From: Rhodoferax sp.
GTDB taxonomy: Bacteria; Pseudomonadota; Gammaproteobacteria; Burkholderiales; Burkholderiaceae_C
Reading direction: 5' to 3'
Length of the DNA: 64,000 nucleotides
Assembly: GCF_013297935.1 (NCBI RefSeq)
Contig: NZ_JAAFIX010000001.1
Coordinates: 452,334 to 516,333, forward strand
The position numbers and the translations under genes were made by a program. Below, piece after piece: positions 1-64,000 of this stretch (the first letter of the stretch is position 1; each line of letters starts with the position of its first letter). A model generated the notes under the pieces. It had not been told where the DNA came from, made no database searches, and saw only the letters and a program-made list of their open reading frames with translations.

Positions 1-2841
1 AGTCACCGTGCTCAGATTCAGGCTGCGTGCAGCATTGACGCGGGTGCTGCCTGCGCTTTGCACCAGGGCGCCCATGAGTTCTACGTCGCGCCCGGCGCTG
101 GCGACCAGGGTGCCGGCATCCCCCGTGACGTACAGGCCCGCGACCCGGCTGATGTCGGTGGAGTGGGTTTGCAGGCCAGTGCCGCCACCCGCGCCCCCGA
201 CCGAGCCCAGCATGCCACCGCCCGATGCAGCGGGTGCGCTGGCCTGGGCTGGCGCGCCGCTGCGGCTCTCCAGCGTGGTGGTTTGCACCAAGATGTCGCG
301 CCCGGCGGTGGCCGAGAGGCTGGTTTTGGCGATGACGGCGCCGCCGATGTTCTCAATGTCCTGGGTGGCGGTGAGGTTGACTTCCTTGCCTTCGATGCGG
401 CCCGCCAGGTTGCGCACGTTGGTGGCGTTCAGGGTTACGAGTTCGCGGCCTTGGATCGTGGCGCTGCTGTTGCTGATGTCGCCGGTGGTGCTGAGGTTGA
501 CGATGTTGCCTGACATGACACCGCCCAAGAGCGCGCCGTTGGCGGCCAGGTCGCCGCTGCGGGCCACGGCATACACCTGGGGCACCAAGACCTTTTGGGT
601 ACTGCCGTCCGCCAGCGTGACTTCTTGTTGCACCAGCCAGACGATGTCGCTGGTGAGGCTGGCGACTTGTTCGGCGGTCAGCGCGATGCCTACGCGCAGG
701 TTCAGGGGCTGCGCCAGGGTGACGCCGGCGGTCATCAGGGCCTGGTATTGCTGTTCGTCAGAGCTGTAATTAGCCAGGCGGGCATACCCGGTCAGGCGCG
801 CCACTTGTTCGTTGACCAGGCGCTGCTCGTAGAAGCCGTCTCCCATGCGTTTTTGGGTGATGTCGGGGTCTGCGCTCAGGGCTTGCAGCATGAAGTCCGA
901 GCTCAGCCAGATTTGTTTGTTGGTGAAGGCGGGATTGGTCTCGATCAGGTAGCTGGCATTGCTGCTGGCGGCAAACAGGGCGGAGTTGGGCGTGGTAGTG
1001 GTGCTGGGGGTGGTGCTGCGGCTTTGCGTCACAGCCGGGCCTATGGTCTGGTTGCGGGCGATGAGGTCGGTGCTGGTGGTGGTGCGCCAGCGGCGTTCAG
1101 AGTGGCAATTCCAGGGGCAATCCAGACCGTTTTCCATGTAGGTCACCACAACGGTGTTGGCACGGCGGGTGGCGACCTGGTCTGTCAGGTCTATGCCCCG
1201 GTTTTGCAGCGCGGCGCTGCCAGTGGCGTTGACGGTACCTGCGGCGAGGATTTTGCTGCTGCTGTTGAGCGCGCTGGTGCTGGCGTCCAGCACCATGTCT
1301 GCGCCAGAGCGGATGATGGCTTCGCCATTGGGCCCGGCAATGGCGACTGCCCGGTAGTAGGTGTCCACCCACGTGTGGGTGCAATCGCCCCCACAGTCTG
1401 CACTGCCATTGGTGGCAGGGGTGTTGGGGTCCACCTCGGTCCGGTAGCTCAGGCTGCTGTAGGTGTTGGCAAGGGTCTGTGTGCTAACCGTGACGTTGCC
1501 TGCGGCCTCCAGCGTGGCACTGTTGTTGGTCACGGTAGTGGCGCGGCCTGTGGCCTGGCCGTTTGCATCCAAGGCGCCGCCAATGGCCAGCGCGCCGGCG
1601 CTGTAGATCAGCGCGCCTTCTTGGTTGTTGAGCGTGGTCACGCCAATATCCACCCGGCCTGCGCTGTCGCGTGCGGCGATGGCGGGGGCCGTGTCCGTGG
1701 CACTCGCTGCGGCGTTATTCAGGGTGGTGGCGGCAATGGCCACGCTGCCGCCATAGATGGCTCCACCCGTGCTGTTGTTGACCGTGGCAGCGTTGATGCG
1801 GGTGGTGGCCGTGCTGTTGAGCGTGCCGGTGTTGGTGAGTTGGCCGTCAGCACTCAGGGTGAAACTGCCTGCGTTGGCTTGCAGGCTGCCTGCGTTGTTG
1901 ACGCCTGCACCCTGCCCTGTGGCCAGGATGGTGATTTTGTTGGCATACATGCCGCCTATGGCTGCGACATCAATGGCCACAGCCCCTGCACTGCCGCTGC
2001 TGTTGTCTGCAGTCACGCGCAGGTCCTGGGCGTGGACCGCCCCTTGCAGGATGATTTTTTGTGCCTGGAGCTTGGTGATGCCGGTGGTGGCCGTGTCCAG
2101 CCCGCTGCCGCTGACAGTGAGGGTGCCGCCGTTCACCTGGTAACCGGTGAGGGTGTTGCCGCTGAACTGGGGGGTGCCGGTCGTCAGCGTGGCGCCGCTG
2201 GCGTTGATGAAGCCGCCGCCGTTCACGCTGATGCCTGCCGGGTTGGCGATGACGACTTCGGCCTTCTGGCCGGCAACTTCAATGTAGCCGCGCAGCTGGC
2301 TGGGATTGGTGGAGCTGACTTCGTTGAGGATGATGCCCGCACTGCCCGAGGCCAGATTGGGGTTGCCTGCCACCCAGCCGCCCAGCTGGGTGTTGCTGTT
2401 GACGGCGGCGTTGTTGAGGATGAGGCCGCTGCTGCCTACGTCGAACTGGGTGTAGCGGTTGCGGCTGACACCATTGACCGCGCCTGTGATGTTGACCTGC
2501 GTGACGCCGCTGGCGGTGTTGGTCAAATTGGGCCGCTGGGCCGCCGGTGCTGCGCCATTGACGACGATGGTGGTGGTGGCTGGTGTTGTTTGCGCCCATG
2601 CGGCCGGAGTAAGCCAGGCCGGGGGCGCCAGGATGGCTATTGCCACTACTATGGATTTGATAGCTGCTCGCGCAATGTCTATCTGGGCTGGAGGGTGATT
2701 GGATGCTGAAACACCAGCTCCGCGGGTGGCTGTACCTTCATTCTGGCCTGGGCCGCCACTGTGGCTGCTGGACACCTCCGACACCGCCACACTAAAGCCT
2801 CTGGCTGCGTTGAAGACGAGGCGATACAAGTCTTTATTCAT
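1..2841 (-). CDS. Two-partner secretion exoprotein, CdiA/FhaB-like (3' end off window)
   Basis: A single minus-strand frame stays open from an ATG at 2841 to the left edge (947 codons, no stop seen where I translated it). It starts with an extended signal peptide region (MNKDLYRLVFNAARG...), then a hydrophobic stretch and an AWAQ cleavage site near residue 85. A haemagglutination/TPS secretion domain follows, with NPNL and NPAGI motifs typical of TpsA proteins. Around residues 620-680 it has the block seen in CdiA-type proteins (YLIETNPAFTNK, then GDGFYEQRLV). The rest is Ser/Thr/Asn/Ala-rich beta-helix repeat. It is exported by the TpsB encoded 16 nt upstream and displayed on or released from the surface. 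Whether it is an adhesin or a contact-dependent inhibition toxin depends on the C-terminus, which is outside the window. Confidence 0.88.
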   Translation of the reverse strand, partial: MNKDLYRLVFNAARGFSVAVSEVSSSHSGGPGQNEGTATRGAGVSASNHPPAQIDIARAAIKSIVVAIAILAPPAWLTPAAWAQTTPATTTIVVNGAAPAAQRPNLTNTASGVTQVNITGAVNGVSRNRYTQFDVGSSGLILNNAAVNSNTQLGGWVAGNPNLASGSAGIILNEVSSTNPSQLRGYIEVAGQKAEVVIANPAGISVNGGGFINASGATLTTGTPQFSGNTLTGYQVNGGTLTVSGSGLDTATTGITKLQAQKIILQGAVHAQDLRVTADNSSGSAGAVAIDVAAIGGMYANKITILATGQGAGVNNAGSLQANAGSFTLSADGQLTNTGTLNSTATTRINAATVNNSTGGAIYGGSVAIAATTLNNAAASATDTAPAIAARDSAGRVDIGVTTLNNQEGALIYSAGALAIGGALDANGQATGRATTVTNNSATLEAAGNVTVSTQTLANTYSSLSYRTEVDPNTPATNGSADCGGDCTHTWVDTYYRAVAIAGPNGEAIIRSGADMVLDASTSALNSSSKILAAGTVNATGSAALQNRGIDLTDQVATRRANTVVVTYMENGLDCPWNCHSERRWRTTTSTDLIARNQTIGPAVTQSRSTTPSTTTTPNSALFAASSNASYLIETNPAFTNKQIWLSSDFMLQALSADPDITQKRMGDGFYEQRLVNEQVARLTGYARLANYSSDEQQYQALMTAGVTLAQPLNLRVGIALTAEQVASLTSDIVWLVQQEVTLADGSTQKVLVPQVYAVARSGDLAANGALLGGVMSGNIVNLSTTGDISNSSATIQGRELVTLNATNVRNLAGRIEGKEVNLTATQDIENIGGAVIAKTSLSATAGRDILVQTTTLESRSGAPAQASAPAASGGGMLGSVGGAGGGTGLQTHSTDISRVAGLYVTGDAGTLVASAGRDVELMGALVQSAGSTRVNAARSLNLSTVT
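2649..2696 (+). repeat. 48-nt dispersed element, copy A
   Basis: This copy matches the 48-nt element without gaps: ACTAT at its start, ATAGC at element positions 13-17, CGCGCA at 22-27 and GGGCTGG near the end. It lies antisense within the 5' part of the TpsA gene and encodes its hydrophobic signal segment (about residues 49-64). Only part of the stem pairs perfectly, since the first base is A, not G. Confidence 0.6.
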
Positions 2842-2857
2842 GCTGAATTCCCAGTTC

Positions 2858-4579
2858 CTAAAGCGCGTAGTTCAAAGAAAAGCCTGCCGTTGATGGAGGC
2901 GTGCGAACCGTCGATGGCGTGCGCAAGGGGTGGCCTACGAAAGCGTCGAATTGCAGTTTTTTGTACTGAATGCGCCAACCCAAAGCGGTACCCGCCATAA
3001 AACGATCAGACAGGCCATTGGCGCTTGGGCCGTCCACTTCACCCATATCCACGGCCACATAGAGTTGGCCGGCGCTGGCGCCCAGGTTCCACTGCAGGTC
3101 TTGCCGCAGCAACCAGCCCGCATCGCCGCTGAGAGTGCTTTCTCCATCGAAGCCCCGAATGGTGTAGCGACCACCCAGGTTGAAGCGGTCTGGCGAGGCC
3201 AGTGCCACATCCGTGGCTTGCAGACGAAGATTGGCCTGGTAGCCCAGGGGCAGCGCCCAGGGAGTCCACGGAGTGTTCCAGCTCAAGTCTGCGGTGTAGA
3301 AAGTGGGGCGGGCGGTGCCGGTGTTGCTGGACTCTTCGGGCGCATCAATGGCTTCAAAGTCGCGCGTGCCGCGCTTGTAGGCCACATTGGCCTGCAGGGT
3401 GCCTTGGCCTAGGAATACCTTGCGCTCCAGGCCCAGTTCCCACAGGGCGCTGGCTCTGCGCTGAACCAATACCTCGGTGCCGTTGATGTAGTTGCGTGCG
3501 TGGCGCTCTGTGGCTTTGAGGTAGGCCGTGTCTTTGCTCGTGGCATCCCGGTACACCACGCGGCTGGCCTTGAGTTCGGTGCTGCCACTGCCGCCGCTAT
3601 AGATGTAGCCGCTGGTACTGCCGGTAACGGTTTGGTAGTAGCTGCTGTCGCTGGCCGTGAGGCCAAAGGCCCAGTACCCCCAGGGAAGAGAATAGTGCAG
3701 GGTGTTGCTCTGGTTACCCCGGGGCCCGGGGTCGCCGCCTTGGGCGTCGTTGCCCTGGCTGATGTAGAGCAGGTCATTCAAACCCAGCGGGTTGTCCCAA
3801 GACAAGGTGGCACTTCCTTGGTATTTGCCCGTTGATTTGGAGCCGCTGTCGTCGAAGCTGAAGCTGGCCCGCAACGGAAAGCTACTTTGCTGGCGGATGA
3901 GCAGGTCGCTTTGATCGGGTGTGCTGGCGGGGGCGATCTGGATATCGGCCTGGGCGGTGGGAGCGCGCTGAAAGTTTTCCAGAGCCTGCTCGATGTCACG
4001 CAGGTTGAGGATGTCGCCCTCGCGCATAGGCAAGGCGCTGCGCAGAGTGCGCGGGGGAATGCCAGCATCGGACTGGACGCCATGGAGGGTACCGGGCAGC
4101 ACGGTAAACACCAGATTGCCTGTACTCAAGTCTTGAGGCTGCACCAGGATGCGGCTGGTGACAAAACCACGTGCCACCAGGGCCTCTTGCGCACGTTGCT
4201 GCAAGATGCCCACCCCTTGGGCGCCTATGCATTTGCGCAAGGGGCTGTCGTCTTTGGCGGAGCCGGACAGCTGGTCCAACACCCAAGAGAAGGCCCCCGC
4301 GTCCTTGCCGCTCAGCTCAATCTGGCGCACCGGAAAACATGGTGACTCTTGCGCCGGCAAACGCAGCGCACTGGGGCTTTGCGCATCGGTGCGTACATCG
4401 CGGCCGCGCTCTTGCTGATCGCGCAATTGCGCATCACGTTCCTGGATGCGGCGCTGCTCTGCGGCATCCCGCTGCGCATTGGTCAAGTTTTGTGCATGCG
4501 CCCCCAGCGAAATTAACAGAAAGAAAGTGGCGAGCTGGAGACATCTAGTCGGCCGCTGCAGCGGGGAGTCGGTGGGCAT
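2858..4579 (-). CDS. TpsB outer-membrane transporter (ShlB/FhaC/HecB family)
   Basis: This 573-residue protein has the FhaC/ShlB plan. A signal peptide ends near AHAQ (about residue 29), followed by a Gln/Arg-rich N-terminal helix region (about 30-65), POTRA domains (about 80-235) and a 16-strand beta-barrel to the C-terminal Leu. The conserved L6 loop motif is visible as TIRGFDGE in the last third. The ATG at 4579 gives a normal signal peptide. It translocates the exoprotein encoded immediately downstream across the outer membrane, recognising its TPS domain by the POTRA domains. The 16-nt gap implies one tpsB-tpsA operon. Length is normal for the family. Confidence 0.93.
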   Translation of the reverse strand: MPTDSPLQRPTRCLQLATFFLLISLGAHAQNLTNAQRDAAEQRRIQERDAQLRDQQERGRDVRTDAQSPSALRLPAQESPCFPVRQIELSGKDAGAFSWVLDQLSGSAKDDSPLRKCIGAQGVGILQQRAQEALVARGFVTSRILVQPQDLSTGNLVFTVLPGTLHGVQSDAGIPPRTLRSALPMREGDILNLRDIEQALENFQRAPTAQADIQIAPASTPDQSDLLIRQQSSFPLRASFSFDDSGSKSTGKYQGSATLSWDNPLGLNDLLYISQGNDAQGGDPGPRGNQSNTLHYSLPWGYWAFGLTASDSSYYQTVTGSTSGYIYSGGSGSTELKASRVVYRDATSKDTAYLKATERHARNYINGTEVLVQRRASALWELGLERKVFLGQGTLQANVAYKRGTRDFEAIDAPEESSNTGTARPTFYTADLSWNTPWTPWALPLGYQANLRLQATDVALASPDRFNLGGRYTIRGFDGESTLSGDAGWLLRQDLQWNLGASAGQLYVAVDMGEVDGPSANGLSDRFMAGTALGWRIQYKKLQFDAFVGHPLRTPSTVRTPPSTAGFSLNYAL

Positions 4580-4716
4580 GTGAGGAGTGTGGAAATTGAA
4601 GGCTCATGAGGCACCCACCAACGATGGAAGAGTACGCAAAAAGAGCGCGGACTGTAGCTGGACACAGTCCATATAGACACCACCCAAAAGAGTGATTTCC
4701 ACAATTAGATTGTTAA

Positions 4717-4738
4717 TAGTTGTAATTTTTCACAACTA
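4717..4738. promoter_or_regulatory. AT-rich inverted repeat upstream of the tps operon
   Basis: TAGTTGT (4717-4723) is repeated inverted as ACAACTA (4732-4738) around an 8-nt AT-rich centre. It lies in the 172-nt gap between the monooxygenase stop (4752) and tpsB. This gap is markedly more AT-rich than its surroundings and must hold the tpsBA promoter. The repeat could be an operator or a weak terminator for the upstream gene; there is no clear U-tract. I could not identify a convincing -35/-10 pair. Confidence 0.3.
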
Positions 4739-4751
4739 AGCGCGAGAGGTA

Positions 4752-5951
4752 TTACTGAATGCCGTAGCCATACAGCCAAGGCACATCCAACAACTTTTCG
4801 CCCAGCAACTTCATCGACACATCGCGGGCTACCCGCATTGGGCCTTGCAGGTGAAAAATCCGGCCGTTGCGGATAGCCCGGGCTTGCACCCGCGCGTTGC
4901 GCTGCCACCGCGCAGCGGCATAGTGGGCCAGTGCAGCAGGCAGGTCGGCCGTATGCGCTTGCAATGACAACGCGAGTTGCTGCGCATCTTCAATCGCCAT
5001 GCCGGCGCCCTGAGCGAGGTAGGGGCGCATGGGGTGCGCTGCGTCGCCCAACAAGGCCAGCCGGCCTATGGCCATTTGATGGGGGCCCTGCAAAGGAGGC
5101 CGGTCACTCAAAGGCCACAGGCGCCAGTCGTCAATGGCGTGAACCAGATCCAGCAGCCCACTCCCCGCGTAGGCCAGCCGCGCCCGCAACTCCCCGGCGT
5201 TGGCGCTGTGGTCCCATGCCGCGGGGTCACCCACGATACTGCCATGAACGATGACCACCACGTTCAGCCACTCGCCGCCGCGCACCGGGTACTGCACCGC
5301 GTGAAAATCCGGCCCCAACCACGCGGTGACCACCTCTGAGCGCAGGGCTTCCGGCAAGGCAAACTGCGGCACCATCGCCCGGAAAGCCAAGTGCCCGGTA
5401 ACGCGGGGCGCACCATCGTTGAGCCATTGGCTGCGCAGCTTGCTCCATACACCATCTGCCGCCAGCACGCAGGCGGCAGACTGCTCGCTGCCGTCCTCAC
5501 TGCGGAGTTGCACCCGCTGGCCTGCCGGGCTTGCACTGGCAATCCGGGTGTTGAGCTCCATGTCCACGCCGCCCAGTTGCTCCACCGCCTTGCGCAACAG
5601 CGTGTGCAAGTCCTGCCGGGCAATCGTGGCGTAGGGTGCGCCATAAGTGGCTTGGGCTCTGGCGCCCAGGGGCAGCATTCCCAGCAAGCGAGTCGTCAGG
5701 GCACTGCGTATTTCCAGCCGCTCGGGGAAAGAAGCCACCTCTGCCAAGCCCTGCTCCAGACCCCAGCCTTGGAGGATGCGGGTGACGTTGGGGCCGAGCT
5801 GAATGCCCGCCCCCACCTCGGTGAAAGCCGGCGCCTGCTCGATCAGGCGCAGACCCTCGCCTTGAAGGCCAAAGCAGCCCTGCCGCCCGCAAGCCAGCGC
5901 AGCTGCCAAGCCACCAATCCCCCCGCCCACGATCACCATGTTGTGTTCCAT
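4752..5951 (-). CDS. FAD-dependent monooxygenase (UbiH/salicylate hydroxylase-like)
   Basis: This is a class A flavoprotein monooxygenase of about 399 residues. The N-terminus shows the FAD-binding Rossmann motif VGGGIGGLAAAL. The C-terminal half carries the ribityl-binding motif LLGDAAHPMRPYLAQGAG. The family uses NAD(P)H and O2 to hydroxylate aromatic rings, such as salicylate or 3-hydroxybenzoate. The substrate cannot be read here, and no ring-cleavage genes lie nearby. I chose the ATG at 5951, since the longer frame (from 6035) adds residues unlike the family. A second ATG at 5939 is also possible. The gene is followed by the tps locus in the same direction and preceded by the metal regulator. 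Confidence 0.82.
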   Translation of the reverse strand: MEHNMVIVGGGIGGLAAALACGRQGCFGLQGEGLRLIEQAPAFTEVGAGIQLGPNVTRILQGWGLEQGLAEVASFPERLEIRSALTTRLLGMLPLGARAQATYGAPYATIARQDLHTLLRKAVEQLGGVDMELNTRIASASPAGQRVQLRSEDGSEQSAACVLAADGVWSKLRSQWLNDGAPRVTGHLAFRAMVPQFALPEALRSEVVTAWLGPDFHAVQYPVRGGEWLNVVVIVHGSIVGDPAAWDHSANAGELRARLAYAGSGLLDLVHAIDDWRLWPLSDRPPLQGPHQMAIGRLALLGDAAHPMRPYLAQGAGMAIEDAQQLALSLQAHTADLPAALAHYAAARWQRNARVQARAIRNGRIFHLQGPMRVARDVSMKLLGEKLLDVPWLYGYGIQ

Positions 5952-6134
5952 GCACGGGATTTTGCCGCCTTGCGCGAGTGGCCCGCCTGCGCCAACGCAA
6001 AACTCTGTTCGAAGGGAGTGGCCGTACCAGCCCAACCGGTGATGCGATAAATACCGCGCGAGATAGGAGCCGCCTGGATATGCCCATCAACATCCCCTCT
6101 CGGCCGGGCACGAGGCCCGCCGCGTTGCCTGCGG

Positions 6135-6572
6135 TCAGCGGTGTGCGCCCTGCACATGGGCCGCACCGGCTGCCGCAGGGCCGGCGTGCGACAAGCCGTC
6201 GAGAATGCGGCAGTGCTCCGCATCGGCCGTGCCTTCGCACAGGGCCCGCAAGTCCTTGAGTTGCTTTTCCAGCGCCCGCAGCTCCCGGATCCGCTTCACC
6301 ACGTGATCGATGTGCGTATCCAACACCGCATTGACGCCGGCACACGGCCCACCCGGCGCGTCTTGAAACGCCAACAGCGTCCGGATCTCTTGCAAGCTCA
6401 TATCCAGACTGCGGCAATGCCGCACAAACTGCAAGCGTCGGGTGTGGGCTTCGGTGTAGTGCCGGTAGTTGGCATCTGTGCGGGCGGCAGCGGGCAACAG
6501 GCCTTCCCGCTCGTAGTAACGGATGGTTTCGACCGCTGTGGATGTGGCCCGGGCCAACTCGCCGATTTTCAT
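6135..6572 (-). CDS. cadR: MerR-family Cd(II)/Pb(II)-responsive regulator (CadR/PbrR-like)
   Basis: This 145-residue protein begins MKIGELARAT with the MerR winged-helix domain (1-70), then a dimerisation helix (about 80-115). Cysteines at 77, 112 and 121 fit the CadR/PbrR metal site (Cys77, Cys112 and a third Cys near 119). The tail is His/Ala-rich, as in CadR. Proteins of this group bind a stretched promoter as dimers and activate transcription on binding Cd2+, Pb2+ or Zn2+. The gene is divergent from a CDF-type exporter, with a MerR-type operator between them. The symbol is by family resemblance; which metal it senses is inferred. Confidence 0.85.
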   Translation of the reverse strand: MKIGELARATSTAVETIRYYEREGLLPAAARTDANYRHYTEAHTRRLQFVRHCRSLDMSLQEIRTLLAFQDAPGGPCAGVNAVLDTHIDHVVKRIRELRALEKQLKDLRALCEGTADAEHCRILDGLSHAGPAAAGAAHVQGAHR

Positions 6573-6607
6573 GCTGCACCTCGCTCTGTAGATCGGCAGT
6601 GTAGCGC

Positions 6608-6639
6608 TTGACTCTGGAGTTACTTCAGGGTTTTTAATA
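6608..6639 (+). promoter_or_regulatory. MerR/CadR-type promoter-operator
   Basis: A -35 box TTGACT (6608-6613) is followed 19-20 nt later by a -10-like TTTAAT/TTAATA (6633-6639). The over-long spacer is the hallmark of MerR-controlled promoters. In the spacer lies a dyad: ACTCTGGAGT (6611-6620) and, one base later, ACTTCAGGGT (6622-6631), with 8 of 10 positions symmetric. It closely resembles the known CadR/PbrR operators. It should drive the exporter at 6662 and probably autoregulate the divergent regulator. Confidence 0.8.
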
Positions 6640-6661
6640 GAGGCAACTCAAGGAAATCACC

Positions 6662-7279
6662 ATGTCTCACGCCTGCGAACACCACACCCCCGCTGCCAGC
6701 ACCCTCACCGACCTGCCCCGCTACCGCAGAGTGCTCTGGACAGCGCTGATCATCAATGCGCTGATGTTCGGCATCGAGCTGCTCAGCAGCTGGCACGCCG
6801 GCTCGCTCTCCTTGCTGGCCGACTCCATTGACTTTGCCGGCGACGCGCTGAACTACGGCGTGTCCCTGGCCGTGCTGTCTGCCGCGCTGGCCTGGCGTGC
6901 GCGTGCAGCGCTACTCAAGGCGCTCAGCATGATGGGCTTTGGCCTGCTGGTGCTGGGCCGCGCGGCCTGGAGCCTGTGGCACGGTAGCGTGCCCGACGCC
7001 ACCACCATGGGCGTGGTGGGCTTTATGGCGCTGGCGGCCAATGTGGCCGTGGCCTGGATGCTCTATGCGTTTCGCGAGGGCGATGCCAATATGCGCAGCG
7101 TGTGGCTCTGCTCCCGCAATGACGCCATTGGCAACATCGCCGTGATGCTGGCCGCCCTGGGCGTGCTGGGCACCGGCAGCGGCTGGCCGGACTTGCTGGT
7201 GGCCGTGGGCATGGCCGCGCTGGCGCTGCAAGGCGGCTGGCAGGTGTGGCGCCAGGCGCGCCGTGAGTTGCAGGCTTAG
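6662..7279 (+). CDS. Short CDF-family metal cation transporter
   Basis: This 205-residue membrane protein has about six hydrophobic segments. It resembles the membrane domain of cation diffusion facilitators (CzcD/ZitB), but the cytoplasmic C-terminal domain is missing, so it is much shorter than the usual ~300 residues. A His-containing N-terminus (MSHACEHH) precedes TM1. The two metal-site motifs are altered: TM2 reads DFAGD (D-x3-D, not H-x3-D) and TM5 reads CSRND (C-x3-D). A Cys in the transport site would favour soft metals, which fits the divergent CadR-like regulator. It likely exports Cd2+/Pb2+/Zn2+ across the inner membrane. Its stop overlaps that of the convergent reductase by three bases. 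Confidence 0.8.
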   Translation: MSHACEHHTPAASTLTDLPRYRRVLWTALIINALMFGIELLSSWHAGSLSLLADSIDFAGDALNYGVSLAVLSAALAWRARAALLKALSMMGFGLLVLGRAAWSLWHGSVPDATTMGVVGFMALAANVAVAWMLYAFREGDANMRSVWLCSRNDAIGNIAVMLAALGVLGTGSGWPDLLVAVGMAALALQGGWQVWRQARRELQA

Positions 7280-7920
7280 CTGGCTACGGTAAAGCGCTTC
7301 TGGATGTGTGCGGGCTTCTCGATTTCATCGACGATGGCCACAGCCATGTCTTCCACCGAAATGCTGCCGGGCGCGCCGCCTTCGGCCCACAACGGTGCAT
7401 CAGCACCCACACGGTACTGGCCGGTGCGCACGCCGGGGTTGAGCAGCATGGCGGGGGACAGGAAGGTCCAGTCCAGTGTGGTTTCTTTCTGGATCAGGGT
7501 CAACGCATCGCGGGCGGCAGAGGCAGCCAGTTTGATTTCTGCCGGAAACTCAGGCGTGTCCACCAGCTGCACACCGGGCGCTACGAACAAGCTGCCTGCG
7601 CCGCCCACCATCAAGAAGCGTTTCACGCCGGATTGCTTCACGCCTTCAAAAATGGCGTGGGTGGCTTGCAAGAAGATTTCGGCAATCTTGGGCTCGGTCC
7701 AGCCGGGGTTGTAGGCGCTGACCACGGCGTCGTGGCCGGCGGCGGCTTGGGCAATCTGGGCGGCGTCCAGGGCATCGGCAGCCACCACGGTCAGGCCGTG
7801 CTGCGCGGCCAGCTTGTCCGGGTTGCGGGCCAGCACGGTGACTTGGTGGCCACGGGCCAGAAACTCGGCGAGTACGGGGGTGCCCACAAAACCGGTGGCG
7901 CCAATCAAAGCGATTTTCAT
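7276..7920 (-). CDS. NAD(P)-dependent reductase, NmrA/YwnB-like atypical SDR
   Basis: This 214-residue protein starts with a dinucleotide-binding motif, MKIALIGATGFVGTPVL, and a following basic residue (LARNPDK) suited to NADP(H). It lacks the classical YxxxK pair, as do other atypical SDRs of the NmrA/flavin-reductase-like group. The substrate is unknown. It is divergent from a LysR regulator starting 123 nt away, an arrangement typical of a regulator controlling its neighbour, perhaps in response to electrophiles or quinones. Confidence 0.8.
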   Translation of the reverse strand: MKIALIGATGFVGTPVLAEFLARGHQVTVLARNPDKLAAQHGLTVVAADALDAAQIAQAAAGHDAVVSAYNPGWTEPKIAEIFLQATHAIFEGVKQSGVKRFLMVGGAGSLFVAPGVQLVDTPEFPAEIKLAASAARDALTLIQKETTLDWTFLSPAMLLNPGVRTGQYRVGADAPLWAEGGAPGSISVEDMAVAIVDEIEKPAHIQKRFTVAS

Positions 7921-8043
7921 AAAAAACTCCTGGGTGAACGGGTTGAAACAGAAGCCGCTAGTTTGATTACTTCACAAGCTCTTGAATAGACGGTAAATTT
8001 CGCCTTCTAGATGAAGTAAAACTTAACAATTGACGGTATTTCT

Positions 8044-8931
8044 ATGGACCAACTCAAACGCATGGCGGTGTTTGCCGAAGTCGTGGCTGCCGGCAGCCTG
8101 AGCGCCGCAGCGCGCCAACTGGGCATGACGCCCTCGGCTGTCAGCCAGCACCTGCGCCAGTTGGAAGAGGCCTTGGGCCTGGCACTGCTGCACCGCTCCA
8201 CCCGCAAGCTCACCCTCACCGAGGCCGGGGCGCGCTATGTGGAAGGCTGCACGGCCATGGTGGCTGCGGCGCGGGCCGCCGACCAGGCCCTGGTGTTGCA
8301 CCGCGATGAGCCCGAAGGCGAGCTGCGCATCACGGCCCCCATCGGCATGGGGGCGCTGCTGGCGCAGGCTCTGCTGCCGCTGAAAGACCACGCCAAGTTG
8401 CGCATCAGCCTGTTGCTGGACGATGCGGTGCTGGACTTGATTGACGAACGCGTCGACATTGCGCTGCGCACCGGCAGCCTGCCCGACTCCAGCCTGGTGT
8501 CGCGCAGGTTGGGCACCATGGAGGCGCAAATGTGCGCCTCGCCCGCCTACCTGGCTCAACACGGCTGGCCTCAGCACCCGCGCGATCTGGCGCGCCACGC
8601 CTGGCTGGGCGGGCGCCCCGCGGGCACCGGGGAAGAGAGCTTGCTGCTCCGGGGGCCGCAGGGCGAGGTGGAGCGCGTGCAAGTGATGGGGCGGGTGCGG
8701 GCTTCGCAGGTCACCGTGCTGCATTCGCTGTGCGTGGCCGGCTGGGGCATCAGTGTGACGGTGACCGAAGACGACCGCCGCGCCATGGCCGATGGCCGCC
8801 TCGTGCAGGTGCTACCCGACTGGAAGCTGCCCGAGTTCGTGATCCATGCCGTGACTCCGCGGCGTGGCGAGCAGCCGGCCAAGGTGCGGCACGCGCTCAC
8901 CCTGCTGGCGGACTACTTCAGCAAGCTCTGA
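8044..8931 (+). CDS. LysR-family transcriptional regulator
   Basis: This 295-residue LTTR starts MDQLKRMAVFAEVVAAGSLS, with the N-terminal winged helix-turn-helix (about 1-60, including PSAVSQHLRQLE). The periplasmic-binding-like effector domain (about 90-290) resembles the CrgA/AaeR-type group. It likely regulates the divergent NmrA-like reductase. A weak hairpin (GCAATAA at 8994-9000 with TTATTGC at 9006-9012) lies just after the gene, but it lacks a U-tract. Confidence 0.88.
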   Translation: MDQLKRMAVFAEVVAAGSLSAAARQLGMTPSAVSQHLRQLEEALGLALLHRSTRKLTLTEAGARYVEGCTAMVAAARAADQALVLHRDEPEGELRITAPIGMGALLAQALLPLKDHAKLRISLLLDDAVLDLIDERVDIALRTGSLPDSSLVSRRLGTMEAQMCASPAYLAQHGWPQHPRDLARHAWLGGRPAGTGEESLLLRGPQGEVERVQVMGRVRASQVTVLHSLCVAGWGISVTVTEDDRRAMADGRLVQVLPDWKLPEFVIHAVTPRRGEQPAKVRHALTLLADYFSKL

Positions 8932-9032
8932 AGACCGCGCGGCTGCCGGGGTCGCACTTGTCGCCCTGGTGCTGGACAAGCAGGCGCACTGCGGCAATAA
9001 AGCCCTTATTGCAACCAAAAAGCACCAGAACC

Positions 9033-11273
9033 ATGAGCGAGACAAGCCACCCCGTGCAGACCCACCACCGTATTTGCCCCTTGTGCGAAGCCTGCTGCGG
9101 GCTGGAGATCAAGGTGCAAGACCAAAAGGTCATCAGCATCCGCGGCCACGAGGCTGATGTGCTGAGCCGGGGCTACATCTGTCCCAAGGCGATTGCCCTC
9201 AAAGACCTGCACGAAGACCCCGACCGCCTGCGCGCCCCGCTGATCAAGCGCAATGGCCAACACGAACCCGCGACCTGGGAAGAAGCCTTTGCCGAGATCG
9301 AGAAGCGCCTCCCGCCCCTGATGGCAACCCACGGCAAACACGCGGTCGCCATGGCGGTGGGTAACCCTTCTGCCCACAAAATCGGCCTGCTCACCTATTT
9401 CGGCAAGCTGGCGCGCGCCATCGGCAGCCGCAATGTGTTTTCAGCCTCCACTCTGGACCAGATGCCCAAGCAGCTAGCTAGCGGCCTGATGTTTGGCCAC
9501 TGGCTCTCCACCGCCCTGCCCGACATCAGCCGCACCGATTTGCTGGTAGTCATAGGCGCCAACCCGCTGGCCAGCAACGGCAGCATGTGGACCGTGCCCG
9601 ACTTCAAGGGCAAAGCCAAAGCGCTGCAGGCCCGGGGCGGCCAGCTCATCGTGATTGACCCGCGCCGCACCGAAACGGCGGCCGTGGCCGATGCGCACCA
9701 CTTCATCCGCCCGGGGGCCGACGTGTTTTTGCTGGCGGCCATGGTGCAGGTGCTGTTTGCCGAAAACCTGGTGAACCTGGGACGCGTGGCGCCATGGGTG
9801 CAAGGCGTTGAAGAGGTGCGCACAGCGGTGGCCGGCTTCACGCCTGAAGCTGCGGCGTCTCGTTGCGGCATGCCGGCCGACACCATCCGCGCGCTAGCGC
9901 GCCAGATTGCCAGCACGCCCAAAGCGGCGGTGTATGCCCGCATAGGCACTTGCACCCAGCAGTACGGCACATTGGCCAGCTGGCTGGTGGATGTGCTCAA
10001 CACCCTGACCGGCCACCTCGACATGGAAGGCGGCATGCTGTTTGCCAAGTCGGCCGCCTTTGCCAGCAACACCGTGGGCAAACCGGGCGTGGGCAAAGGC
10101 GTGAGCACCGGCCGCCACCATGCCCGCGTGAGCGGTGCACCCGAGGTGTATGGTGAGTTGCCCATGACCTGCATGGCCGAAGAAATAGAAACACCTGGCG
10201 AAGGCCAGGTGCGTGCCTTGATTACCGTGGCCACCAACCCTGTGCTCTCCAGCCCGGACGGCCCGCGCCTCGCCAAGGCGCTGGACTCGCTGGACTTTAT
10301 GGTGAGCCTGGACATTTACCTGAACGAAACCACCCGCCATGCAGACGTGATCTTGCCCGGCCTCTCGCCGCTCGAAGACTTGCACTACGACGTGGCCTTC
10401 CCCCAGCTCTCGTGGCGCAACCACGCGCGCTACAGCGCACCGGTGTTGCCCCGCCCCGAGGGCCAACCTGAAGAGTGGCAAACCCTGCTCAAGCTCACCG
10501 CCATCGTGCAAGGCCAAGGCGCCGGGCAGGATGCCAACCTGCTGGACGACCAGCAGTTTGCCGACGACGCCGACCGCCTGTTCGGCCCGCATGCAGCTGC
10601 GGTGATAGCGGCAACTAATGGCTTACGCGGCCCGCAGCGCGGCCTGGATGTAGCGCTGCGCAGTGGCCCCTACGGCGACCAGTTCGGCTTGAAGCCCAAG
10701 GGTCTGAACCTGCAGAAAGTGATGGCCGCCAGCGACAGCGGCGGCATTGACCTGGGTGACCTGCAGCCCCGCATTCCCGAAATGCTGCGCACCCCCAGCG
10801 GCAAGGTAGAGCTTGCACCACCCCTTTTGCTACAAGATTTAGAGCGCGCTGCGCAGGATCTACAAGGGCTAGCGCCCGATTTGGTCATTATCGGCCGGCG
10901 TGATGTGCGCACCAACAACAGCTGGATGCACAACCTGCCCACGCTCGCCAAAGGCCCCTTCCGCTGCTCCGCGCTGGTTCACCCGGCCGATGCCGCACGC
11001 CACGGTGTGCAAGACGGTGCCATGGCCACCCTGCGCAACGGTCACCGCAGTGTGCAAGCCCAAGTGCAGTTCAGCACCGACATGATGCCCGGCGTGGTCA
11101 GCTTGCCGCACGGTTGGGGCCACAACCTGCCGGGCGCGCAACTGCGGGTGGCGGCGGAGCGCCCCGGCGCCAACATCAATGCCCTGCTGGACGACCAACT
11201 GCGCGACCCGCTCTCGGGCAATGCGGTGCTGGGCGGCGTGGCCATCACCATGGAGCCAGCCGCTACGGCCTGA
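9033..11273 (+). CDS. Molybdopterin oxidoreductase (formate dehydrogenase/assimilatory nitrate reductase type)
   Basis: This is a 746-residue catalytic subunit of the DMSO-reductase superfamily. The N-terminus carries a [4Fe-4S] motif, CPLCEACC followed by C in GYICPKA, spaced C-x2-C-x3-C then about 40 residues to the last Cys. Next come the molybdopterin domains (for example VVIGANPLASNG and DPRRTETA) and the C-terminal dinucleotide-binding domain (GHRSVQA to the end). There is no Tat signal, so it is probably cytoplasmic. The ATG at 9033 is the start; the open frame extends further upstream, but without homology. No small subunit, FdhD or cofactor genes are nearby, so the substrate is unknown. 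A copy of the 48-nt element lies in frame at 10829-10876. Confidence 0.87.
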   Translation: MSETSHPVQTHHRICPLCEACCGLEIKVQDQKVISIRGHEADVLSRGYICPKAIALKDLHEDPDRLRAPLIKRNGQHEPATWEEAFAEIEKRLPPLMATHGKHAVAMAVGNPSAHKIGLLTYFGKLARAIGSRNVFSASTLDQMPKQLASGLMFGHWLSTALPDISRTDLLVVIGANPLASNGSMWTVPDFKGKAKALQARGGQLIVIDPRRTETAAVADAHHFIRPGADVFLLAAMVQVLFAENLVNLGRVAPWVQGVEEVRTAVAGFTPEAAASRCGMPADTIRALARQIASTPKAAVYARIGTCTQQYGTLASWLVDVLNTLTGHLDMEGGMLFAKSAAFASNTVGKPGVGKGVSTGRHHARVSGAPEVYGELPMTCMAEEIETPGEGQVRALITVATNPVLSSPDGPRLAKALDSLDFMVSLDIYLNETTRHADVILPGLSPLEDLHYDVAFPQLSWRNHARYSAPVLPRPEGQPEEWQTLLKLTAIVQGQGAGQDANLLDDQQFADDADRLFGPHAAAVIAATNGLRGPQRGLDVALRSGPYGDQFGLKPKGLNLQKVMAASDSGGIDLGDLQPRIPEMLRTPSGKVELAPPLLLQDLERAAQDLQGLAPDLVIIGRRDVRTNNSWMHNLPTLAKGPFRCSALVHPADAARHGVQDGAMATLRNGHRSVQAQVQFSTDMMPGVVSLPHGWGHNLPGAQLRVAAERPGANINALLDDQLRDPLSGNAVLGGVAITMEPAATA
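10829..10876 (+). repeat. 48-nt dispersed element, copy D
   Basis: This is a gapless 48-nt match with GCTAC at the start, TGCGCA at positions 22-27 and AAGGGCTAGCG at the end. It lies inside the molybdopterin oxidoreductase gene, on its coding strand, where it encodes a linker-like stretch (LLQDLERAAQDLQGLA). The hairpin stem is only partly paired here. Confidence 0.6.
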
Positions 11274-11281
11274 GTGGGCTG

Positions 11282-12178
11282 CTAGAGCAGGGCTTGCCCT
11301 GCGGCGCGCACCACACACTGGGTGAGCCGCTCCAGCTCCGGCAAAGGTTGCAGGGCCACCTGCCAATACAGGGGCACATCCAAGGTGCGGCCCGGCACCA
11401 ACTCCACAAGCCTGCGTTTGCTCAGGTGCTCTTGCACCGACAACAGCGGGTTCATGCCCCAACCCACGTCAGCCAAGGCAGCATCCACAAAGGCCTGCGA
11501 TGAGGGTAGCCGGTGCGCGGGCAAAGACACATCTCGCCGCACCTGACGGCGCACCCAGCGCTCCTGCAGCCGGTCGTTGCGGTCAAACACAATACTGGGC
11601 GCCCGCGTCAGCGCGTCTGCGGTGACGCCGCCGGCAAAGTGTGTTTGCACGAATGCCGGTGAGGCGGTCGCGCAGTAGCGCAGGGTGCCCAGCTTGCGCA
11701 CCTTGCAGCCCTGCACTGCCTTGGCGTGCGAGGTCACAGCCGCCAGCACCTGCCCGCGGCGCAGCCATTCGCTGGTCTGGTCCTGGTCGTCCACCGCCAC
11801 ATCGAGCAGCACGCTACTCTGCGCGCAAAACTCGCGCATGGCATGCACAAACCAGGTGCTGAGCGTGTCGGCATTGATAGCTACGCGGATGGTGCTGCGC
11901 GCCAGCGGCGCATCGGCCGGGGCCAGTGCGGGCAGGTCGCGCCGCAAATCGTGCTCCAACATGGCCACCGAGTCCGCATGGCGGCAAATGCGCGCACCCG
12001 CCTCGGTGGCGGTGCAAGGCTGGCCGCGCACCACTAGCACCGCGCCCACCCGCTCTTCCATCTGGCGGATGCGCTGCGACACCGCCGAGGGCGTAATGTG
12101 CAGCTGCCGCGCAGCCCGCTCAAAGCTGCCCTCGCGCACTACAGCGGCCACCGTCGCGAGCAAAGTAGATTCCAACAT
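11282..12178 (-). CDS. argP: ArgP (IciA)-family LysR regulator
   Basis: This 298-residue LTTR begins MLESTLLATVAAVVREGSFE with an N-terminal HTH (PSAVSQRIRQMEERVG) matching ArgP. It is divergent from a LysE/ArgO exporter gene 83 nt away, the classical argP-argO arrangement. There the regulator activates the exporter in response to arginine and is blocked by lysine. The effector domain occupies about residues 90-295. Its stop is 8 nt beyond that of the convergent oxidoreductase. Confidence 0.88.
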   Translation of the reverse strand: MLESTLLATVAAVVREGSFERAARQLHITPSAVSQRIRQMEERVGAVLVVRGQPCTATEAGARICRHADSVAMLEHDLRRDLPALAPADAPLARSTIRVAINADTLSTWFVHAMREFCAQSSVLLDVAVDDQDQTSEWLRRGQVLAAVTSHAKAVQGCKVRKLGTLRYCATASPAFVQTHFAGGVTADALTRAPSIVFDRNDRLQERWVRRQVRRDVSLPAHRLPSSQAFVDAALADVGWGMNPLLSVQEHLSKRRLVELVPGRTLDVPLYWQVALQPLPELERLTQCVVRAAGQALL

Positions 12179-12261
12179 AGCAGTCCGGATGAAGTTTGGC
12201 TAATCTCAGCGTAGCAGATTTCAGGCCCCGCGAGCCACTTGCACCTGCATACTGCGGGCCT

Positions 12262-12918
12262 ATGCAAGACACCTCTAACCTGTTGTACACCGCCCTGCCC
12301 GCTTTGCCGACTGTCATGACCGGCCTGTCGTTGAGCCTGTCGCTCATCATGGCTATCGGTGCGCAAAACACCTTTGTGCTGCGCCAAGGGCTGCGCCGCG
12401 AACATGTGGCGGCTGTGGTGGCCACCTGCGCCTTGCTCGACATTGCGCTCATGACGCTGGGTGTGAGCGGGCTGGCAAGTGCCCTGGGCAACTACCCCCG
12501 CGCGCTCAATGCCCTGGCACTGGGCGGCGCTGCCGTGGTGGCCTGGTACGGCGCTATGGCCCTGCGCCGCGCACTGTCGCCCCACGCTATGCAGGCCGAG
12601 CTGCAAGGCGCGCCCCAGAGTCTGCGCAAAACCGTGGCACAGGTGCTGGGTATCAGCCTGCTCAACCCCCATGTCTACCTGGACGCGGTGATTCTGGTGG
12701 GGGCCGTGGGGGCCCGGCAAGCCGAAGGCCTGCAAGGCTGGTTTTTGCTGGGCGCGGGCGGCGCAAGCGCGCTCTGGTTCGTCACCCTCGGGTTCGGTGC
12801 GCGCCTGCTCAGGCCGCTGTTTGAGCGCCCGGTAGCCTGGCGGGTGCTGGACTTGCTGGTGGCCGCCATGATGGGCCACATTGCCTACCAGTTGTGGGTG
12901 CAAGCGGCCGTGCTGTAG
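12262..12918 (+). CDS. argO: LysE/ArgO-family basic amino acid exporter
   Basis: This inner-membrane protein of about 218 residues has six hydrophobic segments. It carries the LysE signature MAIGAQNTFVLRQGL near the N-terminus and the SLLNPHVYLDAVIL motif in the middle. LysE/ArgO proteins export L-arginine or L-lysine. It is divergent from the argP-like regulator, its expected activator. The ATG at 12262 is preferred over 12196, which would add a non-family extension. An internal ATG at 12316 would also leave a full-length core. Confidence 0.87.
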   Translation: MQDTSNLLYTALPALPTVMTGLSLSLSLIMAIGAQNTFVLRQGLRREHVAAVVATCALLDIALMTLGVSGLASALGNYPRALNALALGGAAVVAWYGAMALRRALSPHAMQAELQGAPQSLRKTVAQVLGISLLNPHVYLDAVILVGAVGARQAEGLQGWFLLGAGGASALWFVTLGFGARLLRPLFERPVAWRVLDLLVAAMMGHIAYQLWVQAAVL

Positions 12919-12948
12919 GCTCGGGCCTCTTTGATAGAGGAGCTCGAT

Positions 12949-13329
12949 ATGAATTGGTTGGATCTGGTCACCGTGCTGGCGATTGCGCAGTACATCTGGT
13001 TCGGAGTGCTGGTGGGGCAGGCCCGTGGGCGCTACGGCATTCATGCGCCGGCCGTGAGCGGGCACGATATCTTCGAGCGTTACTACCGGGTGCACATGAA
13101 CACCTTGGAGCTCTTGGTTGCCATCGTGCCTGCCATGTACCTGGCCGCTCGCTACTGGTCGCCGACATGGGTGGCAGCGGCTGGCGCCGTCTACGTGGTG
13201 GGCCGTTTCATCTATTTGCGCGCCTATGTCTCTGACCCCAAAACCCGCTCCTTGGGCTATGCACTCAGCGCCTTTCCGCTGTTGGGTTTGCTGGTCGCGG
13301 TCATTGCAGGCGTGTTCATGGCGGCTTAA
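12949..13329 (+). CDS. MAPEG-family membrane protein
   Basis: This is a 126-residue protein with four predicted membrane helices. The motif FERYYRVHMNTLE is the MAPEG signature (membrane-associated eicosanoid/glutathione metabolism proteins), which includes microsomal glutathione S-transferases. A strong GAGGAG ribosome site lies about 7 nt before the ATG at 12949, which decides this start over an upstream in-frame codon at 12931. The bacterial role is poorly known; glutathione-dependent detoxification is the family expectation. It follows argO by 30 nt. Confidence 0.85.
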   Translation: MNWLDLVTVLAIAQYIWFGVLVGQARGRYGIHAPAVSGHDIFERYYRVHMNTLELLVAIVPAMYLAARYWSPTWVAAAGAVYVVGRFIYLRAYVSDPKTRSLGYALSAFPLLGLLVAVIAGVFMAA

Positions 13330-13350
13330 GCGCCGCGGCCTGCCGGCAGG

Positions 13351-13959
13351 TCAGTCTGCCGGTGCGGCATCTGCAAGGTCTATCCAGACGACTTGCCCGC
13401 TGCCGGCGTCGTTCAAGCGAGCCACCAGAGCGGGGGCAGCATGGGCAGGCAGCGCAAACGCCAGCTCCACCCGCTCACCGTGTTGCACCTCGCCCAAGGT
13501 AGCACCGGCGGCTTCGAGTTCTCGGCGCACCCGGCCTTCCAGCGGGTATGGCACCGCGCATTGAAGCGCCAGCATTTTCACAATAGCCACCTTTTCGACC
13601 TGCAACAAAGCCTGTGCCACCGTGTCGGTATAGGCCCGCACCAGCCCGCCCGCACCCAGGTTCACCCCGCCGTAGTAGCGCACTACCGTTGCGAGCACGC
13701 CTTCCAGATCCTGGTGGCGCAATACATCGAGCATGGGGCGCCCGGCGGTGCCACTGGGCTCGCCATCGTCCACCGCCGCGGAGTGGCCGCCCGCCATCAA
13801 GGCCCAGCACACATGCGTGGCCGTCGGGTGGGCAGCCCACAAGTCCGCCACCACTTTTTGCGCCGCAACGCGGTCCGCCACCGGTTGTACACAGCCGAGG
13901 AAGCGGCTCTTTTTAATCAGTAGTTCGCTGTGCGCCGGTGCGGCTAGGGTGTGAGGCAT
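13351..13959 (-). CDS. yigZ: YigZ/IMPACT-family protein (UPF0029)
   Basis: This 202-residue protein is of normal length for YigZ. Residues about 10-115 form the IMPACT/UPF0029 domain, with the motif DDGEPSGTAGRPML followed by VVRYYGGVNLGAGGLVRAY. The C-terminal ferredoxin-like domain is shorter and more divergent. The biochemical role is unclear; eukaryotic IMPACT affects translation control via GCN1. The stop lies close to the convergent MAPEG gene. A 48-nt element copy lies just upstream, between this gene and tetR. Confidence 0.87.
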   Translation of the reverse strand: MPHTLAAPAHSELLIKKSRFLGCVQPVADRVAAQKVVADLWAAHPTATHVCWALMAGGHSAAVDDGEPSGTAGRPMLDVLRHQDLEGVLATVVRYYGGVNLGAGGLVRAYTDTVAQALLQVEKVAIVKMLALQCAVPYPLEGRVRRELEAAGATLGEVQHGERVELAFALPAHAAPALVARLNDAGSGQVVWIDLADAAPAD

Positions 13960-13972
13960 TTGAATAAAACCA

Positions 13973-14020
13973 TGCTCTAGCCCTTGTATTGATTGTGCCA
14001 GCAGCTATAAAAATAGGAGC
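13973..14020 (-). repeat. 48-nt dispersed element, copy E (intergenic)
   Basis: Read on the minus strand, this is a gapless 48-nt match with GCTCC at the start, ATAGCTGC at positions 13-20 and ACAAGGGCTAG at the end. It nearly fills the 63-nt gap between the efflux repressor (stop at 14023) and yigZ, both on the minus strand. It may end or attenuate the repressor transcript, though its stem is imperfect (GCTCC against ATAGC). Confidence 0.6.
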
Positions 14021-14022
14021 AA

Positions 14023-14649
14023 TCAACTTGCTGCGGGTGTCTTCAGACCATCCAGGTAGGCGTCCAGCGCGGCCAAGCCTACGGCTTCGAGGTCAAAGGC
14101 CTGCGGGTCCAGCAGCCAGTTGTATTTGAGCCCGCCGATCAGGGCAAACATGCCCAGAGTGGCGGTGCGTATGTCCATCTCGCGGCGCATGTAGCCTTTG
14201 TCTTTGGCGATCTGCATCAGGCGGTGCATATCGTCGATGCACTCATTGCGGCCGGCGATTTGTCGCTCGCGCAGGTTTTGTAGCTCGTCGACATATTCCA
14301 CCTTTTGGGTGGCAATCTCAAACACGCGGCGCACCTGGGGGTCGTTGGCAATGGTGTGCAAAGCGGCCGCGGTGTTGCGGCGAATCTTCTCCATCGGGCG
14401 CTCTTCGTCCTGCGGGGTGATCTCGGTCATGCGGGCCATCATGGGCAGGGTGACCCGCTCCATCATGGCGTGAAAAAGCTCGCCTTTGTTTTCGAAATGC
14501 CAGTAAATGGCACCACGGGTCAGGCCCGCGTCTTTGGCAATTTCTTGCAGCGAGGTGCGCGACACCCCGCGCTGGTGAAACACACGTTCAGCAGCGTCAA
14601 GTATCAATTCACGGGTGGCGAGGGCGTCTTCTTTGGTTTTGCGGGCCAT
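14023..14649 (-). CDS. acrR: TetR-family efflux repressor (AcrR/TtgR-like)
   Basis: This 208-residue protein has an N-terminal TetR HTH (about residues 10-60: LILDAAERVFHQRGVSRTSL...GAIYWHFENKGELF). It matches the AcrR/TtgR/MexR2 group. The ligand domain (about 80-205) would bind drugs or phenolics. It is divergent from the RND efflux operon, and a perfect palindrome of AcrR type lies in between. It should repress the pump and itself until an inducer binds. Confidence 0.9.
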   Translation of the reverse strand: MARKTKEDALATRELILDAAERVFHQRGVSRTSLQEIAKDAGLTRGAIYWHFENKGELFHAMMERVTLPMMARMTEITPQDEERPMEKIRRNTAAALHTIANDPQVRRVFEIATQKVEYVDELQNLRERQIAGRNECIDDMHRLMQIAKDKGYMRREMDIRTATLGMFALIGGLKYNWLLDPQAFDLEAVGLAALDAYLDGLKTPAAS

Positions 14650-14693
14650 GGTTTGACCTCATAGAAATGTGTGGGAATTGTAGTTTTTCTTAA

Positions 14694-14715
14694 ACATACA
14701 TTCGTGCATGTATGT
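14694..14715. promoter_or_regulatory. AcrR-type operator palindrome
   Basis: ACATACAT (14694-14701) and ATGTATGT (14708-14715) form a perfect 8-bp inverted repeat around TCGTGC. The sequence and spacing closely resemble the known E. coli AcrR operator (ACATACATT...AATGTATGT). It sits 45 nt upstream of the divergent repressor start and about 120 nt upstream of the pump operon, so one site can control both. Confidence 0.85.
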
Positions 14716-14838
14716 ATACTAACCCCCATTGCCGCGGGTTAGTTCTGTTTTTATCGAGGGTTTGCCCTAAATCAAACCGCTGGCGAGCCCCTCACCCCGA
14801 TTGCCTCCCCAACCACCTTTGTCACAAGGGAAATCTGT

Positions 14839-16080
14839 ATGTCGCTGCTCAGTCAGACCCAGGGCTTTGCGCCCGCCTTCTCCTCCGGCCGCTTTGCCTT
14901 GCTGGCGATTCCTTTGGCTGTTGTTCTGGCCGCTTGTGGCGCCAAAGACAGCGCGCAAGGTGGCGGCGCCCCCGGCGGCGGCATGCCGCCGGCCCAAGTG
15001 GGTGTAGTTACGGTGGCCCCCCAATCGGTCGCTCTGCAAAGCGAGTTGCCCGGCCGCGTGAGCGCCTTGCGGGTGGCCCAAGTGCGTGCCCGTGTGAGCG
15101 GTGTGGTGCTGCAGCGCATGTTCCGCGAAGGTAGCGAGGTCAAAGCCGGTCAGGTGCTGTACCAGCTGGACGCTGCCCCCTACCGCGCCGCCTTTGAGAG
15201 CGCCCAGGCCACAGTCGGCAAAGCCCAGGCCACCCTGGCTCAGGCCACCGCGCAAGTGGAGCGCAACAAGCCCCTGGCAGAGGCCAACGCCATCAGCAAA
15301 CAAGAATTCACCACCCTGCAGACCACCCAGCGCCAAGCTGAAGCCGATGTCGGTGTGGCCAAAGCTGCCGCAGAAACGGTCCGCATCAATCTGGCCTACG
15401 CCACTATTACCGCCCCGATTTCGGGCCGTATCGGCCAGTCTTCGGTGACCGAAGGTGCCTTGGTGGGTGCGGCAGACGCAGCCGCGTTGGCCACGATTCA
15501 GCAAACCGGCTCGGTGTATGTGAACTTCACCCAGTCCAGCACCGAAGTGCTGCGCCTGCGCAAAGCTATTGCCTCCAAACAACTGCGCGCCTCGGGCGAT
15601 GGCTCGGTGCCGGTGCGCATCGTGCTGGAAGACGGCAGCGAGCTGCCCAAAGCCGGCAAGTTGCTGTTTAGCGACCTGACGGTAGACGCCACCAGCGGCC
15701 ATATCACCCTGCGCGCTGAAGTGCCCAATGGCGATGGCCTGCTCTTGCCCGGCCAGTATGTGCGCGTGCGCCTGTCGCAAGCCGAGCTGCCATCGGGCAT
15801 TTTGTTGCCACAGCAAGCCGTGACCCGCACCAACCAGGGCGACACCGTGCTGGTGGTGGGTGAAGGCGGCAAGCCCGGCCCACGCCCGGTCAAGGTGGGC
15901 AACGCGCAGGACAACCAGTGGGTGATTCTGGACGGCCTGAAAGAAGGCGACCAGGTCATTGTGGACGGCTTCCAGAAAATGATGGTGCCCGGCGCACCTG
16001 TGAAGCCCGTGCCTTGGAATGGTGGTGCGCCTGCTGCCGCCCCCGCCCCCGCTGCAGCCGCCTCGGCGGCCGGCAAGTAA
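14839..16080 (+). CDS. acrA: RND efflux periplasmic adaptor (AcrA/TtgA-like lipoprotein)
   Basis: This 413-residue membrane-fusion protein has a lipoprotein signal with lipobox LAAC near residue 33. Barrel-sandwich (lipoyl) halves flank an alpha-helical hairpin (about 105-180), followed by beta-barrel and membrane-proximal domains. The tail is Ala/Pro-rich. It links the inner-membrane pump to the outer-membrane channel. It is the first gene of the adaptor-pump-channel operon, 21 nt before the pump gene, and is presumably controlled by the palindrome at 14694-14715. Confidence 0.92.
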   Translation: MSLLSQTQGFAPAFSSGRFALLAIPLAVVLAACGAKDSAQGGGAPGGGMPPAQVGVVTVAPQSVALQSELPGRVSALRVAQVRARVSGVVLQRMFREGSEVKAGQVLYQLDAAPYRAAFESAQATVGKAQATLAQATAQVERNKPLAEANAISKQEFTTLQTTQRQAEADVGVAKAAAETVRINLAYATITAPISGRIGQSSVTEGALVGAADAAALATIQQTGSVYVNFTQSSTEVLRLRKAIASKQLRASGDGSVPVRIVLEDGSELPKAGKLLFSDLTVDATSGHITLRAEVPNGDGLLLPGQYVRVRLSQAELPSGILLPQQAVTRTNQGDTVLVVGEGGKPGPRPVKVGNAQDNQWVILDGLKEGDQVIVDGFQKMMVPGAPVKPVPWNGGAPAAAPAPAAAASAAGK

Positions 16081-16101
16081 ATCATTACGAGGCAACCCCT
16101 T

Positions 16102-19100
16102 ATGGCTCAGTTTTTTATCAACCGCCCCATCTTCGCGTGGGTGCTTTCGCTGTTCATCATGGTGATGGGCGGCGTCGCTATTACCCAGCTGCCCATCTCG
16201 CAATACCCGCCGGTGGCTCCACCGGCCATTGTGGTCAACGTAGCCTATCCCGGCGCTTCGGCCCAGGCACTGGAAGACAGTGTGCTGAGCGTGATCGAGC
16301 GCGAAATGAATGGAGCCTCCGGCCTGATCTACATGGAATCGGTGTCGCAGGCCAACGGCTCCGGCACCCTTACCCTGACCTTTGAGACCGGCACCAATGC
16401 CGACCTGGCCCAGGTGGATGTGCAAAACCGCTTGGCGCGCGCCACACCGCGCCTGCCTGCGGCTGTGACGCAGCAAGGCGTGCGGGTTGACAAGTCGCGC
16501 TCCAACTTCTTGCTCTTTACCATGCTGGCCACCGACAACCCGGACACCAGCACCATCGAGCTGGGTGACTATGCGTCGCGCAACATCGTGCCCGAGCTGC
16601 AACGCCTGCCCGGCATCGGCCAAGCTCAGCTGTTTGGTACCGAGCGTGCCATGCGCATCTGGCTGGACCCGGCCAAGCTGGCCTCGTTCAACTTATCGAC
16701 GGCTGAAGTGAATGCCGCCATCAGCGCGCAAAACGCGCAAGTGTCTGCAGGCGCCATTGGCGACCTGCCCAACATCACCGGCCAAGGCATTGCTGCCACG
16801 GTGGTGGTGAGCGGCCAGCTCGGCAGCGTGGCGCAGTTCGGCAATATTGCCCTGCGCTCCAACGCAGACGGCTCGGCCGTGCGCCTGAAAGACGTGGCCC
16901 GCATCGAATTGGGTGCCCAGGCCTACAGCACCTCCGCCCGCCTGAACGGCAAGCCCGCCATTGGTATCGGCGTGCAGTTGTCTCCCAGCGGTAACGCCAT
17001 GGCTGCTGCCAAGGCGGTGCGTGCCCGCATGACCGAGCTGGAAGCCTACTTCCCGCAGGGCATGAAGTGGAGCATTCCTTATGACAGCTCGCGCTTCGTC
17101 AATATCTCTATCAAGCAAGTGGCGCAGACGCTGGTCGAGGCCGTGGTGCTGGTGTTTTTGGTGATGTTCCTGTTCTTGCAGAACTGGCGCTACACCGTGA
17201 TCCCGACCATCGTGGTGCCTATCGCGCTGCTCGGTACCTTCGGCACGCTGTTGGCGCTGGGCATGTCCATCAACGTGCTCACCATGTTCGGCATGGTGCT
17301 GGTGATCGGTATCGTGGTGGATGACGCCATTGTGGTGGTCGAAAACGTCGAACGCATCATGAGCGAAGAAGGCTTGCCGCCGCTGGAAGCCACCAAAAAG
17401 GCCATGGGCCAGATTTCGGGCGCCATCATCGGTGTGACCGTGGTGCTGATTGCCGTGTTTGTGCCGCTGGCATTCTTTGCCGGCTCGGTGGGCAACATCT
17501 ACCGCCAGTTCTCCACGGTCATGGTGGCGTCGATCGCGTTCTCGGCCTTCCTGGCCCTGTCGCTCACCCCGGCACTGTGCGCAACCCTGCTCAAACCGGT
17601 GGTGGCCGGCCATGCCCACGCCAGCACAGGCTTCTTCGGCTGGTTCAACCGCCGCTTCACTAGCACCGCCAAGGGCTATGAAAGCGTGGTCCAGCGCTTG
17701 CTGAAAAAGGCAGGCCGCTATCTGGTGGTGTATGTCGCCATCATCGGCGCTGTGGCCGTGGTGTACATGCGCTTGCCCACCTCGTTTTTGCCGGCAGAAG
17801 ACCAGGGCAACATCATCGTCAACGTGCAGTTGCCACCCGGTGCTACCCAGCAGCGCACCACCAGCGTGATGGAGCAGGTCGAAGGCTTCATCCTCAAGCA
17901 GCCCGATGTGGAGAGCATGGTGGCCGTGATTGGCTTCAGCTTCTCCGGCCAGGGCCAGAACGCTGCGCTAGGCTTTGTGACGCTGAAAGACTGGTCTGAG
18001 CGCCAGGGCCCCGGCCAATCGGCTCAAGCCTTAGCCGGCCGCGCGTTCGGCGCGCTGATGGGTATTCGCGATGCGTTCATTTTCCCCTTGAGCCCGCCCC
18101 CCATCCCTGAGCTGGGCAATGCATCGGGCTTTACCTTCCGCCTGCAAGACCGCTCCGGCAAGGGCCGCGACGCCCTGTTGGCCGCTCGCAACCAAATGCT
18201 GGGCATGGCGTCGAAGAGCAAGGTGCTCACCCAGGTGCGCCCGGACGGCCTGGAAGACGCGCCGCAACTGCAAATCGACATTGACCGCGACAAAGCCAGT
18301 GCCTTGGGCGTGAGCTTTAGCGCGATCAACAACACGATTTCGACCGCGCTGGGCTCCAGCTACGTGAACGACTTCCCCAACCAGGGCCGTCTGCAACGGG
18401 TGGTGGTGCAAGCCGACGCCACCGCGCGTATGCAGCCCGATGACATCTTGAAGTTCAACGTCATCAACACCAGCGGCAAGGCCGTGCCTTTGTCGGCATT
18501 TGCCTCCACCCGTTGGGCCAACGGTGCCATGCAGACCGTGCGCTACAACGGCTACTCGGCCATCCGCATCAGCGGCAGTGCAGCGCCCGGCTTCAGCACG
18601 GGTGAGGCCATGGCCGAGATGGAAAAACTCGCCAGCCAGCTGCCCCCGGGCTTTGGCTTTGAGTGGACCGGCCAGTCCCGCGAAGAAAAGCTGGCTGGCT
18701 CGCAAGCCACTATTCTTTATGCGTTTGCCATCCTGGCGGTCTTCTTGTGCCTGGCCGCGCTCTACGAGAGCTGGTCGATCCCGCTGTCGGTGATTCTGGT
18801 GGTGCCACTGGGCGTGCTCGGTGTGGTACTCGCAACCCTGTTCCGCGGCTACGCCAATGATGTGTATTTCCAGGTGGGCCTGATCACCATCATCGGCTTG
18901 TCGGCCAAGAACGCGATCTTGATTATCGAGTTCGCCAAAGACTTGCAAGCTCAGGGTAAGACGGCCGTTCAGGCCGCTTTGATGGCAGCGCATCTGCGCT
19001 TCCGCCCCATCGTCATGACCTCGCTGGCCTTCATCTTGGGCGTGCTGCCCTTGGCCATTTCCAGCGGCGCCGGCTCGGCCAGCCAACGTGCCATCGGCAC

Positions 19101-19257
19101 CGGCGTGATCGGCGGCATGGTGGCGGGCACCATCCTCGCGGTGTTCTTTGTGCCCATCTTCTTTGTGGTGGTGCGCAGCATCTTCAAAGGCAGCGAACGC
19201 CAACACCAGTTCGACGTACAACACGGACACCAGATCGGAGCCGAATCCCATGAGTAA
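16102..19257 (+). CDS. acrB: RND multidrug efflux pump, HAE1 family (AcrB/TtgB-like)
   Basis: This 1051-residue proton-driven pump starts MAQFFINRPIFAWVLS and has the twelve-TM, two-large-loop architecture of AcrB. The proton-relay pair Asp407-Asp408 is present at the usual AcrB numbering (in GIVVDDAIVVVEN). The TM10 Lys is seen in LSAKNAILIIEFAKDL. It exports hydrophobic drugs, dyes and solvents from the periplasm or inner leaflet. The C-terminus is hydrophilic. The last 8 nt overlap the channel gene, implying translational coupling. Confidence 0.96.
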   Translation: MAQFFINRPIFAWVLSLFIMVMGGVAITQLPISQYPPVAPPAIVVNVAYPGASAQALEDSVLSVIEREMNGASGLIYMESVSQANGSGTLTLTFETGTNADLAQVDVQNRLARATPRLPAAVTQQGVRVDKSRSNFLLFTMLATDNPDTSTIELGDYASRNIVPELQRLPGIGQAQLFGTERAMRIWLDPAKLASFNLSTAEVNAAISAQNAQVSAGAIGDLPNITGQGIAATVVVSGQLGSVAQFGNIALRSNADGSAVRLKDVARIELGAQAYSTSARLNGKPAIGIGVQLSPSGNAMAAAKAVRARMTELEAYFPQGMKWSIPYDSSRFVNISIKQVAQTLVEAVVLVFLVMFLFLQNWRYTVIPTIVVPIALLGTFGTLLALGMSINVLTMFGMVLVIGIVVDDAIVVVENVERIMSEEGLPPLEATKKAMGQISGAIIGVTVVLIAVFVPLAFFAGSVGNIYRQFSTVMVASIAFSAFLALSLTPALCATLLKPVVAGHAHASTGFFGWFNRRFTSTAKGYESVVQRLLKKAGRYLVVYVAIIGAVAVVYMRLPTSFLPAEDQGNIIVNVQLPPGATQQRTTSVMEQVEGFILKQPDVESMVAVIGFSFSGQGQNAALGFVTLKDWSERQGPGQSAQALAGRAFGALMGIRDAFIFPLSPPPIPELGNASGFTFRLQDRSGKGRDALLAARNQMLGMASKSKVLTQVRPDGLEDAPQLQIDIDRDKASALGVSFSAINNTISTALGSSYVNDFPNQGRLQRVVVQADATARMQPDDILKFNVINTSGKAVPLSAFASTRWANGAMQTVRYNGYSAIRISGSAAPGFSTGEAMAEMEKLASQLPPGFGFEWTGQSREEKLAGSQATILYAFAILAVFLCLAALYESWSIPLSVILVVPLGVLGVVLATLFRGYANDVYFQVGLITIIGLSAKNAILIIEFAKDLQAQGKTAVQAALMAAHLRFRPIVMTSLAFILGVLPLAISSGAGSASQRAIGTGVIGGMVAGTILAVFFVPIFFVVVRSIFKGSERQHQFDVQHGHQIGAESHE

Positions 19258-20668
19258 GCACTCTTTTGCACGCCCGGCCCTGCGCCTGGCCACCCTGTCG
19301 GCGGCCCTGTGGCTGGTGGGTTGCAGTTTTATCCCGACCATGAGCCGCCCGGCGGCGCCGGTGCCCGCTACCTTTGCCGATGTGCCGGCAGCGCCGGCCG
19401 GCGCGCGCGCTGCTGCAGATATTGAGTGGCAAAGCTTCTTCAAAGACGCGCGCCTCAAGCGCCTGATTGAACTGTCTTTGGAAAACAACCGCGACCTGCG
19501 CGTGGCGGCCCTCAACATCGACGCCACCCGCGCCAAACTGCAAGTGGCGCGCGCCGACCAGCTGCCCACGGTGAACGCCGGCATCAACGGCAGCCGTGGC
19601 CCGGCTGCCAGCGGCGCCATCACCAGCAGCTACACCGCAGGCCTGAGCGTGACCTCCTATGAGCTGGACTTTTTTGGCCGTGTGCGCGCGCTCAGCCAAG
19701 CGGCCCAGTCGCAACTGCTGGCGACCGAAGAAGCCCGCAAGACCGTGCAGATCAGCCTGATTGCGTCGGTAGCCAACACCTACCTCACGCTCTTGGCCGA
19801 CGACGAGCTGCTGCGCGTGACCCGCGAGACCCTCAAGACTCGGCAAGAGAGCCTGCGCCTGATGCAGCTCAAGTACGACAACGAAGCCGCCTCCAAACTG
19901 GACCTGAGCACCGCCCAGAGCCAGCTTGAAGCTGCCAAGGTATCGCTGGCCCAGCAAACCCGCCAACGCGCACAAGACGAGAGCTCGCTGGGGCTGCTGG
20001 TGGGTCAGGCTTTGCCGGCCGATCTGCCTGCCGGCCTGAGCCTCGCGGAACAAGGCTTTTTGAGCGACTTGCCCGCCGGTGTGCCGTCGGAGTTGCTGGT
20101 GCGCCGCCCTGATGTGCGCCAGGCCGAGCAAAACCTGCTGGCTCTGAACGCCAACATCGGTGCAGCACGTGCGGCCTTCTTCCCGCGCATCACGCTCACC
20201 GCCAGCGCAGGGGTTGCCAGCAACGACCTGGAGCAACTGTTTAGCAACGGCACCAGCGCCTGGACCTTTGTGCCCCAGTTGCTGATGCCCATCTTCGATG
20301 CGGGCCGCAACAAAGCCAACTTGGAAGCAGCCAAGGTGAACAAAGACATTGCCATCGCCCAGTACGAAAAGGCCATTCAAACCGGCTTCAAGGAAGTGGC
20401 CGATGCACTGGCCGGCCGCGCCACCCTGGGCGACCAACTGCAAGCCCAGACCGCCCAGCTCGCCGCTACCCAGACCACCATGCAACTGACCGACCTGCGC
20501 TTCAAAGCCGGTGCAGCCAGCTCGTTTGATGTGCTGGAGGCTCAACGCTCTTTGTTCGCAGCCCAACAGGCACAAGTGCAGGTGCAAACCCAGCAACTGC
20601 AGAACCTGGTGACCCTGTACAAGGTGCTGGGTGGCGGGTGGACGGAAACAGCTGCAGAGCCAAAATAA
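19250..20668 (+). CDS. oprM: RND efflux outer-membrane channel lipoprotein (OprM/TtgC-like)
   Basis: This 472-residue TolC-family protein has a lipobox (LVGC at about 22-25), unlike TolC itself but like OprM. Two outer-membrane efflux repeats follow (about 60-250 and 280-465), with conserved stretches such as YELDFFGRVRALS and LLVRRPDVRQAEQNL. The ATG at 19250 overlaps the end of the pump gene by 8 nt and gives a good lipoprotein signal, so the longer frame from 19148 is rejected. It forms the trimeric exit duct. A copy of the 48-nt element serves as its terminator. Confidence 0.93.
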   Translation: MSKHSFARPALRLATLSAALWLVGCSFIPTMSRPAAPVPATFADVPAAPAGARAAADIEWQSFFKDARLKRLIELSLENNRDLRVAALNIDATRAKLQVARADQLPTVNAGINGSRGPAASGAITSSYTAGLSVTSYELDFFGRVRALSQAAQSQLLATEEARKTVQISLIASVANTYLTLLADDELLRVTRETLKTRQESLRLMQLKYDNEAASKLDLSTAQSQLEAAKVSLAQQTRQRAQDESSLGLLVGQALPADLPAGLSLAEQGFLSDLPAGVPSELLVRRPDVRQAEQNLLALNANIGAARAAFFPRITLTASAGVASNDLEQLFSNGTSAWTFVPQLLMPIFDAGRNKANLEAAKVNKDIAIAQYEKAIQTGFKEVADALAGRATLGDQLQAQTAQLAATQTTMQLTDLRFKAGAASSFDVLEAQRSLFAAQQAQVQVQTQQLQNLVTLYKVLGGGWTETAAEPK

Positions 20669-20679
20669 TAGTCAAATCG

Positions 20680-20727
20680 GGGCCTAGCCCCCGTAGATAC
20701 TGCGCAAACAGCTCCTAATTTAGGAGC
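20680..20727 (-). repeat. 48-nt dispersed element, copy F (perfect stem)
   Basis: Read on the minus strand, this copy begins GCTCC, with GGAGC at positions 13-17 (a perfect 5-bp stem), TGCGCA at 22-27 and GGGGGCTAGG at the end. It lies 12 nt after the oprM stop. Its stem region overlaps the hairpin that ends the efflux operon. This is the clearest case of compensatory change in the element family (GCTCC/GGAGC, against GCTAT/ATAGC in copy K). Confidence 0.7.
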
Positions 20728-20735
20728 TGTTTTTG
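20706..20735 (+). terminator. Rho-independent terminator of the efflux operon
   Basis: AAACAGCTCCTAA (20706-20718) pairs with TTAGGAGCTGTTT (20720-20732), with a run of five T overlapping the stem end (20730-20734). The hairpin is built on copy F of the 48-nt element. It lies about 40 nt after the oprM stop. The convergent higA stops at 20822. Confidence 0.75.
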
Positions 20736-20821
20736 TTTATGGGTGGAATATGTAAATGGCGACTCTGCACGTTTACGCAGTGTCTTCTGGATCGGCAATG
20801 CAATCAGCAGTGGCTCCAATC

Positions 20822-21178
20822 CTAGGTCCCAGACAGCAAGCTCTCAAAAGGAATATGCAACCCATCGTGTAGCTTGCGCACCATCTGCAAACTCAAGCGG
20901 CGTTTGCGGTTGAGAATTTCAGAAACCCTGCCGCTAGAACCCAAAAAAGGCTCCAAATCTTTGGGCGTCAGGTTTTGCTGCTCCATCCTGAACTTGATAG
21001 CCTCTACCGGGTCTGCCGGGCCAATTGGAAAGTGCTTGCGCTCATAGGCCTCAATGAGCGTGACCCATATTTCCATTTCATCGGCTTGCTCCGAGCCCTC
21101 AGGGGCCTGAAACACCAGTTCCAGCTGCTTGAACGCAGCACGCAAGTCATCGTCGTTGCGAATCGGCTTTATAGTCAT
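20822..21178 (-). CDS. higA: HigA-type antitoxin (XRE/HTH)
   Basis: This 118-residue antitoxin has a long N-terminal region (about 1-60) and a C-terminal helix-turn-helix (about 62-115: LTPKDLEPFLGSSGRVSEILNRKRRLS). This is the HigA layout of the HigB-first TA pairs. It neutralises the HigB RNase and represses the operon. The start at 21178 (MTIKPIRNDDD) lies inside the end of higB, overlapping it by 32 nt, so translation is likely coupled. No operator was identified. Confidence 0.87.
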   Translation of the reverse strand: MTIKPIRNDDDLRAAFKQLELVFQAPEGSEQADEMEIWVTLIEAYERKHFPIGPADPVEAIKFRMEQQNLTPKDLEPFLGSSGRVSEILNRKRRLSLQMVRKLHDGLHIPFESLLSGT

Positions 21179-21476
21179 TGACGGTCTCCACGTTGATCTG
21201 GTCGTACTGGGCATGGGTTCCAACGAACTTCACCCACGCGATACCCGCCCGGTATTGCATTTCCACGACCAAGCGGTACTTGTTTCCTGCGATATTGAAC
21301 ACCACCCGGTTGTTGCCGCAGATGCTTGCACTGCTGTACTGGTCCTTAATGTCTTGCGGGGTCTGCCAATCCGCTTTCAGCGCTTCGTCATGCCAACTTT
21401 GCAATGCGCCTTTGGAATCAGCCCGCCCGGGTTGACTCCAAAAATTGACCAGCGTACTTTTCGCAATCACACGCAT
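21147..21476 (-). CDS. higB: HigB-type toxin (RelE superfamily mRNA interferase)
   Basis: This 109-residue protein starts MRVIAKSTLVNFW and has the HigB motifs CGNNRVVFNIAGNKYRLVVEM and WVKFVGTHAQYDQI. The family cleaves mRNA in the ribosomal A site. The gene precedes and overlaps higA, the inverted toxin-first order typical of higBA. The module sits between the efflux operon and parC, a region without other mobile signs. The longer frame from 21629 is rejected, since it runs into parC and lacks homology. Confidence 0.88.
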   Translation of the reverse strand: MRVIAKSTLVNFWSQPGRADSKGALQSWHDEALKADWQTPQDIKDQYSSASICGNNRVVFNIAGNKYRLVVEMQYRAGIAWVKFVGTHAQYDQINVETVNDYKADSQRR

Positions 21477-21516
21477 TAATTTTACTCCCAATCTGGGAGA
21501 AGTGAATCCAATTCCA

Positions 21517-23922
21517 TCACTCCACCCGCGTAATCCGGTTCGGCTTGAAGCCCAAGTCCGCCGCCTTGCCCTTGCGGCCACGGGCTGCGCGGGCGTTGTT
21601 GAGGCTGCGGATTTCCAGGGTTTCATCACGCTCTTTGCCGCCGCGGCCTATGCCGTCGATGCGGATGCTGCGGGTGTAGGCGGCAGCGCCTGCCAGGGCG
21701 TCTTTATCTTCCAGGTCAATCAGCATCAGGCCACGGCCGCCGTTGGTCATGGTTTTGAGTTCAGTGATCTCAAAGGTCAGGATGCGGCCGCCGGTGGACG
21801 CGCAGGCCACGTGAGTCGCAGGGGCCACCACTGCGGCAGGCGTGCCCGCCACGGTGACCTTGCCTTGCGCGCCTGACACGACAGACGGCGCGCACAGGGT
21901 TTCGCCCTCGCCCACGCCCACAAAGGCCTTGCCGGCTTTCTGGCGCGAGGTCATGTTCTCGACGCTGGCTATAAAGCCGTAGCCGCCGCTGCCCGATAGC
22001 AGCAACTGCGCGCTGGCCGGGCCGGCGAAGTAATACAAGATTTGGGTGCCGCTCTCCAGCTCCAAGAGCGTGGTGACCGGTTGGCCGTCGCCCCGCCCTC
22101 CGGGCAGCGCGGACACCGGCACGGTGTAGATGCGCCCGTTGGAGCCGAACACCAGCAGCGTGTCCACCGTGCGGCACTCAAAGGTGCCGTACAGGCCGTC
22201 CCCCGCCTTGAAGGCAAAGGTAGACGCCTCGTGCCCATGGCCGGTGCGGGCTCGCACCCAGCCTTTTTCGGACACCACCACGGTCACCGGCTCGTCCACC
22301 ACCTTCACCTCAGCAACCGCCTTTTTCTCTGCCTGGATCAGGGTGCGGCGCGCATCGGCAAACACTTTGGCGTCCGCCTCAATTTCTTTCACCATCAGAC
22401 GGCGCAGCGCAGCGGGGCTGCCCAGAATTTCTTCCAGCTTGCCTTGCTCGGTGCGCAGCTCAGAGAGCTCTTGCTCGATCTTGATAGCCTCCAGCCGCGC
22501 CAGTTGGCGCAGGCGGATTTCCAAAATATCTTCAGCTTGACGGTCGCTGAGTTTGAAGCGTTCGATCAGCGCGGCCTTGGGCTCGTCGCTGTTGCGGATG
22601 ATGGCAATCACCTCGTCAATGTTGAGCAACACCGTCTGGCGGCCTTCAAGAATATGGATGCGGTCCAGCACCTTGTTCAGGCGGTGGCGGCTGCGGCGCT
22701 CGATGGTGGTCTGGCGGAAGGCAATCCACTCAACAAACATCTGGCGCAGCGACTTTTGCACCGGCTTTCCGTCCAGCCCCACCATGGTGAGGTTGATGGG
22801 CGACGAGGTTTCCAGGCTGGTGTGGGCCAGGAGCGCGGTGATCAGCTCCTGCTGCTCCACGGTGCGGCTCTTGGGCTCGAACACCAGGCGCACCAGGGCG
22901 TCTTTGTTGGACTCATCGCGCACCACATCGAGCACGCTCAGGATGCTGGCCTTGAGTTGGGTCTGGTCTTGGCTCAAGGCTTTTTTGCCGGCCTTGACCT
23001 TGGGGTTGGTGAGTTCTTCAATTTCTTCCAGCACGCGCTGGCTGCTCACGCCGGGTGGCAGCTCGGTGACGACCAGCTGCCATTGGCCGCGAGCCAGGTC
23101 TTCAATCTTCCAGCGGGCGCGCACCTTGAGGCTGCCGCGGCCGCTGCGATAAGCGTCGGCAATATCGCTGGCGCTGCTGATGATCTGGCCGCCACCGGGG
23201 AAGTCGGGGCCGGGCACCAAGGCAAACAACTCGTCGTCGGAGAGCTTGTCGTTCTTGATGAGCGCCACGCAGGCATCGGCCACTTCGCGCAGGTTGTGGC
23301 TGGGAATCTCAGTGGCCAAACCCACGGCAATGCCGCTGGCGCCGTTGAGCAAACTGAACGGCAGGCGCGCGGGCAGCTGGCGGGGCTCTTCGGTGGAACC
23401 GTCGTAGTTGGGCTGAAAGTCCACGGTGCCCATGTCGATCTCATCGAGCAGCAGCGTGGTGATTTTGGCCAAGCGGGCTTCGGTGTAGCGCATGGCGGCG
23501 GCGCCGTCGCCGTCCCGGCTGCCGAAGTTGCCTTGGCCGTCGACCAGCGGGTAGCGCTGCGAAAAGTCTTGCGCCATGCGCACCAGCGCGTCGTAGGCCG
23601 ACTGGTCGCCGTGCGGGTGAAAGCGGCCCAGCACATCGCCCACCACACGGGCGCTCTTGACCGGCTTGGCCCCGGCGTTGCCGTTGGCACCGCCAAAGCT
23701 CAGGCCCATGCGGCCCATGCTGTACAAAATGCGGCGCTGCACGGGCTTGAGGCCATCGCACACGTCGGGCAAAGCACGGCCTTTGACCACGCTCAGGGCG
23801 TACTCCAAGTAAGCGCGCTGGGCGTAGGTGGCGAGGTTGAGTTCGCTGTCGTCTCCGGGTGGGGTCGGGCCCACCGGGTCAACGGGTTCGGGGATCAGGT
23901 CGAGCGTGGTTTGGTCAGTCAT
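21517..23922 (-). CDS. parC: DNA topoisomerase IV subunit A
   Basis: This 801-residue protein has the GyrA/ParC breakage-reunion domain. It begins with [22 protein letters not shown] and has the active-site Tyr in [13 protein letters not shown] (about residue 150). The C-terminal beta-pinwheel follows from about residue 540. With ParE it decatenates daughter chromosomes. parE lies upstream in the same direction, separated only by a lytic transglycosylase gene. Confidence 0.97.
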
Positions 23923-23933
23923 GTTTCTTCAGT

Positions 23934-24857
23934 TCAGTCCACTGCAATCCGGGTTTCTTGGAGGGCCACCGGCAGGGCCGGGGTGATCATGTTGCCGCGG
24001 CCGAGCGCCCCGCCGGGCATGGCGCCAGGCGCCAGCACATAGGCCGTGCGGGCGCCGGACAGCACATAGCCATCGCCATAGGGCTTGAGCACCGGCTTGG
24101 GGCCCGCTGCTTGCGATGTGAACGGTTTGGCGGGCACCGGTGGTTTGAGCGCGGCGTAGAGCTCGGTAACGGTAGCCACGTAGTTCTGGGTTTCTTTGTA
24201 GTTGGGCACTTTGTTGCCCGCCTTTTGCACCGCACCCTCGCCTGCGTTGTAAGCCGCAAGTGCCAAATCGGTGCGGCCGGGGAACATGTCGAGCAACAAG
24301 CGCAGATAGCGCGCACCAATGCCGACGTTGATCTTGGGGTCCGCCAGCTTGGCTTCTACCGACATCCAGCGGTCGCTGTCCACACCGAAGCGGCGGGCCG
24401 TGTCGGGCATGACCTGCATGAGCCCGATAGCGCCTTTGGGCGACACTGCGGTAGGCTCAAAGCCGGACTCGGTGGTGACCAGCGCCTTGAGCAGCTCGTA
24501 GTCCAACCGGTATTTGCGCGCGGCCTCTTGCAGCAAGGGATGGGCTTTGCGGTAGCGCGACGAGTTGTCAAAAAAAGCTGCCAACTTGGGGGACAGCTCG
24601 GGCGACACCTCCGCTGCCTCGGGTGCCGCTGCTTGCGGGGCAGCGGCCTCGGCCCCTGACCTCAAGCCACGGATAGAGGCGCGAAAAAACAGGGTGTAGC
24701 GCTCGTCAGTTTGCTCGGCGGAAAAATGCGTCTGCCCCTGCGGGTCCACATACACCCAGACGTCTGCTTTTGCATCAAAAGCAGCAGTAGCCCCCGCCAA
24801 TATTGCGCAAGCAGCTACTATTTTCATAGCAAAAGAAAACCGGGCGCGAGACGACAT
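23934..24857 (-). CDS. Lytic transglycosylase, SLT domain
   Basis: This 307-residue exported protein starts MSSRARFSFAMKIVAACAIL. A signal peptide is followed by a DUF4124-like N-terminal segment (VWVYVDPQGQTHFS), then an SLT domain (about 125-235). The catalytic Glu is in TTESGFEPTAVSPKGAIGLMQVMP, with the AYNAGEGAVQK motif downstream. It cleaves peptidoglycan, forming 1,6-anhydromuramic ends. It lies between parE (stop at 24860) and parC (11 nt), so the three are probably cotranscribed. The signal-peptide core is encoded by a copy of the 48-nt element. Confidence 0.9.
   Translation of the reverse strand: MSSRARFSFAMKIVAACAILAGATAAFDAKADVWVYVDPQGQTHFSAEQTDERYTLFFRASIRGLRSGAEAAAPQAAAPEAAEVSPELSPKLAAFFDNSSRYRKAHPLLQEAARKYRLDYELLKALVTTESGFEPTAVSPKGAIGLMQVMPDTARRFGVDSDRWMSVEAKLADPKINVGIGARYLRLLLDMFPGRTDLALAAYNAGEGAVQKAGNKVPNYKETQNYVATVTELYAALKPPVPAKPFTSQAAGPKPVLKPYGDGYVLSGARTAYVLAPGAMPGGALGRGNMITPALPVALQETRIAVD
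24783..24830 (-). repeat. 48-nt dispersed element, copy G
   Basis: Read on the minus strand, the element begins GCTAT, with GTAGCTGC at 13-20, TGCGCA at 22-27 and GGGGGCTAC near the end. It is sense to the lytic transglycosylase gene and encodes MKIVAACAILAGATA, the hydrophobic core of the signal peptide. The stem pairs with one G-U. Confidence 0.7.
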
Positions 24858-24859
24858 GG

Positions 24860-26830
24860 TTAAACGTCGATCTCCACCGAATCGCCATGCAGCTCCATCA
24901 GCTCGCGCCGGGACGCGGCCTCGCCCTTGCCCATGAGCTTGGTAATGAGCGCCTCGGTGGCACTAAAGTCCACCGCGCCCAGCTCCACCGGCAACAGGCG
25001 GCGGGTGTCGGGGTTGAGCGTGGTGTCCCACAGCTGCTCGGCGTTCATCTCGCCCAAGCCTTTGAAGCGGCTGATGGACCAAGCGCCTTCGCGCACACCC
25101 TCTTTGCGCAGCTTGTCCAGAATCGCGGTGAGCTCGCCTTCGTCCAGCGCGTAGGCCTTACTCGCCGGCTTTTTGCCACGGGCCGGCGCATCTACCCGGA
25201 ACAGCGGTGGGCGCGCCACAAACACATGGCCGGTCTCAATGAGCTTGGGGAAATGGCGAAAGAAGAGCGTGAGCAGCAGCACTTGAATGTGCGAGCCGTC
25301 CACATCCGCATCACTCAAAATGCAGACCTTGCCGTAGCGCAGGCCACTCAAGTCGGGCGTGTCGTTGGGGCCATGCGGATCCACACCGATGGCGACTGAG
25401 ATGTCGTGGATTTCGGTGTTGGCAAACAGGCGGTCGCGGTCCACCTCCCAGGTGTTGAGCACCTTGCCGCGCAGGGGCAGGATGGCCTGGTTTTCTTTGT
25501 CGCGGCCCATTTTGGCGCTGCCGCCTGCGGAATCGCCCTCAACCAGAAACACCTCGTTGTAGGCAATATCGCGGCTCTCGCAGTCGGTGAGCTTGCCGGG
25601 CAGCACGGCCACGCCGCTGCTCTTGCGCTTTTCAACCTTCTGGCCGGCCTTCTGGCGGGTTTGCGCAGCCTTGATGGCCAGCTCGGCCAGCTTTTTGCCA
25701 TAGTCCACGTGCTGGTTCAGCCAAAGCTCCAGCGCGGGGCGCACAAAGCTGCTGACGAGGCGCACCGCGTCGCGCGAGTTCAGCCGCTCTTTGATTTGGC
25801 CTTGAAACTGCGGGTCCAGCACCTTGGCGCTCAGCACATAGCTGGCGCGGGCGAACACGTCTTCGGGCATGAGCTTCACGCCCTTGGGCAACAGGCTGTG
25901 AAACTCGATAAAGCTTTTGACCGCCTGAAACAAGCCATCGCGCAAGCCGCTTTCGTGGGTGCCGCCCGCGCTGGTGGGAATCAGGTTCACATAGCTCTCG
26001 CGCACCGGAGCGCCGTCTTCGGTAAACGCCACGCACCAGGTGGCTCCCTCGCCTTCGGCGAAGGTGTCGTTGTTGCCGTCGGCAAAACCTTCGCCATCAA
26101 ACATGGGGATAACCGGGTCTGCATTGAGCGTTTGACCCAAGTAATCTTTTAGGCCGCCCTTGTAGAGCCAGTTCTGGCTTTCCCTGGTTTTTTCGTTCAC
26201 CAGCGTCACGCTCACGCCGGGCATCAGCACCGCTTTGCTGCGCAGCAGGTGGGTCAGCTCGCCCATGGGCAGGACGGCGGATTCAAAATACTTGGCGTCC
26301 GGCCACACGCGCACGGTCGTGCCTTGCTTGCGGTCGCCCTCACCGGCCTTGCGCACTTGAAGGGCCTCGGTCACGTCGCCGCCTTCAAACACCAAGTGCG
26401 CCACGGAGCCTTCGCGGTAGCTGGTGGCTTCCAGGCGCTTGCCCAGGGCGTTGGTCACCGACACGCCTACGCCGTGCAGGCCGCCGGAGAAGCTGTAGGC
26501 GCCGCCCTTGCCCTTGTCGAACTTGCCACCCGCGTGCAAGCGGGTGAACACCAGCTCAATCACTGGGGCTTTTTCTTCCGGGTGCATGCCGAAGGGAATG
26601 CCGCGGCCGTCGTCCTCAATGCTCACCGAGCCGTCGGCGTGCAGGATGACCTTGATTTTTTTGCCATGACCGGCCAGCGCTTCGTCAGCGGCGTTGTCCA
26701 GCACTTCTTGAATGATGTGCAGCGGGTTGTCGGTGCGGGTGTACATGCCCGGGCGCTGTTTGACGGGCTCCAGGCCCTTGAGCACGCGGATCGATGATTC
26801 GGAATATTCGGGGGTGGGTTTGACAGCCAT
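24860..26830 (-). CDS. parE: DNA topoisomerase IV subunit B
   Basis: This 656-residue protein begins MAVKPTPEYSESSIRVLKGL. It has the GHKL ATPase domain (DNAADEALAGHGKKI and the DGRGIP motif). Its Toprim domain carries VEGDSAGGSAKMGRDKENQAI and the metal-binding SDADVDGSHI. It provides ATP-driven strand passage with ParC. The ATG at 26830 matches the family N-terminus, so the longer frame from 26926 is rejected. Confidence 0.97.
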   Translation of the reverse strand: MAVKPTPEYSESSIRVLKGLEPVKQRPGMYTRTDNPLHIIQEVLDNAADEALAGHGKKIKVILHADGSVSIEDDGRGIPFGMHPEEKAPVIELVFTRLHAGGKFDKGKGGAYSFSGGLHGVGVSVTNALGKRLEATSYREGSVAHLVFEGGDVTEALQVRKAGEGDRKQGTTVRVWPDAKYFESAVLPMGELTHLLRSKAVLMPGVSVTLVNEKTRESQNWLYKGGLKDYLGQTLNADPVIPMFDGEGFADGNNDTFAEGEGATWCVAFTEDGAPVRESYVNLIPTSAGGTHESGLRDGLFQAVKSFIEFHSLLPKGVKLMPEDVFARASYVLSAKVLDPQFQGQIKERLNSRDAVRLVSSFVRPALELWLNQHVDYGKKLAELAIKAAQTRQKAGQKVEKRKSSGVAVLPGKLTDCESRDIAYNEVFLVEGDSAGGSAKMGRDKENQAILPLRGKVLNTWEVDRDRLFANTEIHDISVAIGVDPHGPNDTPDLSGLRYGKVCILSDADVDGSHIQVLLLTLFFRHFPKLIETGHVFVARPPLFRVDAPARGKKPASKAYALDEGELTAILDKLRKEGVREGAWSISRFKGLGEMNAEQLWDTTLNPDTRRLLPVELGAVDFSATEALITKLMGKGEAASRRELMELHGDSVEIDV

Positions 26831-26967
26831 AGCGGCGGATTGTAGGGGAAACAGGGCAATCCACTGTATATGCATACATACAGGCTTAAGCCCCTTTGCC
26901 CCGGCAAGCTTGCCGCCGTGTCCCACCTGTGGCCGCGCCCCGCGCCGAATCGGGCTACAGTTGGTGG

Positions 26968-28191
26968 ATGAGTTCTCAACACCGCCCTCTTTCCATGGCC
27001 CAGGTTTTGGTCTGTGGCGCCACCATCGTGACCTTGTCCATGGGCATTCGCCATGGCTTCGGACTGTGGCTTCAGCCTATTACCCAGGCCCAAGACTGGA
27101 CCCGCGAGACTTTTGCGTTTGCCATTGCCATTCAAAACCTTGCCTGGGGTGTCAGCGGCATTTTTGCCGGCATGGCGGCGGACCGCTTTGGCGCCTTCCG
27201 GGTGATTTTGATCGGCGCGGTGCTGTATGCGCTGGGCCTGGCCGGCATGGCACTGGCGACCACGCCGCTGACCTTTACCCTCGCAACCGGCGCCTTGATC
27301 GGCATGGCCCAGGCGGGTACCACCTACGCTGTGATTTACGGCGTCATTGGCCGCAATGTGCCCGCTGAAAAGCGCTCATGGGCCATGGGCGTCGCGGCAG
27401 CGGCGGGTTCGTTCGGGCAGTTTTTGATGGTGCCCACCGAGGGCTTTTTAATCAGCCACTTCGGCTGGCAAGAGGCACTACTGATCCTAGCTGCAGCATC
27501 GCTGCTGATGATGCCGTTGGCTCGGGGCCTCAAAGAGCACTCCTTGGGCCACGCAGCCCCAGGCACCCACAAACAAAGCATTGGGCAGGCGCTGCGTGAG
27601 GCTTTTAAATACCCGAGCTTTCAGCTTCTGATGGCCGGCTACTTTGTATGCGGTTTTCAGGTTGTATTTATCGGCGTGCACATGCCCAGCTACCTGAAAG
27701 ACAACGGGCTCTCCCCGCAAGTGGCGAGCTACGCCTTGGCCCTGATCGGGCTGTTCAATGTGTTCGGCACCTACGCGGCCGGAGCACTGGGGCAGAAGAT
27801 GGCGAAGAAGCACATCCTCGCGTTCATTTACTTTGCCCGGGCGGTTGCCATCAGTGTTTTCTTGATCGTGCCTCTGTCGCCCGTCAGCGTGTATGTGTTT
27901 TCGTCGGTTATGGGGTTCTTGTGGCTCTCCACGGTGCCGCCGACCAATGCCACCATCGCGCAGATTTTTGGTGTGGCGCATTTATCCATGCTGGGAGGCT
28001 TTGTGTTTTTCAGCCACCAGATCGGCTCTTTCATGGGCGTTTGGCTGGGTGGCTACCTGTATGACAAGACGGGCAGCTACGACATGGTTTGGTACATCGC
28101 GATAGCGCTGGGGGTGTTTGCCGGCTTGGTAAATCTGCCGGTGCGCGAGGCACCTATTCACCGGGGCCAGCCCCTGCCCCAAGCGGCCTGA
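26968..28191 (+). CDS. MFS transporter
   Basis: This 407-residue major facilitator protein has about twelve hydrophobic segments. It starts MSSQHRPLSMAQVLVCGATIV, with the loop-2/3 motif GMAADRFGAFRV typical of MFS. It resembles the monocarboxylate/oxalate-formate-like group. The substrate is unknown. The start at 26968 is preferred over the frame beginning at 26896. It is divergent from parE (138 nt) and followed by a 39-residue ORF and an SDR gene in the same direction. Confidence 0.87.
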   Translation: MSSQHRPLSMAQVLVCGATIVTLSMGIRHGFGLWLQPITQAQDWTRETFAFAIAIQNLAWGVSGIFAGMAADRFGAFRVILIGAVLYALGLAGMALATTPLTFTLATGALIGMAQAGTTYAVIYGVIGRNVPAEKRSWAMGVAAAAGSFGQFLMVPTEGFLISHFGWQEALLILAAASLLMMPLARGLKEHSLGHAAPGTHKQSIGQALREAFKYPSFQLLMAGYFVCGFQVVFIGVHMPSYLKDNGLSPQVASYALALIGLFNVFGTYAAGALGQKMAKKHILAFIYFARAVAISVFLIVPLSPVSVYVFSSVMGFLWLSTVPPTNATIAQIFGVAHLSMLGGFVFFSHQIGSFMGVWLGGYLYDKTGSYDMVWYIAIALGVFAGLVNLPVREAPIHRGQPLPQAA

Positions 28192-28200
28192 CGCCTCAGC

Positions 28201-28320
28201 ATGCTGCAAAAGACTCTGCTCACGGTTGCTGTCTGTCTGACGCTGGGCGGCGTGTTCGCGCTCTACGCCCAACCGGATTTCATGGTCCAGATGGCCAACC
28301 AGGTCTGGGCCTGCTTCTAA
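28201..28320 (+). CDS. Small hypothetical membrane or secreted peptide (39 aa)
   Basis: An ORF of 39 residues starts MLQKTLLTVAVCLTLGG, with a Lys followed by a 15-residue hydrophobic segment, and ends in WACF. It lies 9 nt after the MFS gene and 12 nt before the SDR gene, in the same direction, so it fits neatly as an operon member. No strong ribosome site is visible. I do not recognise the family. The signal-like segment suggests a membrane or exported peptide. Confidence 0.5.
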   Translation: MLQKTLLTVAVCLTLGGVFALYAQPDFMVQMANQVWACF

Positions 28321-28332
28321 ATATGAACTGAC

Positions 28333-29157
28333 ATGACTGAGACTACCTCTGTCACCATCATCACCGGCGCTTCAGAAGGCATTGGCGCCGAGTTGGCACG
28401 CCAACTGGCAGCGCGCTATGGCGCAGGCCTGCGCCTGGTGCTGGCAGCACGCAAACTCGACGCCCTGGAAGCCGTGGCCATTCAGTGCCGGGCACGCGGT
28501 GCGGAGGTGCTGGTCGTGGCGACCGATGTCTCTGACCCAGGCCAATGCCGCGCTTTGGTAGACACCACCATGGAGCATTTCGGCCGCATTGACACACTGG
28601 TGAATAACGCCGGCATTTCGGCCCAAGCGCTGCTGCAAGACGTAGAGGCCGCGGACCTTCATTGGTACGAAGACCTGATGCGTGTCAACCTGTGGGGCAG
28701 CGTGTGGTGCACCCACGCAGCACTGCCCCACCTCAAGGCGAGCAGGGGGCGAATTGTGGCGATCTCCTCGCTGGCGGGGCTGATTGGCGTGCCCGGACGC
28801 ACTGCCTACAGCGCCTCCAAATTCGCCATGACGGGCTTCTTTGAGGCGCTCCGGGCAGAACTGAAACCCACGGGCGTGAGCGTGACCACGGCCTATCCAG
28901 GCGTGGTGTTGACGGACATCCGGGCACATGGTCTCAATGCGCAAGGGAAAGTCGCTGGTTCCAGCGGCCTCAAGGAGGACAAAGCCATGACCGTGGCGGA
29001 GTGTGCCTATCTCATCGCCACCGGAATGCAAAAGCGCCAGCGTGAAGTAGTGATGACAGCCCAAGGCAAGCTCGGCCGCTTTTTGAAGCTTGTGCTGCCC
29101 GGGCTCGTGGAGCGCATGGCCCTCGCTGCGCTCAAAGATGAAGTGAAACCCCGCTGA
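28333..29157 (+). CDS. SDR-family oxidoreductase
   Basis: This 274-residue classical short-chain dehydrogenase/reductase has the cofactor motif TGASEGIGAELARQ (about 11-24), an NNAG motif, and the catalytic Ser/Tyr/Lys in ISSLAGLIGVPGRTAYSASKF. It uses NAD(P)(H) to oxidise or reduce an alcohol or carbonyl; the substrate is unknown. The stop overlaps the start of the next methyltransferase gene by one base (TGATG). Confidence 0.92.
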   Translation: MTETTSVTIITGASEGIGAELARQLAARYGAGLRLVLAARKLDALEAVAIQCRARGAEVLVVATDVSDPGQCRALVDTTMEHFGRIDTLVNNAGISAQALLQDVEAADLHWYEDLMRVNLWGSVWCTHAALPHLKASRGRIVAISSLAGLIGVPGRTAYSASKFAMTGFFEALRAELKPTGVSVTTAYPGVVLTDIRAHGLNAQGKVAGSSGLKEDKAMTVAECAYLIATGMQKRQREVVMTAQGKLGRFLKLVLPGLVERMALAALKDEVKPR

Positions 29158-29732
29158 TGCCGCCAACCCACGCAACCCTATCCGGCCCGTCGGGTTGGAT
29201 CGCTCGCTGGTCTCACCTGATCGCCCCCGGTGCCACCGTGTTAGACGTGGCCTGCGGCAATGGGCGCCATTTGCACTGGTTTGCAGAGCGGGGCTGTGCG
29301 GTCACGGGGGTGGATATCGACACCCGCGCCGCAGCCCAGGCGGTGCCTACAGCCCACCTCGTGCAAGCTGATATTGAAAACGGGCCTTGGCCGCTGCGTC
29401 AGGCCAGTGGAGAACCAACGCAGTTTGATGTGGTGGTGGTCACCAACTATCTCTGGCGACCGCTGATGCCCACCCTGCTGGCGAGTCTGGCACCCGGCGG
29501 ACTGCTCTTGTATGAAACTTTTGCCGCAGGCAACGAAACCGTAGGCCGGCCAGCCCGGCCCGATTTTTTGTTGCAAGCGCACGAATTGCTGCATATGTGC
29601 AGTGGTTTACACACCGTAGCCTATGAAAACGGCTTTCTGGACGCACCCGCCCGGTTTGTGCAGCGGATTGCCGCGGTGAATTTCTTTACCCCCGGTGCAC
29701 ACAATGGCGCTCCGACGCGCTATGCACTCTAG
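29157..29732 (+). CDS. Class I SAM-dependent methyltransferase (TehB-like)
   Basis: This 191-residue protein has the SAM-binding motif VLDVACGNGRHLHWF (motif I, about 28-42), an acidic motif II end (VTGVDID) and VVVVTNYLW. It is similar to the small TehB/UbiE-like methyltransferases. The target molecule is unknown. Its ATG overlaps the SDR stop (TGATG), so translation is coupled. Confidence 0.88.
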   Translation: MPPTHATLSGPSGWIARWSHLIAPGATVLDVACGNGRHLHWFAERGCAVTGVDIDTRAAAQAVPTAHLVQADIENGPWPLRQASGEPTQFDVVVVTNYLWRPLMPTLLASLAPGGLLLYETFAAGNETVGRPARPDFLLQAHELLHMCSGLHTVAYENGFLDAPARFVQRIAAVNFFTPGAHNGAPTRYAL

Positions 29733-29765
29733 TTAAAATGTTCGTTTACAGATTCAACACTCGAC

Positions 29766-30659
29766 ATGAACGCTTCTAAAGGTCCAATCCGGGGCAGCAT
29801 CGTAGCCCTTATCACTCCGATGCTTGACGATGGTTCCGTGGACTACCCGGCGCTGCGAAAACTTATCGATTGGCATATTGCCGAAGGTACTGATTGCATT
29901 GGCGTCGTAGGCACCACTGGCGAGTCCCCCACGGTGAGCGTGGAAGAGCATTGCGAGATCATCCGCGTGTCCGTCGAGCAAGCCGCTGGGCGGGTGCCGA
30001 TCATGGCCGGCTGCGGTGGCAACTCCACCCGTGAAGCCATTGCGTTGGCCAAGTTCGCCAAAAACGTGGGCGCAGACTGCCAACTGCAAGTGGTGCCTTA
30101 CTACAACAAGCCGACCCAAGAAGGCCAGTTCCAACACTTCAAGGCAATTGCGGAAGCCGTGGATCTGCCCGTTATTTTGTACAACGTGCCCGGACGCTCG
30201 GTGGCTGATATGGCCCACGACACCGTGTTGCGCTTGACACAAGTTCCCGGCATTGTCGGCATCAAGGAAGCCACCGGAAACATCGAGCGGGCCCAGTGGC
30301 TCATCAAAGATGCCCCCAAAGAGTTCTCGATCTACAGTGGAGATGACCCGACCGCAGTCGCACTCATGCTGTGCGGTGGTCATGGCAATGTGAGTGTGAC
30401 AGCCAACGTGGCACCACGCCTCATGCATGAACTCTGCCAAGCAGCCATTGCCGGCGATGTCGCACGGGCCATGGAAATTCAGTTGAAACTTTTGCCGGTG
30501 CACAAGGCTCTATTCATCGAGTCGAATCCGATTCCGGTGAAGTGGGCAGTTTCCCGCATGGGACTGAGCAAACCCGCATTGCGATTGCCCCTGACACCGT
30601 TGACAGAAGCAAGTCAACCCGCCCTTGAAAAGGCCATGCAGACCGTCGGCCTGATTTAA
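29766..30659 (+). CDS. dapA: 4-hydroxy-tetrahydrodipicolinate synthase
   Basis: This 297-residue protein is normal DapA length. The TIM barrel shows [10 protein letters not shown], the catalytic Tyr in [12 protein letters not shown] (about 134-135) and the Schiff-base Lys in [11 protein letters not shown] (about 163). It condenses pyruvate with aspartate semialdehyde, the first step of lysine/diaminopimelate synthesis. It is followed by bamC, an arrangement common in beta- and gammaproteobacteria. Confidence 0.97.
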
Positions 30660-30685
30660 GCGCGTTGCTATTTTTGAGGATTTTC

Positions 30686-31768
30686 GTGAATTCCATTTCT
30701 AAAGTTATTCTGCTGAGTGCAACCCTGGGTTTGGGTGCTTGCTCATCGCTTGAAACCGACAAAGTGGACTACCGCTCTGCCGCCAAGGCCCCCAAGCTCG
30801 ACGTTCCGCCGGACTTGACCCAGCTGAGCAAAGACACGCCTTACACCGTGGTGGGCGGCGCAGTTTCTGCGAACGCTTCAAAGGTCGTCCCGACTGAGAC
30901 GTCAAAAACTGCCATTGCTGCGACTGCGGTGGGTGATGTGCGCATTGAGCGCTCAGGAAATCAGCGTTGGCTGGTCGTCAACCGGCCTGCCGAGAAGTTG
31001 TGGGAGCCGGTAAAAGATTTCTGGCAGGACAACGGTTTTTTGCTGGCGATGGACCAGGACAAGCTGGGCATCATGGAAACGGATTGGGCTGAAAATCGCG
31101 CCAAGATCCCACAAGACATCATCCGTGCTTCATTGGGCAAACTGCTGGACTCCTTCTACTCCACCCCGGAGCGGGACAAATTCCGTACACGCCTGGAGCG
31201 CGATGCCAACGGCAACACAGAAATTTTCATCAGCCACCGCGGCATGGTGGAGGTCTACACCACAGACCGCACCAGTGAAACGGTCTGGCAACCTCGCGCT
31301 GCGGACCCCGAACTGGAAGCGGAGTTCTTGCGCCGCCTGATGGTAAAGCTGGGTGTTTCGCAAGAGCAATCCAAGGCTTTGGTGGCTAACAGCGCGCCCA
31401 AACAAATTGCGACGGTGAGCAACCTGAACGGTCAAGCCGTGGTCCAACTGGACGAGGGTTTTGACCGCGCATGGCGCCGTACCGGCTTGGCATTGGACCG
31501 TACCGGATTCACGGTAGAGGACCGTGACCGCAAGCAAGGCATTTACTTTGTCCGCTACCAAGAGCTGACTTCCGACAAGGCAGAACCTGGCTTTTTTGCA
31601 AAAATGTTCAGCGGCTCCAAGAAGGCCATTGACGCCGTGAAGTATCAAATTGCAGTACGTAGCACCGGCGAAAAGTCGACCGTCAGTGTGCTGGATGCCA
31701 GTGGTAACCCGGAAACTTCGGGTGTGGCGCAGAAGATTGTGAAAGTCATTGCTGACGACATCAAGTAA
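30686..31768 (+). CDS. bamC: Outer-membrane assembly lipoprotein BamC (NlpB)
   Basis: This lipoprotein of about 360 residues has a lipobox (GLGAC) followed by the BamC N-terminal region and two helix-grip domains. It is an accessory subunit of the beta-barrel assembly machine in the outer membrane. The start is a GTG at 30686, preceded by GAGGA (30676-30680) at 5-nt spacing; the longer frame at 30665 uses TTG and lacks a ribosome site. It follows dapA closely and ends at a strong terminator. Confidence 0.9.
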   Translation: MNSISKVILLSATLGLGACSSLETDKVDYRSAAKAPKLDVPPDLTQLSKDTPYTVVGGAVSANASKVVPTETSKTAIAATAVGDVRIERSGNQRWLVVNRPAEKLWEPVKDFWQDNGFLLAMDQDKLGIMETDWAENRAKIPQDIIRASLGKLLDSFYSTPERDKFRTRLERDANGNTEIFISHRGMVEVYTTDRTSETVWQPRAADPELEAEFLRRLMVKLGVSQEQSKALVANSAPKQIATVSNLNGQAVVQLDEGFDRAWRRTGLALDRTGFTVEDRDRKQGIYFVRYQELTSDKAEPGFFAKMFSGSKKAIDAVKYQIAVRSTGEKSTVSVLDASGNPETSGVAQKIVKVIADDIK

Positions 31769-31775
31769 TAGTCAA

Positions 31776-31799
31776 GTACATCGTCGCGAGGCGATGTAC
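31776..31799. terminator. Hairpin downstream of bamC
   Basis: GTACATCG (31776-31783) pairs with CGATGTAC (31792-31799), directly after bamC. It may protect the transcript end or act with the neighbouring A/T-flanked terminator. Confidence 0.45.
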
Positions 31800-31840
31800 A
31801 GACGAAAAAAAACCACCGGAAGGTGGTTTTTTTTCGTCTG
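31799..31840. terminator. Bidirectional rho-independent terminator
   Basis: The left arm (31799-31817) pairs perfectly over 19 nt with the right arm (31822-31840) around a GGAA loop. Eight A (31805-31812) pair with eight T (31827-31834) around the CCACC/GGTGG core, giving a U-tract on both strands. It separates bamC (plus) from the convergent small lipoprotein gene (minus) and should end both. Confidence 0.85.
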
Positions 31841-31848
31841 CAAGCAGA

Positions 31849-32049
31849 TTACTGCTTAGCTGGCTCGGAAGCAGCGGCTGCAGGAGCAGCAGCAGGAGCT
31901 TCGGCAGCTGGAGCGGATGCAGCAGCAGCAGGAGCTTCAACAGCAGCAGGAGCGGCGGCAGGAGCAGCAGCAGGAGCTTCTTCTTTCTTACCGCAAGCAG
32001 CCAGGGCAGCAGCAGCGATCAGAGCTGCCAAAACGAGAGACTTGTTCAT
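31849..32049 (-). CDS. Small Ala/Pro-rich lipoprotein
   Basis: This 66-residue protein starts MNKSLVLAALIAAAALAACGKKEEA. The lipobox LAAC gives a mature lipoprotein of about 48 residues, almost wholly Ala, Pro and Glu (APAAAPAA-like tract). Its DNA is a run of near-repeats of GCAGCAGGAGC type. The function is unknown; such short Ala-rich lipoproteins are common in Comamonadaceae. The chosen ATG at 32049 removes a non-homologous upstream extension. Confidence 0.75.
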   Translation of the reverse strand: MNKSLVLAALIAAAALAACGKKEEAPAAAPAAAPAAVEAPAAAASAPAAEAPAAAPAAAASEPAKQ

Positions 32050-32203
32050 TTTTAAAGACTTCAGTGAGTTAACGAAACAATTTCCGGAAATTGTCTGAGT
32101 GGCAAGCCACCCAGCCCTGACGTAAAGCATTCGGTCTCTTTCCATCAGAGCTTGAAATTATACAAGACCCAAAACAGTGCACTCGGGTAAACCCTCTTTG
32201 AAC

Positions 32204-32719
32204 TCAAAGCCCTAAAGTGCTTGCAGGAAACCCCGGCGAACTTTGGCGAAAGCACTCGTCTAACGTTTCTTTCAATTCGACCCGGCTGCGGGGCTCCTGC
32301 CCCCAAACCCCTACTGATCGGACAGGGTCTCTCCGGTGCAAATACCACTGCGGGCCCAAGAAAGCGCTGGGGAGTTCCGCATCATCAAGATGCTTGACCA
32401 CCCGCGCGTCCACCAAATGACTCCAGGTGACCCGCCACTGCACAAAACGCGGGTGAAGCAGTGTGACCTGCTGGTAGCGCTTGGCCAAAAGTGTCAGGGT
32501 ACGCCCCGCGCCCGCCCATTCGTGCAGCGCTTCCACCACGGCCTTTTCGCGCAGTGGCCAATTCACAAAATCCACATCGCACCAGACCATGTGCTTCCAT
32601 TGCTGGGCCCGGGCAAGCTGGATGCCGCCGCGCAAGGCTTGCGCAAACTCCGAGGGACCTTCAAAGCGCCCCTCCAGAGGGAATGCGCCTTCATGACTCA
32701 ACATGCAGCCAACCCGCAT
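32204..32719 (-). CDS. Conserved hypothetical protein
   Basis: This is a 171-residue soluble protein with no signal peptide and no motif I can assign. It has a central acidic/aromatic stretch (HMVWCDVDFVNWPLRE) and ends GFPASTLGL. Its start overlaps the end of the upstream roxA-like gene by 29 nt, so it is probably cotranslated with it. I suspect a beta-proteobacterial domain-of-unknown-function family. A later ATG at 32704 is possible. Confidence 0.7.
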   Translation of the reverse strand: MRVGCMLSHEGAFPLEGRFEGPSEFAQALRGGIQLARAQQWKHMVWCDVDFVNWPLREKAVVEALHEWAGAGRTLTLLAKRYQQVTLLHPRFVQWRVTWSHLVDARVVKHLDDAELPSAFLGPQWYLHRRDPVRSVGVWGQEPRSRVELKETLDECFRQSSPGFPASTLGL

Positions 32720-33821
32720 CGCACCACTCTTGCACGAGGTCGCGCGCGCCTTCGCTCAAGCGCTGTACATCCTTCCAGTCAAGCAGTCGTGTATCGGCCA
32801 GCCGCTTCATGAGCTGGGCATCACGCCCTGCTGCATTGAAGCTCTCGCCGTTGATAAAGACGTGGTGTTCGTCGTAGAGCATGCGTGTACGCCGGTCTAG
32901 GCGCACTGCAGCTTCGACCTCCTGGCCTTCGCCATCGAACCACACGTTGGACTTGGGCTCACTGAGGTATTCCCCTAAGGCCCTGGAGATGGCTTTCGGG
33001 TCTTTTAGCGCAGACTGCACAGCGGCTTGGGCAAAGTCGAGCATGGCCGGTGGCAGCTCACCATGAGCCTCAACCGCGGCCTGCTTCGGGTCGGCGTAGA
33101 GGCTGGCCGGAAGGTCATCCATGGCCTGCTCTGCAATACGCTGCAAAACCTCTTGAGCTAACTCAGCCTGAGATGGTGAGCGAAAACCGATGGAATACGT
33201 CATGCACTCCACTTCGGCTATGCCATCGTGGGCGTATTTTGGCGGCAGGTACAACATGTCCCCAGGCTCCAGCACGAACTCCTCCTCAGGTTCAAAGTTA
33301 GCAAGAATTTTGAGTGGCATATCCGGCACCAGGGACAGGTCTTTTTGTCGACCGATCCTCCACCGGCGACGACCCTGAGCCTGCAACAGAAACACGTCGT
33401 AGCTATCGAAATGGGGCCCGACGCCGCCTTGGTCGGTGGCGTAACTGATCATCAGGTCGTCCAGGCGGGCATCCGGCACGAAACGGAATTGGTTGATCAA
33501 GGCATGCACCCGCTCGTCATGGGCATCGACACCCTGAACCAGCAGGGTCCAGCCGGCTTGTTTGAGAGGAGGGAGGGACTTGCGGGCAAAGGGACCATGC
33601 TTGAATTTCCAGGCGTCACTTTTCCCCGGGGCACCCTGAACGACCAGACGCGACTCCACTTCTTCCTGGGCGGCGAGTTCCAGTAACTCAATACGTTCGA
33701 GCAATGGCTCAAAACCGGGTATTGCCTGACGGATCACCAGCGGCTTTTTGTGCCAGTAGCGCTGCATAAAGGTTTCCGGGCTGATGCCGCCTAGCAGCTG
33801 GAGAGGGGTTTGGATGTTCAT
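32691..33821 (-). CDS. roxA: JmjC/cupin ribosomal protein L16 arginine hydroxylase (RoxA/YcfD-like)
   Basis: This 376-residue protein has the JmjC-type cupin at about residues 90-220. The iron-binding HFDSYD supplies the His-x-Asp pair, and the second His is in LYLPPKYAHDG. These match YcfD/RoxA, a 2-oxoglutarate-dependent oxygenase that hydroxylates an arginine of ribosomal protein L16. The C-terminal winged-helix region (about 300-376) is also present. The ATG at 33821 is preferred to the longer frame from 34046, which runs into the divergent SlyD-like gene. It starts 17 nt from that gene. Confidence 0.88.
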   Translation of the reverse strand: MNIQTPLQLLGGISPETFMQRYWHKKPLVIRQAIPGFEPLLERIELLELAAQEEVESRLVVQGAPGKSDAWKFKHGPFARKSLPPLKQAGWTLLVQGVDAHDERVHALINQFRFVPDARLDDLMISYATDQGGVGPHFDSYDVFLLQAQGRRRWRIGRQKDLSLVPDMPLKILANFEPEEEFVLEPGDMLYLPPKYAHDGIAEVECMTYSIGFRSPSQAELAQEVLQRIAEQAMDDLPASLYADPKQAAVEAHGELPPAMLDFAQAAVQSALKDPKAISRALGEYLSEPKSNVWFDGEGQEVEAAVRLDRRTRMLYDEHHVFINGESFNAAGRDAQLMKRLADTRLLDWKDVQRLSEGARDLVQEWCDAGWLHVES

Positions 33822-33837
33822 GGGACAATTCTCGCCT

Positions 33838-34371
33838 ATGGAAATCACCACACAATGCGTCGTTGCCCTGACATGGACGCTGAAAGACACTTTGGGCGAA
33901 GAGCTGGACGTTTTGGACGAGCCGGTTGAGTTTTTGTTGGGCGGAAACGATTTGCTGCCTCCGATCGAAGAGGCGCTCCAAGGCCATGTTGCCGGGGACA
34001 AGCTGCAATTGCAAATTGAGCCTGAACAAGCGTTTGGCGACTTCAATGACCAACTGATTTTTCTGGAGCCAAGGACACTCTTCCCGGCCGACTTGCAGGA
34101 GGGCCTGACATTGGAGGGCTATGCCTTGCCTGAGGGCTGCAACCCTGATGCCCCCAAAGATGCGCTCTATACCATCACCGACATTTACCCTGAGCACGTG
34201 GTACTGGACGGCAATCACCCGCTGGCAGGCATCGCCATCCGCATCCAGATGAAGGTGGAGTCAGTGCGCGAAGCCACTGAGGAAGAAATCGGTTCCGGAA
34301 CGCTGGGTACCGGCTTTTTCCGCATTCAGCCCCTGCACGAGCAAGGGCCCGGGAGCGGACACCTGCACTGA
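33838..34371 (+). CDS. FKBP-type peptidyl-prolyl isomerase (SlyD-like)
   Basis: This 177-residue protein resembles SlyD/FkpB in order. It has an FKBP half (CVVALTWTLKDTLGEELD), the signature LLPPIEEALQGHVAGDK, and an insert-in-flap-like region (about 80-140). The His/Cys-rich tail of SlyD is absent; only a few His are present. It would act as a cytoplasmic folding catalyst. It is divergent from roxA (17 nt), and its stop is 6 nt from that of dut. Confidence 0.85.
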   Translation: MEITTQCVVALTWTLKDTLGEELDVLDEPVEFLLGGNDLLPPIEEALQGHVAGDKLQLQIEPEQAFGDFNDQLIFLEPRTLFPADLQEGLTLEGYALPEGCNPDAPKDALYTITDIYPEHVVLDGNHPLAGIAIRIQMKVESVREATEEEIGSGTLGTGFFRIQPLHEQGPGSGHLH

Positions 34372-34376
34372 GTCGA

Positions 34377-34823
34377 TCAAGCTTTTCCGGTAGAACCGTA
34401 GCCGCCCTCCCCGCGCTGTGACGCGGGGAATTCGGTCACCACATTGAATTGGGCCTGCACTACCGGGACGATCATGAGCTGGGCGATGCGCTCCATCGGC
34501 TCGATCGTAAATGGCACTTCGCTGCGATTCCAGGCACTCACCATGAGCTGCCCTTGGTAATCGCTATCGATCAAACCCACCAGATTGCCCAGCACGATAC
34601 CGTGCTTATGCCCCAAGCCGGAGCGAGGCAAGATTAAAGCGGCATAGGCCGGATCTTCAAGATAAATAGCCATGCCGGTCGGCACGAGTTGCCAAGCGTT
34701 AGGCGCAAGCGTCAGAGGCGCATCCAGGCAGGCTCGCAAATCAAGGCCGGCGCTGCCGGGTGTCGCGTAAGTAGGCAGGTTGTCCTGCAAGCGGGAGTCA
34801 ATGATCTTGACGTCGATTTTCAT
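34377..34823 (-). CDS. dut: dUTP pyrophosphatase
   Basis: This 148-residue trimeric dUTPase has its five motifs, including [13 protein letters not shown] (motif I), [10 protein letters not shown] (II), [11 protein letters not shown] (III), the MERIAQ motif (IV), and the Gly-rich [11 protein letters not shown] (V) at the C-terminus. It hydrolyses dUTP to dUMP, keeping uracil out of DNA and feeding thymidylate synthesis. It follows coaBC by 9 nt, the usual coaBC-dut arrangement. Confidence 0.96.
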
Positions 34824-34832
34824 GAAAGTCTT

Positions 34833-37832
<3,000 letters not shown>

Positions 37833-37833
<1 letters not shown>

Positions 37834-38687
37834 TGAAACTCTGCGGCTTTGAAATCGGTCTAGACCGGCCATTCTTTTTGATTGCGGGCACTTGCTCGAT
37901 TGAAGGGCTGGAAATGTCCATCGAGGTGGCAGGCAAGCTCAAGGAAGCGTGCTCCGGCCTCGGCATTCCCTTGATCTACAAGGGCTCGTTCGACAAGGCC
38001 AATCGCTCCTCCGGCACCAGTAAACGCGGTGTCGGAATCGACGCAGGTTTGAAGATTCTGGATGAGGTCCGCAAGCAACTCCAGTTGCCCATTTTGACCG
38101 ATGTCCACGATGAATCCCACATTGCAGAAGTCGCTAGCGTGGTAGACGTGTTGCAAACGCCGGCATTTCTGTGCCGCCAGACGGATTTCATTCGGGCTGT
38201 GGCCCAGTCCGGCAAGCCCGTCAATATCAAGAAGGGCCAGTTCTTGGCCCCTTGGGACATGAAGAACGTGATCGACAAAGCCCGCGCTGCCGCAGAAGAA
38301 GCCGGATTGTCGCCCGACAGCTTTCTGGCCTGTGAACGGGGCGTGAGCTTCGGATACAACAATCTGGTAGCAGATATGACCAGCCTGGCCGAGATGCGCA
38401 AGTCCGGCGCCCCCGTGGTTTTCGACGTTACGCATTCGGTCCAAAAACCGGGCGGTCTCGGTGGCAGCAGTGGTGGTGCGCGCGACATGGTGCCGGTGCT
38501 GGCGCGTGCCGGTGTTGCAGCCGGTGTTGCCGGTCTGTTTATGGAAACCCATCCGCGCCCGGCCGAAGCATGGTCCGATGGCCCCAATGCAGTGCCCTTG
38601 CGGCACATGAAAGCGTTGCTGGAAACCTTGGTGGCGTTGGATTCCGTAACCAAAAAAACCCCATTACTCGAAGCCAATTTTGAGTAA
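37833..38687 (+). CDS. kdsA: 3-deoxy-8-phosphooctulonate synthase
   Basis: This 284-residue protein is normal KdsA length, with [33 protein letters not shown] and the central TIM barrel. It condenses arabinose 5-phosphate with phosphoenolpyruvate to form Kdo8P, the lipopolysaccharide precursor. The ATG overlaps the pyrG stop by one base. eno follows after 61 nt. Confidence 0.97.
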
Positions 38688-38733
38688 TTGGCGGCAAGAT
38701 GGGATTTGACGTTTTTTGTTTGTGTGTTTTTGA

Positions 38734-40032
<1,299 letters not shown>

Positions 40033-40059
40033 GCAGCTCTCTGCGACCGAACCACCGCC

Positions 40060-40335
40060 ATGGGAAACCGCTGGGTCCCTGTCATGTTGATTTCACTTCT
40101 GCTGATCCTGCATGGACAGCTGTGGTTCGGTCGTGGAAGCATTCCGGACGTAGCCCGTCTATCCAAGCAACTTGAAGAGCAAAAGCAGCTCAATGCCCAG
40201 GCCTCGCAAGCCAATGAGCGGCTGGAAGCTGAAATCCACGACCTGAAAGAGGGTCTGGAAATCGTGGAAGAAAAAGCCCGGTCTGAATTGGGCATGGTCA
40301 AAACGAACGAAATCTACGTTCAAATCGCCCGATGA
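40060..40335 (+). CDS. ftsB: Cell-division protein FtsB
   Basis: This 91-residue protein has a single N-terminal membrane helix (about 5-20), a coiled coil (about 30-70: LSKQLEEQKQLNAQASQANERLE) and the short FtsB tail. FtsB joins FtsL and FtsQ in the divisome. It directly follows eno, its normal place in proteobacteria. The stop overlaps the next gene's upstream in-frame ATG (ATGA). Confidence 0.93.
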   Translation: MGNRWVPVMLISLLLILHGQLWFGRGSIPDVARLSKQLEEQKQLNAQASQANERLEAEIHDLKEGLEIVEEKARSELGMVKTNEIYVQIAR

Positions 40336-40352
40336 ACCGGAAGGTCATGGGT

Positions 40353-40979
40353 ATGAAGATAGCGGTTCTCGGCGCAGAATCCACCGGCAAGAGCACCCTC
40401 GTGCAAAGCCTGACCCAGGCACTACAAGCAGCCGGGACACCTTGCATTGCCATCTCTGAATTTTTACGGGAATGGTGCGATCTGCACCAAAGGACGCCGC
40501 GGCCAGATGAGCAAGCCCGAATTGCCCATGAGCAAACTCGGCGCATTGGCGCGGCCAGCGGCCCAGTGGTCGTGACAGACACCACCGCGCTGATAACCGC
40601 CATCTACAGCGACCTGCTGTTCCAAGACACCAGCTTGTATCCGGATGCACTGGATGACCTCCGCACTTTCACCCATGTGCTCGTCACGGGCTTGGACTTG
40701 CCATGGGTTGCCGATGGCCACCAACGTGATAGCCCCGAAGGTCAACAAGCGTTTCATCAGCGGCTGCAATCCGTGCTTCAGGAGCACAACATCCGATACT
40801 CCATGGTGTGGGGCACCGGACCCTTGCGCTTAGAGGCAGCCTTGCGGATCGTGCACCCCGACCACAAGGCAGACGATGGGCAAGCCGCAGAGCAATACGC
40901 CCGCTGGCTGGGGCGCTGCGAAAAATGCTCTGACGCGACCTGCGAGCACCAACTCTTCAGGTCGCTGCTGGCCGGCTAG
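40353..40979 (+). CDS. NadR-like AAA/P-loop kinase
   Basis: This protein of about 208 residues starts MKIAVLGAESTGKSTLV, the P-loop (GxESTGKS) typical of the ribosylnicotinamide kinase domain of NadR. The middle (VVVTDTTALITAIYSDLLF) matches that family. The N-terminal adenylyltransferase and HTH domains of full NadR are absent. The C-terminal tail has CEKCSDATCEHQ, a possible metal site I do not know from the family. The ATG at 40353 has GGAAGG 8 nt upstream; 40332 and 40347 are alternative starts. It overlaps hslO by 4 nt at the stop. Confidence 0.72.
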   Translation: MKIAVLGAESTGKSTLVQSLTQALQAAGTPCIAISEFLREWCDLHQRTPRPDEQARIAHEQTRRIGAASGPVVVTDTTALITAIYSDLLFQDTSLYPDALDDLRTFTHVLVTGLDLPWVADGHQRDSPEGQQAFHQRLQSVLQEHNIRYSMVWGTGPLRLEAALRIVHPDHKADDGQAAEQYARWLGRCEKCSDATCEHQLFRSLLAG

Positions 40980-41965
40980 TGCGACCCGGCGGGGCCGTGC
41001 TGCAGATGCACGGCCTCTGTGAACAATTGCGCAGCGTCCACAGGGTCAAACCGGTACTGCACGCCACAAAACTCACAAGCGACCTCAATATCGCTGCGTT
41101 CCGCGAGAATGCTCTCGGCCTCTTCACGTCCGAGCCCGACAATCATTTTGCCGACACGCTCGCGGCTGCAGTTGCAGCTGAAGCGTGGGGCAGTCTCACC
41201 ACTCAGTGGCTCAAATCGGACTATGGTTTCTTCCCAGAAAAGGCGGCGCAAAATGGTGTCGACATCCAGCTCCAGCAGCTCTTCGGTCTTCAAGCTCTTG
41301 GCCAGAATAGCGATGCGGTTGTAGTGCTCGTTGAGCCCGATTTCATCTTCATTTTCTCTGGACACCATGCTTCCGGAAAGATTGCCCTCGCCTTGCATCG
41401 GCAGGCGCTGAATCAATAAACCCGCCGCCAACTTGTCATTGGCAGCCAGCACCAGCGTGGTGTCTAGCTGTTCACTTTGCAGCATGTAGTGCTCCAGCAC
41501 TTCGCTGATGTGTTCAAGCGGTTTGCCGGTATCGTCAAACAGGGGAACTACACCCTGGTAGGGCTGCTGACCGGGGAACTTGGTCGTAGGGTCCAAGGTA
41601 ATTGCGCAACGCCCCTCGTTGTGGGCGTTCACCATCTGGCTCAATGGCAAGCCGGGGGCAATCTCCCCCGCGACGGTGGCGGTCGAGCGGATTTTGAAAT
41701 CAGGCTGGATTTCTGTGACAGCCAGCTTCACCGGGCCATCGCCAAAAATCTGCAAAATCAAGGCACCATCGAATTTGATGTTGGATTGCATCAGTGTCGC
41801 TGCAGCGGTGATCTCGCCTAACAAGCGCTGCACCGGCTCTGGATAAGCCCCGTGCTCGGTGCTTGAGGCGCGACGACGCAATATCTCCTGCCAGGTATCT
41901 GTCAGACGCACAATGGCTCCGCGCACCGGCAAACCATCAAATAAAAACTTGTGCAGTTCAGACAT
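40976..41965 (-). CDS. hslO: Hsp33 redox-regulated chaperone
   Basis: This 329-residue protein starts MSELHKFLFDGLPVRGAIVRL. It has the Hsp33 N-terminal domain and the zinc/redox switch CNC (in FSCNCSRERV) followed by CEFC (in VACEFCGVQY). On oxidation the four Cys form disulfides and the protein becomes a holdase. A terminator-like hairpin precedes its ribosome site, and its stop overlaps that of the convergent kinase gene by three bases. Confidence 0.95.
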   Translation of the reverse strand: MSELHKFLFDGLPVRGAIVRLTDTWQEILRRRASSTEHGAYPEPVQRLLGEITAAATLMQSNIKFDGALILQIFGDGPVKLAVTEIQPDFKIRSTATVAGEIAPGLPLSQMVNAHNEGRCAITLDPTTKFPGQQPYQGVVPLFDDTGKPLEHISEVLEHYMLQSEQLDTTLVLAANDKLAAGLLIQRLPMQGEGNLSGSMVSRENEDEIGLNEHYNRIAILAKSLKTEELLELDVDTILRRLFWEETIVRFEPLSGETAPRFSCNCSRERVGKMIVGLGREEAESILAERSDIEVACEFCGVQYRFDPVDAAQLFTEAVHLQHGPAGSH

Positions 41966-41976
41966 GCACCTTCTCC

Positions 41977-42000
41977 AAAAAAATAAGCCCCTTGCGGGGC
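41977..42000 (-). terminator. Terminator-like hairpin directly upstream of the hslO ribosome site
   Basis: On the minus strand, GCCCC and GGGGC pair around a 4-nt GCAA loop (41987-42000), followed by CTTA and seven U (41977-41983), then GGAG as the hslO Shine-Dalgarno. It lies between the gamma-carbonic anhydrase stop and the hslO start. It may end the upstream transcript or act as an attenuator. Confidence 0.65.
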
Positions 42001-42006
42001 AGGTCA

Positions 42007-42531
42007 CTAGGCGATTTTCTTCAGGCTGTTCCTGAAACGTCGCGCATTTTCGACGTAGTGTTTGGCGCTGGCCACCAGCCCTTGCTGCTGTTCTTGCGTC
42101 AACTCCCGCACCGCTTTGGCCGGGCTACCAATAATCATGCTGCCGTCAGGAAATTCCTTGCCTTCCGTGACGAGCGCGCCAGCCCCCACCAGGCAACCTT
42201 TGCCGATACGGGCTCCATTCAGCACGACTGCACCGATTCCGATGAGGGATCCATCGCCGATAGTGCAACCATGCAACATCACCTGATGTCCTACGGTGAC
42301 GTTGTCACCGATCTTGAGCGGCTTGCCCACGTCGGCATGCAATACGCTGGCATCCTGGATGTTGGTGCCAGCGCCGATACGGATAGTTTCCGTGTCGCCC
42401 CGCACCACCGCACCAAACCATATATTGGCATCTTCGCCAATTTCAACTGCGCCGATCACTTCGGCACTGTCGGCGATCCAGACACCCGTGGAAAGCGCAG
42501 GCGATTTGCCTTCGAGCTCATAGACCGCCAT
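42007..42531 (-). CDS. Gamma-carbonic anhydrase family protein (PaaY/YrdA-like)
   Basis: This 174-residue left-handed beta-helix protein has hexapeptide repeats (about 20-130). The metal ligands His are visible in VLHADVG and GHQVMLHGC. YrdA/CaiE/PaaY-type members bind zinc, though many have no proven anhydrase activity. The ATG at 42531 ([13 protein letters not shown]) is chosen; the longer frame from 42594 would overlap the divergent DUF455 gene. Confidence 0.87.
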
Positions 42532-42568
42532 CCGGAACCTCACTCTGCAAAAAACTAGAATTGTAAGT

Positions 42569-43405
42569 ATGGAACTCAGAGAACGCGCCCTCAAGGCCTT
42601 TCAGGCGGACTTGCCGAAGCAAAAAGCGCAACTTGCATTAGCGCTGCAGTCATCGCAAACCGCCATGCAGGTGGATCCGGAACGGCAATTCGTCGCGCCC
42701 GATCAGCCGGGCCGACCGGAGCGACCGGACCTGGTGGACCCCAAAGAAGTTCCGCGACGTTCGCCATTCACGCCCTTGGGGCATGCGGCCCTGATGCACT
42801 CGATTGCGCACATTGAGTTCAACGCCATCAACCTCGCATTGGACTGCATATGGCGCTACCCCCGGATGCCGGAACAGTTTTACCTGGACTGGGCTAAGGT
42901 CGCCGCAGAAGAGGCCCGACACTTCACGCTGCTTTCCGGGCACTTGGAAGGCCTCGGCCACCGTTATGGAGATTTTCCGGCCCATACAGGCCTGTGGACC
43001 GTCTGTCGCAACACGGCGGAAGACATCGTGGCCCGCATGGCACTGGTGCCCCGCACCATGGAAGCCCGTGGCCTGGATGCCACTCCATTGGTGCAAGCCA
43101 AACTCAAAAAAGTAGGTACAACCGCGGCCTTAGAGGCGTACGCCATTCTCGACATCATCCTGAGCGAAGAAGTCGGCCATGTGGCCATTGGCAACCATTG
43201 GTACCGCTGGCTGTGCACCCGTGATCAGCTCGATGCAGACGCCTTCTACGCACAGGCAGCGTTGCAATATGCCGCACCGCGCCCCAAGCCCCCCTTCAAC
43301 TATGTAGCGCGCAAAGCCGCCGGCTTTACCGCCGCAGAGCTCCAGAAGCTGGACCATGATGCGGGCCTCAATTTCCCTCCAGCCCACCGCCTGCAGCCCA
43401 CCTAG
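42569..43405 (+). CDS. DUF455 ferritin-like protein
   Basis: This 278-residue protein has the DUF455 pattern of a ferritin-like diiron four-helix bundle. Metal-type ligands occur in [26 protein letters not shown] and [15 protein letters not shown] (E/H-rich helices). It is related to the MiaE-like hydroxylases, but the substrate is unknown. It starts 37 nt from the divergent carbonic anhydrase-like gene. Confidence 0.85.
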
Positions 43406-43446
43406 AATGGACTTTTCTGCCTATACGACTGCCAAGAGACTCACCC

Positions 43447-44700
43447 ATGCATTCCACTGATCAAACTCTCGTTTCTGCCGGAACTGCAACGATTTCGCTA
43501 GCCCGACAGGCCATCGTCGACATCAGCCGATCCATCGCAGGGTATGAGCTCTTTGATCGCAGCGTGCACAACAGGGAACACACCGCTTCGTCAGATGCCC
43601 AGATGTTGTTCAATCTGTTGTCTCTCGCAGAAGGCGAAACATGGGTTGGAAAAACTCTGCTCTTCATCAATTGCACCCACGATAGTCTGGCCGGCGGCCA
43701 TTTAGATCTCGTGGCGCCGGAGCACTGTGTCCTGGAGATTCCTTCTATTCCAGCATCGCAGTTGAACCAGATATCGCTTCGATTACCCACCTTACAAAGC
43801 CTGCACGCGCGGGGCTTCAAACTCGCTTTTGACTACTCGGTACTGACCCACTCCTATCAAGAATGGCTACCGCTTGCCACGTATATCAAATTCGACCTGA
43901 GCACTCTGAAGCCTTCCTCCATTCAATCTTTTGTGCGTCTGGCGCAAGCCAAGAACCCGAAGGTGAAACTAATTGCAGAAAAAGTGGAGACAGAGTCACA
44001 GTACTTACAACTCAAAGAAATGGGCGTCGGCCTCTTTCAAGGCTACTGGTTCGCAAGGCCCACTCTCATCGAAGGGCAGAGCATGCGGCCGGGTCAGGCG
44101 GCCATCCTTCAATTGATCAATCTGGTGCGCAAGCAAGCCAGCACCGCCGAGATTGAAGACGTTTTGAAGCGGGATCCATCCCTCTCGTTCAATCTATTGC
44201 GTTTTATCAACTCCGCAGGTTTTGGACTGCGCACCGAGGTCACCTCGTTCAAGCACGCGGTGATGTTGCTGGGCCTCAATCGGCTTTTCAAATGGGCCGC
44301 CCTGCTGATGACGACCTCCACAGGCAATGGACAGGCTCCTGCTATCGGCACCACGGCAGTCATTCGCGGTCGGCTCATGGAATTGCTGGCGGCAGAAACC
44401 CTACCGCCGGAGGACTGCGACAACGCCTTCGTGATTGGGATTTTTTCCCTGCTGGACAGCTTGCTGGGAATGCCTATGCACTCAGCGCTGGCCAACCTGT
44501 CTTTACCCGAATCCGTGACCGATGCGCTGCTCAAGCAATCGGGCCCCATGGCGGATTACCTGCAGCTTGTGCTGGCTTGCGAGACCGGAGACGACGCCAC
44601 TTTTGCGCGTTGTGCGCAAACACTGCAACTCACGGAGAAACAAATCAATTGGGCCCACCTGCAAGCTATGGCGTGGGCAGACACCTTGGGCAGCGTCTAG
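43447..44700 (+). CDS. EAL-HDOD domain protein (degenerate EAL; YuxH-like)
   Basis: This 417-residue protein has an N-terminal EAL-like domain (about 10-210) and a C-terminal HDOD domain (about 215-410). The EAL motif reads YELFD and the usual DDFG motif is lost (AFDYSV), so c-di-GMP cleavage is unlikely. It belongs to the YuxH-type group thought to act as signalling scaffolds. It stands alone, with xerD convergent downstream. Confidence 0.87.
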   Translation: MHSTDQTLVSAGTATISLARQAIVDISRSIAGYELFDRSVHNREHTASSDAQMLFNLLSLAEGETWVGKTLLFINCTHDSLAGGHLDLVAPEHCVLEIPSIPASQLNQISLRLPTLQSLHARGFKLAFDYSVLTHSYQEWLPLATYIKFDLSTLKPSSIQSFVRLAQAKNPKVKLIAEKVETESQYLQLKEMGVGLFQGYWFARPTLIEGQSMRPGQAAILQLINLVRKQASTAEIEDVLKRDPSLSFNLLRFINSAGFGLRTEVTSFKHAVMLLGLNRLFKWAALLMTTSTGNGQAPAIGTTAVIRGRLMELLAAETLPPEDCDNAFVIGIFSLLDSLLGMPMHSALANLSLPESVTDALLKQSGPMADYLQLVLACETGDDATFARCAQTLQLTEKQINWAHLQAMAWADTLGSV

Positions 44701-44708
44701 CCCGCCCA

Positions 44709-45605
44709 CTAACCGCGCGGGTGGTGCCTGGCATGCAAAGCTGCCAGTCGGTCCCTTGCGATATGGGTGTAAATCGTGGTGGTCGAAATGTCGGCATGCC
44801 CGAGCAGCATCTGCACCGAACGCAAGTCGGCGCCATGGTTCAACAAATGCGTGGCAAACGCGTGCCGCAAGGTGTGGGGAGACAGTGGAACCCGCACGCC
44901 AGCCTGCAAGGCATAGCGCTTGACGATGCCCCAAAACATGATGCGTGACATGGCACTCCCCGACTTGGCACCACGCACAGTCACAAAGACATCGTCACTC
45001 TGTCGCCCGGCCAGAAGCTCGGCACGGGACCCCGTCAGATAGCGCTGCAACCATAGCCCCGCCACCTCACCAAAAGGAACCAGGCGCTCTTTTCCGCCCT
45101 TTCCGGAGACCCTTAGCACCCCTTCGTTCAGGCCCAATTGAACCATCCGCAAGGTCACTAGTTCGCTCACCCGCAGGCCGCTGGCGTACATCAGTTCCAA
45201 CATGGCTCTGTCCCGCACGCCCAAAGGAGTGTTGGCATCCGGCGCATTCAAGAGGGCTTCCACTTGTGCTTCCGTGAGGGTCTTGGGAACCCTGAGCGCC
45301 TGCTTGGCAGGCTGCAGCTTCAGCGTAGGGTCCTGATCGATGTATCTCTCACGCAGCGCCCAGCGGAAGTATCTTTTGAAAACGGTCAGGCGGCGGTTCG
45401 CCGTGCTGGCTTTGGTTTGCGCGTGGGTCGCCGCAAAGTACGACTGCAGGTCCAACTCGCGCGCGTCCGTCAACGGTCGGCCGGGCAAAGACGCTGCGAA
45501 CAGGGTCAGGTCCCGGCGGTAGGCCTCCAAGGTATTCTTGGAGAGCCCCTCCTCCAGCCACAAAGCATCGATAAACGCATCTACCGATGCAACGTCCCCC
45601 TCCAT
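44709..45605 (-). CDS. xerD: Site-specific tyrosine recombinase XerD
   Basis: This 298-residue protein has a SAM-like core-binding domain (1-95: VDAFIDALWLEEGLSKNTLEAYRRDL) and a catalytic domain with the Arg-Lys-His-Arg-His-Tyr set. ASGLRVSELV, LSPHTLRHAFATHLLNHGADL, LGHADISTTTIYTH are visible. It resolves chromosome dimers at dif with XerC and FtsK. Its ATG overlaps the Bug receptor stop by one base (TGATG). Confidence 0.95.
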   Translation of the reverse strand: MEGDVASVDAFIDALWLEEGLSKNTLEAYRRDLTLFAASLPGRPLTDARELDLQSYFAATHAQTKASTANRRLTVFKRYFRWALRERYIDQDPTLKLQPAKQALRVPKTLTEAQVEALLNAPDANTPLGVRDRAMLELMYASGLRVSELVTLRMVQLGLNEGVLRVSGKGGKERLVPFGEVAGLWLQRYLTGSRAELLAGRQSDDVFVTVRGAKSGSAMSRIMFWGIVKRYALQAGVRVPLSPHTLRHAFATHLLNHGADLRSVQMLLGHADISTTTIYTHIARDRLAALHARHHPRG

Positions 45606-46570
45606 CAGTCGAGGCGAAGCTTCGCGGAATCAACCACTTTTTTGTAGACCTCGAACTCCGCTTTGATTTGTGCCGTGAACTGCTCAGGCGTGTTGCCTAC
45701 GACCAGGGAGCCCGTGTCTTCAATGCGCTTGCGGACTGCGGGATCTTCCAAGACCTTGCGCACACCCGCATTGATTTTGTCGACAACCTCTTTGGGCAAG
45801 CCCTTGGGACCGTAAATGCCATAAAACGCCATGCGGTTCACCGGCTCCAGCCCCACCTCTTTGAAAGTGGGCACGTTGGGCATCTGGCTCAAACGCTGCG
45901 GCGCCGCCACCACAATGGGCACCAGCTTGCTGGAATTGATGAACGGCAATGCCGAGGGCAAGTTGTCAAAAATCAAAGGCACCTGCCCGCCTACGGTGTC
46001 GTTCAGTGCAGGACCCGCACCCCGGTAGGGGATGTGGGTGATAAACACGCCCGTCAGGTTTTTGAACAACTCGGTCTGCATGTGTCCGATACCGCCGGTG
46101 CCCGATGAGGCGTAGGAGTATTTGCCCGGACTTTTCTTGATTTCGGCCAGAAATTCCTTGTAATCCTTGGCGGGAAAACTAGGGTGTACCGCGATCACGT
46201 TGGGCGTGGCTGCAATGTTGATGATGGGCGAAAAGTCGGTGAGCGGATTGTAGGGGTTTTTCGGGTTGATGGCCGGGTTGGCGGCCACCGTGGACACCGT
46301 GGCAATGCCCAGGGAATAGCCATCCGGTACGGCTTTGGCGGTCTCGTTAGCACCGACAACGCCACCGCCACCCGCTTTGTTTTCCACCACCACGCTCTGC
46401 CCTAGCACTTTGCCCAAAGGGTCGGCAATGATGCGGGCAATGATGTCGGTGGTACCGCCGGGCGCAAACGGCACCTGCAACTTGATCAGCTTGTTGGGAT
46501 AGGTCTGCGCCATGCTCACACCGGAGGCCGCCACCAGGCTGCAGGCCAGAATCAAACGACGTTTCATCAT
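45605..46570 (-). CDS. Bug-family tripartite tricarboxylate transporter receptor
   Basis: This 321-residue periplasmic binding protein starts MMKRRLILACSLVAASGVSMAQ, a clear signal peptide. The Bug/TctC pattern LIKLQVPFAPGGTTDIIARI and YASSGTGGIGHMQTELF follow. These proteins bind carboxylates or other small acids. A GGAG ribosome site lies 5 nt before the ATG at 46570. No membrane subunits lie nearby, as for most orphan Bug proteins in Burkholderiales. It is linked to xerD by a one-base overlap. Confidence 0.92.
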   Translation of the reverse strand: MMKRRLILACSLVAASGVSMAQTYPNKLIKLQVPFAPGGTTDIIARIIADPLGKVLGQSVVVENKAGGGGVVGANETAKAVPDGYSLGIATVSTVAANPAINPKNPYNPLTDFSPIINIAATPNVIAVHPSFPAKDYKEFLAEIKKSPGKYSYASSGTGGIGHMQTELFKNLTGVFITHIPYRGAGPALNDTVGGQVPLIFDNLPSALPFINSSKLVPIVVAAPQRLSQMPNVPTFKEVGLEPVNRMAFYGIYGPKGLPKEVVDKINAGVRKVLEDPAVRKRIEDTGSLVVGNTPEQFTAQIKAEFEVYKKVVDSAKLRLD

Positions 46571-46675
46571 GTTGTCTCCAAAAATAACAAAGCAAATCCG
46601 ACAGGCTTGCCTTGACCGCATGGTAATGCGTGAAACGACGCCCGGTCTATGCGGAGGAACCATAAGGCTGCTGAT

Positions 46676-47599
46676 ATGCTCACCGGCGTGAATTACGCCC
46701 AGCTTCTCTTCCCCGACTTTTCGCTCATTCTTCTCGGCTACCTGGTGTGCCGTTACACCCAGCTCAACCGCCCCCTCTGGGAGAAGGTCGAGGCTCTGGT
46801 GTATTACCTGCTGTTTCCGGTCTTGCTGTTTCACTCCATTGTGAAAAGCCCTCTGGACCTGCAACTCGCCTCGCGACTCATTGGTGCCGGGTGGGTGCTG
46901 GGCCTGGCGACTATCGGCCTGGCTTATGTGTTGCCTTACCTCCCGGGCCTGCGGCGTTACATCGACGGGCGAGATCACGCGGCCAGTGCGCAGGTGGCCT
47001 TCCGTTTTAATTCCTTCATCGGCCTGGCCATCGCGGAGCGGATCGCTGGCCCCCAAGGGCTGCAACACATTGCGGTGCTCATCGGTGTGTGCGTTCCGCT
47101 GTTCAACGTGGCCGCCGTTTGGCCTATGGCACGGCATGCGCAGCGGGGCTTTTTGGGGGAGTTGATCCGCAATCCGCTCATCATTGCCACCGTCGCCGGC
47201 CTCACCAGCAACCTGCTGGGCTTTCAGGTACCTGTGTGGCTGGAGCCCACGGTGTCCCGGTTGGGCGCGGCATCCCTCGCCATGGGGCTGATGGCAGCCG
47301 GCGCCGGCATGCAGTTCGGGGCACTCGCCCGCGCCAAGACGCTGGCCGTGTCGGTACTGGCCATCCGCCATGCCATTGCACCGGCCATCGCGTGGGGGGT
47401 GTCGCGGGTTTTCGGTCTGGACCCTGCCCAGACCACCGTCCTTCTCGCGTTTTCTGCCTTGCCCACTGCCTCCAGCTGCTATGTGCTGGCGGCCCGCATG
47501 GGGTACGACGGAGCCTACGTCGCAGGGCTGGTCACCCTGTCGACCGTGCTGGGAGTCGTGAGCCTGCCGTTTGCCTTGGGGCTGTTGCGCAGCCTCTAA
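46676..47599 (+). CDS. AEC-family transporter (auxin efflux carrier type)
   Basis: This membrane protein of about 307 residues has ten or so hydrophobic segments in two halves, and the AEC-like stretches NPLIIATVAGLTSN and AFSALPTASSCYVLAARMG. Bacterial AEC members move malonate, malate or other acids. The start may be 46676 or the earlier codon at 46649. It is divergent from the Bug receptor (105 nt) and convergent with the M14 peptidase, with no intergenic base. Confidence 0.83.
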   Translation: MLTGVNYAQLLFPDFSLILLGYLVCRYTQLNRPLWEKVEALVYYLLFPVLLFHSIVKSPLDLQLASRLIGAGWVLGLATIGLAYVLPYLPGLRRYIDGRDHAASAQVAFRFNSFIGLAIAERIAGPQGLQHIAVLIGVCVPLFNVAAVWPMARHAQRGFLGELIRNPLIIATVAGLTSNLLGFQVPVWLEPTVSRLGAASLAMGLMAAGAGMQFGALARAKTLAVSVLAIRHAIAPAIAWGVSRVFGLDPAQTTVLLAFSALPTASSCYVLAARMGYDGAYVAGLVTLSTVLGVVSLPFALGLLRSL

Positions 47600-48721
47600 C
47601 TAGCCGTACCAGCGCTCCAATGCCTCTGCGTGCATAGCGTGCCGGTAGGCACCCTGCGGCAGCCAGCTGGTCGCACTGCACGCGGCCCGTGAGACGAAGT
47701 CCAACAAGGTGATGTGACGCCGCAACACCCGCTCCTGGCGGTGCCCGATCAGCGGGTTGAAGATGCCGTAGCGGCTGAACAGCTGCCTCGGATTTTTCTT
47801 GATCCAGAGCCACGAGCCCATCTCCAGTGTCAGGGGCAAGAAAACCTGGCGGGCCGGATCCTGCAGACGCGTATGCAGGTAATCCCACAAGTCACCATGG
47901 GTCAGGTACTGCAAGCTCTGGGGCTCAAAAAGATAAGGGTGGTGGCTGTAGCTCTGCCGGTACATGCGCCGCAGCACATACATCTCCGCCAAATGGCATA
48001 TGGGTTGGCGCGTGTGCGCATAAGGAAACCACAGCCGGTCCCGCACGCCGAAGCCTGAATGACAGTCCACGGAGATGCTGAAGGCCCGGTGGGTGAGTTC
48101 AGCCTCCACCACGTCGCACAGCGCTTGCGACTCCGGCTGCATCGGTGAATCGACCGCACCACGGTACCACGGGATGCGGGCACTCACCCGCTGCCCGCCC
48201 ACCCAGGGGGGCACCGGCTCCTGCGCGTCAATCGGTGCATTGCGCATCAGATCCACCCCCTGCGGGTTGGCGCGTGTGCCGCGCTGCATGCCGCCGGGGT
48301 TGACCAGGGGCATGAACACCATGCGCATGGTTTGCAGTTGCTGGTGCAAGGTGTGGTCCCACGCCATGCGCTGCACCAAGCTGCCCAGAAAGGCCAGCAC
48401 TACCTCGGTACCGATGCGCTCCAGGCCGTGCACACCCCCGAAAAAACCGATCGCAGGCACGTCGGGAGCGGGGTTGCCCATGGCAATGGCATACACCGGC
48501 AGCACGCCGCCCTCAGTGCCGACTTCATGCACCACACGCGCCTCAACGCGGTCTCCGGCAAGTTGCAATATCCGCTCAAGTTCAGCCAACGCAGGCAAGG
48601 CAGTGAAGGGCACAGAGTCTCCAGTTTTCAGCCAGCTTAGCGCTCCCGGAGGCGGTTTCAAAGCCCTGCAGCGAGGCCGCCACAGTGCCATCAAACCGTC
48701 ACACAGGGGGCCTAAAGTCAT
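47600..48721 (-). CDS. M14-family zinc carboxypeptidase-like protein
   Basis: This 373-residue protein has the zinc motif HGLERIG (His-x-x-Glu in FFGGVHGLERIG), substrate motifs NPGGMQRGTRANPQGVDLMRN, a third zinc His in SVDCHSGFG and a catalytic-type Glu in LTLEMGSW. This fits M14 peptidases/DUF2817-like enzymes. The substrate is unknown. The ATG at 48721 is used because the longer frame begins with TTG at 48775, antisense to two small ORFs. Confidence 0.82.
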   Translation of the reverse strand: MTLGPLCDGLMALWRPRCRALKPPPGALSWLKTGDSVPFTALPALAELERILQLAGDRVEARVVHEVGTEGGVLPVYAIAMGNPAPDVPAIGFFGGVHGLERIGTEVVLAFLGSLVQRMAWDHTLHQQLQTMRMVFMPLVNPGGMQRGTRANPQGVDLMRNAPIDAQEPVPPWVGGQRVSARIPWYRGAVDSPMQPESQALCDVVEAELTHRAFSISVDCHSGFGVRDRLWFPYAHTRQPICHLAEMYVLRRMYRQSYSHHPYLFEPQSLQYLTHGDLWDYLHTRLQDPARQVFLPLTLEMGSWLWIKKNPRQLFSRYGIFNPLIGHRQERVLRRHITLLDFVSRAACSATSWLPQGAYRHAMHAEALERWYG

Positions 48722-48748
48722 TTCAGCAAAACGTAACCGGGAGCTGTC

Positions 48749-48838
48749 ATGATTCTCAAACTGCTGGGTTTGCAACGACTTTTAGACGACTTGTTTGACG
48801 ATGAGTGGCTGGCCCCCATCGCGCTGGTCGAGCTATGA
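48749..48838 (+). CDS. Small ORF 1 of a coupled pair (29 aa)
   Basis: This ORF starts MILKLLGLQRLLDDLFDDEWLAP and ends VEL, with a strong ribosome site GGGAG (48739-48743) five bases before the ATG. The last bases form ATGA, shared with the next ORF. The peptide is amphipathic and acidic. It lies in the 262-nt gap between the divergent peptidase and the MBL-fold gene. It could be a leader peptide or a short functional protein; I do not recognise it. Confidence 0.45.
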   Translation: MILKLLGLQRLLDDLFDDEWLAPIALVEL

Positions 48839-48951
48839 CAATGCGCGGCACCTCCGCCTGGCGCCGGCGTGCGATGTTTGGGTTCGCCTTGACGGTCGCC
48901 GCCTTCCAAGGCGCTGCTGAATGGTGGGCCTTGCAGCGAAACCCCCGATAG
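48835..48951 (+). CDS. Small ORF 2 of a coupled pair (38 aa)
   Basis: This ORF overlaps the first by ATGA and encodes MTMRGTSAWRRRAMFGFAL, then a hydrophobic stretch and WWALQRNPR. It has one possible membrane segment flanked by Arg. Its only translation signal would be coupling to the first ORF. It ends 32 nt before the MBL-fold gene. Confidence 0.4.
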   Translation: MTMRGTSAWRRRAMFGFALTVAAFQGAAEWWALQRNPR

Positions 48952-48983
48952 AGTTCACGGCGCAGCGCGCCTAGACTGTGCGC

Positions 48984-49985
48984 ATGCGCATTACCTGGAT
49001 CATTCGCACCTTGCTGCTGGCACTGGCTGCCGGTGTGGGCACACTTGCCTGGTGGCTGACCCACCCGCCGGGAATGGAGGGTGTGCAAACCTTGCGCTGG
49101 CCTGCCGAGGCCGGCCGGGCGACAGACATCACCGTCCGGTTTCTGGGCGTGTCCACCGTGGTGCTCGACGACGGGGAGACCGCCCTGATGACCGACGGCT
49201 TTTTCTCCCGGCCCGACAAACTCACCGTGTTCTTGCGCAAAGTGGCGCCTGATGTGCCGGCCATCACCCAAGGCCTGCAACGCGCCGGATCCCAGCCCGG
49301 AGCCAGCCGACTGGCAGCGGTGATTCCCTTGCACTCCCATTACGACCATGCCATGGACGCGCCCGAGGTGGCCCGTCAAACCGGCGCCCTGCTGCTGGGC
49401 TCCAGCTCCACCCTGATGGTGGGGCAAGGCTGGGGCTTGCCGCCGGAGCGCATGCAGCTGGCGCAGTTGCGCACACCCTATCGCTTCGGCCGGTTCACCG
49501 TCACCCTGTACCCGGCCCTGCACACGCCCACTGGTTTTACTGGCGGGGTCATCGCGCAGCCTCTGGTTCCACCCGTGCGGGCCACCGACTATCTGGAAGG
49601 CCAGAGCTACGCCATGCACATCGCGCACGGGAACCGCACCCTCCTGATAACCGGAACGGCAGGCTTTGTGCCCGGCGCGCTACAGGGTGTGAAGGCGGAC
49701 GTGGTGCTGCTCGGCATCGGCGCCATGGGACCTCGCAGCGCCGAACACAAGCTCCGCTACTGGAATGAAACCGTGCACACCGTAGGCGCCCGGCGGGTGA
49801 TCCCCCTTCACTGGGACGACTTCTGGATACCGTCTACCCTGCCCATGCAGCCCATGCCCCGCCCCCTGGATGACTTTGAAACGTCGATGGACTTTCTGCG
49901 GCAGCAAGGCGAGGCAGACGGCGTCAACATCCGCCTCCCCGCAGCATGGACGCCGATGGATGTATTCGACGGCCTGCCGCGCTGA
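48984..49985 (+). CDS. MBL-fold metallo-hydrolase with N-terminal membrane anchor
   Basis: This protein of about 333 residues has an N-terminal hydrophobic anchor (MRITWIIRTLLLALAAGVG) and a beta-lactamase-fold domain with HSHYDHAMD (the HxHxDH zinc motif). His in ALHTPTG, Asp/His in later strands complete the site. The catalytic domain would face the periplasm. The substrate is unknown; it resembles the UlaG/RomA-like group. The start at 48984 (ATG) is preferred to the GTG at 48978. Confidence 0.85.
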   Translation: MRITWIIRTLLLALAAGVGTLAWWLTHPPGMEGVQTLRWPAEAGRATDITVRFLGVSTVVLDDGETALMTDGFFSRPDKLTVFLRKVAPDVPAITQGLQRAGSQPGASRLAAVIPLHSHYDHAMDAPEVARQTGALLLGSSSTLMVGQGWGLPPERMQLAQLRTPYRFGRFTVTLYPALHTPTGFTGGVIAQPLVPPVRATDYLEGQSYAMHIAHGNRTLLITGTAGFVPGALQGVKADVVLLGIGAMGPRSAEHKLRYWNETVHTVGARRVIPLHWDDFWIPSTLPMQPMPRPLDDFETSMDFLRQQGEADGVNIRLPAAWTPMDVFDGLPR

Positions 49986-49986
49986 G

Positions 49987-50787
49987 TCAGGCTAGGCTGG
50001 CCACACGGCCCGCCTTGATACCCGCCGCACTGGCGCGGGCCAGAAACTCTTGTACTGCGGTTTCGAAACCCGTCACCGGGCTCATGCAATCGGTCAACAG
50101 CACGGTACCCTGCAGGCGGGCTGCAGGCAGCGTGTCGATCAGGTCCGCGACCGAGGCTGCCACGCAGTGACTGGAGGCCTCGCCCGCTATCAAAAGAGTA
50201 GCGCCTTGCGCAGATAAAGCTTGGATCAAGGGCTTATTGAGCAATGAACGGGCATCATCCGCACGCGGTACCTCGGCTTTGAAGGCGCTGTACTGCTCGG
50301 TCAACGGGTTCTGGCCTTTGAGCACCTTGTTCACTATTTGGCCAGTCGCGAGCTCCCAAGCGGCCAGCGCCTCGCTCAAACCGCTGTGAATGTTGTGGCC
50401 CCAAGTCCCCAGCACACAGTGCACCGGCCAGACCACCAACTGGCGCTGACCGCTCGCCTCCAGGGCCTGCAAATAGGCGTGCACTTCGCCAAGCAAAGCC
50501 GGGTTGCGGGGCCGGTAGTCGCCGCGCGCCAGCTCCGCTGCCGTGATGACGGTGAACGGCGCCACCGCCGCGCCGTCAGCCCGCAGCCAGAACGTGGTGC
50601 GCTCCACGCCCACACTGGCGTGAGAATCCAGAGTCACCGTGATGCTGCGCACCTGGGCGGCATGCGGCACCAGCCAATCGGCCAGACGCTGCATATCGGC
50701 AGCGGCACCGGGCACCGGCAACGCAGCGCCGGGAATATCCAGAAAATCGTTTTGCGGATCGATGATGAGCAGGTCGTACAGGTTCAT
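49987..50787 (-). CDS. Isochorismatase/nicotinamidase-family cysteine hydrolase
   Basis: This 266-residue protein starts MNLYDLLIIDPQNDFLDIP. It has the family triad: Asp in DPQNDF, Lys in NKVLKGQN, Cys in GEASSHCVAAS. The HWP-like metal site is plausible but I did not pin it down. Nicotinamidases deamidate nicotinamide to nicotinate. A copy of the 48-nt element lies antisense at 50186-50236, encoding ALSAQGATLLIAG. The longer frame from 50982 would overlap queG. Confidence 0.85.
   Translation of the reverse strand: MNLYDLLIIDPQNDFLDIPGAALPVPGAAADMQRLADWLVPHAAQVRSITVTLDSHASVGVERTTFWLRADGAAVAPFTVITAAELARGDYRPRNPALLGEVHAYLQALEASGQRQLVVWPVHCVLGTWGHNIHSGLSEALAAWELATGQIVNKVLKGQNPLTEQYSAFKAEVPRADDARSLLNKPLIQALSAQGATLLIAGEASSHCVAASVADLIDTLPAARLQGTVLLTDCMSPVTGFETAVQEFLARASAAGIKAGRVASLA
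50186..50236 (+). repeat. 48-nt dispersed element, copy I (with a short insertion)
   Basis: GCTATCAAAAGAGTAGC matches the element start, with the stem pairing with one G-U. TTGCGCAGAT follows at positions 21-30, and AAGGGCT at the end. The spacing to the end is about 7 nt longer than in other copies. It is antisense within the nicotinamidase-like gene. Confidence 0.5.
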
Positions 50788-50806
50788 GGTGAAGCCTTGG
50801 AGGGTG

Positions 50807-51928
50807 TCAGAGGGGAGCCGGTGGCTGCAGTGCCCACAGCACATGCTCTTGCACCAGCGGGTCGGTATGGGTGGCGCGGCGTTGCAAGGATTGGACCAAG
50901 AGCCCACGCTCCGTAGCGTCCAGCGCCTGGCCATGCAGTGCATTGCCCATGGCGACCGCAAGGTTGCGCAACCAGCGCACATGGCCGATGCGCCGTATCG
51001 GGCTGCCCTCGGTGTGGCGCAAAAACGTATCTTCGGTCCAGTCCATCAGGGTGGCGAGCGCGCTGCCGGCGAGCCCGTGGCGCGCATCGAAATCGGGCAA
51101 GGTGCTGCGCTTGGCAAACTTGTTCCACGGGCAGACGAGCTGACAGTCGTCGCAGCCGTAAATGCGGTTGCCGATCAGGGGGCGCATCTCAAGGGGAATC
51201 GGGCCGTCGTGCTCGATCGTGAGATACGACACACAGCGCCTTGCATCCAGACGGTGCGGAGCAATGATGGCCTGCGTCGGGCAGGCGCTGATGCAAGCAC
51301 TGCAGCTGCCGCAATGCGCCTCCACCGGCGCACTGTGCGGCAAGGCAACGTCGAGATAGACCTCGCCCAGAAAAAACATGGAGCCCGCCTCGCGGTTGAG
51401 CAGCAGCGTGTGCTTGCCCCGCCAGCCCTGACCACTGCGGCTGGCCAGCTCCGCCTCCAGCACCGGCGCACTGTCAGTAAACACCCGGTAGCCCAGCGGC
51501 CCCATGTGCGCTGACATGCGGTCTGCCAGTTGCTGCAACCGGTTTCGCAGCACCTTGTGGTAATCCCGGCCGCGCGCGTAGACAGACACAATGCCCTCGC
51601 CCGGGCGTTGCAGTCGCGCCAGCTCGGCGTCGGCCCAACCGTCTTCGGTGCCGCGCGGCAGGTAGTCCATGCGCGCCGTAATCACGCTCACGGTGCCGGG
51701 CACCAGCTCTGCCGGGCGGGCCCGTTTGAGGCCGTGGTGGGCCATGTAGCCCATGCCACCGTGGAAACCGTGCGACAACCAGGCCAATAAACCGGCCTCG
51801 GCAGAGGACAAATCCACACCGGCCACGCCAATTTGGGAGAATCCGAGTTCCCGGGCCCAGCCCTGTATCTGAGCGACCATGTGGTCGCCATCGAATTGAG
51901 CTTTGATTTGAGTGCTGTTGATCGTCAC
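50807..51928 (-). CDS. queG: Epoxyqueuosine reductase QueG
   Basis: This protein of about 373 residues has the QueG N-terminal cobalamin-binding domain (ELGFSQIGVAGVDL...), DYLP near residue 90, and two [4Fe-4S] cluster motifs: CGSCSACISACP and CDDCQLVCPWN. It reduces epoxyqueuosine to queuosine in tRNA. No ATG lies upstream of homology: a GTG at 51928 gives normal length, and an ATG at 51880 is the other choice. Neither has a clear ribosome site. tsaE is divergent, and their 5' ends overlap. Confidence 0.93.
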   Translation of the reverse strand: MTINSTQIKAQFDGDHMVAQIQGWARELGFSQIGVAGVDLSSAEAGLLAWLSHGFHGGMGYMAHHGLKRARPAELVPGTVSVITARMDYLPRGTEDGWADAELARLQRPGEGIVSVYARGRDYHKVLRNRLQQLADRMSAHMGPLGYRVFTDSAPVLEAELASRSGQGWRGKHTLLLNREAGSMFFLGEVYLDVALPHSAPVEAHCGSCSACISACPTQAIIAPHRLDARRCVSYLTIEHDGPIPLEMRPLIGNRIYGCDDCQLVCPWNKFAKRSTLPDFDARHGLAGSALATLMDWTEDTFLRHTEGSPIRRIGHVRWLRNLAVAMGNALHGQALDATERGLLVQSLQRRATHTDPLVQEHVLWALQPPAPL

Positions 51929-52426
51929 GACCCGATTGTAGAAAGCGCGGCCCCCGGCATCTTGCTGGAGTGGGCCGATGAATCTGACACCGCCGCCTTT
52001 GCGGCCCGGTGGGCCGGCACGCCAGCCCTGGCCAATGCCTTCGTGGCCCTGCATGGCGACCTCGGAGCCGGCAAGACCACCCTGGTGCGGCATCTGCTCC
52101 AAGCCTTGGGCGTGACGGGCCGCATCAAAAGCCCGACCTATGCGGTGGTGGAGCCCTACGAACTGCCCGCGCTGAATATCTGGCACTTTGACTTTTACCG
52201 CTTCAACGACCCGCGCGAGTGGGAGGAAGCCGGTTTCCGCGACATTTTTGCCAGCCCCGGTCTCAAGCTGGCCGAGTGGCCCGAGAAGGCCGCCGGCATG
52301 TTGCCGCCCGCCGATGTGAACCTGTATTTGCACACCCTGGACGACCACCGGCGCCGGGTACGCCTCGTCGCCACCACGCCTGCGGGCCAGCAACTCGTGG
52401 AAGCGGCCCAAGGAGCCGGGGCTTGA
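51881..52426 (+). CDS. tsaE: tRNA threonylcarbamoyl adenosine biosynthesis ATPase TsaE
   Basis: The family domain has the P-loop HGDLGAGKTTLVRHLLQAL, then KSPTYAVVEPY and a Trp/Asp-rich C-terminal half. TsaE hydrolyses ATP in the TsaBDE complex making t6A in tRNA. The start is uncertain: a GTG at 51881 and a TTG at 51908 are options with no clear ribosome site. The 5' end overlaps divergent queG. amiC follows, overlapping by four bases (TTGA). Confidence 0.9.
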   Translation: MVAIELSFDLSAVDRHDPIVESAAPGILLEWADESDTAAFAARWAGTPALANAFVALHGDLGAGKTTLVRHLLQALGVTGRIKSPTYAVVEPYELPALNIWHFDFYRFNDPREWEEAGFRDIFASPGLKLAEWPEKAAGMLPPADVNLYLHTLDDHRRRVRLVATTPAGQQLVEAAQGAGA

Positions 52427-53817
52427 AGCGCCGCACCCTGCTGCAAGCTGGTAGCCTGGTGTTGACGCTGGGTGCTGCCGAGCTGGCCAAGGGCGCTGCC
52501 ATCATGACCGTGCGAGTGTGGCCTGCGCCTGAGTATTCGCGGGTGACCATTGAGTCCGACTCCGCGCTCAGCGCCAAGCAGCTGTTTGTGCCCAACCCGC
52601 CCCGGCTGGCGGTGGATATTCAGGGCATTACCCTGAACCCTGCGCTCAAAGAGCTGGTGGCCAAGGTCAAGGCTGATGACCCGAATATTGCGGGCATCCG
52701 GGTCGGGCAGTTCACCCCGGACATCGTGCGCCTGGTGGTGGACCTGAAGCACCCCATCCGGCCGCAGGTGTTTAGCCTGGCACCCGTGGCGGCCTACCAG
52801 CACCGGTTGGTTCTGGACCTCTACCCGGTGGCCGAAGTCGACCCGCTCGACACCCTGATTGCCGATCGCGCCAACGAAGCCAAAGCGGCCCAGCCCGCTA
52901 AGCCGGTGGCGCAAGACCCGCTGGAGGCGCTGATCGCACAGCACACGCAGCGCCCTGCCGCTCCGGCCCCTGCGGCCAGCGCCAGTGTCCGGCCGGGTGA
53001 CGCTATCAAAACAGGAGCTGCTCGCGCAGATTCTGCAGGGGCTAGCGGCACAAAAGATGCTCAAACACCGGATAAATCGGGCACCAGCACCGACCGGCTG
53101 ATCATCATTGCCCTGGACCCCGGCCACGGCGGCGAGGACCCCGGCGCCATCGGCCCCGGCGGCACCCGTGAAAAAGATGTGGTCCTGAAGCTGGCGCACC
53201 TGCTGCGCGAGCGCATCAATGCCGCCAGTGTGAATGGCAATGCCATGCGGGCGTTCCTGACGCGGGATGCGGACTTTTTTGTGCCCCTCGGCACCCGGGT
53301 TCAAAAGGCGCGGCGGGTGCAAGCAGACTTGTTCATCAGCATCCATGCCGATGCATTTTTTACGCCCGACCCCCAGGGTGCCAGCGTCTTTGCGCTGAGC
53401 CAGGGCGGAGCCACCAGCAGTGCGGCGCGCTGGATGGCAGCCAAAGAAAACAAGGCCGATTTGATTGGCGGCCTCAATGTCAAAGCCAAAGATGCCACCG
53501 TCCAGCGGGCTTTGCTCGACATGAGCACCACGGCTCAAATTAACGACAGCTTGAAACTGGGTGGCAACCTGCTGGGCGAAATCAAGCGCGTGGGCAAGCT
53601 GCACAAACCACGGGTTGAGCAAGCCGCTTTTGCGGTGCTCAAGGCGCCCGATATTCCGAGCGTGCTGGTGGAGGCAGCCTTCATCAGCAACCCCAGCGAA
53701 GAGGCCAAGCTCAATAGCGAGGCCTACCAGAACCAGCTGGCCGACGCCCTGATGCGCGGTATTGAAAGCTACTTCGCCAAAAACCCGCCGCTGGCCCGCA
53801 ACCGCACCACCAGCTAA
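52423..53817 (+). CDS. amiC: N-acetylmuramoyl-L-alanine amidase (AmiC-like, Tat-exported)
   Basis: This 464-residue protein starts with TTG at 52423, preceded by AAGGAG at 7-nt spacing; the frame continues upstream but without homology. The N-terminus KRRTLLQAGSLVLTLGAAE carries a twin-arginine signal, as in E. coli AmiA/AmiC. An AMIN domain (about 30-150) targets the septum. The Amidase_3 domain (about 225-455) has DPGHGGEDPGAIG, SIHADAF and EAAFISN. It splits septal peptidoglycan. The linker contains a copy of the 48-nt element. Confidence 0.93.
   Translation: MKRRTLLQAGSLVLTLGAAELAKGAAIMTVRVWPAPEYSRVTIESDSALSAKQLFVPNPPRLAVDIQGITLNPALKELVAKVKADDPNIAGIRVGQFTPDIVRLVVDLKHPIRPQVFSLAPVAAYQHRLVLDLYPVAEVDPLDTLIADRANEAKAAQPAKPVAQDPLEALIAQHTQRPAAPAPAASASVRPGDAIKTGAARADSAGASGTKDAQTPDKSGTSTDRLIIIALDPGHGGEDPGAIGPGGTREKDVVLKLAHLLRERINAASVNGNAMRAFLTRDADFFVPLGTRVQKARRVQADLFISIHADAFFTPDPQGASVFALSQGGATSSAARWMAAKENKADLIGGLNVKAKDATVQRALLDMSTTAQINDSLKLGGNLLGEIKRVGKLHKPRVEQAAFAVLKAPDIPSVLVEAAFISNPSEEAKLNSEAYQNQLADALMRGIESYFAKNPPLARNRTTS
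53002..53049 (+). repeat. 48-nt dispersed element, copy J
   Basis: This is the clearest copy: GCTATCAAAA at its start, GGAGCTGC at 13-20, CGCGCA at 22-27 and GGGGCTAGCGG at the end. It is sense and in frame in amiC, encoding AIKTGAARADSAGASG in the Ala/Pro linker between the AMIN and amidase domains. Confidence 0.75.
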
Positions 53818-53959
53818 AACGCCATATTCGGTTTTGCCGAAGCCGATATTTGTGTTTTTGGCGTGGAAATGCAGGCCCAAACCCGGCCTCATTGATCCAT
53901 TAGAACTAGGTAGCAACCCTAGACTGGTCCTTTCATTCACGGACTGGAAGGAGGTTGTC

Positions 53960-54715
53960 ATGGCTCTGGTGGAGAGAATTCAAGCAGCGGTTGCACGCAC
54001 CGAAATACTGCCATTCAAGGTAGAAGTTGCCACCGAGGCGCAGATGGACGGCGTGATCCAGCTACGCGCTGCCTCCTATGGCAAACACCTGCCGGAACTG
54101 GGTGCCAAGCTGCGAGAGCCTGAAGCCGCCGACTTTGCCTATGGGTGCGAAGTGTTTGTTGCCACCTCTAAGCTCGACGGCACCGTGCTAGGGACCTTAA
54201 GGACCCATTCCAATGTGATGGAGCCGTTGCCGCTGCAAATGTCTTTGGCGCTCTCCAGCGATTTTCAGGGCCAACGAATGGTGGAATCTACGCGGCTGTG
54301 CATCAAGGGCACTTCGGGCTCGTCCCTCGTGCGGGCCGCATTGTTCAAGGCTTTTCATCGCTACTGCCTGGCACAGAACGTAGATTTCATGATGGCGACC
54401 GGTCGACGGCCTGTAGACCGGATTTATGACAGCTTGCTCTTTACCGACGTCGGGCCGGCAGGAGTTTTCTATCCCATGACGTTTACAGGCGGTGTGCCAC
54501 ATCGCGTGATGTACCTGGACCCGCAACGGGCGCAGAGACTCTATGTGGGCGCCCAGCACCCCCACACTGATTTCTTCTTTGAAAAAGTTCATCCGGACAT
54601 CGATATCTCCGGGGCCAAGCACCTTGCGGAGTCCCTTTGGATGTGCCCAGATCATCAGCCAGGAAACTGGAAGGCACCAGCCCCCACAAGTGCCGCCGCC
54701 ATGTCTTTGAAGTAA
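53960..54715 (+). CDS. GNAT-fold acyltransferase, FeeM-like (tentative N-acyl amino acid synthase)
   Basis: This 251-residue protein starts at ATG 53960 with a strong site GGAAGGAGG. Its N-terminal half resembles GNAT/AHL-synthase-like acyltransferases (EVATEAQMDGVIQLRAASYG, and RMVESTRLCIKGTSGSS), which I relate to the FeeM long-chain N-acyl amino acid synthase group. That assignment is by pattern only. The C-terminal 80 residues are specific. It stands 60 nt from the convergent stop of a large c-di-GMP protein. A 142-nt leader separates it from amiC. Confidence 0.6.
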   Translation: MALVERIQAAVARTEILPFKVEVATEAQMDGVIQLRAASYGKHLPELGAKLREPEAADFAYGCEVFVATSKLDGTVLGTLRTHSNVMEPLPLQMSLALSSDFQGQRMVESTRLCIKGTSGSSLVRAALFKAFHRYCLAQNVDFMMATGRRPVDRIYDSLLFTDVGPAGVFYPMTFTGGVPHRVMYLDPQRAQRLYVGAQHPHTDFFFEKVHPDIDISGAKHLAESLWMCPDHQPGNWKAPAPTSAAAMSLK

Positions 54716-54778
54716 CTGTGCAGTGGGCAGCCAACAGGCTGACTGCGCGCTTGAAATTGCCGGGTCAGCCTTCTTGGC

Positions 54779-57706
54779 TCAATCGCGACGAGAGTCGCGG
54801 AATAAGGGCATGGAGACCGACCCCTCCTCTTGAATAGCTTCGAAAAATGCGCGGATCTCAGGGTCTTGAATGAAATCTGCACCACTCGAAGCGGCCAGAA
54901 TTTGCTCCGGTGTCACCGGCCTGCTGATGCCATAGCCCTGCGCGTAGTCAATACCCGCATCGAACAAGACCTTGATGGTTGGCAAGTCTTCTGCAAACTC
55001 GCCGACGGACTTCATACCCAGGCTGCGCACCAAGCCACCAATAGCAACGATGATGGCTTGGCCGGCATAAATGCGCACGGCATCCCGGACCAATGAACCA
55101 TCCAACTTCAGTGAGTCCACTGACAGTTGTTTGAGGTAGCCGAACGAGGAATACCCGGCCCCGAAATCGTCGAGCGCAACTTTGCCGCCCATGGACCGGA
55201 CCCGATCAATGAAGTGCTGCATATTCTTCATGTCGGTGATCGCGACTGTCTCTGTGATTTCAATACACAGTTTTTCCAGTGCTACCGGATGCTGCTCAAA
55301 CAAGGTGAAAAGCTCTTGCGTGAATGCTTCGTCATTCAACGAGCCACCGGACAGGTTCACCCCCACAAACCGCGTAGCCTGAAGCTTGTCGGCGTTCTCC
55401 TCAATCCAACGGACTGTGGTGCCAAGCACCCAGCGGTCGATGATGGCGGTTTTTCCGTGTGCCTCTGCAGCTTCAATAATGGTCCCCGCCCCCACCACCT
55501 CGCCATTCGCCTTGAGGAGTCGGATCAGCACTTCGAAATTCAATGAATCAAACGGTCTACTGAGAGACACCTCGGGTTGCATCAGCAAAAACAAACCCTC
55601 GGGTGTTTGGCCTCGCTCAAAACAATCGATCAGTTCCAACTCGTCCTGATGCTGCTGCAAAAATCGGTCACCGGATGTCATAACGAACATCCTCTGTTGC
55701 GGGCGCTTCTTTGCCATGCGGCACAGCATGTCTGCCGCAGATATCAGCCCTTTTAAATCCATCGCTTGGCATTGGTCAGCGCCGACGAGTCCTGTAGATA
55801 TATCGAGCGCGAAACTCTGAGTTTCAATCTGAAACGGAGCCGCACCGATCAGCGTTGTGATCGTATTGCAAAGATGTTCACACTCCGATATCGCACCGTC
55901 GTAGAAAACAATGACAAACTCATCGCCACCAATACGGGCCAAAACATCCGCCGGGCGCAAGACGCTTCGCATCCGCTGTGTCACTTGCTTCAGCACCTCA
56001 TCACCGGCACTGTGACCATAGAGGTCGTTGATCAGCTTAAAACGGTCCAGATCAAAGTACGCAAGTGCGGAGGGCCGTCTCGAACTACGCTCAGTTTCAA
56101 GTCCAAGGCCCCGCAAGTTCAAACAACCAGTCAGCGGGTCGTGGCTCGCGAGCTCTTCCAAACTCGCCGTCGCCAACACCTGCGCAGTAATGTCTTGCAA
56201 GGAGCACTCCACAATGGCGCCATCCGCCGTGGATGCCCGCACAGCAAACCACCGGTAATCGGATTGATTTGCCGACTCGACGCGTGTCTGCAACTCCAGA
56301 ATTCCGGCCTGTCGCGCTGCCCGCAACGCGAAGATTCGCCTTTGAACTGTCAGATCAAAAAGATCAGCCAGCTCCGATGTGCCCTGTTTACCCAGGGGAG
56401 CGAGCATTCCCTCAAAGGCCGGGTTCGTTTTTGATATGTGAGTACCCTCGGTTACCGAAAACAATCCAATAGGAGAGTCTTGGTAAGCCGCCTCCAGCAA
56501 AAGCTGGGCCTTCACATTTTGCAGACGATGGGTCCGCATATGCTCGGCAACCGCTGCTGATGCCAGGAGAGCAGAACCAATGGCCGCGGTCACACTGTTC
56601 AACCCGTACTCAAAAAACCGTTGCCCAGTGGAGGCGATCAGCACTTCATTCAAGGTAGCTATCAAGGTCAGAAACGTCGACGCGCCGTACCATGCGGCAA
56701 CACGGGATTCTGTTTTCCACAAGAAACATCCCAGATAGGCAGCGATAACGAGTGAGCCTAAAAACGTACCTACCCACAGTGACGGCAGCAAGCTCTCATA
56801 GGAAACAAACAGTGCGGCAAACAAAAAGCCCAAAGACAGCACCTGAAGCGCCACCAGTGGCCACTGTCGTTTGATTCCGAACAGCTCTTTTTTGAACAAT
56901 ACACAAAACAAACCAACGCTGTTTGCGAAATAAAGGCACAGCGTCCACTGCCGCATCGGAATCAAATACTCCGGCGGGATCTGCAGGCCTAGAAAGCTGA
57001 AGTCGGTACCAACCGATAGCGCGGCCATACGCATATTGAGGATCAGCCCTCCTACAAATGCCAAATAGAGTGCATTGAAATTGACAAAGGCTGTCAAGAG
57101 CATGAACACTGCCAACACCCCGATAGCCGCTTCTATGGCCACTCCTGTCTTTTTGTGCAAGAGCTGCGCCTGACTCAAGGCTTCACTGCTCCATGCGTTC
57201 GCAGTAAATTTGGCTGGGCCTCTGAAGGTCGCACGGCAAGCCACACGCGCCTGCGCCAATGCGGCAGGAACCTGCAATGCAAACCCGCCACGGCTTTTGG
57301 CCATAAACCCGTGGGCACCACTCAGGTCTGCGCTGCCGAGCGCTTGCCCCGAGTCTGCTGCCCAACACGCCATGCCCATGGAGTGCCGGGAAGGAAAGTC
57401 AACCACCATGGCTTGCCCCTGTGCGCTGGAAGGTGCCGAAAACTCCATCCAGAAAGGCGCCGTCGACCGCTGTGTGTCGATGATGTTGGCCTCACCCCGA
57501 AAAATCAAACGATCGTTCGGCGGCTTAGGCCCTGCATACGCCACCGCGTCGGCCTGCTCCCACACCTTGAGTGAAAGCGCGGTTCCGCTAGCCAGTGGCG
57601 CTGTATTCTGAAAACCCCACCATAGACCCAGTGTCAGTAGAAGTGCAGCGACCGGAAAAACAAAAGTCGTCAGTCGCTCCAGCAGGGTTCCAACAATTTT
57701 TTGCAC
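54779..57706 (-). CDS. Membrane GGDEF-EAL(EVL) protein
   Basis: This 975-residue protein starts with a likely GTG at 57706. After TM1 (about 14-31) comes a periplasmic domain (about 45-185), then seven or eight membrane helices (about 187-400), a 7TMR-DISM-like layout. A PAS-like segment follows (about 410-510). The GGDEF domain (about 520-690) has an intact GGDEF motif. The EAL-type domain (about 700-950) reads EVL at its signature, keeping the Glu, with DDFGAGYSS. It likely makes or degrades c-di-GMP in response to a periplasmic signal. No good ribosome site is visible. Confidence 0.87.
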   Translation of the reverse strand: MQKIVGTLLERLTTFVFPVAALLLTLGLWWGFQNTAPLASGTALSLKVWEQADAVAYAGPKPPNDRLIFRGEANIIDTQRSTAPFWMEFSAPSSAQGQAMVVDFPSRHSMGMACWAADSGQALGSADLSGAHGFMAKSRGGFALQVPAALAQARVACRATFRGPAKFTANAWSSEALSQAQLLHKKTGVAIEAAIGVLAVFMLLTAFVNFNALYLAFVGGLILNMRMAALSVGTDFSFLGLQIPPEYLIPMRQWTLCLYFANSVGLFCVLFKKELFGIKRQWPLVALQVLSLGFLFAALFVSYESLLPSLWVGTFLGSLVIAAYLGCFLWKTESRVAAWYGASTFLTLIATLNEVLIASTGQRFFEYGLNSVTAAIGSALLASAAVAEHMRTHRLQNVKAQLLLEAAYQDSPIGLFSVTEGTHISKTNPAFEGMLAPLGKQGTSELADLFDLTVQRRIFALRAARQAGILELQTRVESANQSDYRWFAVRASTADGAIVECSLQDITAQVLATASLEELASHDPLTGCLNLRGLGLETERSSRRPSALAYFDLDRFKLINDLYGHSAGDEVLKQVTQRMRSVLRPADVLARIGGDEFVIVFYDGAISECEHLCNTITTLIGAAPFQIETQSFALDISTGLVGADQCQAMDLKGLISAADMLCRMAKKRPQQRMFVMTSGDRFLQQHQDELELIDCFERGQTPEGLFLLMQPEVSLSRPFDSLNFEVLIRLLKANGEVVGAGTIIEAAEAHGKTAIIDRWVLGTTVRWIEENADKLQATRFVGVNLSGGSLNDEAFTQELFTLFEQHPVALEKLCIEITETVAITDMKNMQHFIDRVRSMGGKVALDDFGAGYSSFGYLKQLSVDSLKLDGSLVRDAVRIYAGQAIIVAIGGLVRSLGMKSVGEFAEDLPTIKVLFDAGIDYAQGYGISRPVTPEQILAASSGADFIQDPEIRAFFEAIQEEGSVSMPLFRDSRRD

Positions 57707-57719
57707 AGGAAGTAAATCT

Positions 57720-58364
57720 TTAAGCTGGCCGCTTGGTTCGGCTCTTCAGTGCTCCCGCCACGACGATCAAGCCGGGGATCAGGATCATCGCCCAAATAAT
57801 CTTGTCCAAATTCATTTTCACCCACGGAATACTGCCCAAAAAGTAACCGGCGGAACAAATACCCACCACCCACAAAACCGCGCCGATCACATTGAACAGG
57901 GTGAACTTGGCGCGGTTCATCTGGGCTACTCCTCCCACGAAGGGAACAAAGGTGCGCAAAAACGGCATGAAGCGCGCTGCGATGATGGTGAATCCGCCGT
58001 AGGTTTCGTAAAAGTTGTGGGCCTTGTCAAAAGCAGCTTTGTTGAAAAAACGGCTCTGCTCCCACTGAAACACTTTGGGCCCGAAGTAGCGCCCGATGCT
58101 GTAGTTGCACTGGTCTCCCAACACAGCCGCCACCAGCAGCAAACCCACCGCGAGGGGGTAGCTCATCAAGCCGGCACCGCACATGGCGCCAACGACAAAC
58201 AGGAGCGAATCCCCCGGCAAAAACGGCATAACCACCACGCCGGTTTCCACAAAAATAATCACGAACAGCAGGGCATAAACCCAGGCCCCGTAGGTCTGGA
58301 CAAACACTTCAAGGTGCTTGTCCACGTGCAAAATGAAATCGATGAGTACAGCAATTAGTTCCAT
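57720..58364 (-). CDS. DedA-family membrane protein (VTT domain)
   Basis: This 214-residue protein has the DedA motifs: ETGVVVMPFLPGDSLLF (the E-x-PGDS motif near residues 40-58) and ARFMPFLRTFVPFVGGV (near 125-140). Four or more membrane helices are visible. DedA proteins are thought to flip or move lipids such as undecaprenyl phosphate and keep membrane potential. It is divergent from mutL, with only 34 nt between starts. Confidence 0.92.
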   Translation of the reverse strand: MELIAVLIDFILHVDKHLEVFVQTYGAWVYALLFVIIFVETGVVVMPFLPGDSLLFVVGAMCGAGLMSYPLAVGLLLVAAVLGDQCNYSIGRYFGPKVFQWEQSRFFNKAAFDKAHNFYETYGGFTIIAARFMPFLRTFVPFVGGVAQMNRAKFTLFNVIGAVLWVVGICSAGYFLGSIPWVKMNLDKIIWAMILIPGLIVVAGALKSRTKRPA

Positions 58365-58398
58365 GGGTGAGATTATGCTGCCCGCCTAAAATGCTTTT

Positions 58399-60447
58399 GT
58401 GAACGCACCACTCTCCCCCGCCCCCCGCCGCCCCATCCGTGAACTCCCCGACGAACTCATCAGCCAGATTGCGGCCGGTGAGGTTGTGGAGCGCCCCGCC
58501 AGTGTGGTGCGCGAGCTGGTGGACAACGCGCTCGACGCCGGTGCCACCCAAGTCACCCTGCGCTTGCTGGCCGGTGGTGTGCGCCTCATCAGCGTGGAAG
58601 ACGACGGCCAAGGTATCTTGCGCGACGAGCTGCCCATTGCCTTCAAACGCCACGCCACCAGCAAGATCGGCAACCTGCGCGACCTGGAGAGCGTGGGCAC
58701 TATGGGCTTTCGGGGTGAGGCGCTAGCCGCTATCAATTCAATAGCTGACTGCGCGATATTGTCGAGGGCTAGCGGCCTGAATGATGCCTATTTGCTCGAC
58801 GGCCGCACCGGCGAGCTGCGCCCGGTGGCCCGCAACACCGGCACCACGGTAGAAGTGAAAGAGCTGTTCTACAGCACCCCCGCGCGCCGCAAGTTCCTCA
58901 AAACGGACGCCACCGAGCTCGCGCACTGCATCGAATCCGTGCGCCGCCACGCGCTGGCCCGCCCTGACGTGGGCTTTGCCATCTGGCACGAAGGCAAGTT
59001 GATAGAGCAATGGCGCCGCTGCCTCGACATGCCCTTGGCAGACGCCCCCCTGGACGCAGCTCTCGCCGCACTGGACCAGCGCCTCAGCGACGTGCTGGGC
59101 CCCGAGTTTCTAGCCCAGAGCGTGCGGGTGGACTGGCACAGCAGCCAAGCCAATGAATTCGGCCAACCCGCCCTGCGGGTCTGGGGCCGCGCCGGCGTGC
59201 CCGACGCTGCCCGCTCGCGCGGCGACCAACAGTTTTGCTACGTGAACGGCCGCTTTGTGCGCGACAAAGTGCTGACCCACGCCGCCCGCAGCGCCTATGA
59301 AGACGTGCTGCACGGCAACCGCCAGCCGGTCTACGCCCTGTATGTGGCCATGGACCCCACGCGGGTGGACGTGAACGTGCACCCCACCAAAATCGAAGTG
59401 CGCTTCCGCGACAGCCGCGAAGTCCACCAAGCCGTGCGCCACGCCGTAGAAGACACCCTGGCCGCCCCCCGCGCCATTACCGCCGCCGGCACCGTGGCCG
59501 GCCAAGCCCAAGCGCCCAGCCTGTTTGGCACCACCAGCGAAACCGGCGCACTGCCCTCCCCCGGCATTTATGTGCCAAATAGGCCTGTAGCCCCCATGTA
59601 CAGTGCGCAACCCGCTATTAAATTTGAATCAAACGAGGGCCTGATAGGCCACCGCGTCAACGACATGAGCCAGCTCTGGCAGCGCAACCCAGCCACCCAA
59701 GACGGCTGGGTGGCTGCGGGCTCTGCGCAGGTCAAGGGGGAGCCCGCGCAGCGGGCGGAGGACACGGAGCAGAGCGCGCAGCCACTCAGCCGTCTAGCCA
59801 GCGAAGAAGCCTGGCCTACCGGCCGCGATGGCAACGAAAACGCTTGGCCCCTGGGCCGCGCGATTGCCCAGCTGCAAGGCGTCTACATCCTGGCCGAAAA
59901 CGCCCAAGGCCTAGTCGTCGTCGACATGCACGCCGCCCACGAACGCATCGTCTACGAACGGCTGAAAAACCAAATCAACCTCACCGCCCCCGACGGCAGC
60001 GTGCACCCACTGGCCAGCCAGCCCCTGCTGATCCCCGCCACCTTTGCCGCCACCCCCGACGAAGTCGCCACCGCCGAGGCTCACGTCGCGACCCTCAACA
60101 CCCTGGGCCTGGAAATCAGCCCCTTCTCCCCCAAAACCCTGGCCGTGCGCGCCGTGCCCACCACCCTGGCACAAGGCGACGCGGTGGAACTGGCCCGCAG
60201 CGTGCTGGCCGAGCTGGCGCAACACGACGCCAGCACCGTCATCCAGCGCGCACAAAACGAGATTCTGGGCACCATGGCCTGCCATGGCGCCGTGCGCGCC
60301 AACCGCAAACTCACCCTCGAAGAAATGAACGCGCTCTTGCGCGACATGGAAGCCACCGAGCGCAGCGACCAGTGCAACCACGGCCGCCCCACCTGGCGCC
60401 AGGTGACACTCAAAGAGCTGGATGGGCTGTTTCTGCGCGGGCGCTGA
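58399..60447 (+). CDS. mutL: DNA mismatch repair protein MutL
   Basis: This 682-residue protein starts with GTG at 58399. The N-terminal GHKL ATPase has LISQIAAGEVVERPASVVRELVDNALDAG, EDDGQGI and GFRGEALAAI, plus the MutL transducer domain. The C-terminal dimerisation domain (about 480-682) has LVVVDMHAAHERIVYERLK and a final CNHGRPTWRQ motif. It links MutS to downstream repair. Two copies of the 48-nt element lie inside: one in the ATPase, one in the linker. The linker (about 360-470) is low complexity. Confidence 0.96.
   Translation: MNAPLSPAPRRPIRELPDELISQIAAGEVVERPASVVRELVDNALDAGATQVTLRLLAGGVRLISVEDDGQGILRDELPIAFKRHATSKIGNLRDLESVGTMGFRGEALAAINSIADCAILSRASGLNDAYLLDGRTGELRPVARNTGTTVEVKELFYSTPARRKFLKTDATELAHCIESVRRHALARPDVGFAIWHEGKLIEQWRRCLDMPLADAPLDAALAALDQRLSDVLGPEFLAQSVRVDWHSSQANEFGQPALRVWGRAGVPDAARSRGDQQFCYVNGRFVRDKVLTHAARSAYEDVLHGNRQPVYALYVAMDPTRVDVNVHPTKIEVRFRDSREVHQAVRHAVEDTLAAPRAITAAGTVAGQAQAPSLFGTTSETGALPSPGIYVPNRPVAPMYSAQPAIKFESNEGLIGHRVNDMSQLWQRNPATQDGWVAAGSAQVKGEPAQRAEDTEQSAQPLSRLASEEAWPTGRDGNENAWPLGRAIAQLQGVYILAENAQGLVVVDMHAAHERIVYERLKNQINLTAPDGSVHPLASQPLLIPATFAATPDEVATAEAHVATLNTLGLEISPFSPKTLAVRAVPTTLAQGDAVELARSVLAELAQHDASTVIQRAQNEILGTMACHGAVRANRKLTLEEMNALLRDMEATERSDQCNHGRPTWRQVTLKELDGLFLRGR
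58729..58776 (+). repeat. 48-nt dispersed element, copy K
   Basis: The copy begins GCTAT with ATAGC at 13-17 (a perfect 5-bp stem), then CTGCGCG near 21-27 and AGGGCTAGCGGC at the end. It is sense in mutL and read in the same frame as copy J. It encodes AINSIADCAILSRASG directly after the conserved GFRGEAL motif. Confidence 0.7.
59583..59630 (-). repeat. 48-nt dispersed element, copy L
   Basis: Read on the minus strand, this copy has AATAGC at 12-17, TTGCGCA at 21-27 and GGGGGCTAC at 36-43. The first five bases do not match, so the stem is not formed. It lies antisense in the mutL linker. Confidence 0.5.
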
Positions 60448-60452
60448 GCGCC

Positions 60453-61205
60453 ATGCCACCTGCAGCTCACCTGTGCCTGCCCGATCTCAGTCGCGAAGCG
60501 CGCGAGGCCGAGCAGGCCTTGTTCGCCAAAGCTAACCCAGCCAAAGCCGCCACCGCAGCCCGCTATTTCCAAAGCGGCCCTGGGCAGTACGGAGAAGGCG
60601 ATCAATTTTTGGGCATCCGCGTGCCGGACATCCGCGAAACGGCCAGGCAGTTCAACACCCTGACCCTTGGTGATTGCGCGGCCCTGCTGCAATCTCCCTA
60701 CAACGAGGTGCGCCTGCTGGCGCTCGACATCCTCACACGCCGCTTTGCCAAGGGCAAGGCGGATGTGCAGACCGCGGTGGTTGACTGCGTGCTGCAGCAC
60801 CGCGACCGCATCAATAACTGGAACCTGGTGGATGGCGTGGGGCCTTACATCACCGGCCCCTACCTTCTGCAGCGCGATCGCAGCGTGATCTGGGAGCTGG
60901 CGAAATCCCCGGTGTTGTGGGACCGCCGCTTGGCCGTGCTCAGCACTTTTGCCTTTATTCGCGCGGGTGATTTTGATGACGCGCTCAAGCTCTACGCCCA
61001 GCTACTCTCCGACCCGCACGAACTCATGCACAAGGCCTGCGGCTGGATGCTGCGCGAGCTGGGCAAGCGCGATACGGCACGGCTATTGGCGTTTCTGGAA
61101 ACCCACTATGCCGACCTGCCCCGCACCACGCTGCGCTACGCGATTGAAAAGTTCACCCCCCAGCAGCGCAGCGCATTGCTCAAGGGTGACTTTCCGATGC
61201 ATTGA
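60453..61205 (+). CDS. DNA alkylation repair protein (AlkD-like)
   Basis: This 250-residue protein is composed of HEAT-like helical repeats and resembles AlkD-type DNA glycosylases. It has YGEGDQFLGIRVPDIRETAR near residues 45-65 and NNWNLVDGVGPYI in the middle. AlkD removes alkylated purines. The start is an ATG at 60453, 5 nt after the mutL stop, so the two are probably cotranscribed. The longer frame from 59844 is only a shadow inside mutL. Confidence 0.87.
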   Translation: MPPAAHLCLPDLSREAREAEQALFAKANPAKAATAARYFQSGPGQYGEGDQFLGIRVPDIRETARQFNTLTLGDCAALLQSPYNEVRLLALDILTRRFAKGKADVQTAVVDCVLQHRDRINNWNLVDGVGPYITGPYLLQRDRSVIWELAKSPVLWDRRLAVLSTFAFIRAGDFDDALKLYAQLLSDPHELMHKACGWMLRELGKRDTARLLAFLETHYADLPRTTLRYAIEKFTPQQRSALLKGDFPMH

Positions 61206-61217
61206 ACAAAGCCTGGC

Positions 61218-61883
61218 TCAGTCCTTGCCGTAGTTCGGCGAACGGGGACCGTACAGCATGCCATTTTTCTGGCCCGCAGACATCAGTCGATTGGCCGCCA
61301 TTCCGGCAATCTTGTGGCTTTGGTCCGTAGTGCTTGCAATCACTTGCTTGACGATGGCAGCGATCAACAAACCGGCCAGGCCGCCTTGTTGCTGGTTGTT
61401 CTGCCCCTCCTCACTGGAAGCAGTGGCGCTTCCCGTCCAAAGCTGCTTGCCGGTTTTCAAGTCTACTAACTTCGCATCAGCTGTGACCACCGTCACACTG
61501 TTGACGACTTGAAAACTTGACCCGTATTTGCTGATGTTGACGTAAAGCGCAGCATCCGCGCCGAATATTTGCCTCAGCTTTTCACGCGAAACGCCATGCA
61601 TTTCAGCAGGTTGGGTCATGCCGTTTTCACGGAATGTTTCAGTTACCAAGGTCACCGGCAAGACGTAATAGCCAGACTCTGCCAATGGGAATGTCGCTTG
61701 CGACAAAACGCTGTAAGGCGCATAGACCTCCGGCGTGCTGTTCAGCGGCGGTAACACCAAAATGGAGCGTGGACGGCTTTCCTTGTACGCGGTGTAGTCA
61801 AAAGGAGGCGCTGTTGCACAGCCAGCCATCACCACAGCTGCACAGGCAACCGCCAGCAAGCGGTAGGTTAGTTTCCATTGCAT
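61218..61883 (-). CDS. DUF799-family lipoprotein (GNA1162-like)
   Basis: This 221-residue lipoprotein has lipobox MAGC near residue 20. The DUF799 domain (about 30-220) is similar to neisserial GNA1162. It has an Asn/Gln-rich patch (EEGQNNQQQGG). It is the last gene of the three-gene operon with DUF4810 and CsgG-like proteins, which in other beta-proteobacteria appear together. It is probably an outer-membrane lipoprotein complex member; function is unproven. Confidence 0.87.
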   Translation of the reverse strand: MQWKLTYRLLAVACAAVVMAGCATAPPFDYTAYKESRPRSILVLPPLNSTPEVYAPYSVLSQATFPLAESGYYVLPVTLVTETFRENGMTQPAEMHGVSREKLRQIFGADAALYVNISKYGSSFQVVNSVTVVTADAKLVDLKTGKQLWTGSATASSEEGQNNQQQGGLAGLLIAAIVKQVIASTTDQSHKIAGMAANRLMSAGQKNGMLYGPRSPNYGKD

Positions 61884-61895
61884 ACGTTCTCCCCC

Positions 61896-62252
61896 TTATT
61901 TCTTGAAATTGCGCAGCAAAAAGTCGACATAGGTTTCCGACTCGGGAAACAGCTTCTTCTCGGTCTGCACTTGCGCCATGAACTGGTCAGGCTTGCCTTG
62001 CTTGCCGTAGAGCAAGCCCAAATGGGCGTGGTAGCCCGGGGGTACCGCAGCGCCGCTGGCTCGGATCTTCTGCAGATCCGTCTCCATGGATTGCACTTGC
62101 GCATCCAAGCTCTGGCCGTCTCCACGGAAGTACTGGTCTACGTTGGCTTGGTAAGCCTGCCACTGATAGAGGGTTGTGGGCTTGGTGGCGCACCCTGACA
62201 GGGCTAAACCTAACGCGGCCGCAGCAGCGACCGACATCCATCGAATAGTCAT
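61896..62252 (-). CDS. DUF4810-family lipoprotein
   Basis: This 118-residue lipoprotein has lipobox LSGC near residues 18-21, and a short helical body with LYQWQAYQANVDQYF and MAQVQTEKKLFPESETYVDFLLR. The family always occurs with CsgG- and DUF799-type genes. It lies 29 nt after the CsgG-like gene and 12 nt before the DUF799 gene. Confidence 0.87.
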   Translation of the reverse strand: MTIRWMSVAAAAALGLALSGCATKPTTLYQWQAYQANVDQYFRGDGQSLDAQVQSMETDLQKIRASGAAVPPGYHAHLGLLYGKQGKPDQFMAQVQTEKKLFPESETYVDFLLRNFKK

Positions 62253-62281
62253 AAAAAACTCTTAAGGAATGAAGTGGAAAA

Positions 62282-62953
62282 TCAGGGGTTGGGGCGCCAT
62301 GCGCCACCGTCAATACCTGACACCAGGTTGTTCACCGCGTCACGGATCGCCAAGTCCAGCACCTTGCCGTTGAGGGTAGAGTCATAGCCGGATGCACCGC
62401 CGAAACCGATGACTTCGCGCTCCGACAAGCTGTACTCACCAGCCCCTTGGGACGAAAAAACCACTTCCGATGTCAGCGTGTTGACGATGTTGAGGTTGAC
62501 TTTGGCGTAAGCAATCTGCGTTCTGCCACGCCCCAATATTCCAAATAGCTGCTTGTCGCCCACTTCCTTGCGGCCAAACTCGGTCACATCACCGGTGACC
62601 ACATAGTCGGCACCTTTGAGTGTTTGAACCTGTTTCTTCAGCGCAGCTTCTTCCTTGATCTCGCTCATGTTGGAACGGTCCAGCACACTGAAGCGGTTGC
62701 TCTGCTGCAAATGCGTGACCAAGATGGTCTGCGCTTGGCTGCCCAAGCGGTCCACATTGTCCGAAAATACACCGCGCATAAAGGACGAGCGGTTGTCAAA
62801 CTTACCGATCGACACCGGAGTGCGCTTGCCGCTGTAGGTTTGCGCGGCCGACTCCACTTTCTGAATGGGCAGGGTGCGGGCCCCCTCTTGCACACAGCCG
62901 CCCAGCGTAGCCAAAACGGCAAGCGCTACCGGCAAAAAAATCATCTTATTCAT
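62282..62953 (-). CDS. CsgG/HfaB-family lipoprotein
   Basis: This 223-residue lipoprotein has lipobox LGGC near residue 20 and a CsgG domain: SIGKFDNRSSFMRGVFSD, LVTHLQQSNRFSVLDRSNM, and GADYVVTGDVTEFGRK. CsgG forms the curli secretion pore, but this group lacks nearby curli subunit genes and is shorter than CsgG. It begins the operon. The 238-nt gap to trhP must hold its promoter. Confidence 0.9.
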   Translation of the reverse strand: MNKMIFLPVALAVLATLGGCVQEGARTLPIQKVESAAQTYSGKRTPVSIGKFDNRSSFMRGVFSDNVDRLGSQAQTILVTHLQQSNRFSVLDRSNMSEIKEEAALKKQVQTLKGADYVVTGDVTEFGRKEVGDKQLFGILGRGRTQIAYAKVNLNIVNTLTSEVVFSSQGAGEYSLSEREVIGFGGASGYDSTLNGKVLDLAIRDAVNNLVSGIDGGAWRPNP

Positions 62954-63191
62954 TAATGACTCACTCCCTTGATGGAAAAAATCAGCAACGGATCAGCCAC
63001 AAATTGCAGCCATCTCTCCGCGCCGGGCACAAATGTAGCCCAACAAATTACCGTTCGATTCCCATCGACCTAGAATACTTTTCAGCACCTCGACCTCCCG
63101 CAGTTTGCTAAGCGGATGATGTCTTGACCTCTGCCATATGACCACATGCCCTGCCTGACTCAGAGAGGGCTAGGTCCCTTTTAAACTGCGG

Positions 63192-64000
63192 CTATCCGTG
63201 CAACGTCGCACCCGCCCGATCCGTTGCAGCTGGCACAGCGTCAGCCACATAGCGCGCAACAAACCCACCCACGGCAGTCTCAGGCAGGCTCACCCACACT
63301 GTGTGCCCGCTGCCGGGGGCCACGTCCATCGCGGCACCTTCTGCGTTTTCCATGCGGGTCAGGGTCACGTCGACATTGCCTGCGGGGTGGATGATTTCCA
63401 GCCGGTCGCCCACAGCAAACTTGTTGCGCACATTCACCTGCGCCAAGCCGCGCGCTGCATCAAAGGCCAGCACATCGCCCACATACAGGCTGCGCCCGCT
63501 CTCGGAGTATCCGCGCAGGTAGTTTTGGGTCGCCTCGGGCGTATGGCGCTGGAAGAAGCCACTGGTGTAGCCCCGGTTGGCCAGGCCCTCGAGCTGGCCC
63601 AGCAGCTCCGGGTTGAGCGCGCGGCCGGCCACGGCGTCGTCAATGGCTGCGCGGTAGGCCTGCGCGGTACGAGCCACGTAATACGGGCTTTTGGTGCGGC
63701 CTTCGATCTTGAGCGAGTCCACCCCGATTTCCACCAGGCGCTGCACATGCTCGATGGCGCGCAGGTCCTTGGAGTTCATCACGTAGGTGCCGTGCTCGTC
63801 TTCTTCAATCGGCATGTACTCTCCGGGCCGCTGGCTTTCTTCGAGCAGGTAGGCTATGGATGGGTGGGCCTCGGCGGGCACCTGGCTTCCCTGCCCGCAG
63901 GCGTGGCTGCTGTGGGTGGGCGACAGCACATCGCCACTCGCATCCAACTGCGCGGTGTGGGTCTCGTAGTCCCAGCGGCAGGAGTTGGTGCAGCTGCCCT
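63192..64000 (-). CDS. trhP: Peptidase U32-family tRNA hydroxylation protein (TrhP/YegQ-like), 5' end off window
   Basis: The open frame runs to the right edge. It holds the U32 motifs: the Cys-rich GSCTNSCRWDYE near the edge, YVMNSKDLRAIEHVQRLVEIGVDSLKIEGRTKSPYY split over the middle, and a C-terminal beta-domain (YVGDVLAFD...). These fit TrhP/YegQ, which helps prephenate-dependent 5-hydroxyuridine formation in tRNA, more than RlhA. The start lies outside the window; an apparent TTG start at 63947 is not real. Confidence 0.88.
   Translation of the reverse strand, partial: GSCTNSCRWDYETHTAQLDASGDVLSPTHSSHACGQGSQVPAEAHPSIAYLLEESQRPGEYMPIEEDEHGTYVMNSKDLRAIEHVQRLVEIGVDSLKIEGRTKSPYYVARTAQAYRAAIDDAVAGRALNPELLGQLEGLANRGYTSGFFQRHTPEATQNYLRGYSESGRSLYVGDVLAFDAARGLAQVNVRNKFAVGDRLEIIHPAGNVDVTLTRMENAEGAAMDVAPGSGHTVWVSLPETAVGGFVARYVADAVPAATDRAGATLHG

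Follow-up and report, generated by a model that had tools for sequence, protein, structure and literature searches.

The 64,000-nucleotide stretch of Rhodoferax DNA analyzed here (the window) carries ten copies of a dispersed element that recurs throughout the genome. We read this element, with a probability of roughly 85%, as a genome-wide recognition site of about 65 bp in duplex DNA, which appears to be written in codons within genes, lies also in spacers and in either orientation, and would be kept at each copy individually. Its most probable role is, by analogy, that of a self-DNA uptake/recombination signal of the USS or DUS kind; to the reading as a whole, with this role included, we give somewhat less than even odds. 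The motif is abundant and old and overrides codon choice in genes such as mutL. Literature searches for the repeat, or for uptake sequences in these bacteria, turned up no description of it.

The window holds ten copies of a 65-bp element

An earlier note on this DNA had proposed ten copies of a 48-nt repeat. In the 64-kb window all ten were borne out at their coordinates, and an HMM based on 63 copies from beyond the window recovered each of them (10/10), with E-values from 8.5e-14 to 1.2e-5. The weakest, at 50186, scored 21.4 bits with this window-free model, in excess of the top score of 12.9 bits reached in 20 first-order Markov shuffles of the window. The proposed length had to be revised, as the unit measures about 65 bp, with information extending from 1 base before position 1 to about 16 past position 48. 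The copies are listed below with their bit scores from the window-free model.

Copy 1, 2647..2711, plus strand: antisense in the called gene 1-2841 (minus strand); 39.8 bits
Copy 2, 10828..10892, plus strand: within a molybdopterin oxidoreductase gene, 9033-11273 (plus strand); 35.9 bits
Copy 3, 13957..14021, minus strand: fills the gap between gene 13351-13959 (minus strand) and a TetR/AcrR-type gene, 14023-14649 (minus strand); 36.3 bits
Copy 4, 20664..20728, minus strand: 3' end of an efflux outer-membrane gene, 19250-20668 (plus strand), in a convergent gap; 47.4 bits
Copy 5, 24767..24831, minus strand: 5' end of a lytic transglycosylase gene, ORF 23934-24857 (minus strand); 46.8 bits
Copy 6, 35223..35287, plus strand: antisense in coaBC, ORF 34833-36104 (minus strand); 31.5 bits
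Copy 7, 50185..50225, plus strand: left part only, antisense in a gene with a weak isochorismatase-like match; 21.4 bits
Copy 8, 53001..53065, plus strand: in frame, in the AMIN-amidase linker of amiC, 52423-53817 (plus strand); 43.7 bits
Copy 9, 58728..58792, plus strand: in frame, in the ATPase domain of mutL, 58399-60447 (plus strand); 38.5 bits
Copy 10, 59567..59631, minus strand: antisense in the variable mutL linker; 42.9 bits

The view of one dispersed family, present in both orientations and with many copies within genes, is supported by these data. Eight copies had been placed in coding sequence, and our calls, which come from a simple home-made gene caller with a coding fraction of 0.88 of the sample, put seven of the ten inside a CDS (2649, 10829, 35224, 50186, 53002, 58729 and 59583) and three outside (13973, 20680 and 24783). 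The copy at 24783 would count as coding if its gene starts at 24857; if the gene starts inside the element, this stretch (24767-24857) would encode a signal-peptide-like transglycosylase start (MKIVAACAILAGATA). The copy at 50186 is genuine, but it is a half copy, its match being limited to the left 40 nt. An eleventh, weak match (58720-58745, minus strand, 16.0 bits) coincides in part with copy 9, at the inverted repeat with which that copy starts. A search of the window against Rfam gave no match, and a blastn search of named phages (INPHARED) with one copy returned just five short matches, with E-values of 0.6 or worse.

Across 79 aligned matches from 464 kb of this genome, information spans element positions 0 to ~64, with the consensus T GCTAY n AAWW nn RTAGC TGCTYGCGCA ... 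GGGCTAGAGGC nn ATTT ... AAA. Positions 3, 15-17 and 24 are near 100% conserved and positions 6, 28 and 58 are at background, an unevenness that is unlike the even decay expected of dead repeats. The information content sums to ~53-55 bits, a figure that is inflated because the aligned copies are selected high scorers.

Copy number and distribution among relatives

As anticipated, copies exist outside the window. With a window-derived model, cmsearch found 75 matches at E ≤ 0.01 in 464 kb of this genome (G000; other G numbers denote relatives, which are called positive or negative when they bear or lack the element), and 65 of the 75 lie in the other 400 kb. Iterated nhmmer gave 79 matches in 464 kb, or 17 per 100 kb, which extrapolates to ~600 copies per 3.61-Mb genome; genome-wide, G000 yielded 1254 candidates, of which 150 were scored, all at E ≤ 1.4e-7.

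The surmise that the element is present in related Comamonadaceae was borne out by a sample of the family, 82 of whose 250 genomes and 49 of whose 126 genera have matches at E ≤ 1e-4; the search model is biased to the G000 dialect, so that absence elsewhere may mean a missed dialect. Named loci that score at least 30 bits include Polaromonas, Curvibacter, Rhodoferax and Xenophilus, and the named RAYT loci of Variovorax, Hydrogenophaga, Ramlibacter and Limnohabitans, each of at most 21 kb, had no match at E ≤ 0.001. The 37 genus members, G000 included, comprise 17 with at least 78 matches, one with 13, three with 1-2 and sixteen with none; the negative congeners G035 and G032 had 0 matches in 200 kb each. 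No match was found in 24 genomes from other families. Another over-represented 9-mer was sought in two negatives, and nothing comparable was seen by eye.

In a FastTree phylogeny of 40 MutL domains (one gene from hand-picked genomes, rooted on two other families, no support values shown), the 26 positives group in a single clade, within which two negative clades of the genus are nested (G028, G035 and G004; G014, G018 and G032); six other negatives fall outside. Because these negative clades nest among positives, the tree suggests that the element was gained once, at an old date, and was probably lost twice within the genus.

Substitution as the probable route of site gain in genes

A mobile unit of the REP or MITE kind, as the earlier note had envisaged, is supported only in part. 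Spread by insertion is not supported in genes: four of the seven coding sites with an alignable element-free ortholog carry no insertion. One coding and one spacer site look insertion-like. The four are mutL 58729, which aligns gap-free over 8 positive (G000 included) and 6 negative congeners; 50186, without a gap across 4 positive congeners and 2 negatives; L047:9404, gap-free against four negatives; and L047:1690, likewise against one negative apart from 3 nt. The insertion-like coding site is L047:16414, where four of four negatives are 27-63 nt shorter than the positives. The remaining two (L043:5306 and L043:10820) are linkers with ambiguous alignments. At the window sites 53002 and 59583, the negatives do not align.

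The mutL core site is the most widely sampled of these. In a protein alignment of 40 MutL domains (match NF000949; 26 positive and 14 negative genomes, two of them from other families), the 16 core codons show no gap in any of the 40 genomes, 14 of which are element-free. The core peptide AAINSIADCAILSRASG is identical in G035 and G004, and every core difference from these two negatives is synonymous (for example GCC/GCT, AAC/AAT, ATT/ATA and CGC/AGG), so that synonymous and in many cases rare codons spell out the site. Only in G160 (L242) does MutL have four additional residues, directly after the core codons; the DNA of this insert reads like the right end of the element, a small insertion-type result.

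Outside the genus, the mutL core site was detected in six of 19 other positive genera (G062, G072, G093, G123, G160 and G168) and not in 13. Of the 18 positive genera whose locus reaches the linker, 16 have the linker site, at a distance of 790-859 nt from the core and on the other strand; it scores at least 19 bits in 11 of them and 14-15 bits in 5, is missing in G085 and G089, and was found in none of eight negatives. This linker site strengthens our overall reading about as much as the insertion-like coding site weakens it. A second, unrelated dispersed repeat of ~50-110 bp is also present in the mutL linker (window 59676-59807); it has many 79-95% identical matches in at least 13 of 16 congeners, including the element-free G018, G032 and G014, and none among the matches listed for G035, G028 and G004.

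Two spacer sites were compared with four negatives each. At L039:16026 the G000 spacer exceeds that of every negative by 46-60 nt, an insertion-like result, and at L039:18923 by just 2-14 nt. Spacers may thus gain sites through insertion or lengthening, and substitution appears as the clearer route within genes. Among known systems, Rickettsia palindromic elements and other MITEs found inside genes (PMC3733652) share with this element the many intragenic copies, nearly all in one frame per orientation. The element differs from them in that MutL is not lengthened at the core site, where codons, and not an insert, form it.

Copies are conserved individually and differ between species

Four window copies between 49.9 and 60.5 kb recur near the same places in every positive congener with covering aligned blocks (50186 in 4 congeners, 53002 in 8, 58729 in 7 and 59583 in 7), and are absent from all negatives compared. 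The 53002 copy scores weakly (~19 bits) in G172 and G029, and a crude lift puts it ~37 nt further on in G026 and G029.

Over 35 ortholog pairs from 14 sites, identity was 0.954 at the 15 positions with more than 1.3 bits, compared with 0.655 at positions below 0.3 bits and 0.714/0.688 in the flanks. The pairs are limited to detected orthologs, which favors conservation, and position 39 is left out of the informative class. At five spacer or edge sites (9 pairs), identity was 0.956, versus 0.462 at low-information positions and 0.634/0.490 in the flanks.

Position 39 is G in 64 of 70 G000 copies and C in 48 of 50 G007 copies. The 35 ortholog pairs comprise 27 G-C and 8 G-G, a concerted change across orthologous sites that indicates a dialect shift; the position is mixed in G001 (4 and 4) and in G020 (2 and 2). 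Further consensus forms occur in other genera, from 6 to 59 first-pass copies each. The arms match in some dialects (CGCGCTTG/CAAGCGCG in G073, AGCCCA/TGGGCT in G149, GCGC/GCGC in G007) and are mismatched in the G000 and G093 consensus.

Positions at least 12 bp apart showed no linkage, with a mean z of 0.06 in G000 (70 copies) and 0.04 in G007 (50 copies). Neither subfamilies nor near-identical copy pairs were found in these two genomes, where mean pair identity was 0.58/0.56 and the maximum 0.84/0.75 (G000/G007); the G007 figures for linkage and identity were computed in a frame offset by 3. The lack of linkage does not by itself exclude mobility, since an old, star-like burst would leave none either. 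Among the 70 G000 copies the arms showed no appreciable covariation: pairs 4-14 and 5-13 form less often than when shuffled, and pair 19-45 is marginal (p 0.03). A- and T-runs swap at positions 8-10 and 52-54. The lack of arm pairing beyond that of shuffled copies and the interchangeable A- and T-runs, together with two overlapping inverted half-site pairs, suggest that duplex DNA is read by a dimeric protein.

Genomic context and codon use

Although 88% of the sample was called coding, the 73 copies with at least 20 bits comprise 35 intergenic, 10 gene-edge and only 28 coding ones. Among 44 non-coding copies with two neighbors, 18 lie in convergent, 25 in tandem and 1 in divergent gaps. Seven of the ten edge copies overlap a gene by 13 or 16 nt and thereby carry its stop codon. 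Coding copies share one frame per orientation in 24 of 28 cases, which we ascribe to the TAG codons that the other frames contain. All 26 coding copies long enough in codons for a comparison use rarer codons inside the element than the gene does outside it, because the motif dictates them; the ATA codon, for example, has a frequency of 46 per 1000 in the element and 2.3 per 1000 in the remainder of the genes.

No regular spacing was detected, the 32 copies in 200 contiguous kb being distributed at random (CV 0.96 vs 0.97). Strand was not linked to GC skew in G007, where 15 of 35 copies in negative-skew and 10 of 24 in positive-skew stretches were on the plus strand. In 464 kb of G000, 56 of 388 CTAG tetranucleotides lie within elements.

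Possible uptake signal or chromosome-organizing site

The DUS of Neisseriaceae and the USS of Pasteurellaceae are the systems to which the uptake reading compares the element. Like these, it has hundreds to thousands of individually conserved copies on both strands, which are over-represented in spacers and permissive coding DNA and differ as species dialects. Formation through point mutation, another trait of DUS and USS, is apparent at four of the seven coding sites compared, with one coding site and one of two spacer sites insertion-like and two coding sites ambiguous. Strong genome-wide over-representation was found here as it is in DUS and USS, as was conservation of each copy against divergent flanks, the latter among detected ortholog pairs only. 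USS are reported to evolve through point mutation and not insertion (PMC7811141), DUS form dialects (PMC3630211), and DUS sit in permissive core DNA, where many of them are argued to arise by recombination (PMC2397512). Within the Comamonadaceae, Acidovorax temperans is reported to be transformed solely by DNA of its own species and Verminephrobacter to bind DNA selectively, without a named signal (PMC4212676).

If the element acts in this way, DNA with a better match would be taken up or recombined more often, and matches would then build up in place through point substitution, a form of molecular drive. Copies would drift jointly into species dialects, mostly in permissive DNA, and sites would erode once a lineage loses the receptor.

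Several observations weigh against an uptake role. The element is ~65 bp long with inverted half-sites, unlike the 9-12 bp core with AT tracts of DUS and USS, and ~53-55 bits, even if inflated, is far beyond the capacity of such a core. ComEC and PilQ are found in positives as well as negatives; a ComEC match is lacking in four positives (G026 at 99% completeness; G012, G020 and G030 at 76-88%), and in the 23 genus members examined no ComEA match exceeds the curated cut-off. The sole ComEA match of G000, below the cut-off, sits in an 880-aa frame. As a switch, ComEC, PilQ and ComEA were each rejected, since none separates positives from negatives. DUS and USS would be expected to be rare in phage and newly acquired DNA; the element has a lower density on phage contigs but is clearly present there, and it occurs on two plasmids, for which drive through uptake offers no obvious explanation. 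The core mutL site was not detected in 13 of 19 positive genera, and the avoidance of divergent gaps (1/44) is typical of REPs too. The in-place reading, for its part, is weakened by the one spacer and one coding site that look inserted.

The main rival, rather unlikely in our estimate, holds that the element is the binding site of a chromosome-organizing or replication/repair protein (a nucleoid protein, condensin, topoisomerase or the like), with ordinary selection maintaining every site. Such a protein would fit a duplex-type motif with palindromic arms in some dialects, such as those of G007 and G149, and the use of both strands without a link to GC skew; copies on phages and plasmids would be expected if any replicon in the cell profits. 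A dispensable system would account better than an architectural site for the absence of the element from two clades within the genus and for the change of a core base in concert, and the random spacing of copies also counts against the latter.

The resident RAYT-type gene

REP/REPIN-like elements are spread by a RAYT (TnpA_REP) transposase, and we consider it improbable that the element arose in this way and later decayed or was domesticated. The two share copy number, a 3'-end or convergent context, the RTAG/GGAG tetranucleotide ahead of an imperfect palindrome and a remnant beside a RAYT gene, and the stop codons supplied by seven of ten edge copies are as described for REPs (PMC3733652). 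The two insertion-like sites, L039:16026 and L047:16414, point the same way. The element differs from REPs in the four tested coding sites without insertion and in its arms, which are unpaired within the genome; recent copies are lacking as well.

A PF01797 match is present in 35 of 37 genus members, positives and negatives alike, mostly as a RAYT-type gene of ~240 aa, which in G000 falls below the NF047646 cut-off. The sole match in G000 is L099:2533-3303 (G000:C23), and the frame downstream of it is, judged by its start, presumably gltB. At the position of Tyr115 in E. coli TnpA_REP, four genomes (G000, G007, G034 and G029) have Phe, G018 has Ser, G006 and G014 have Ala, and the other genomes aligned have Tyr. 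With Phe at this catalytic position, the sole PF01797 match of G000 is unlikely to be a cognate active RAYT. With its C-terminal extension and GGGGTCAGACCC repeats the gene resembles subclass 2.1 TnpA_REP, for which terminal inverted repeats, and not REPs, are reported (PMC6006769).

By visual inspection, all 12 positive loci have a site remnant of the GCTAT type immediately 3' of the RAYT gene, with more than 12 bits in six of them (G000 is not among the six); none of seven loci from genomes with 0-2 matches has such a remnant. This remnant may represent one ordinary spacer site inherited at a single locus. A second RAYT gene in G015 (L116, G015:C65), which has a good element copy on either side, speaks for transposase-driven spread. 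The resident RAYT gene is also present in element-free genomes and its Tyr is replaced in several, so it was rejected as the mobilizer; it is unlikely to mobilize the element at present. As a RAYT/TIRYT-type gene that is kept despite repeated replacement of the Tyr (by F, S or A), it is possibly a domesticated transposase.

Copies on phages and plasmids

A degenerate 27-bp pattern, which occurs 7 times in 464 kb of G000, 9 times in 400 kb of G007 and 0 times in 400 kb of negatives, matched 29 IMG/VR stretches. A first, different viral pattern gave 0 matches and was uninformative, as it was absent from host DNA too. The 29 stretches (L383-L411) contain 35 elements in 266 kb, scoring 17 to 46.7 bits. 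Phage copies lie within or beside genes for primase-helicases (L395 and L404, and adjoining one in L384), a DarB-like antirestriction protein (L386), a terminase small subunit (L387) and an endolysin/ejection-type protein (L393). Plasmid copies were found on one Rhodoferax antarcticus and one Polaromonas plasmid, and no copy on the Verminephrobacter plasmid pVEIS01. Two copies lie amid BREX-2 genes on the Polaromonas naphthalenivorans plasmid pPNAP01 (L413:15005-16412).

Full-strength copies in phage primase-helicase, antirestriction, terminase and ejection/endolysin genes would suit a self/non-self mark that is read by a nuclease or recombination system (Chi-like or defense-evading) and copied by phages to survive. 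We regard this as quite improbable, since just 5 of the 35 phage-contig elements are not pattern matches, which amounts to 5 in 266 kb versus 17 per 100 kb in the host, and an orientation bias was not seen. A hairpin or RNA element was rejected for the lack of arm pairing within the genome and of any Rfam match in the window.

Implications for the Comamonadaceae

Should the genome-wide recognition site prove to be an uptake signal, it could explain the selective transformation reported for Acidovorax and Verminephrobacter, and would place a third family beside the two with known uptake sequences. We propose only tentatively, at odds well under a half, that the Comamonadaceae mark their DNA with an uptake/recombination signal of this kind, a dimer-read site of ~65 bp that would be much longer than those of the two known families, of early origin in the family, divided into dialects, repeatedly lost and carried by phages. 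As an architectural site it would be unusual for both its length and its number. Sister species that have or lack the site, together with species apparently in the midst of a dialect change, make the mechanism directly testable.
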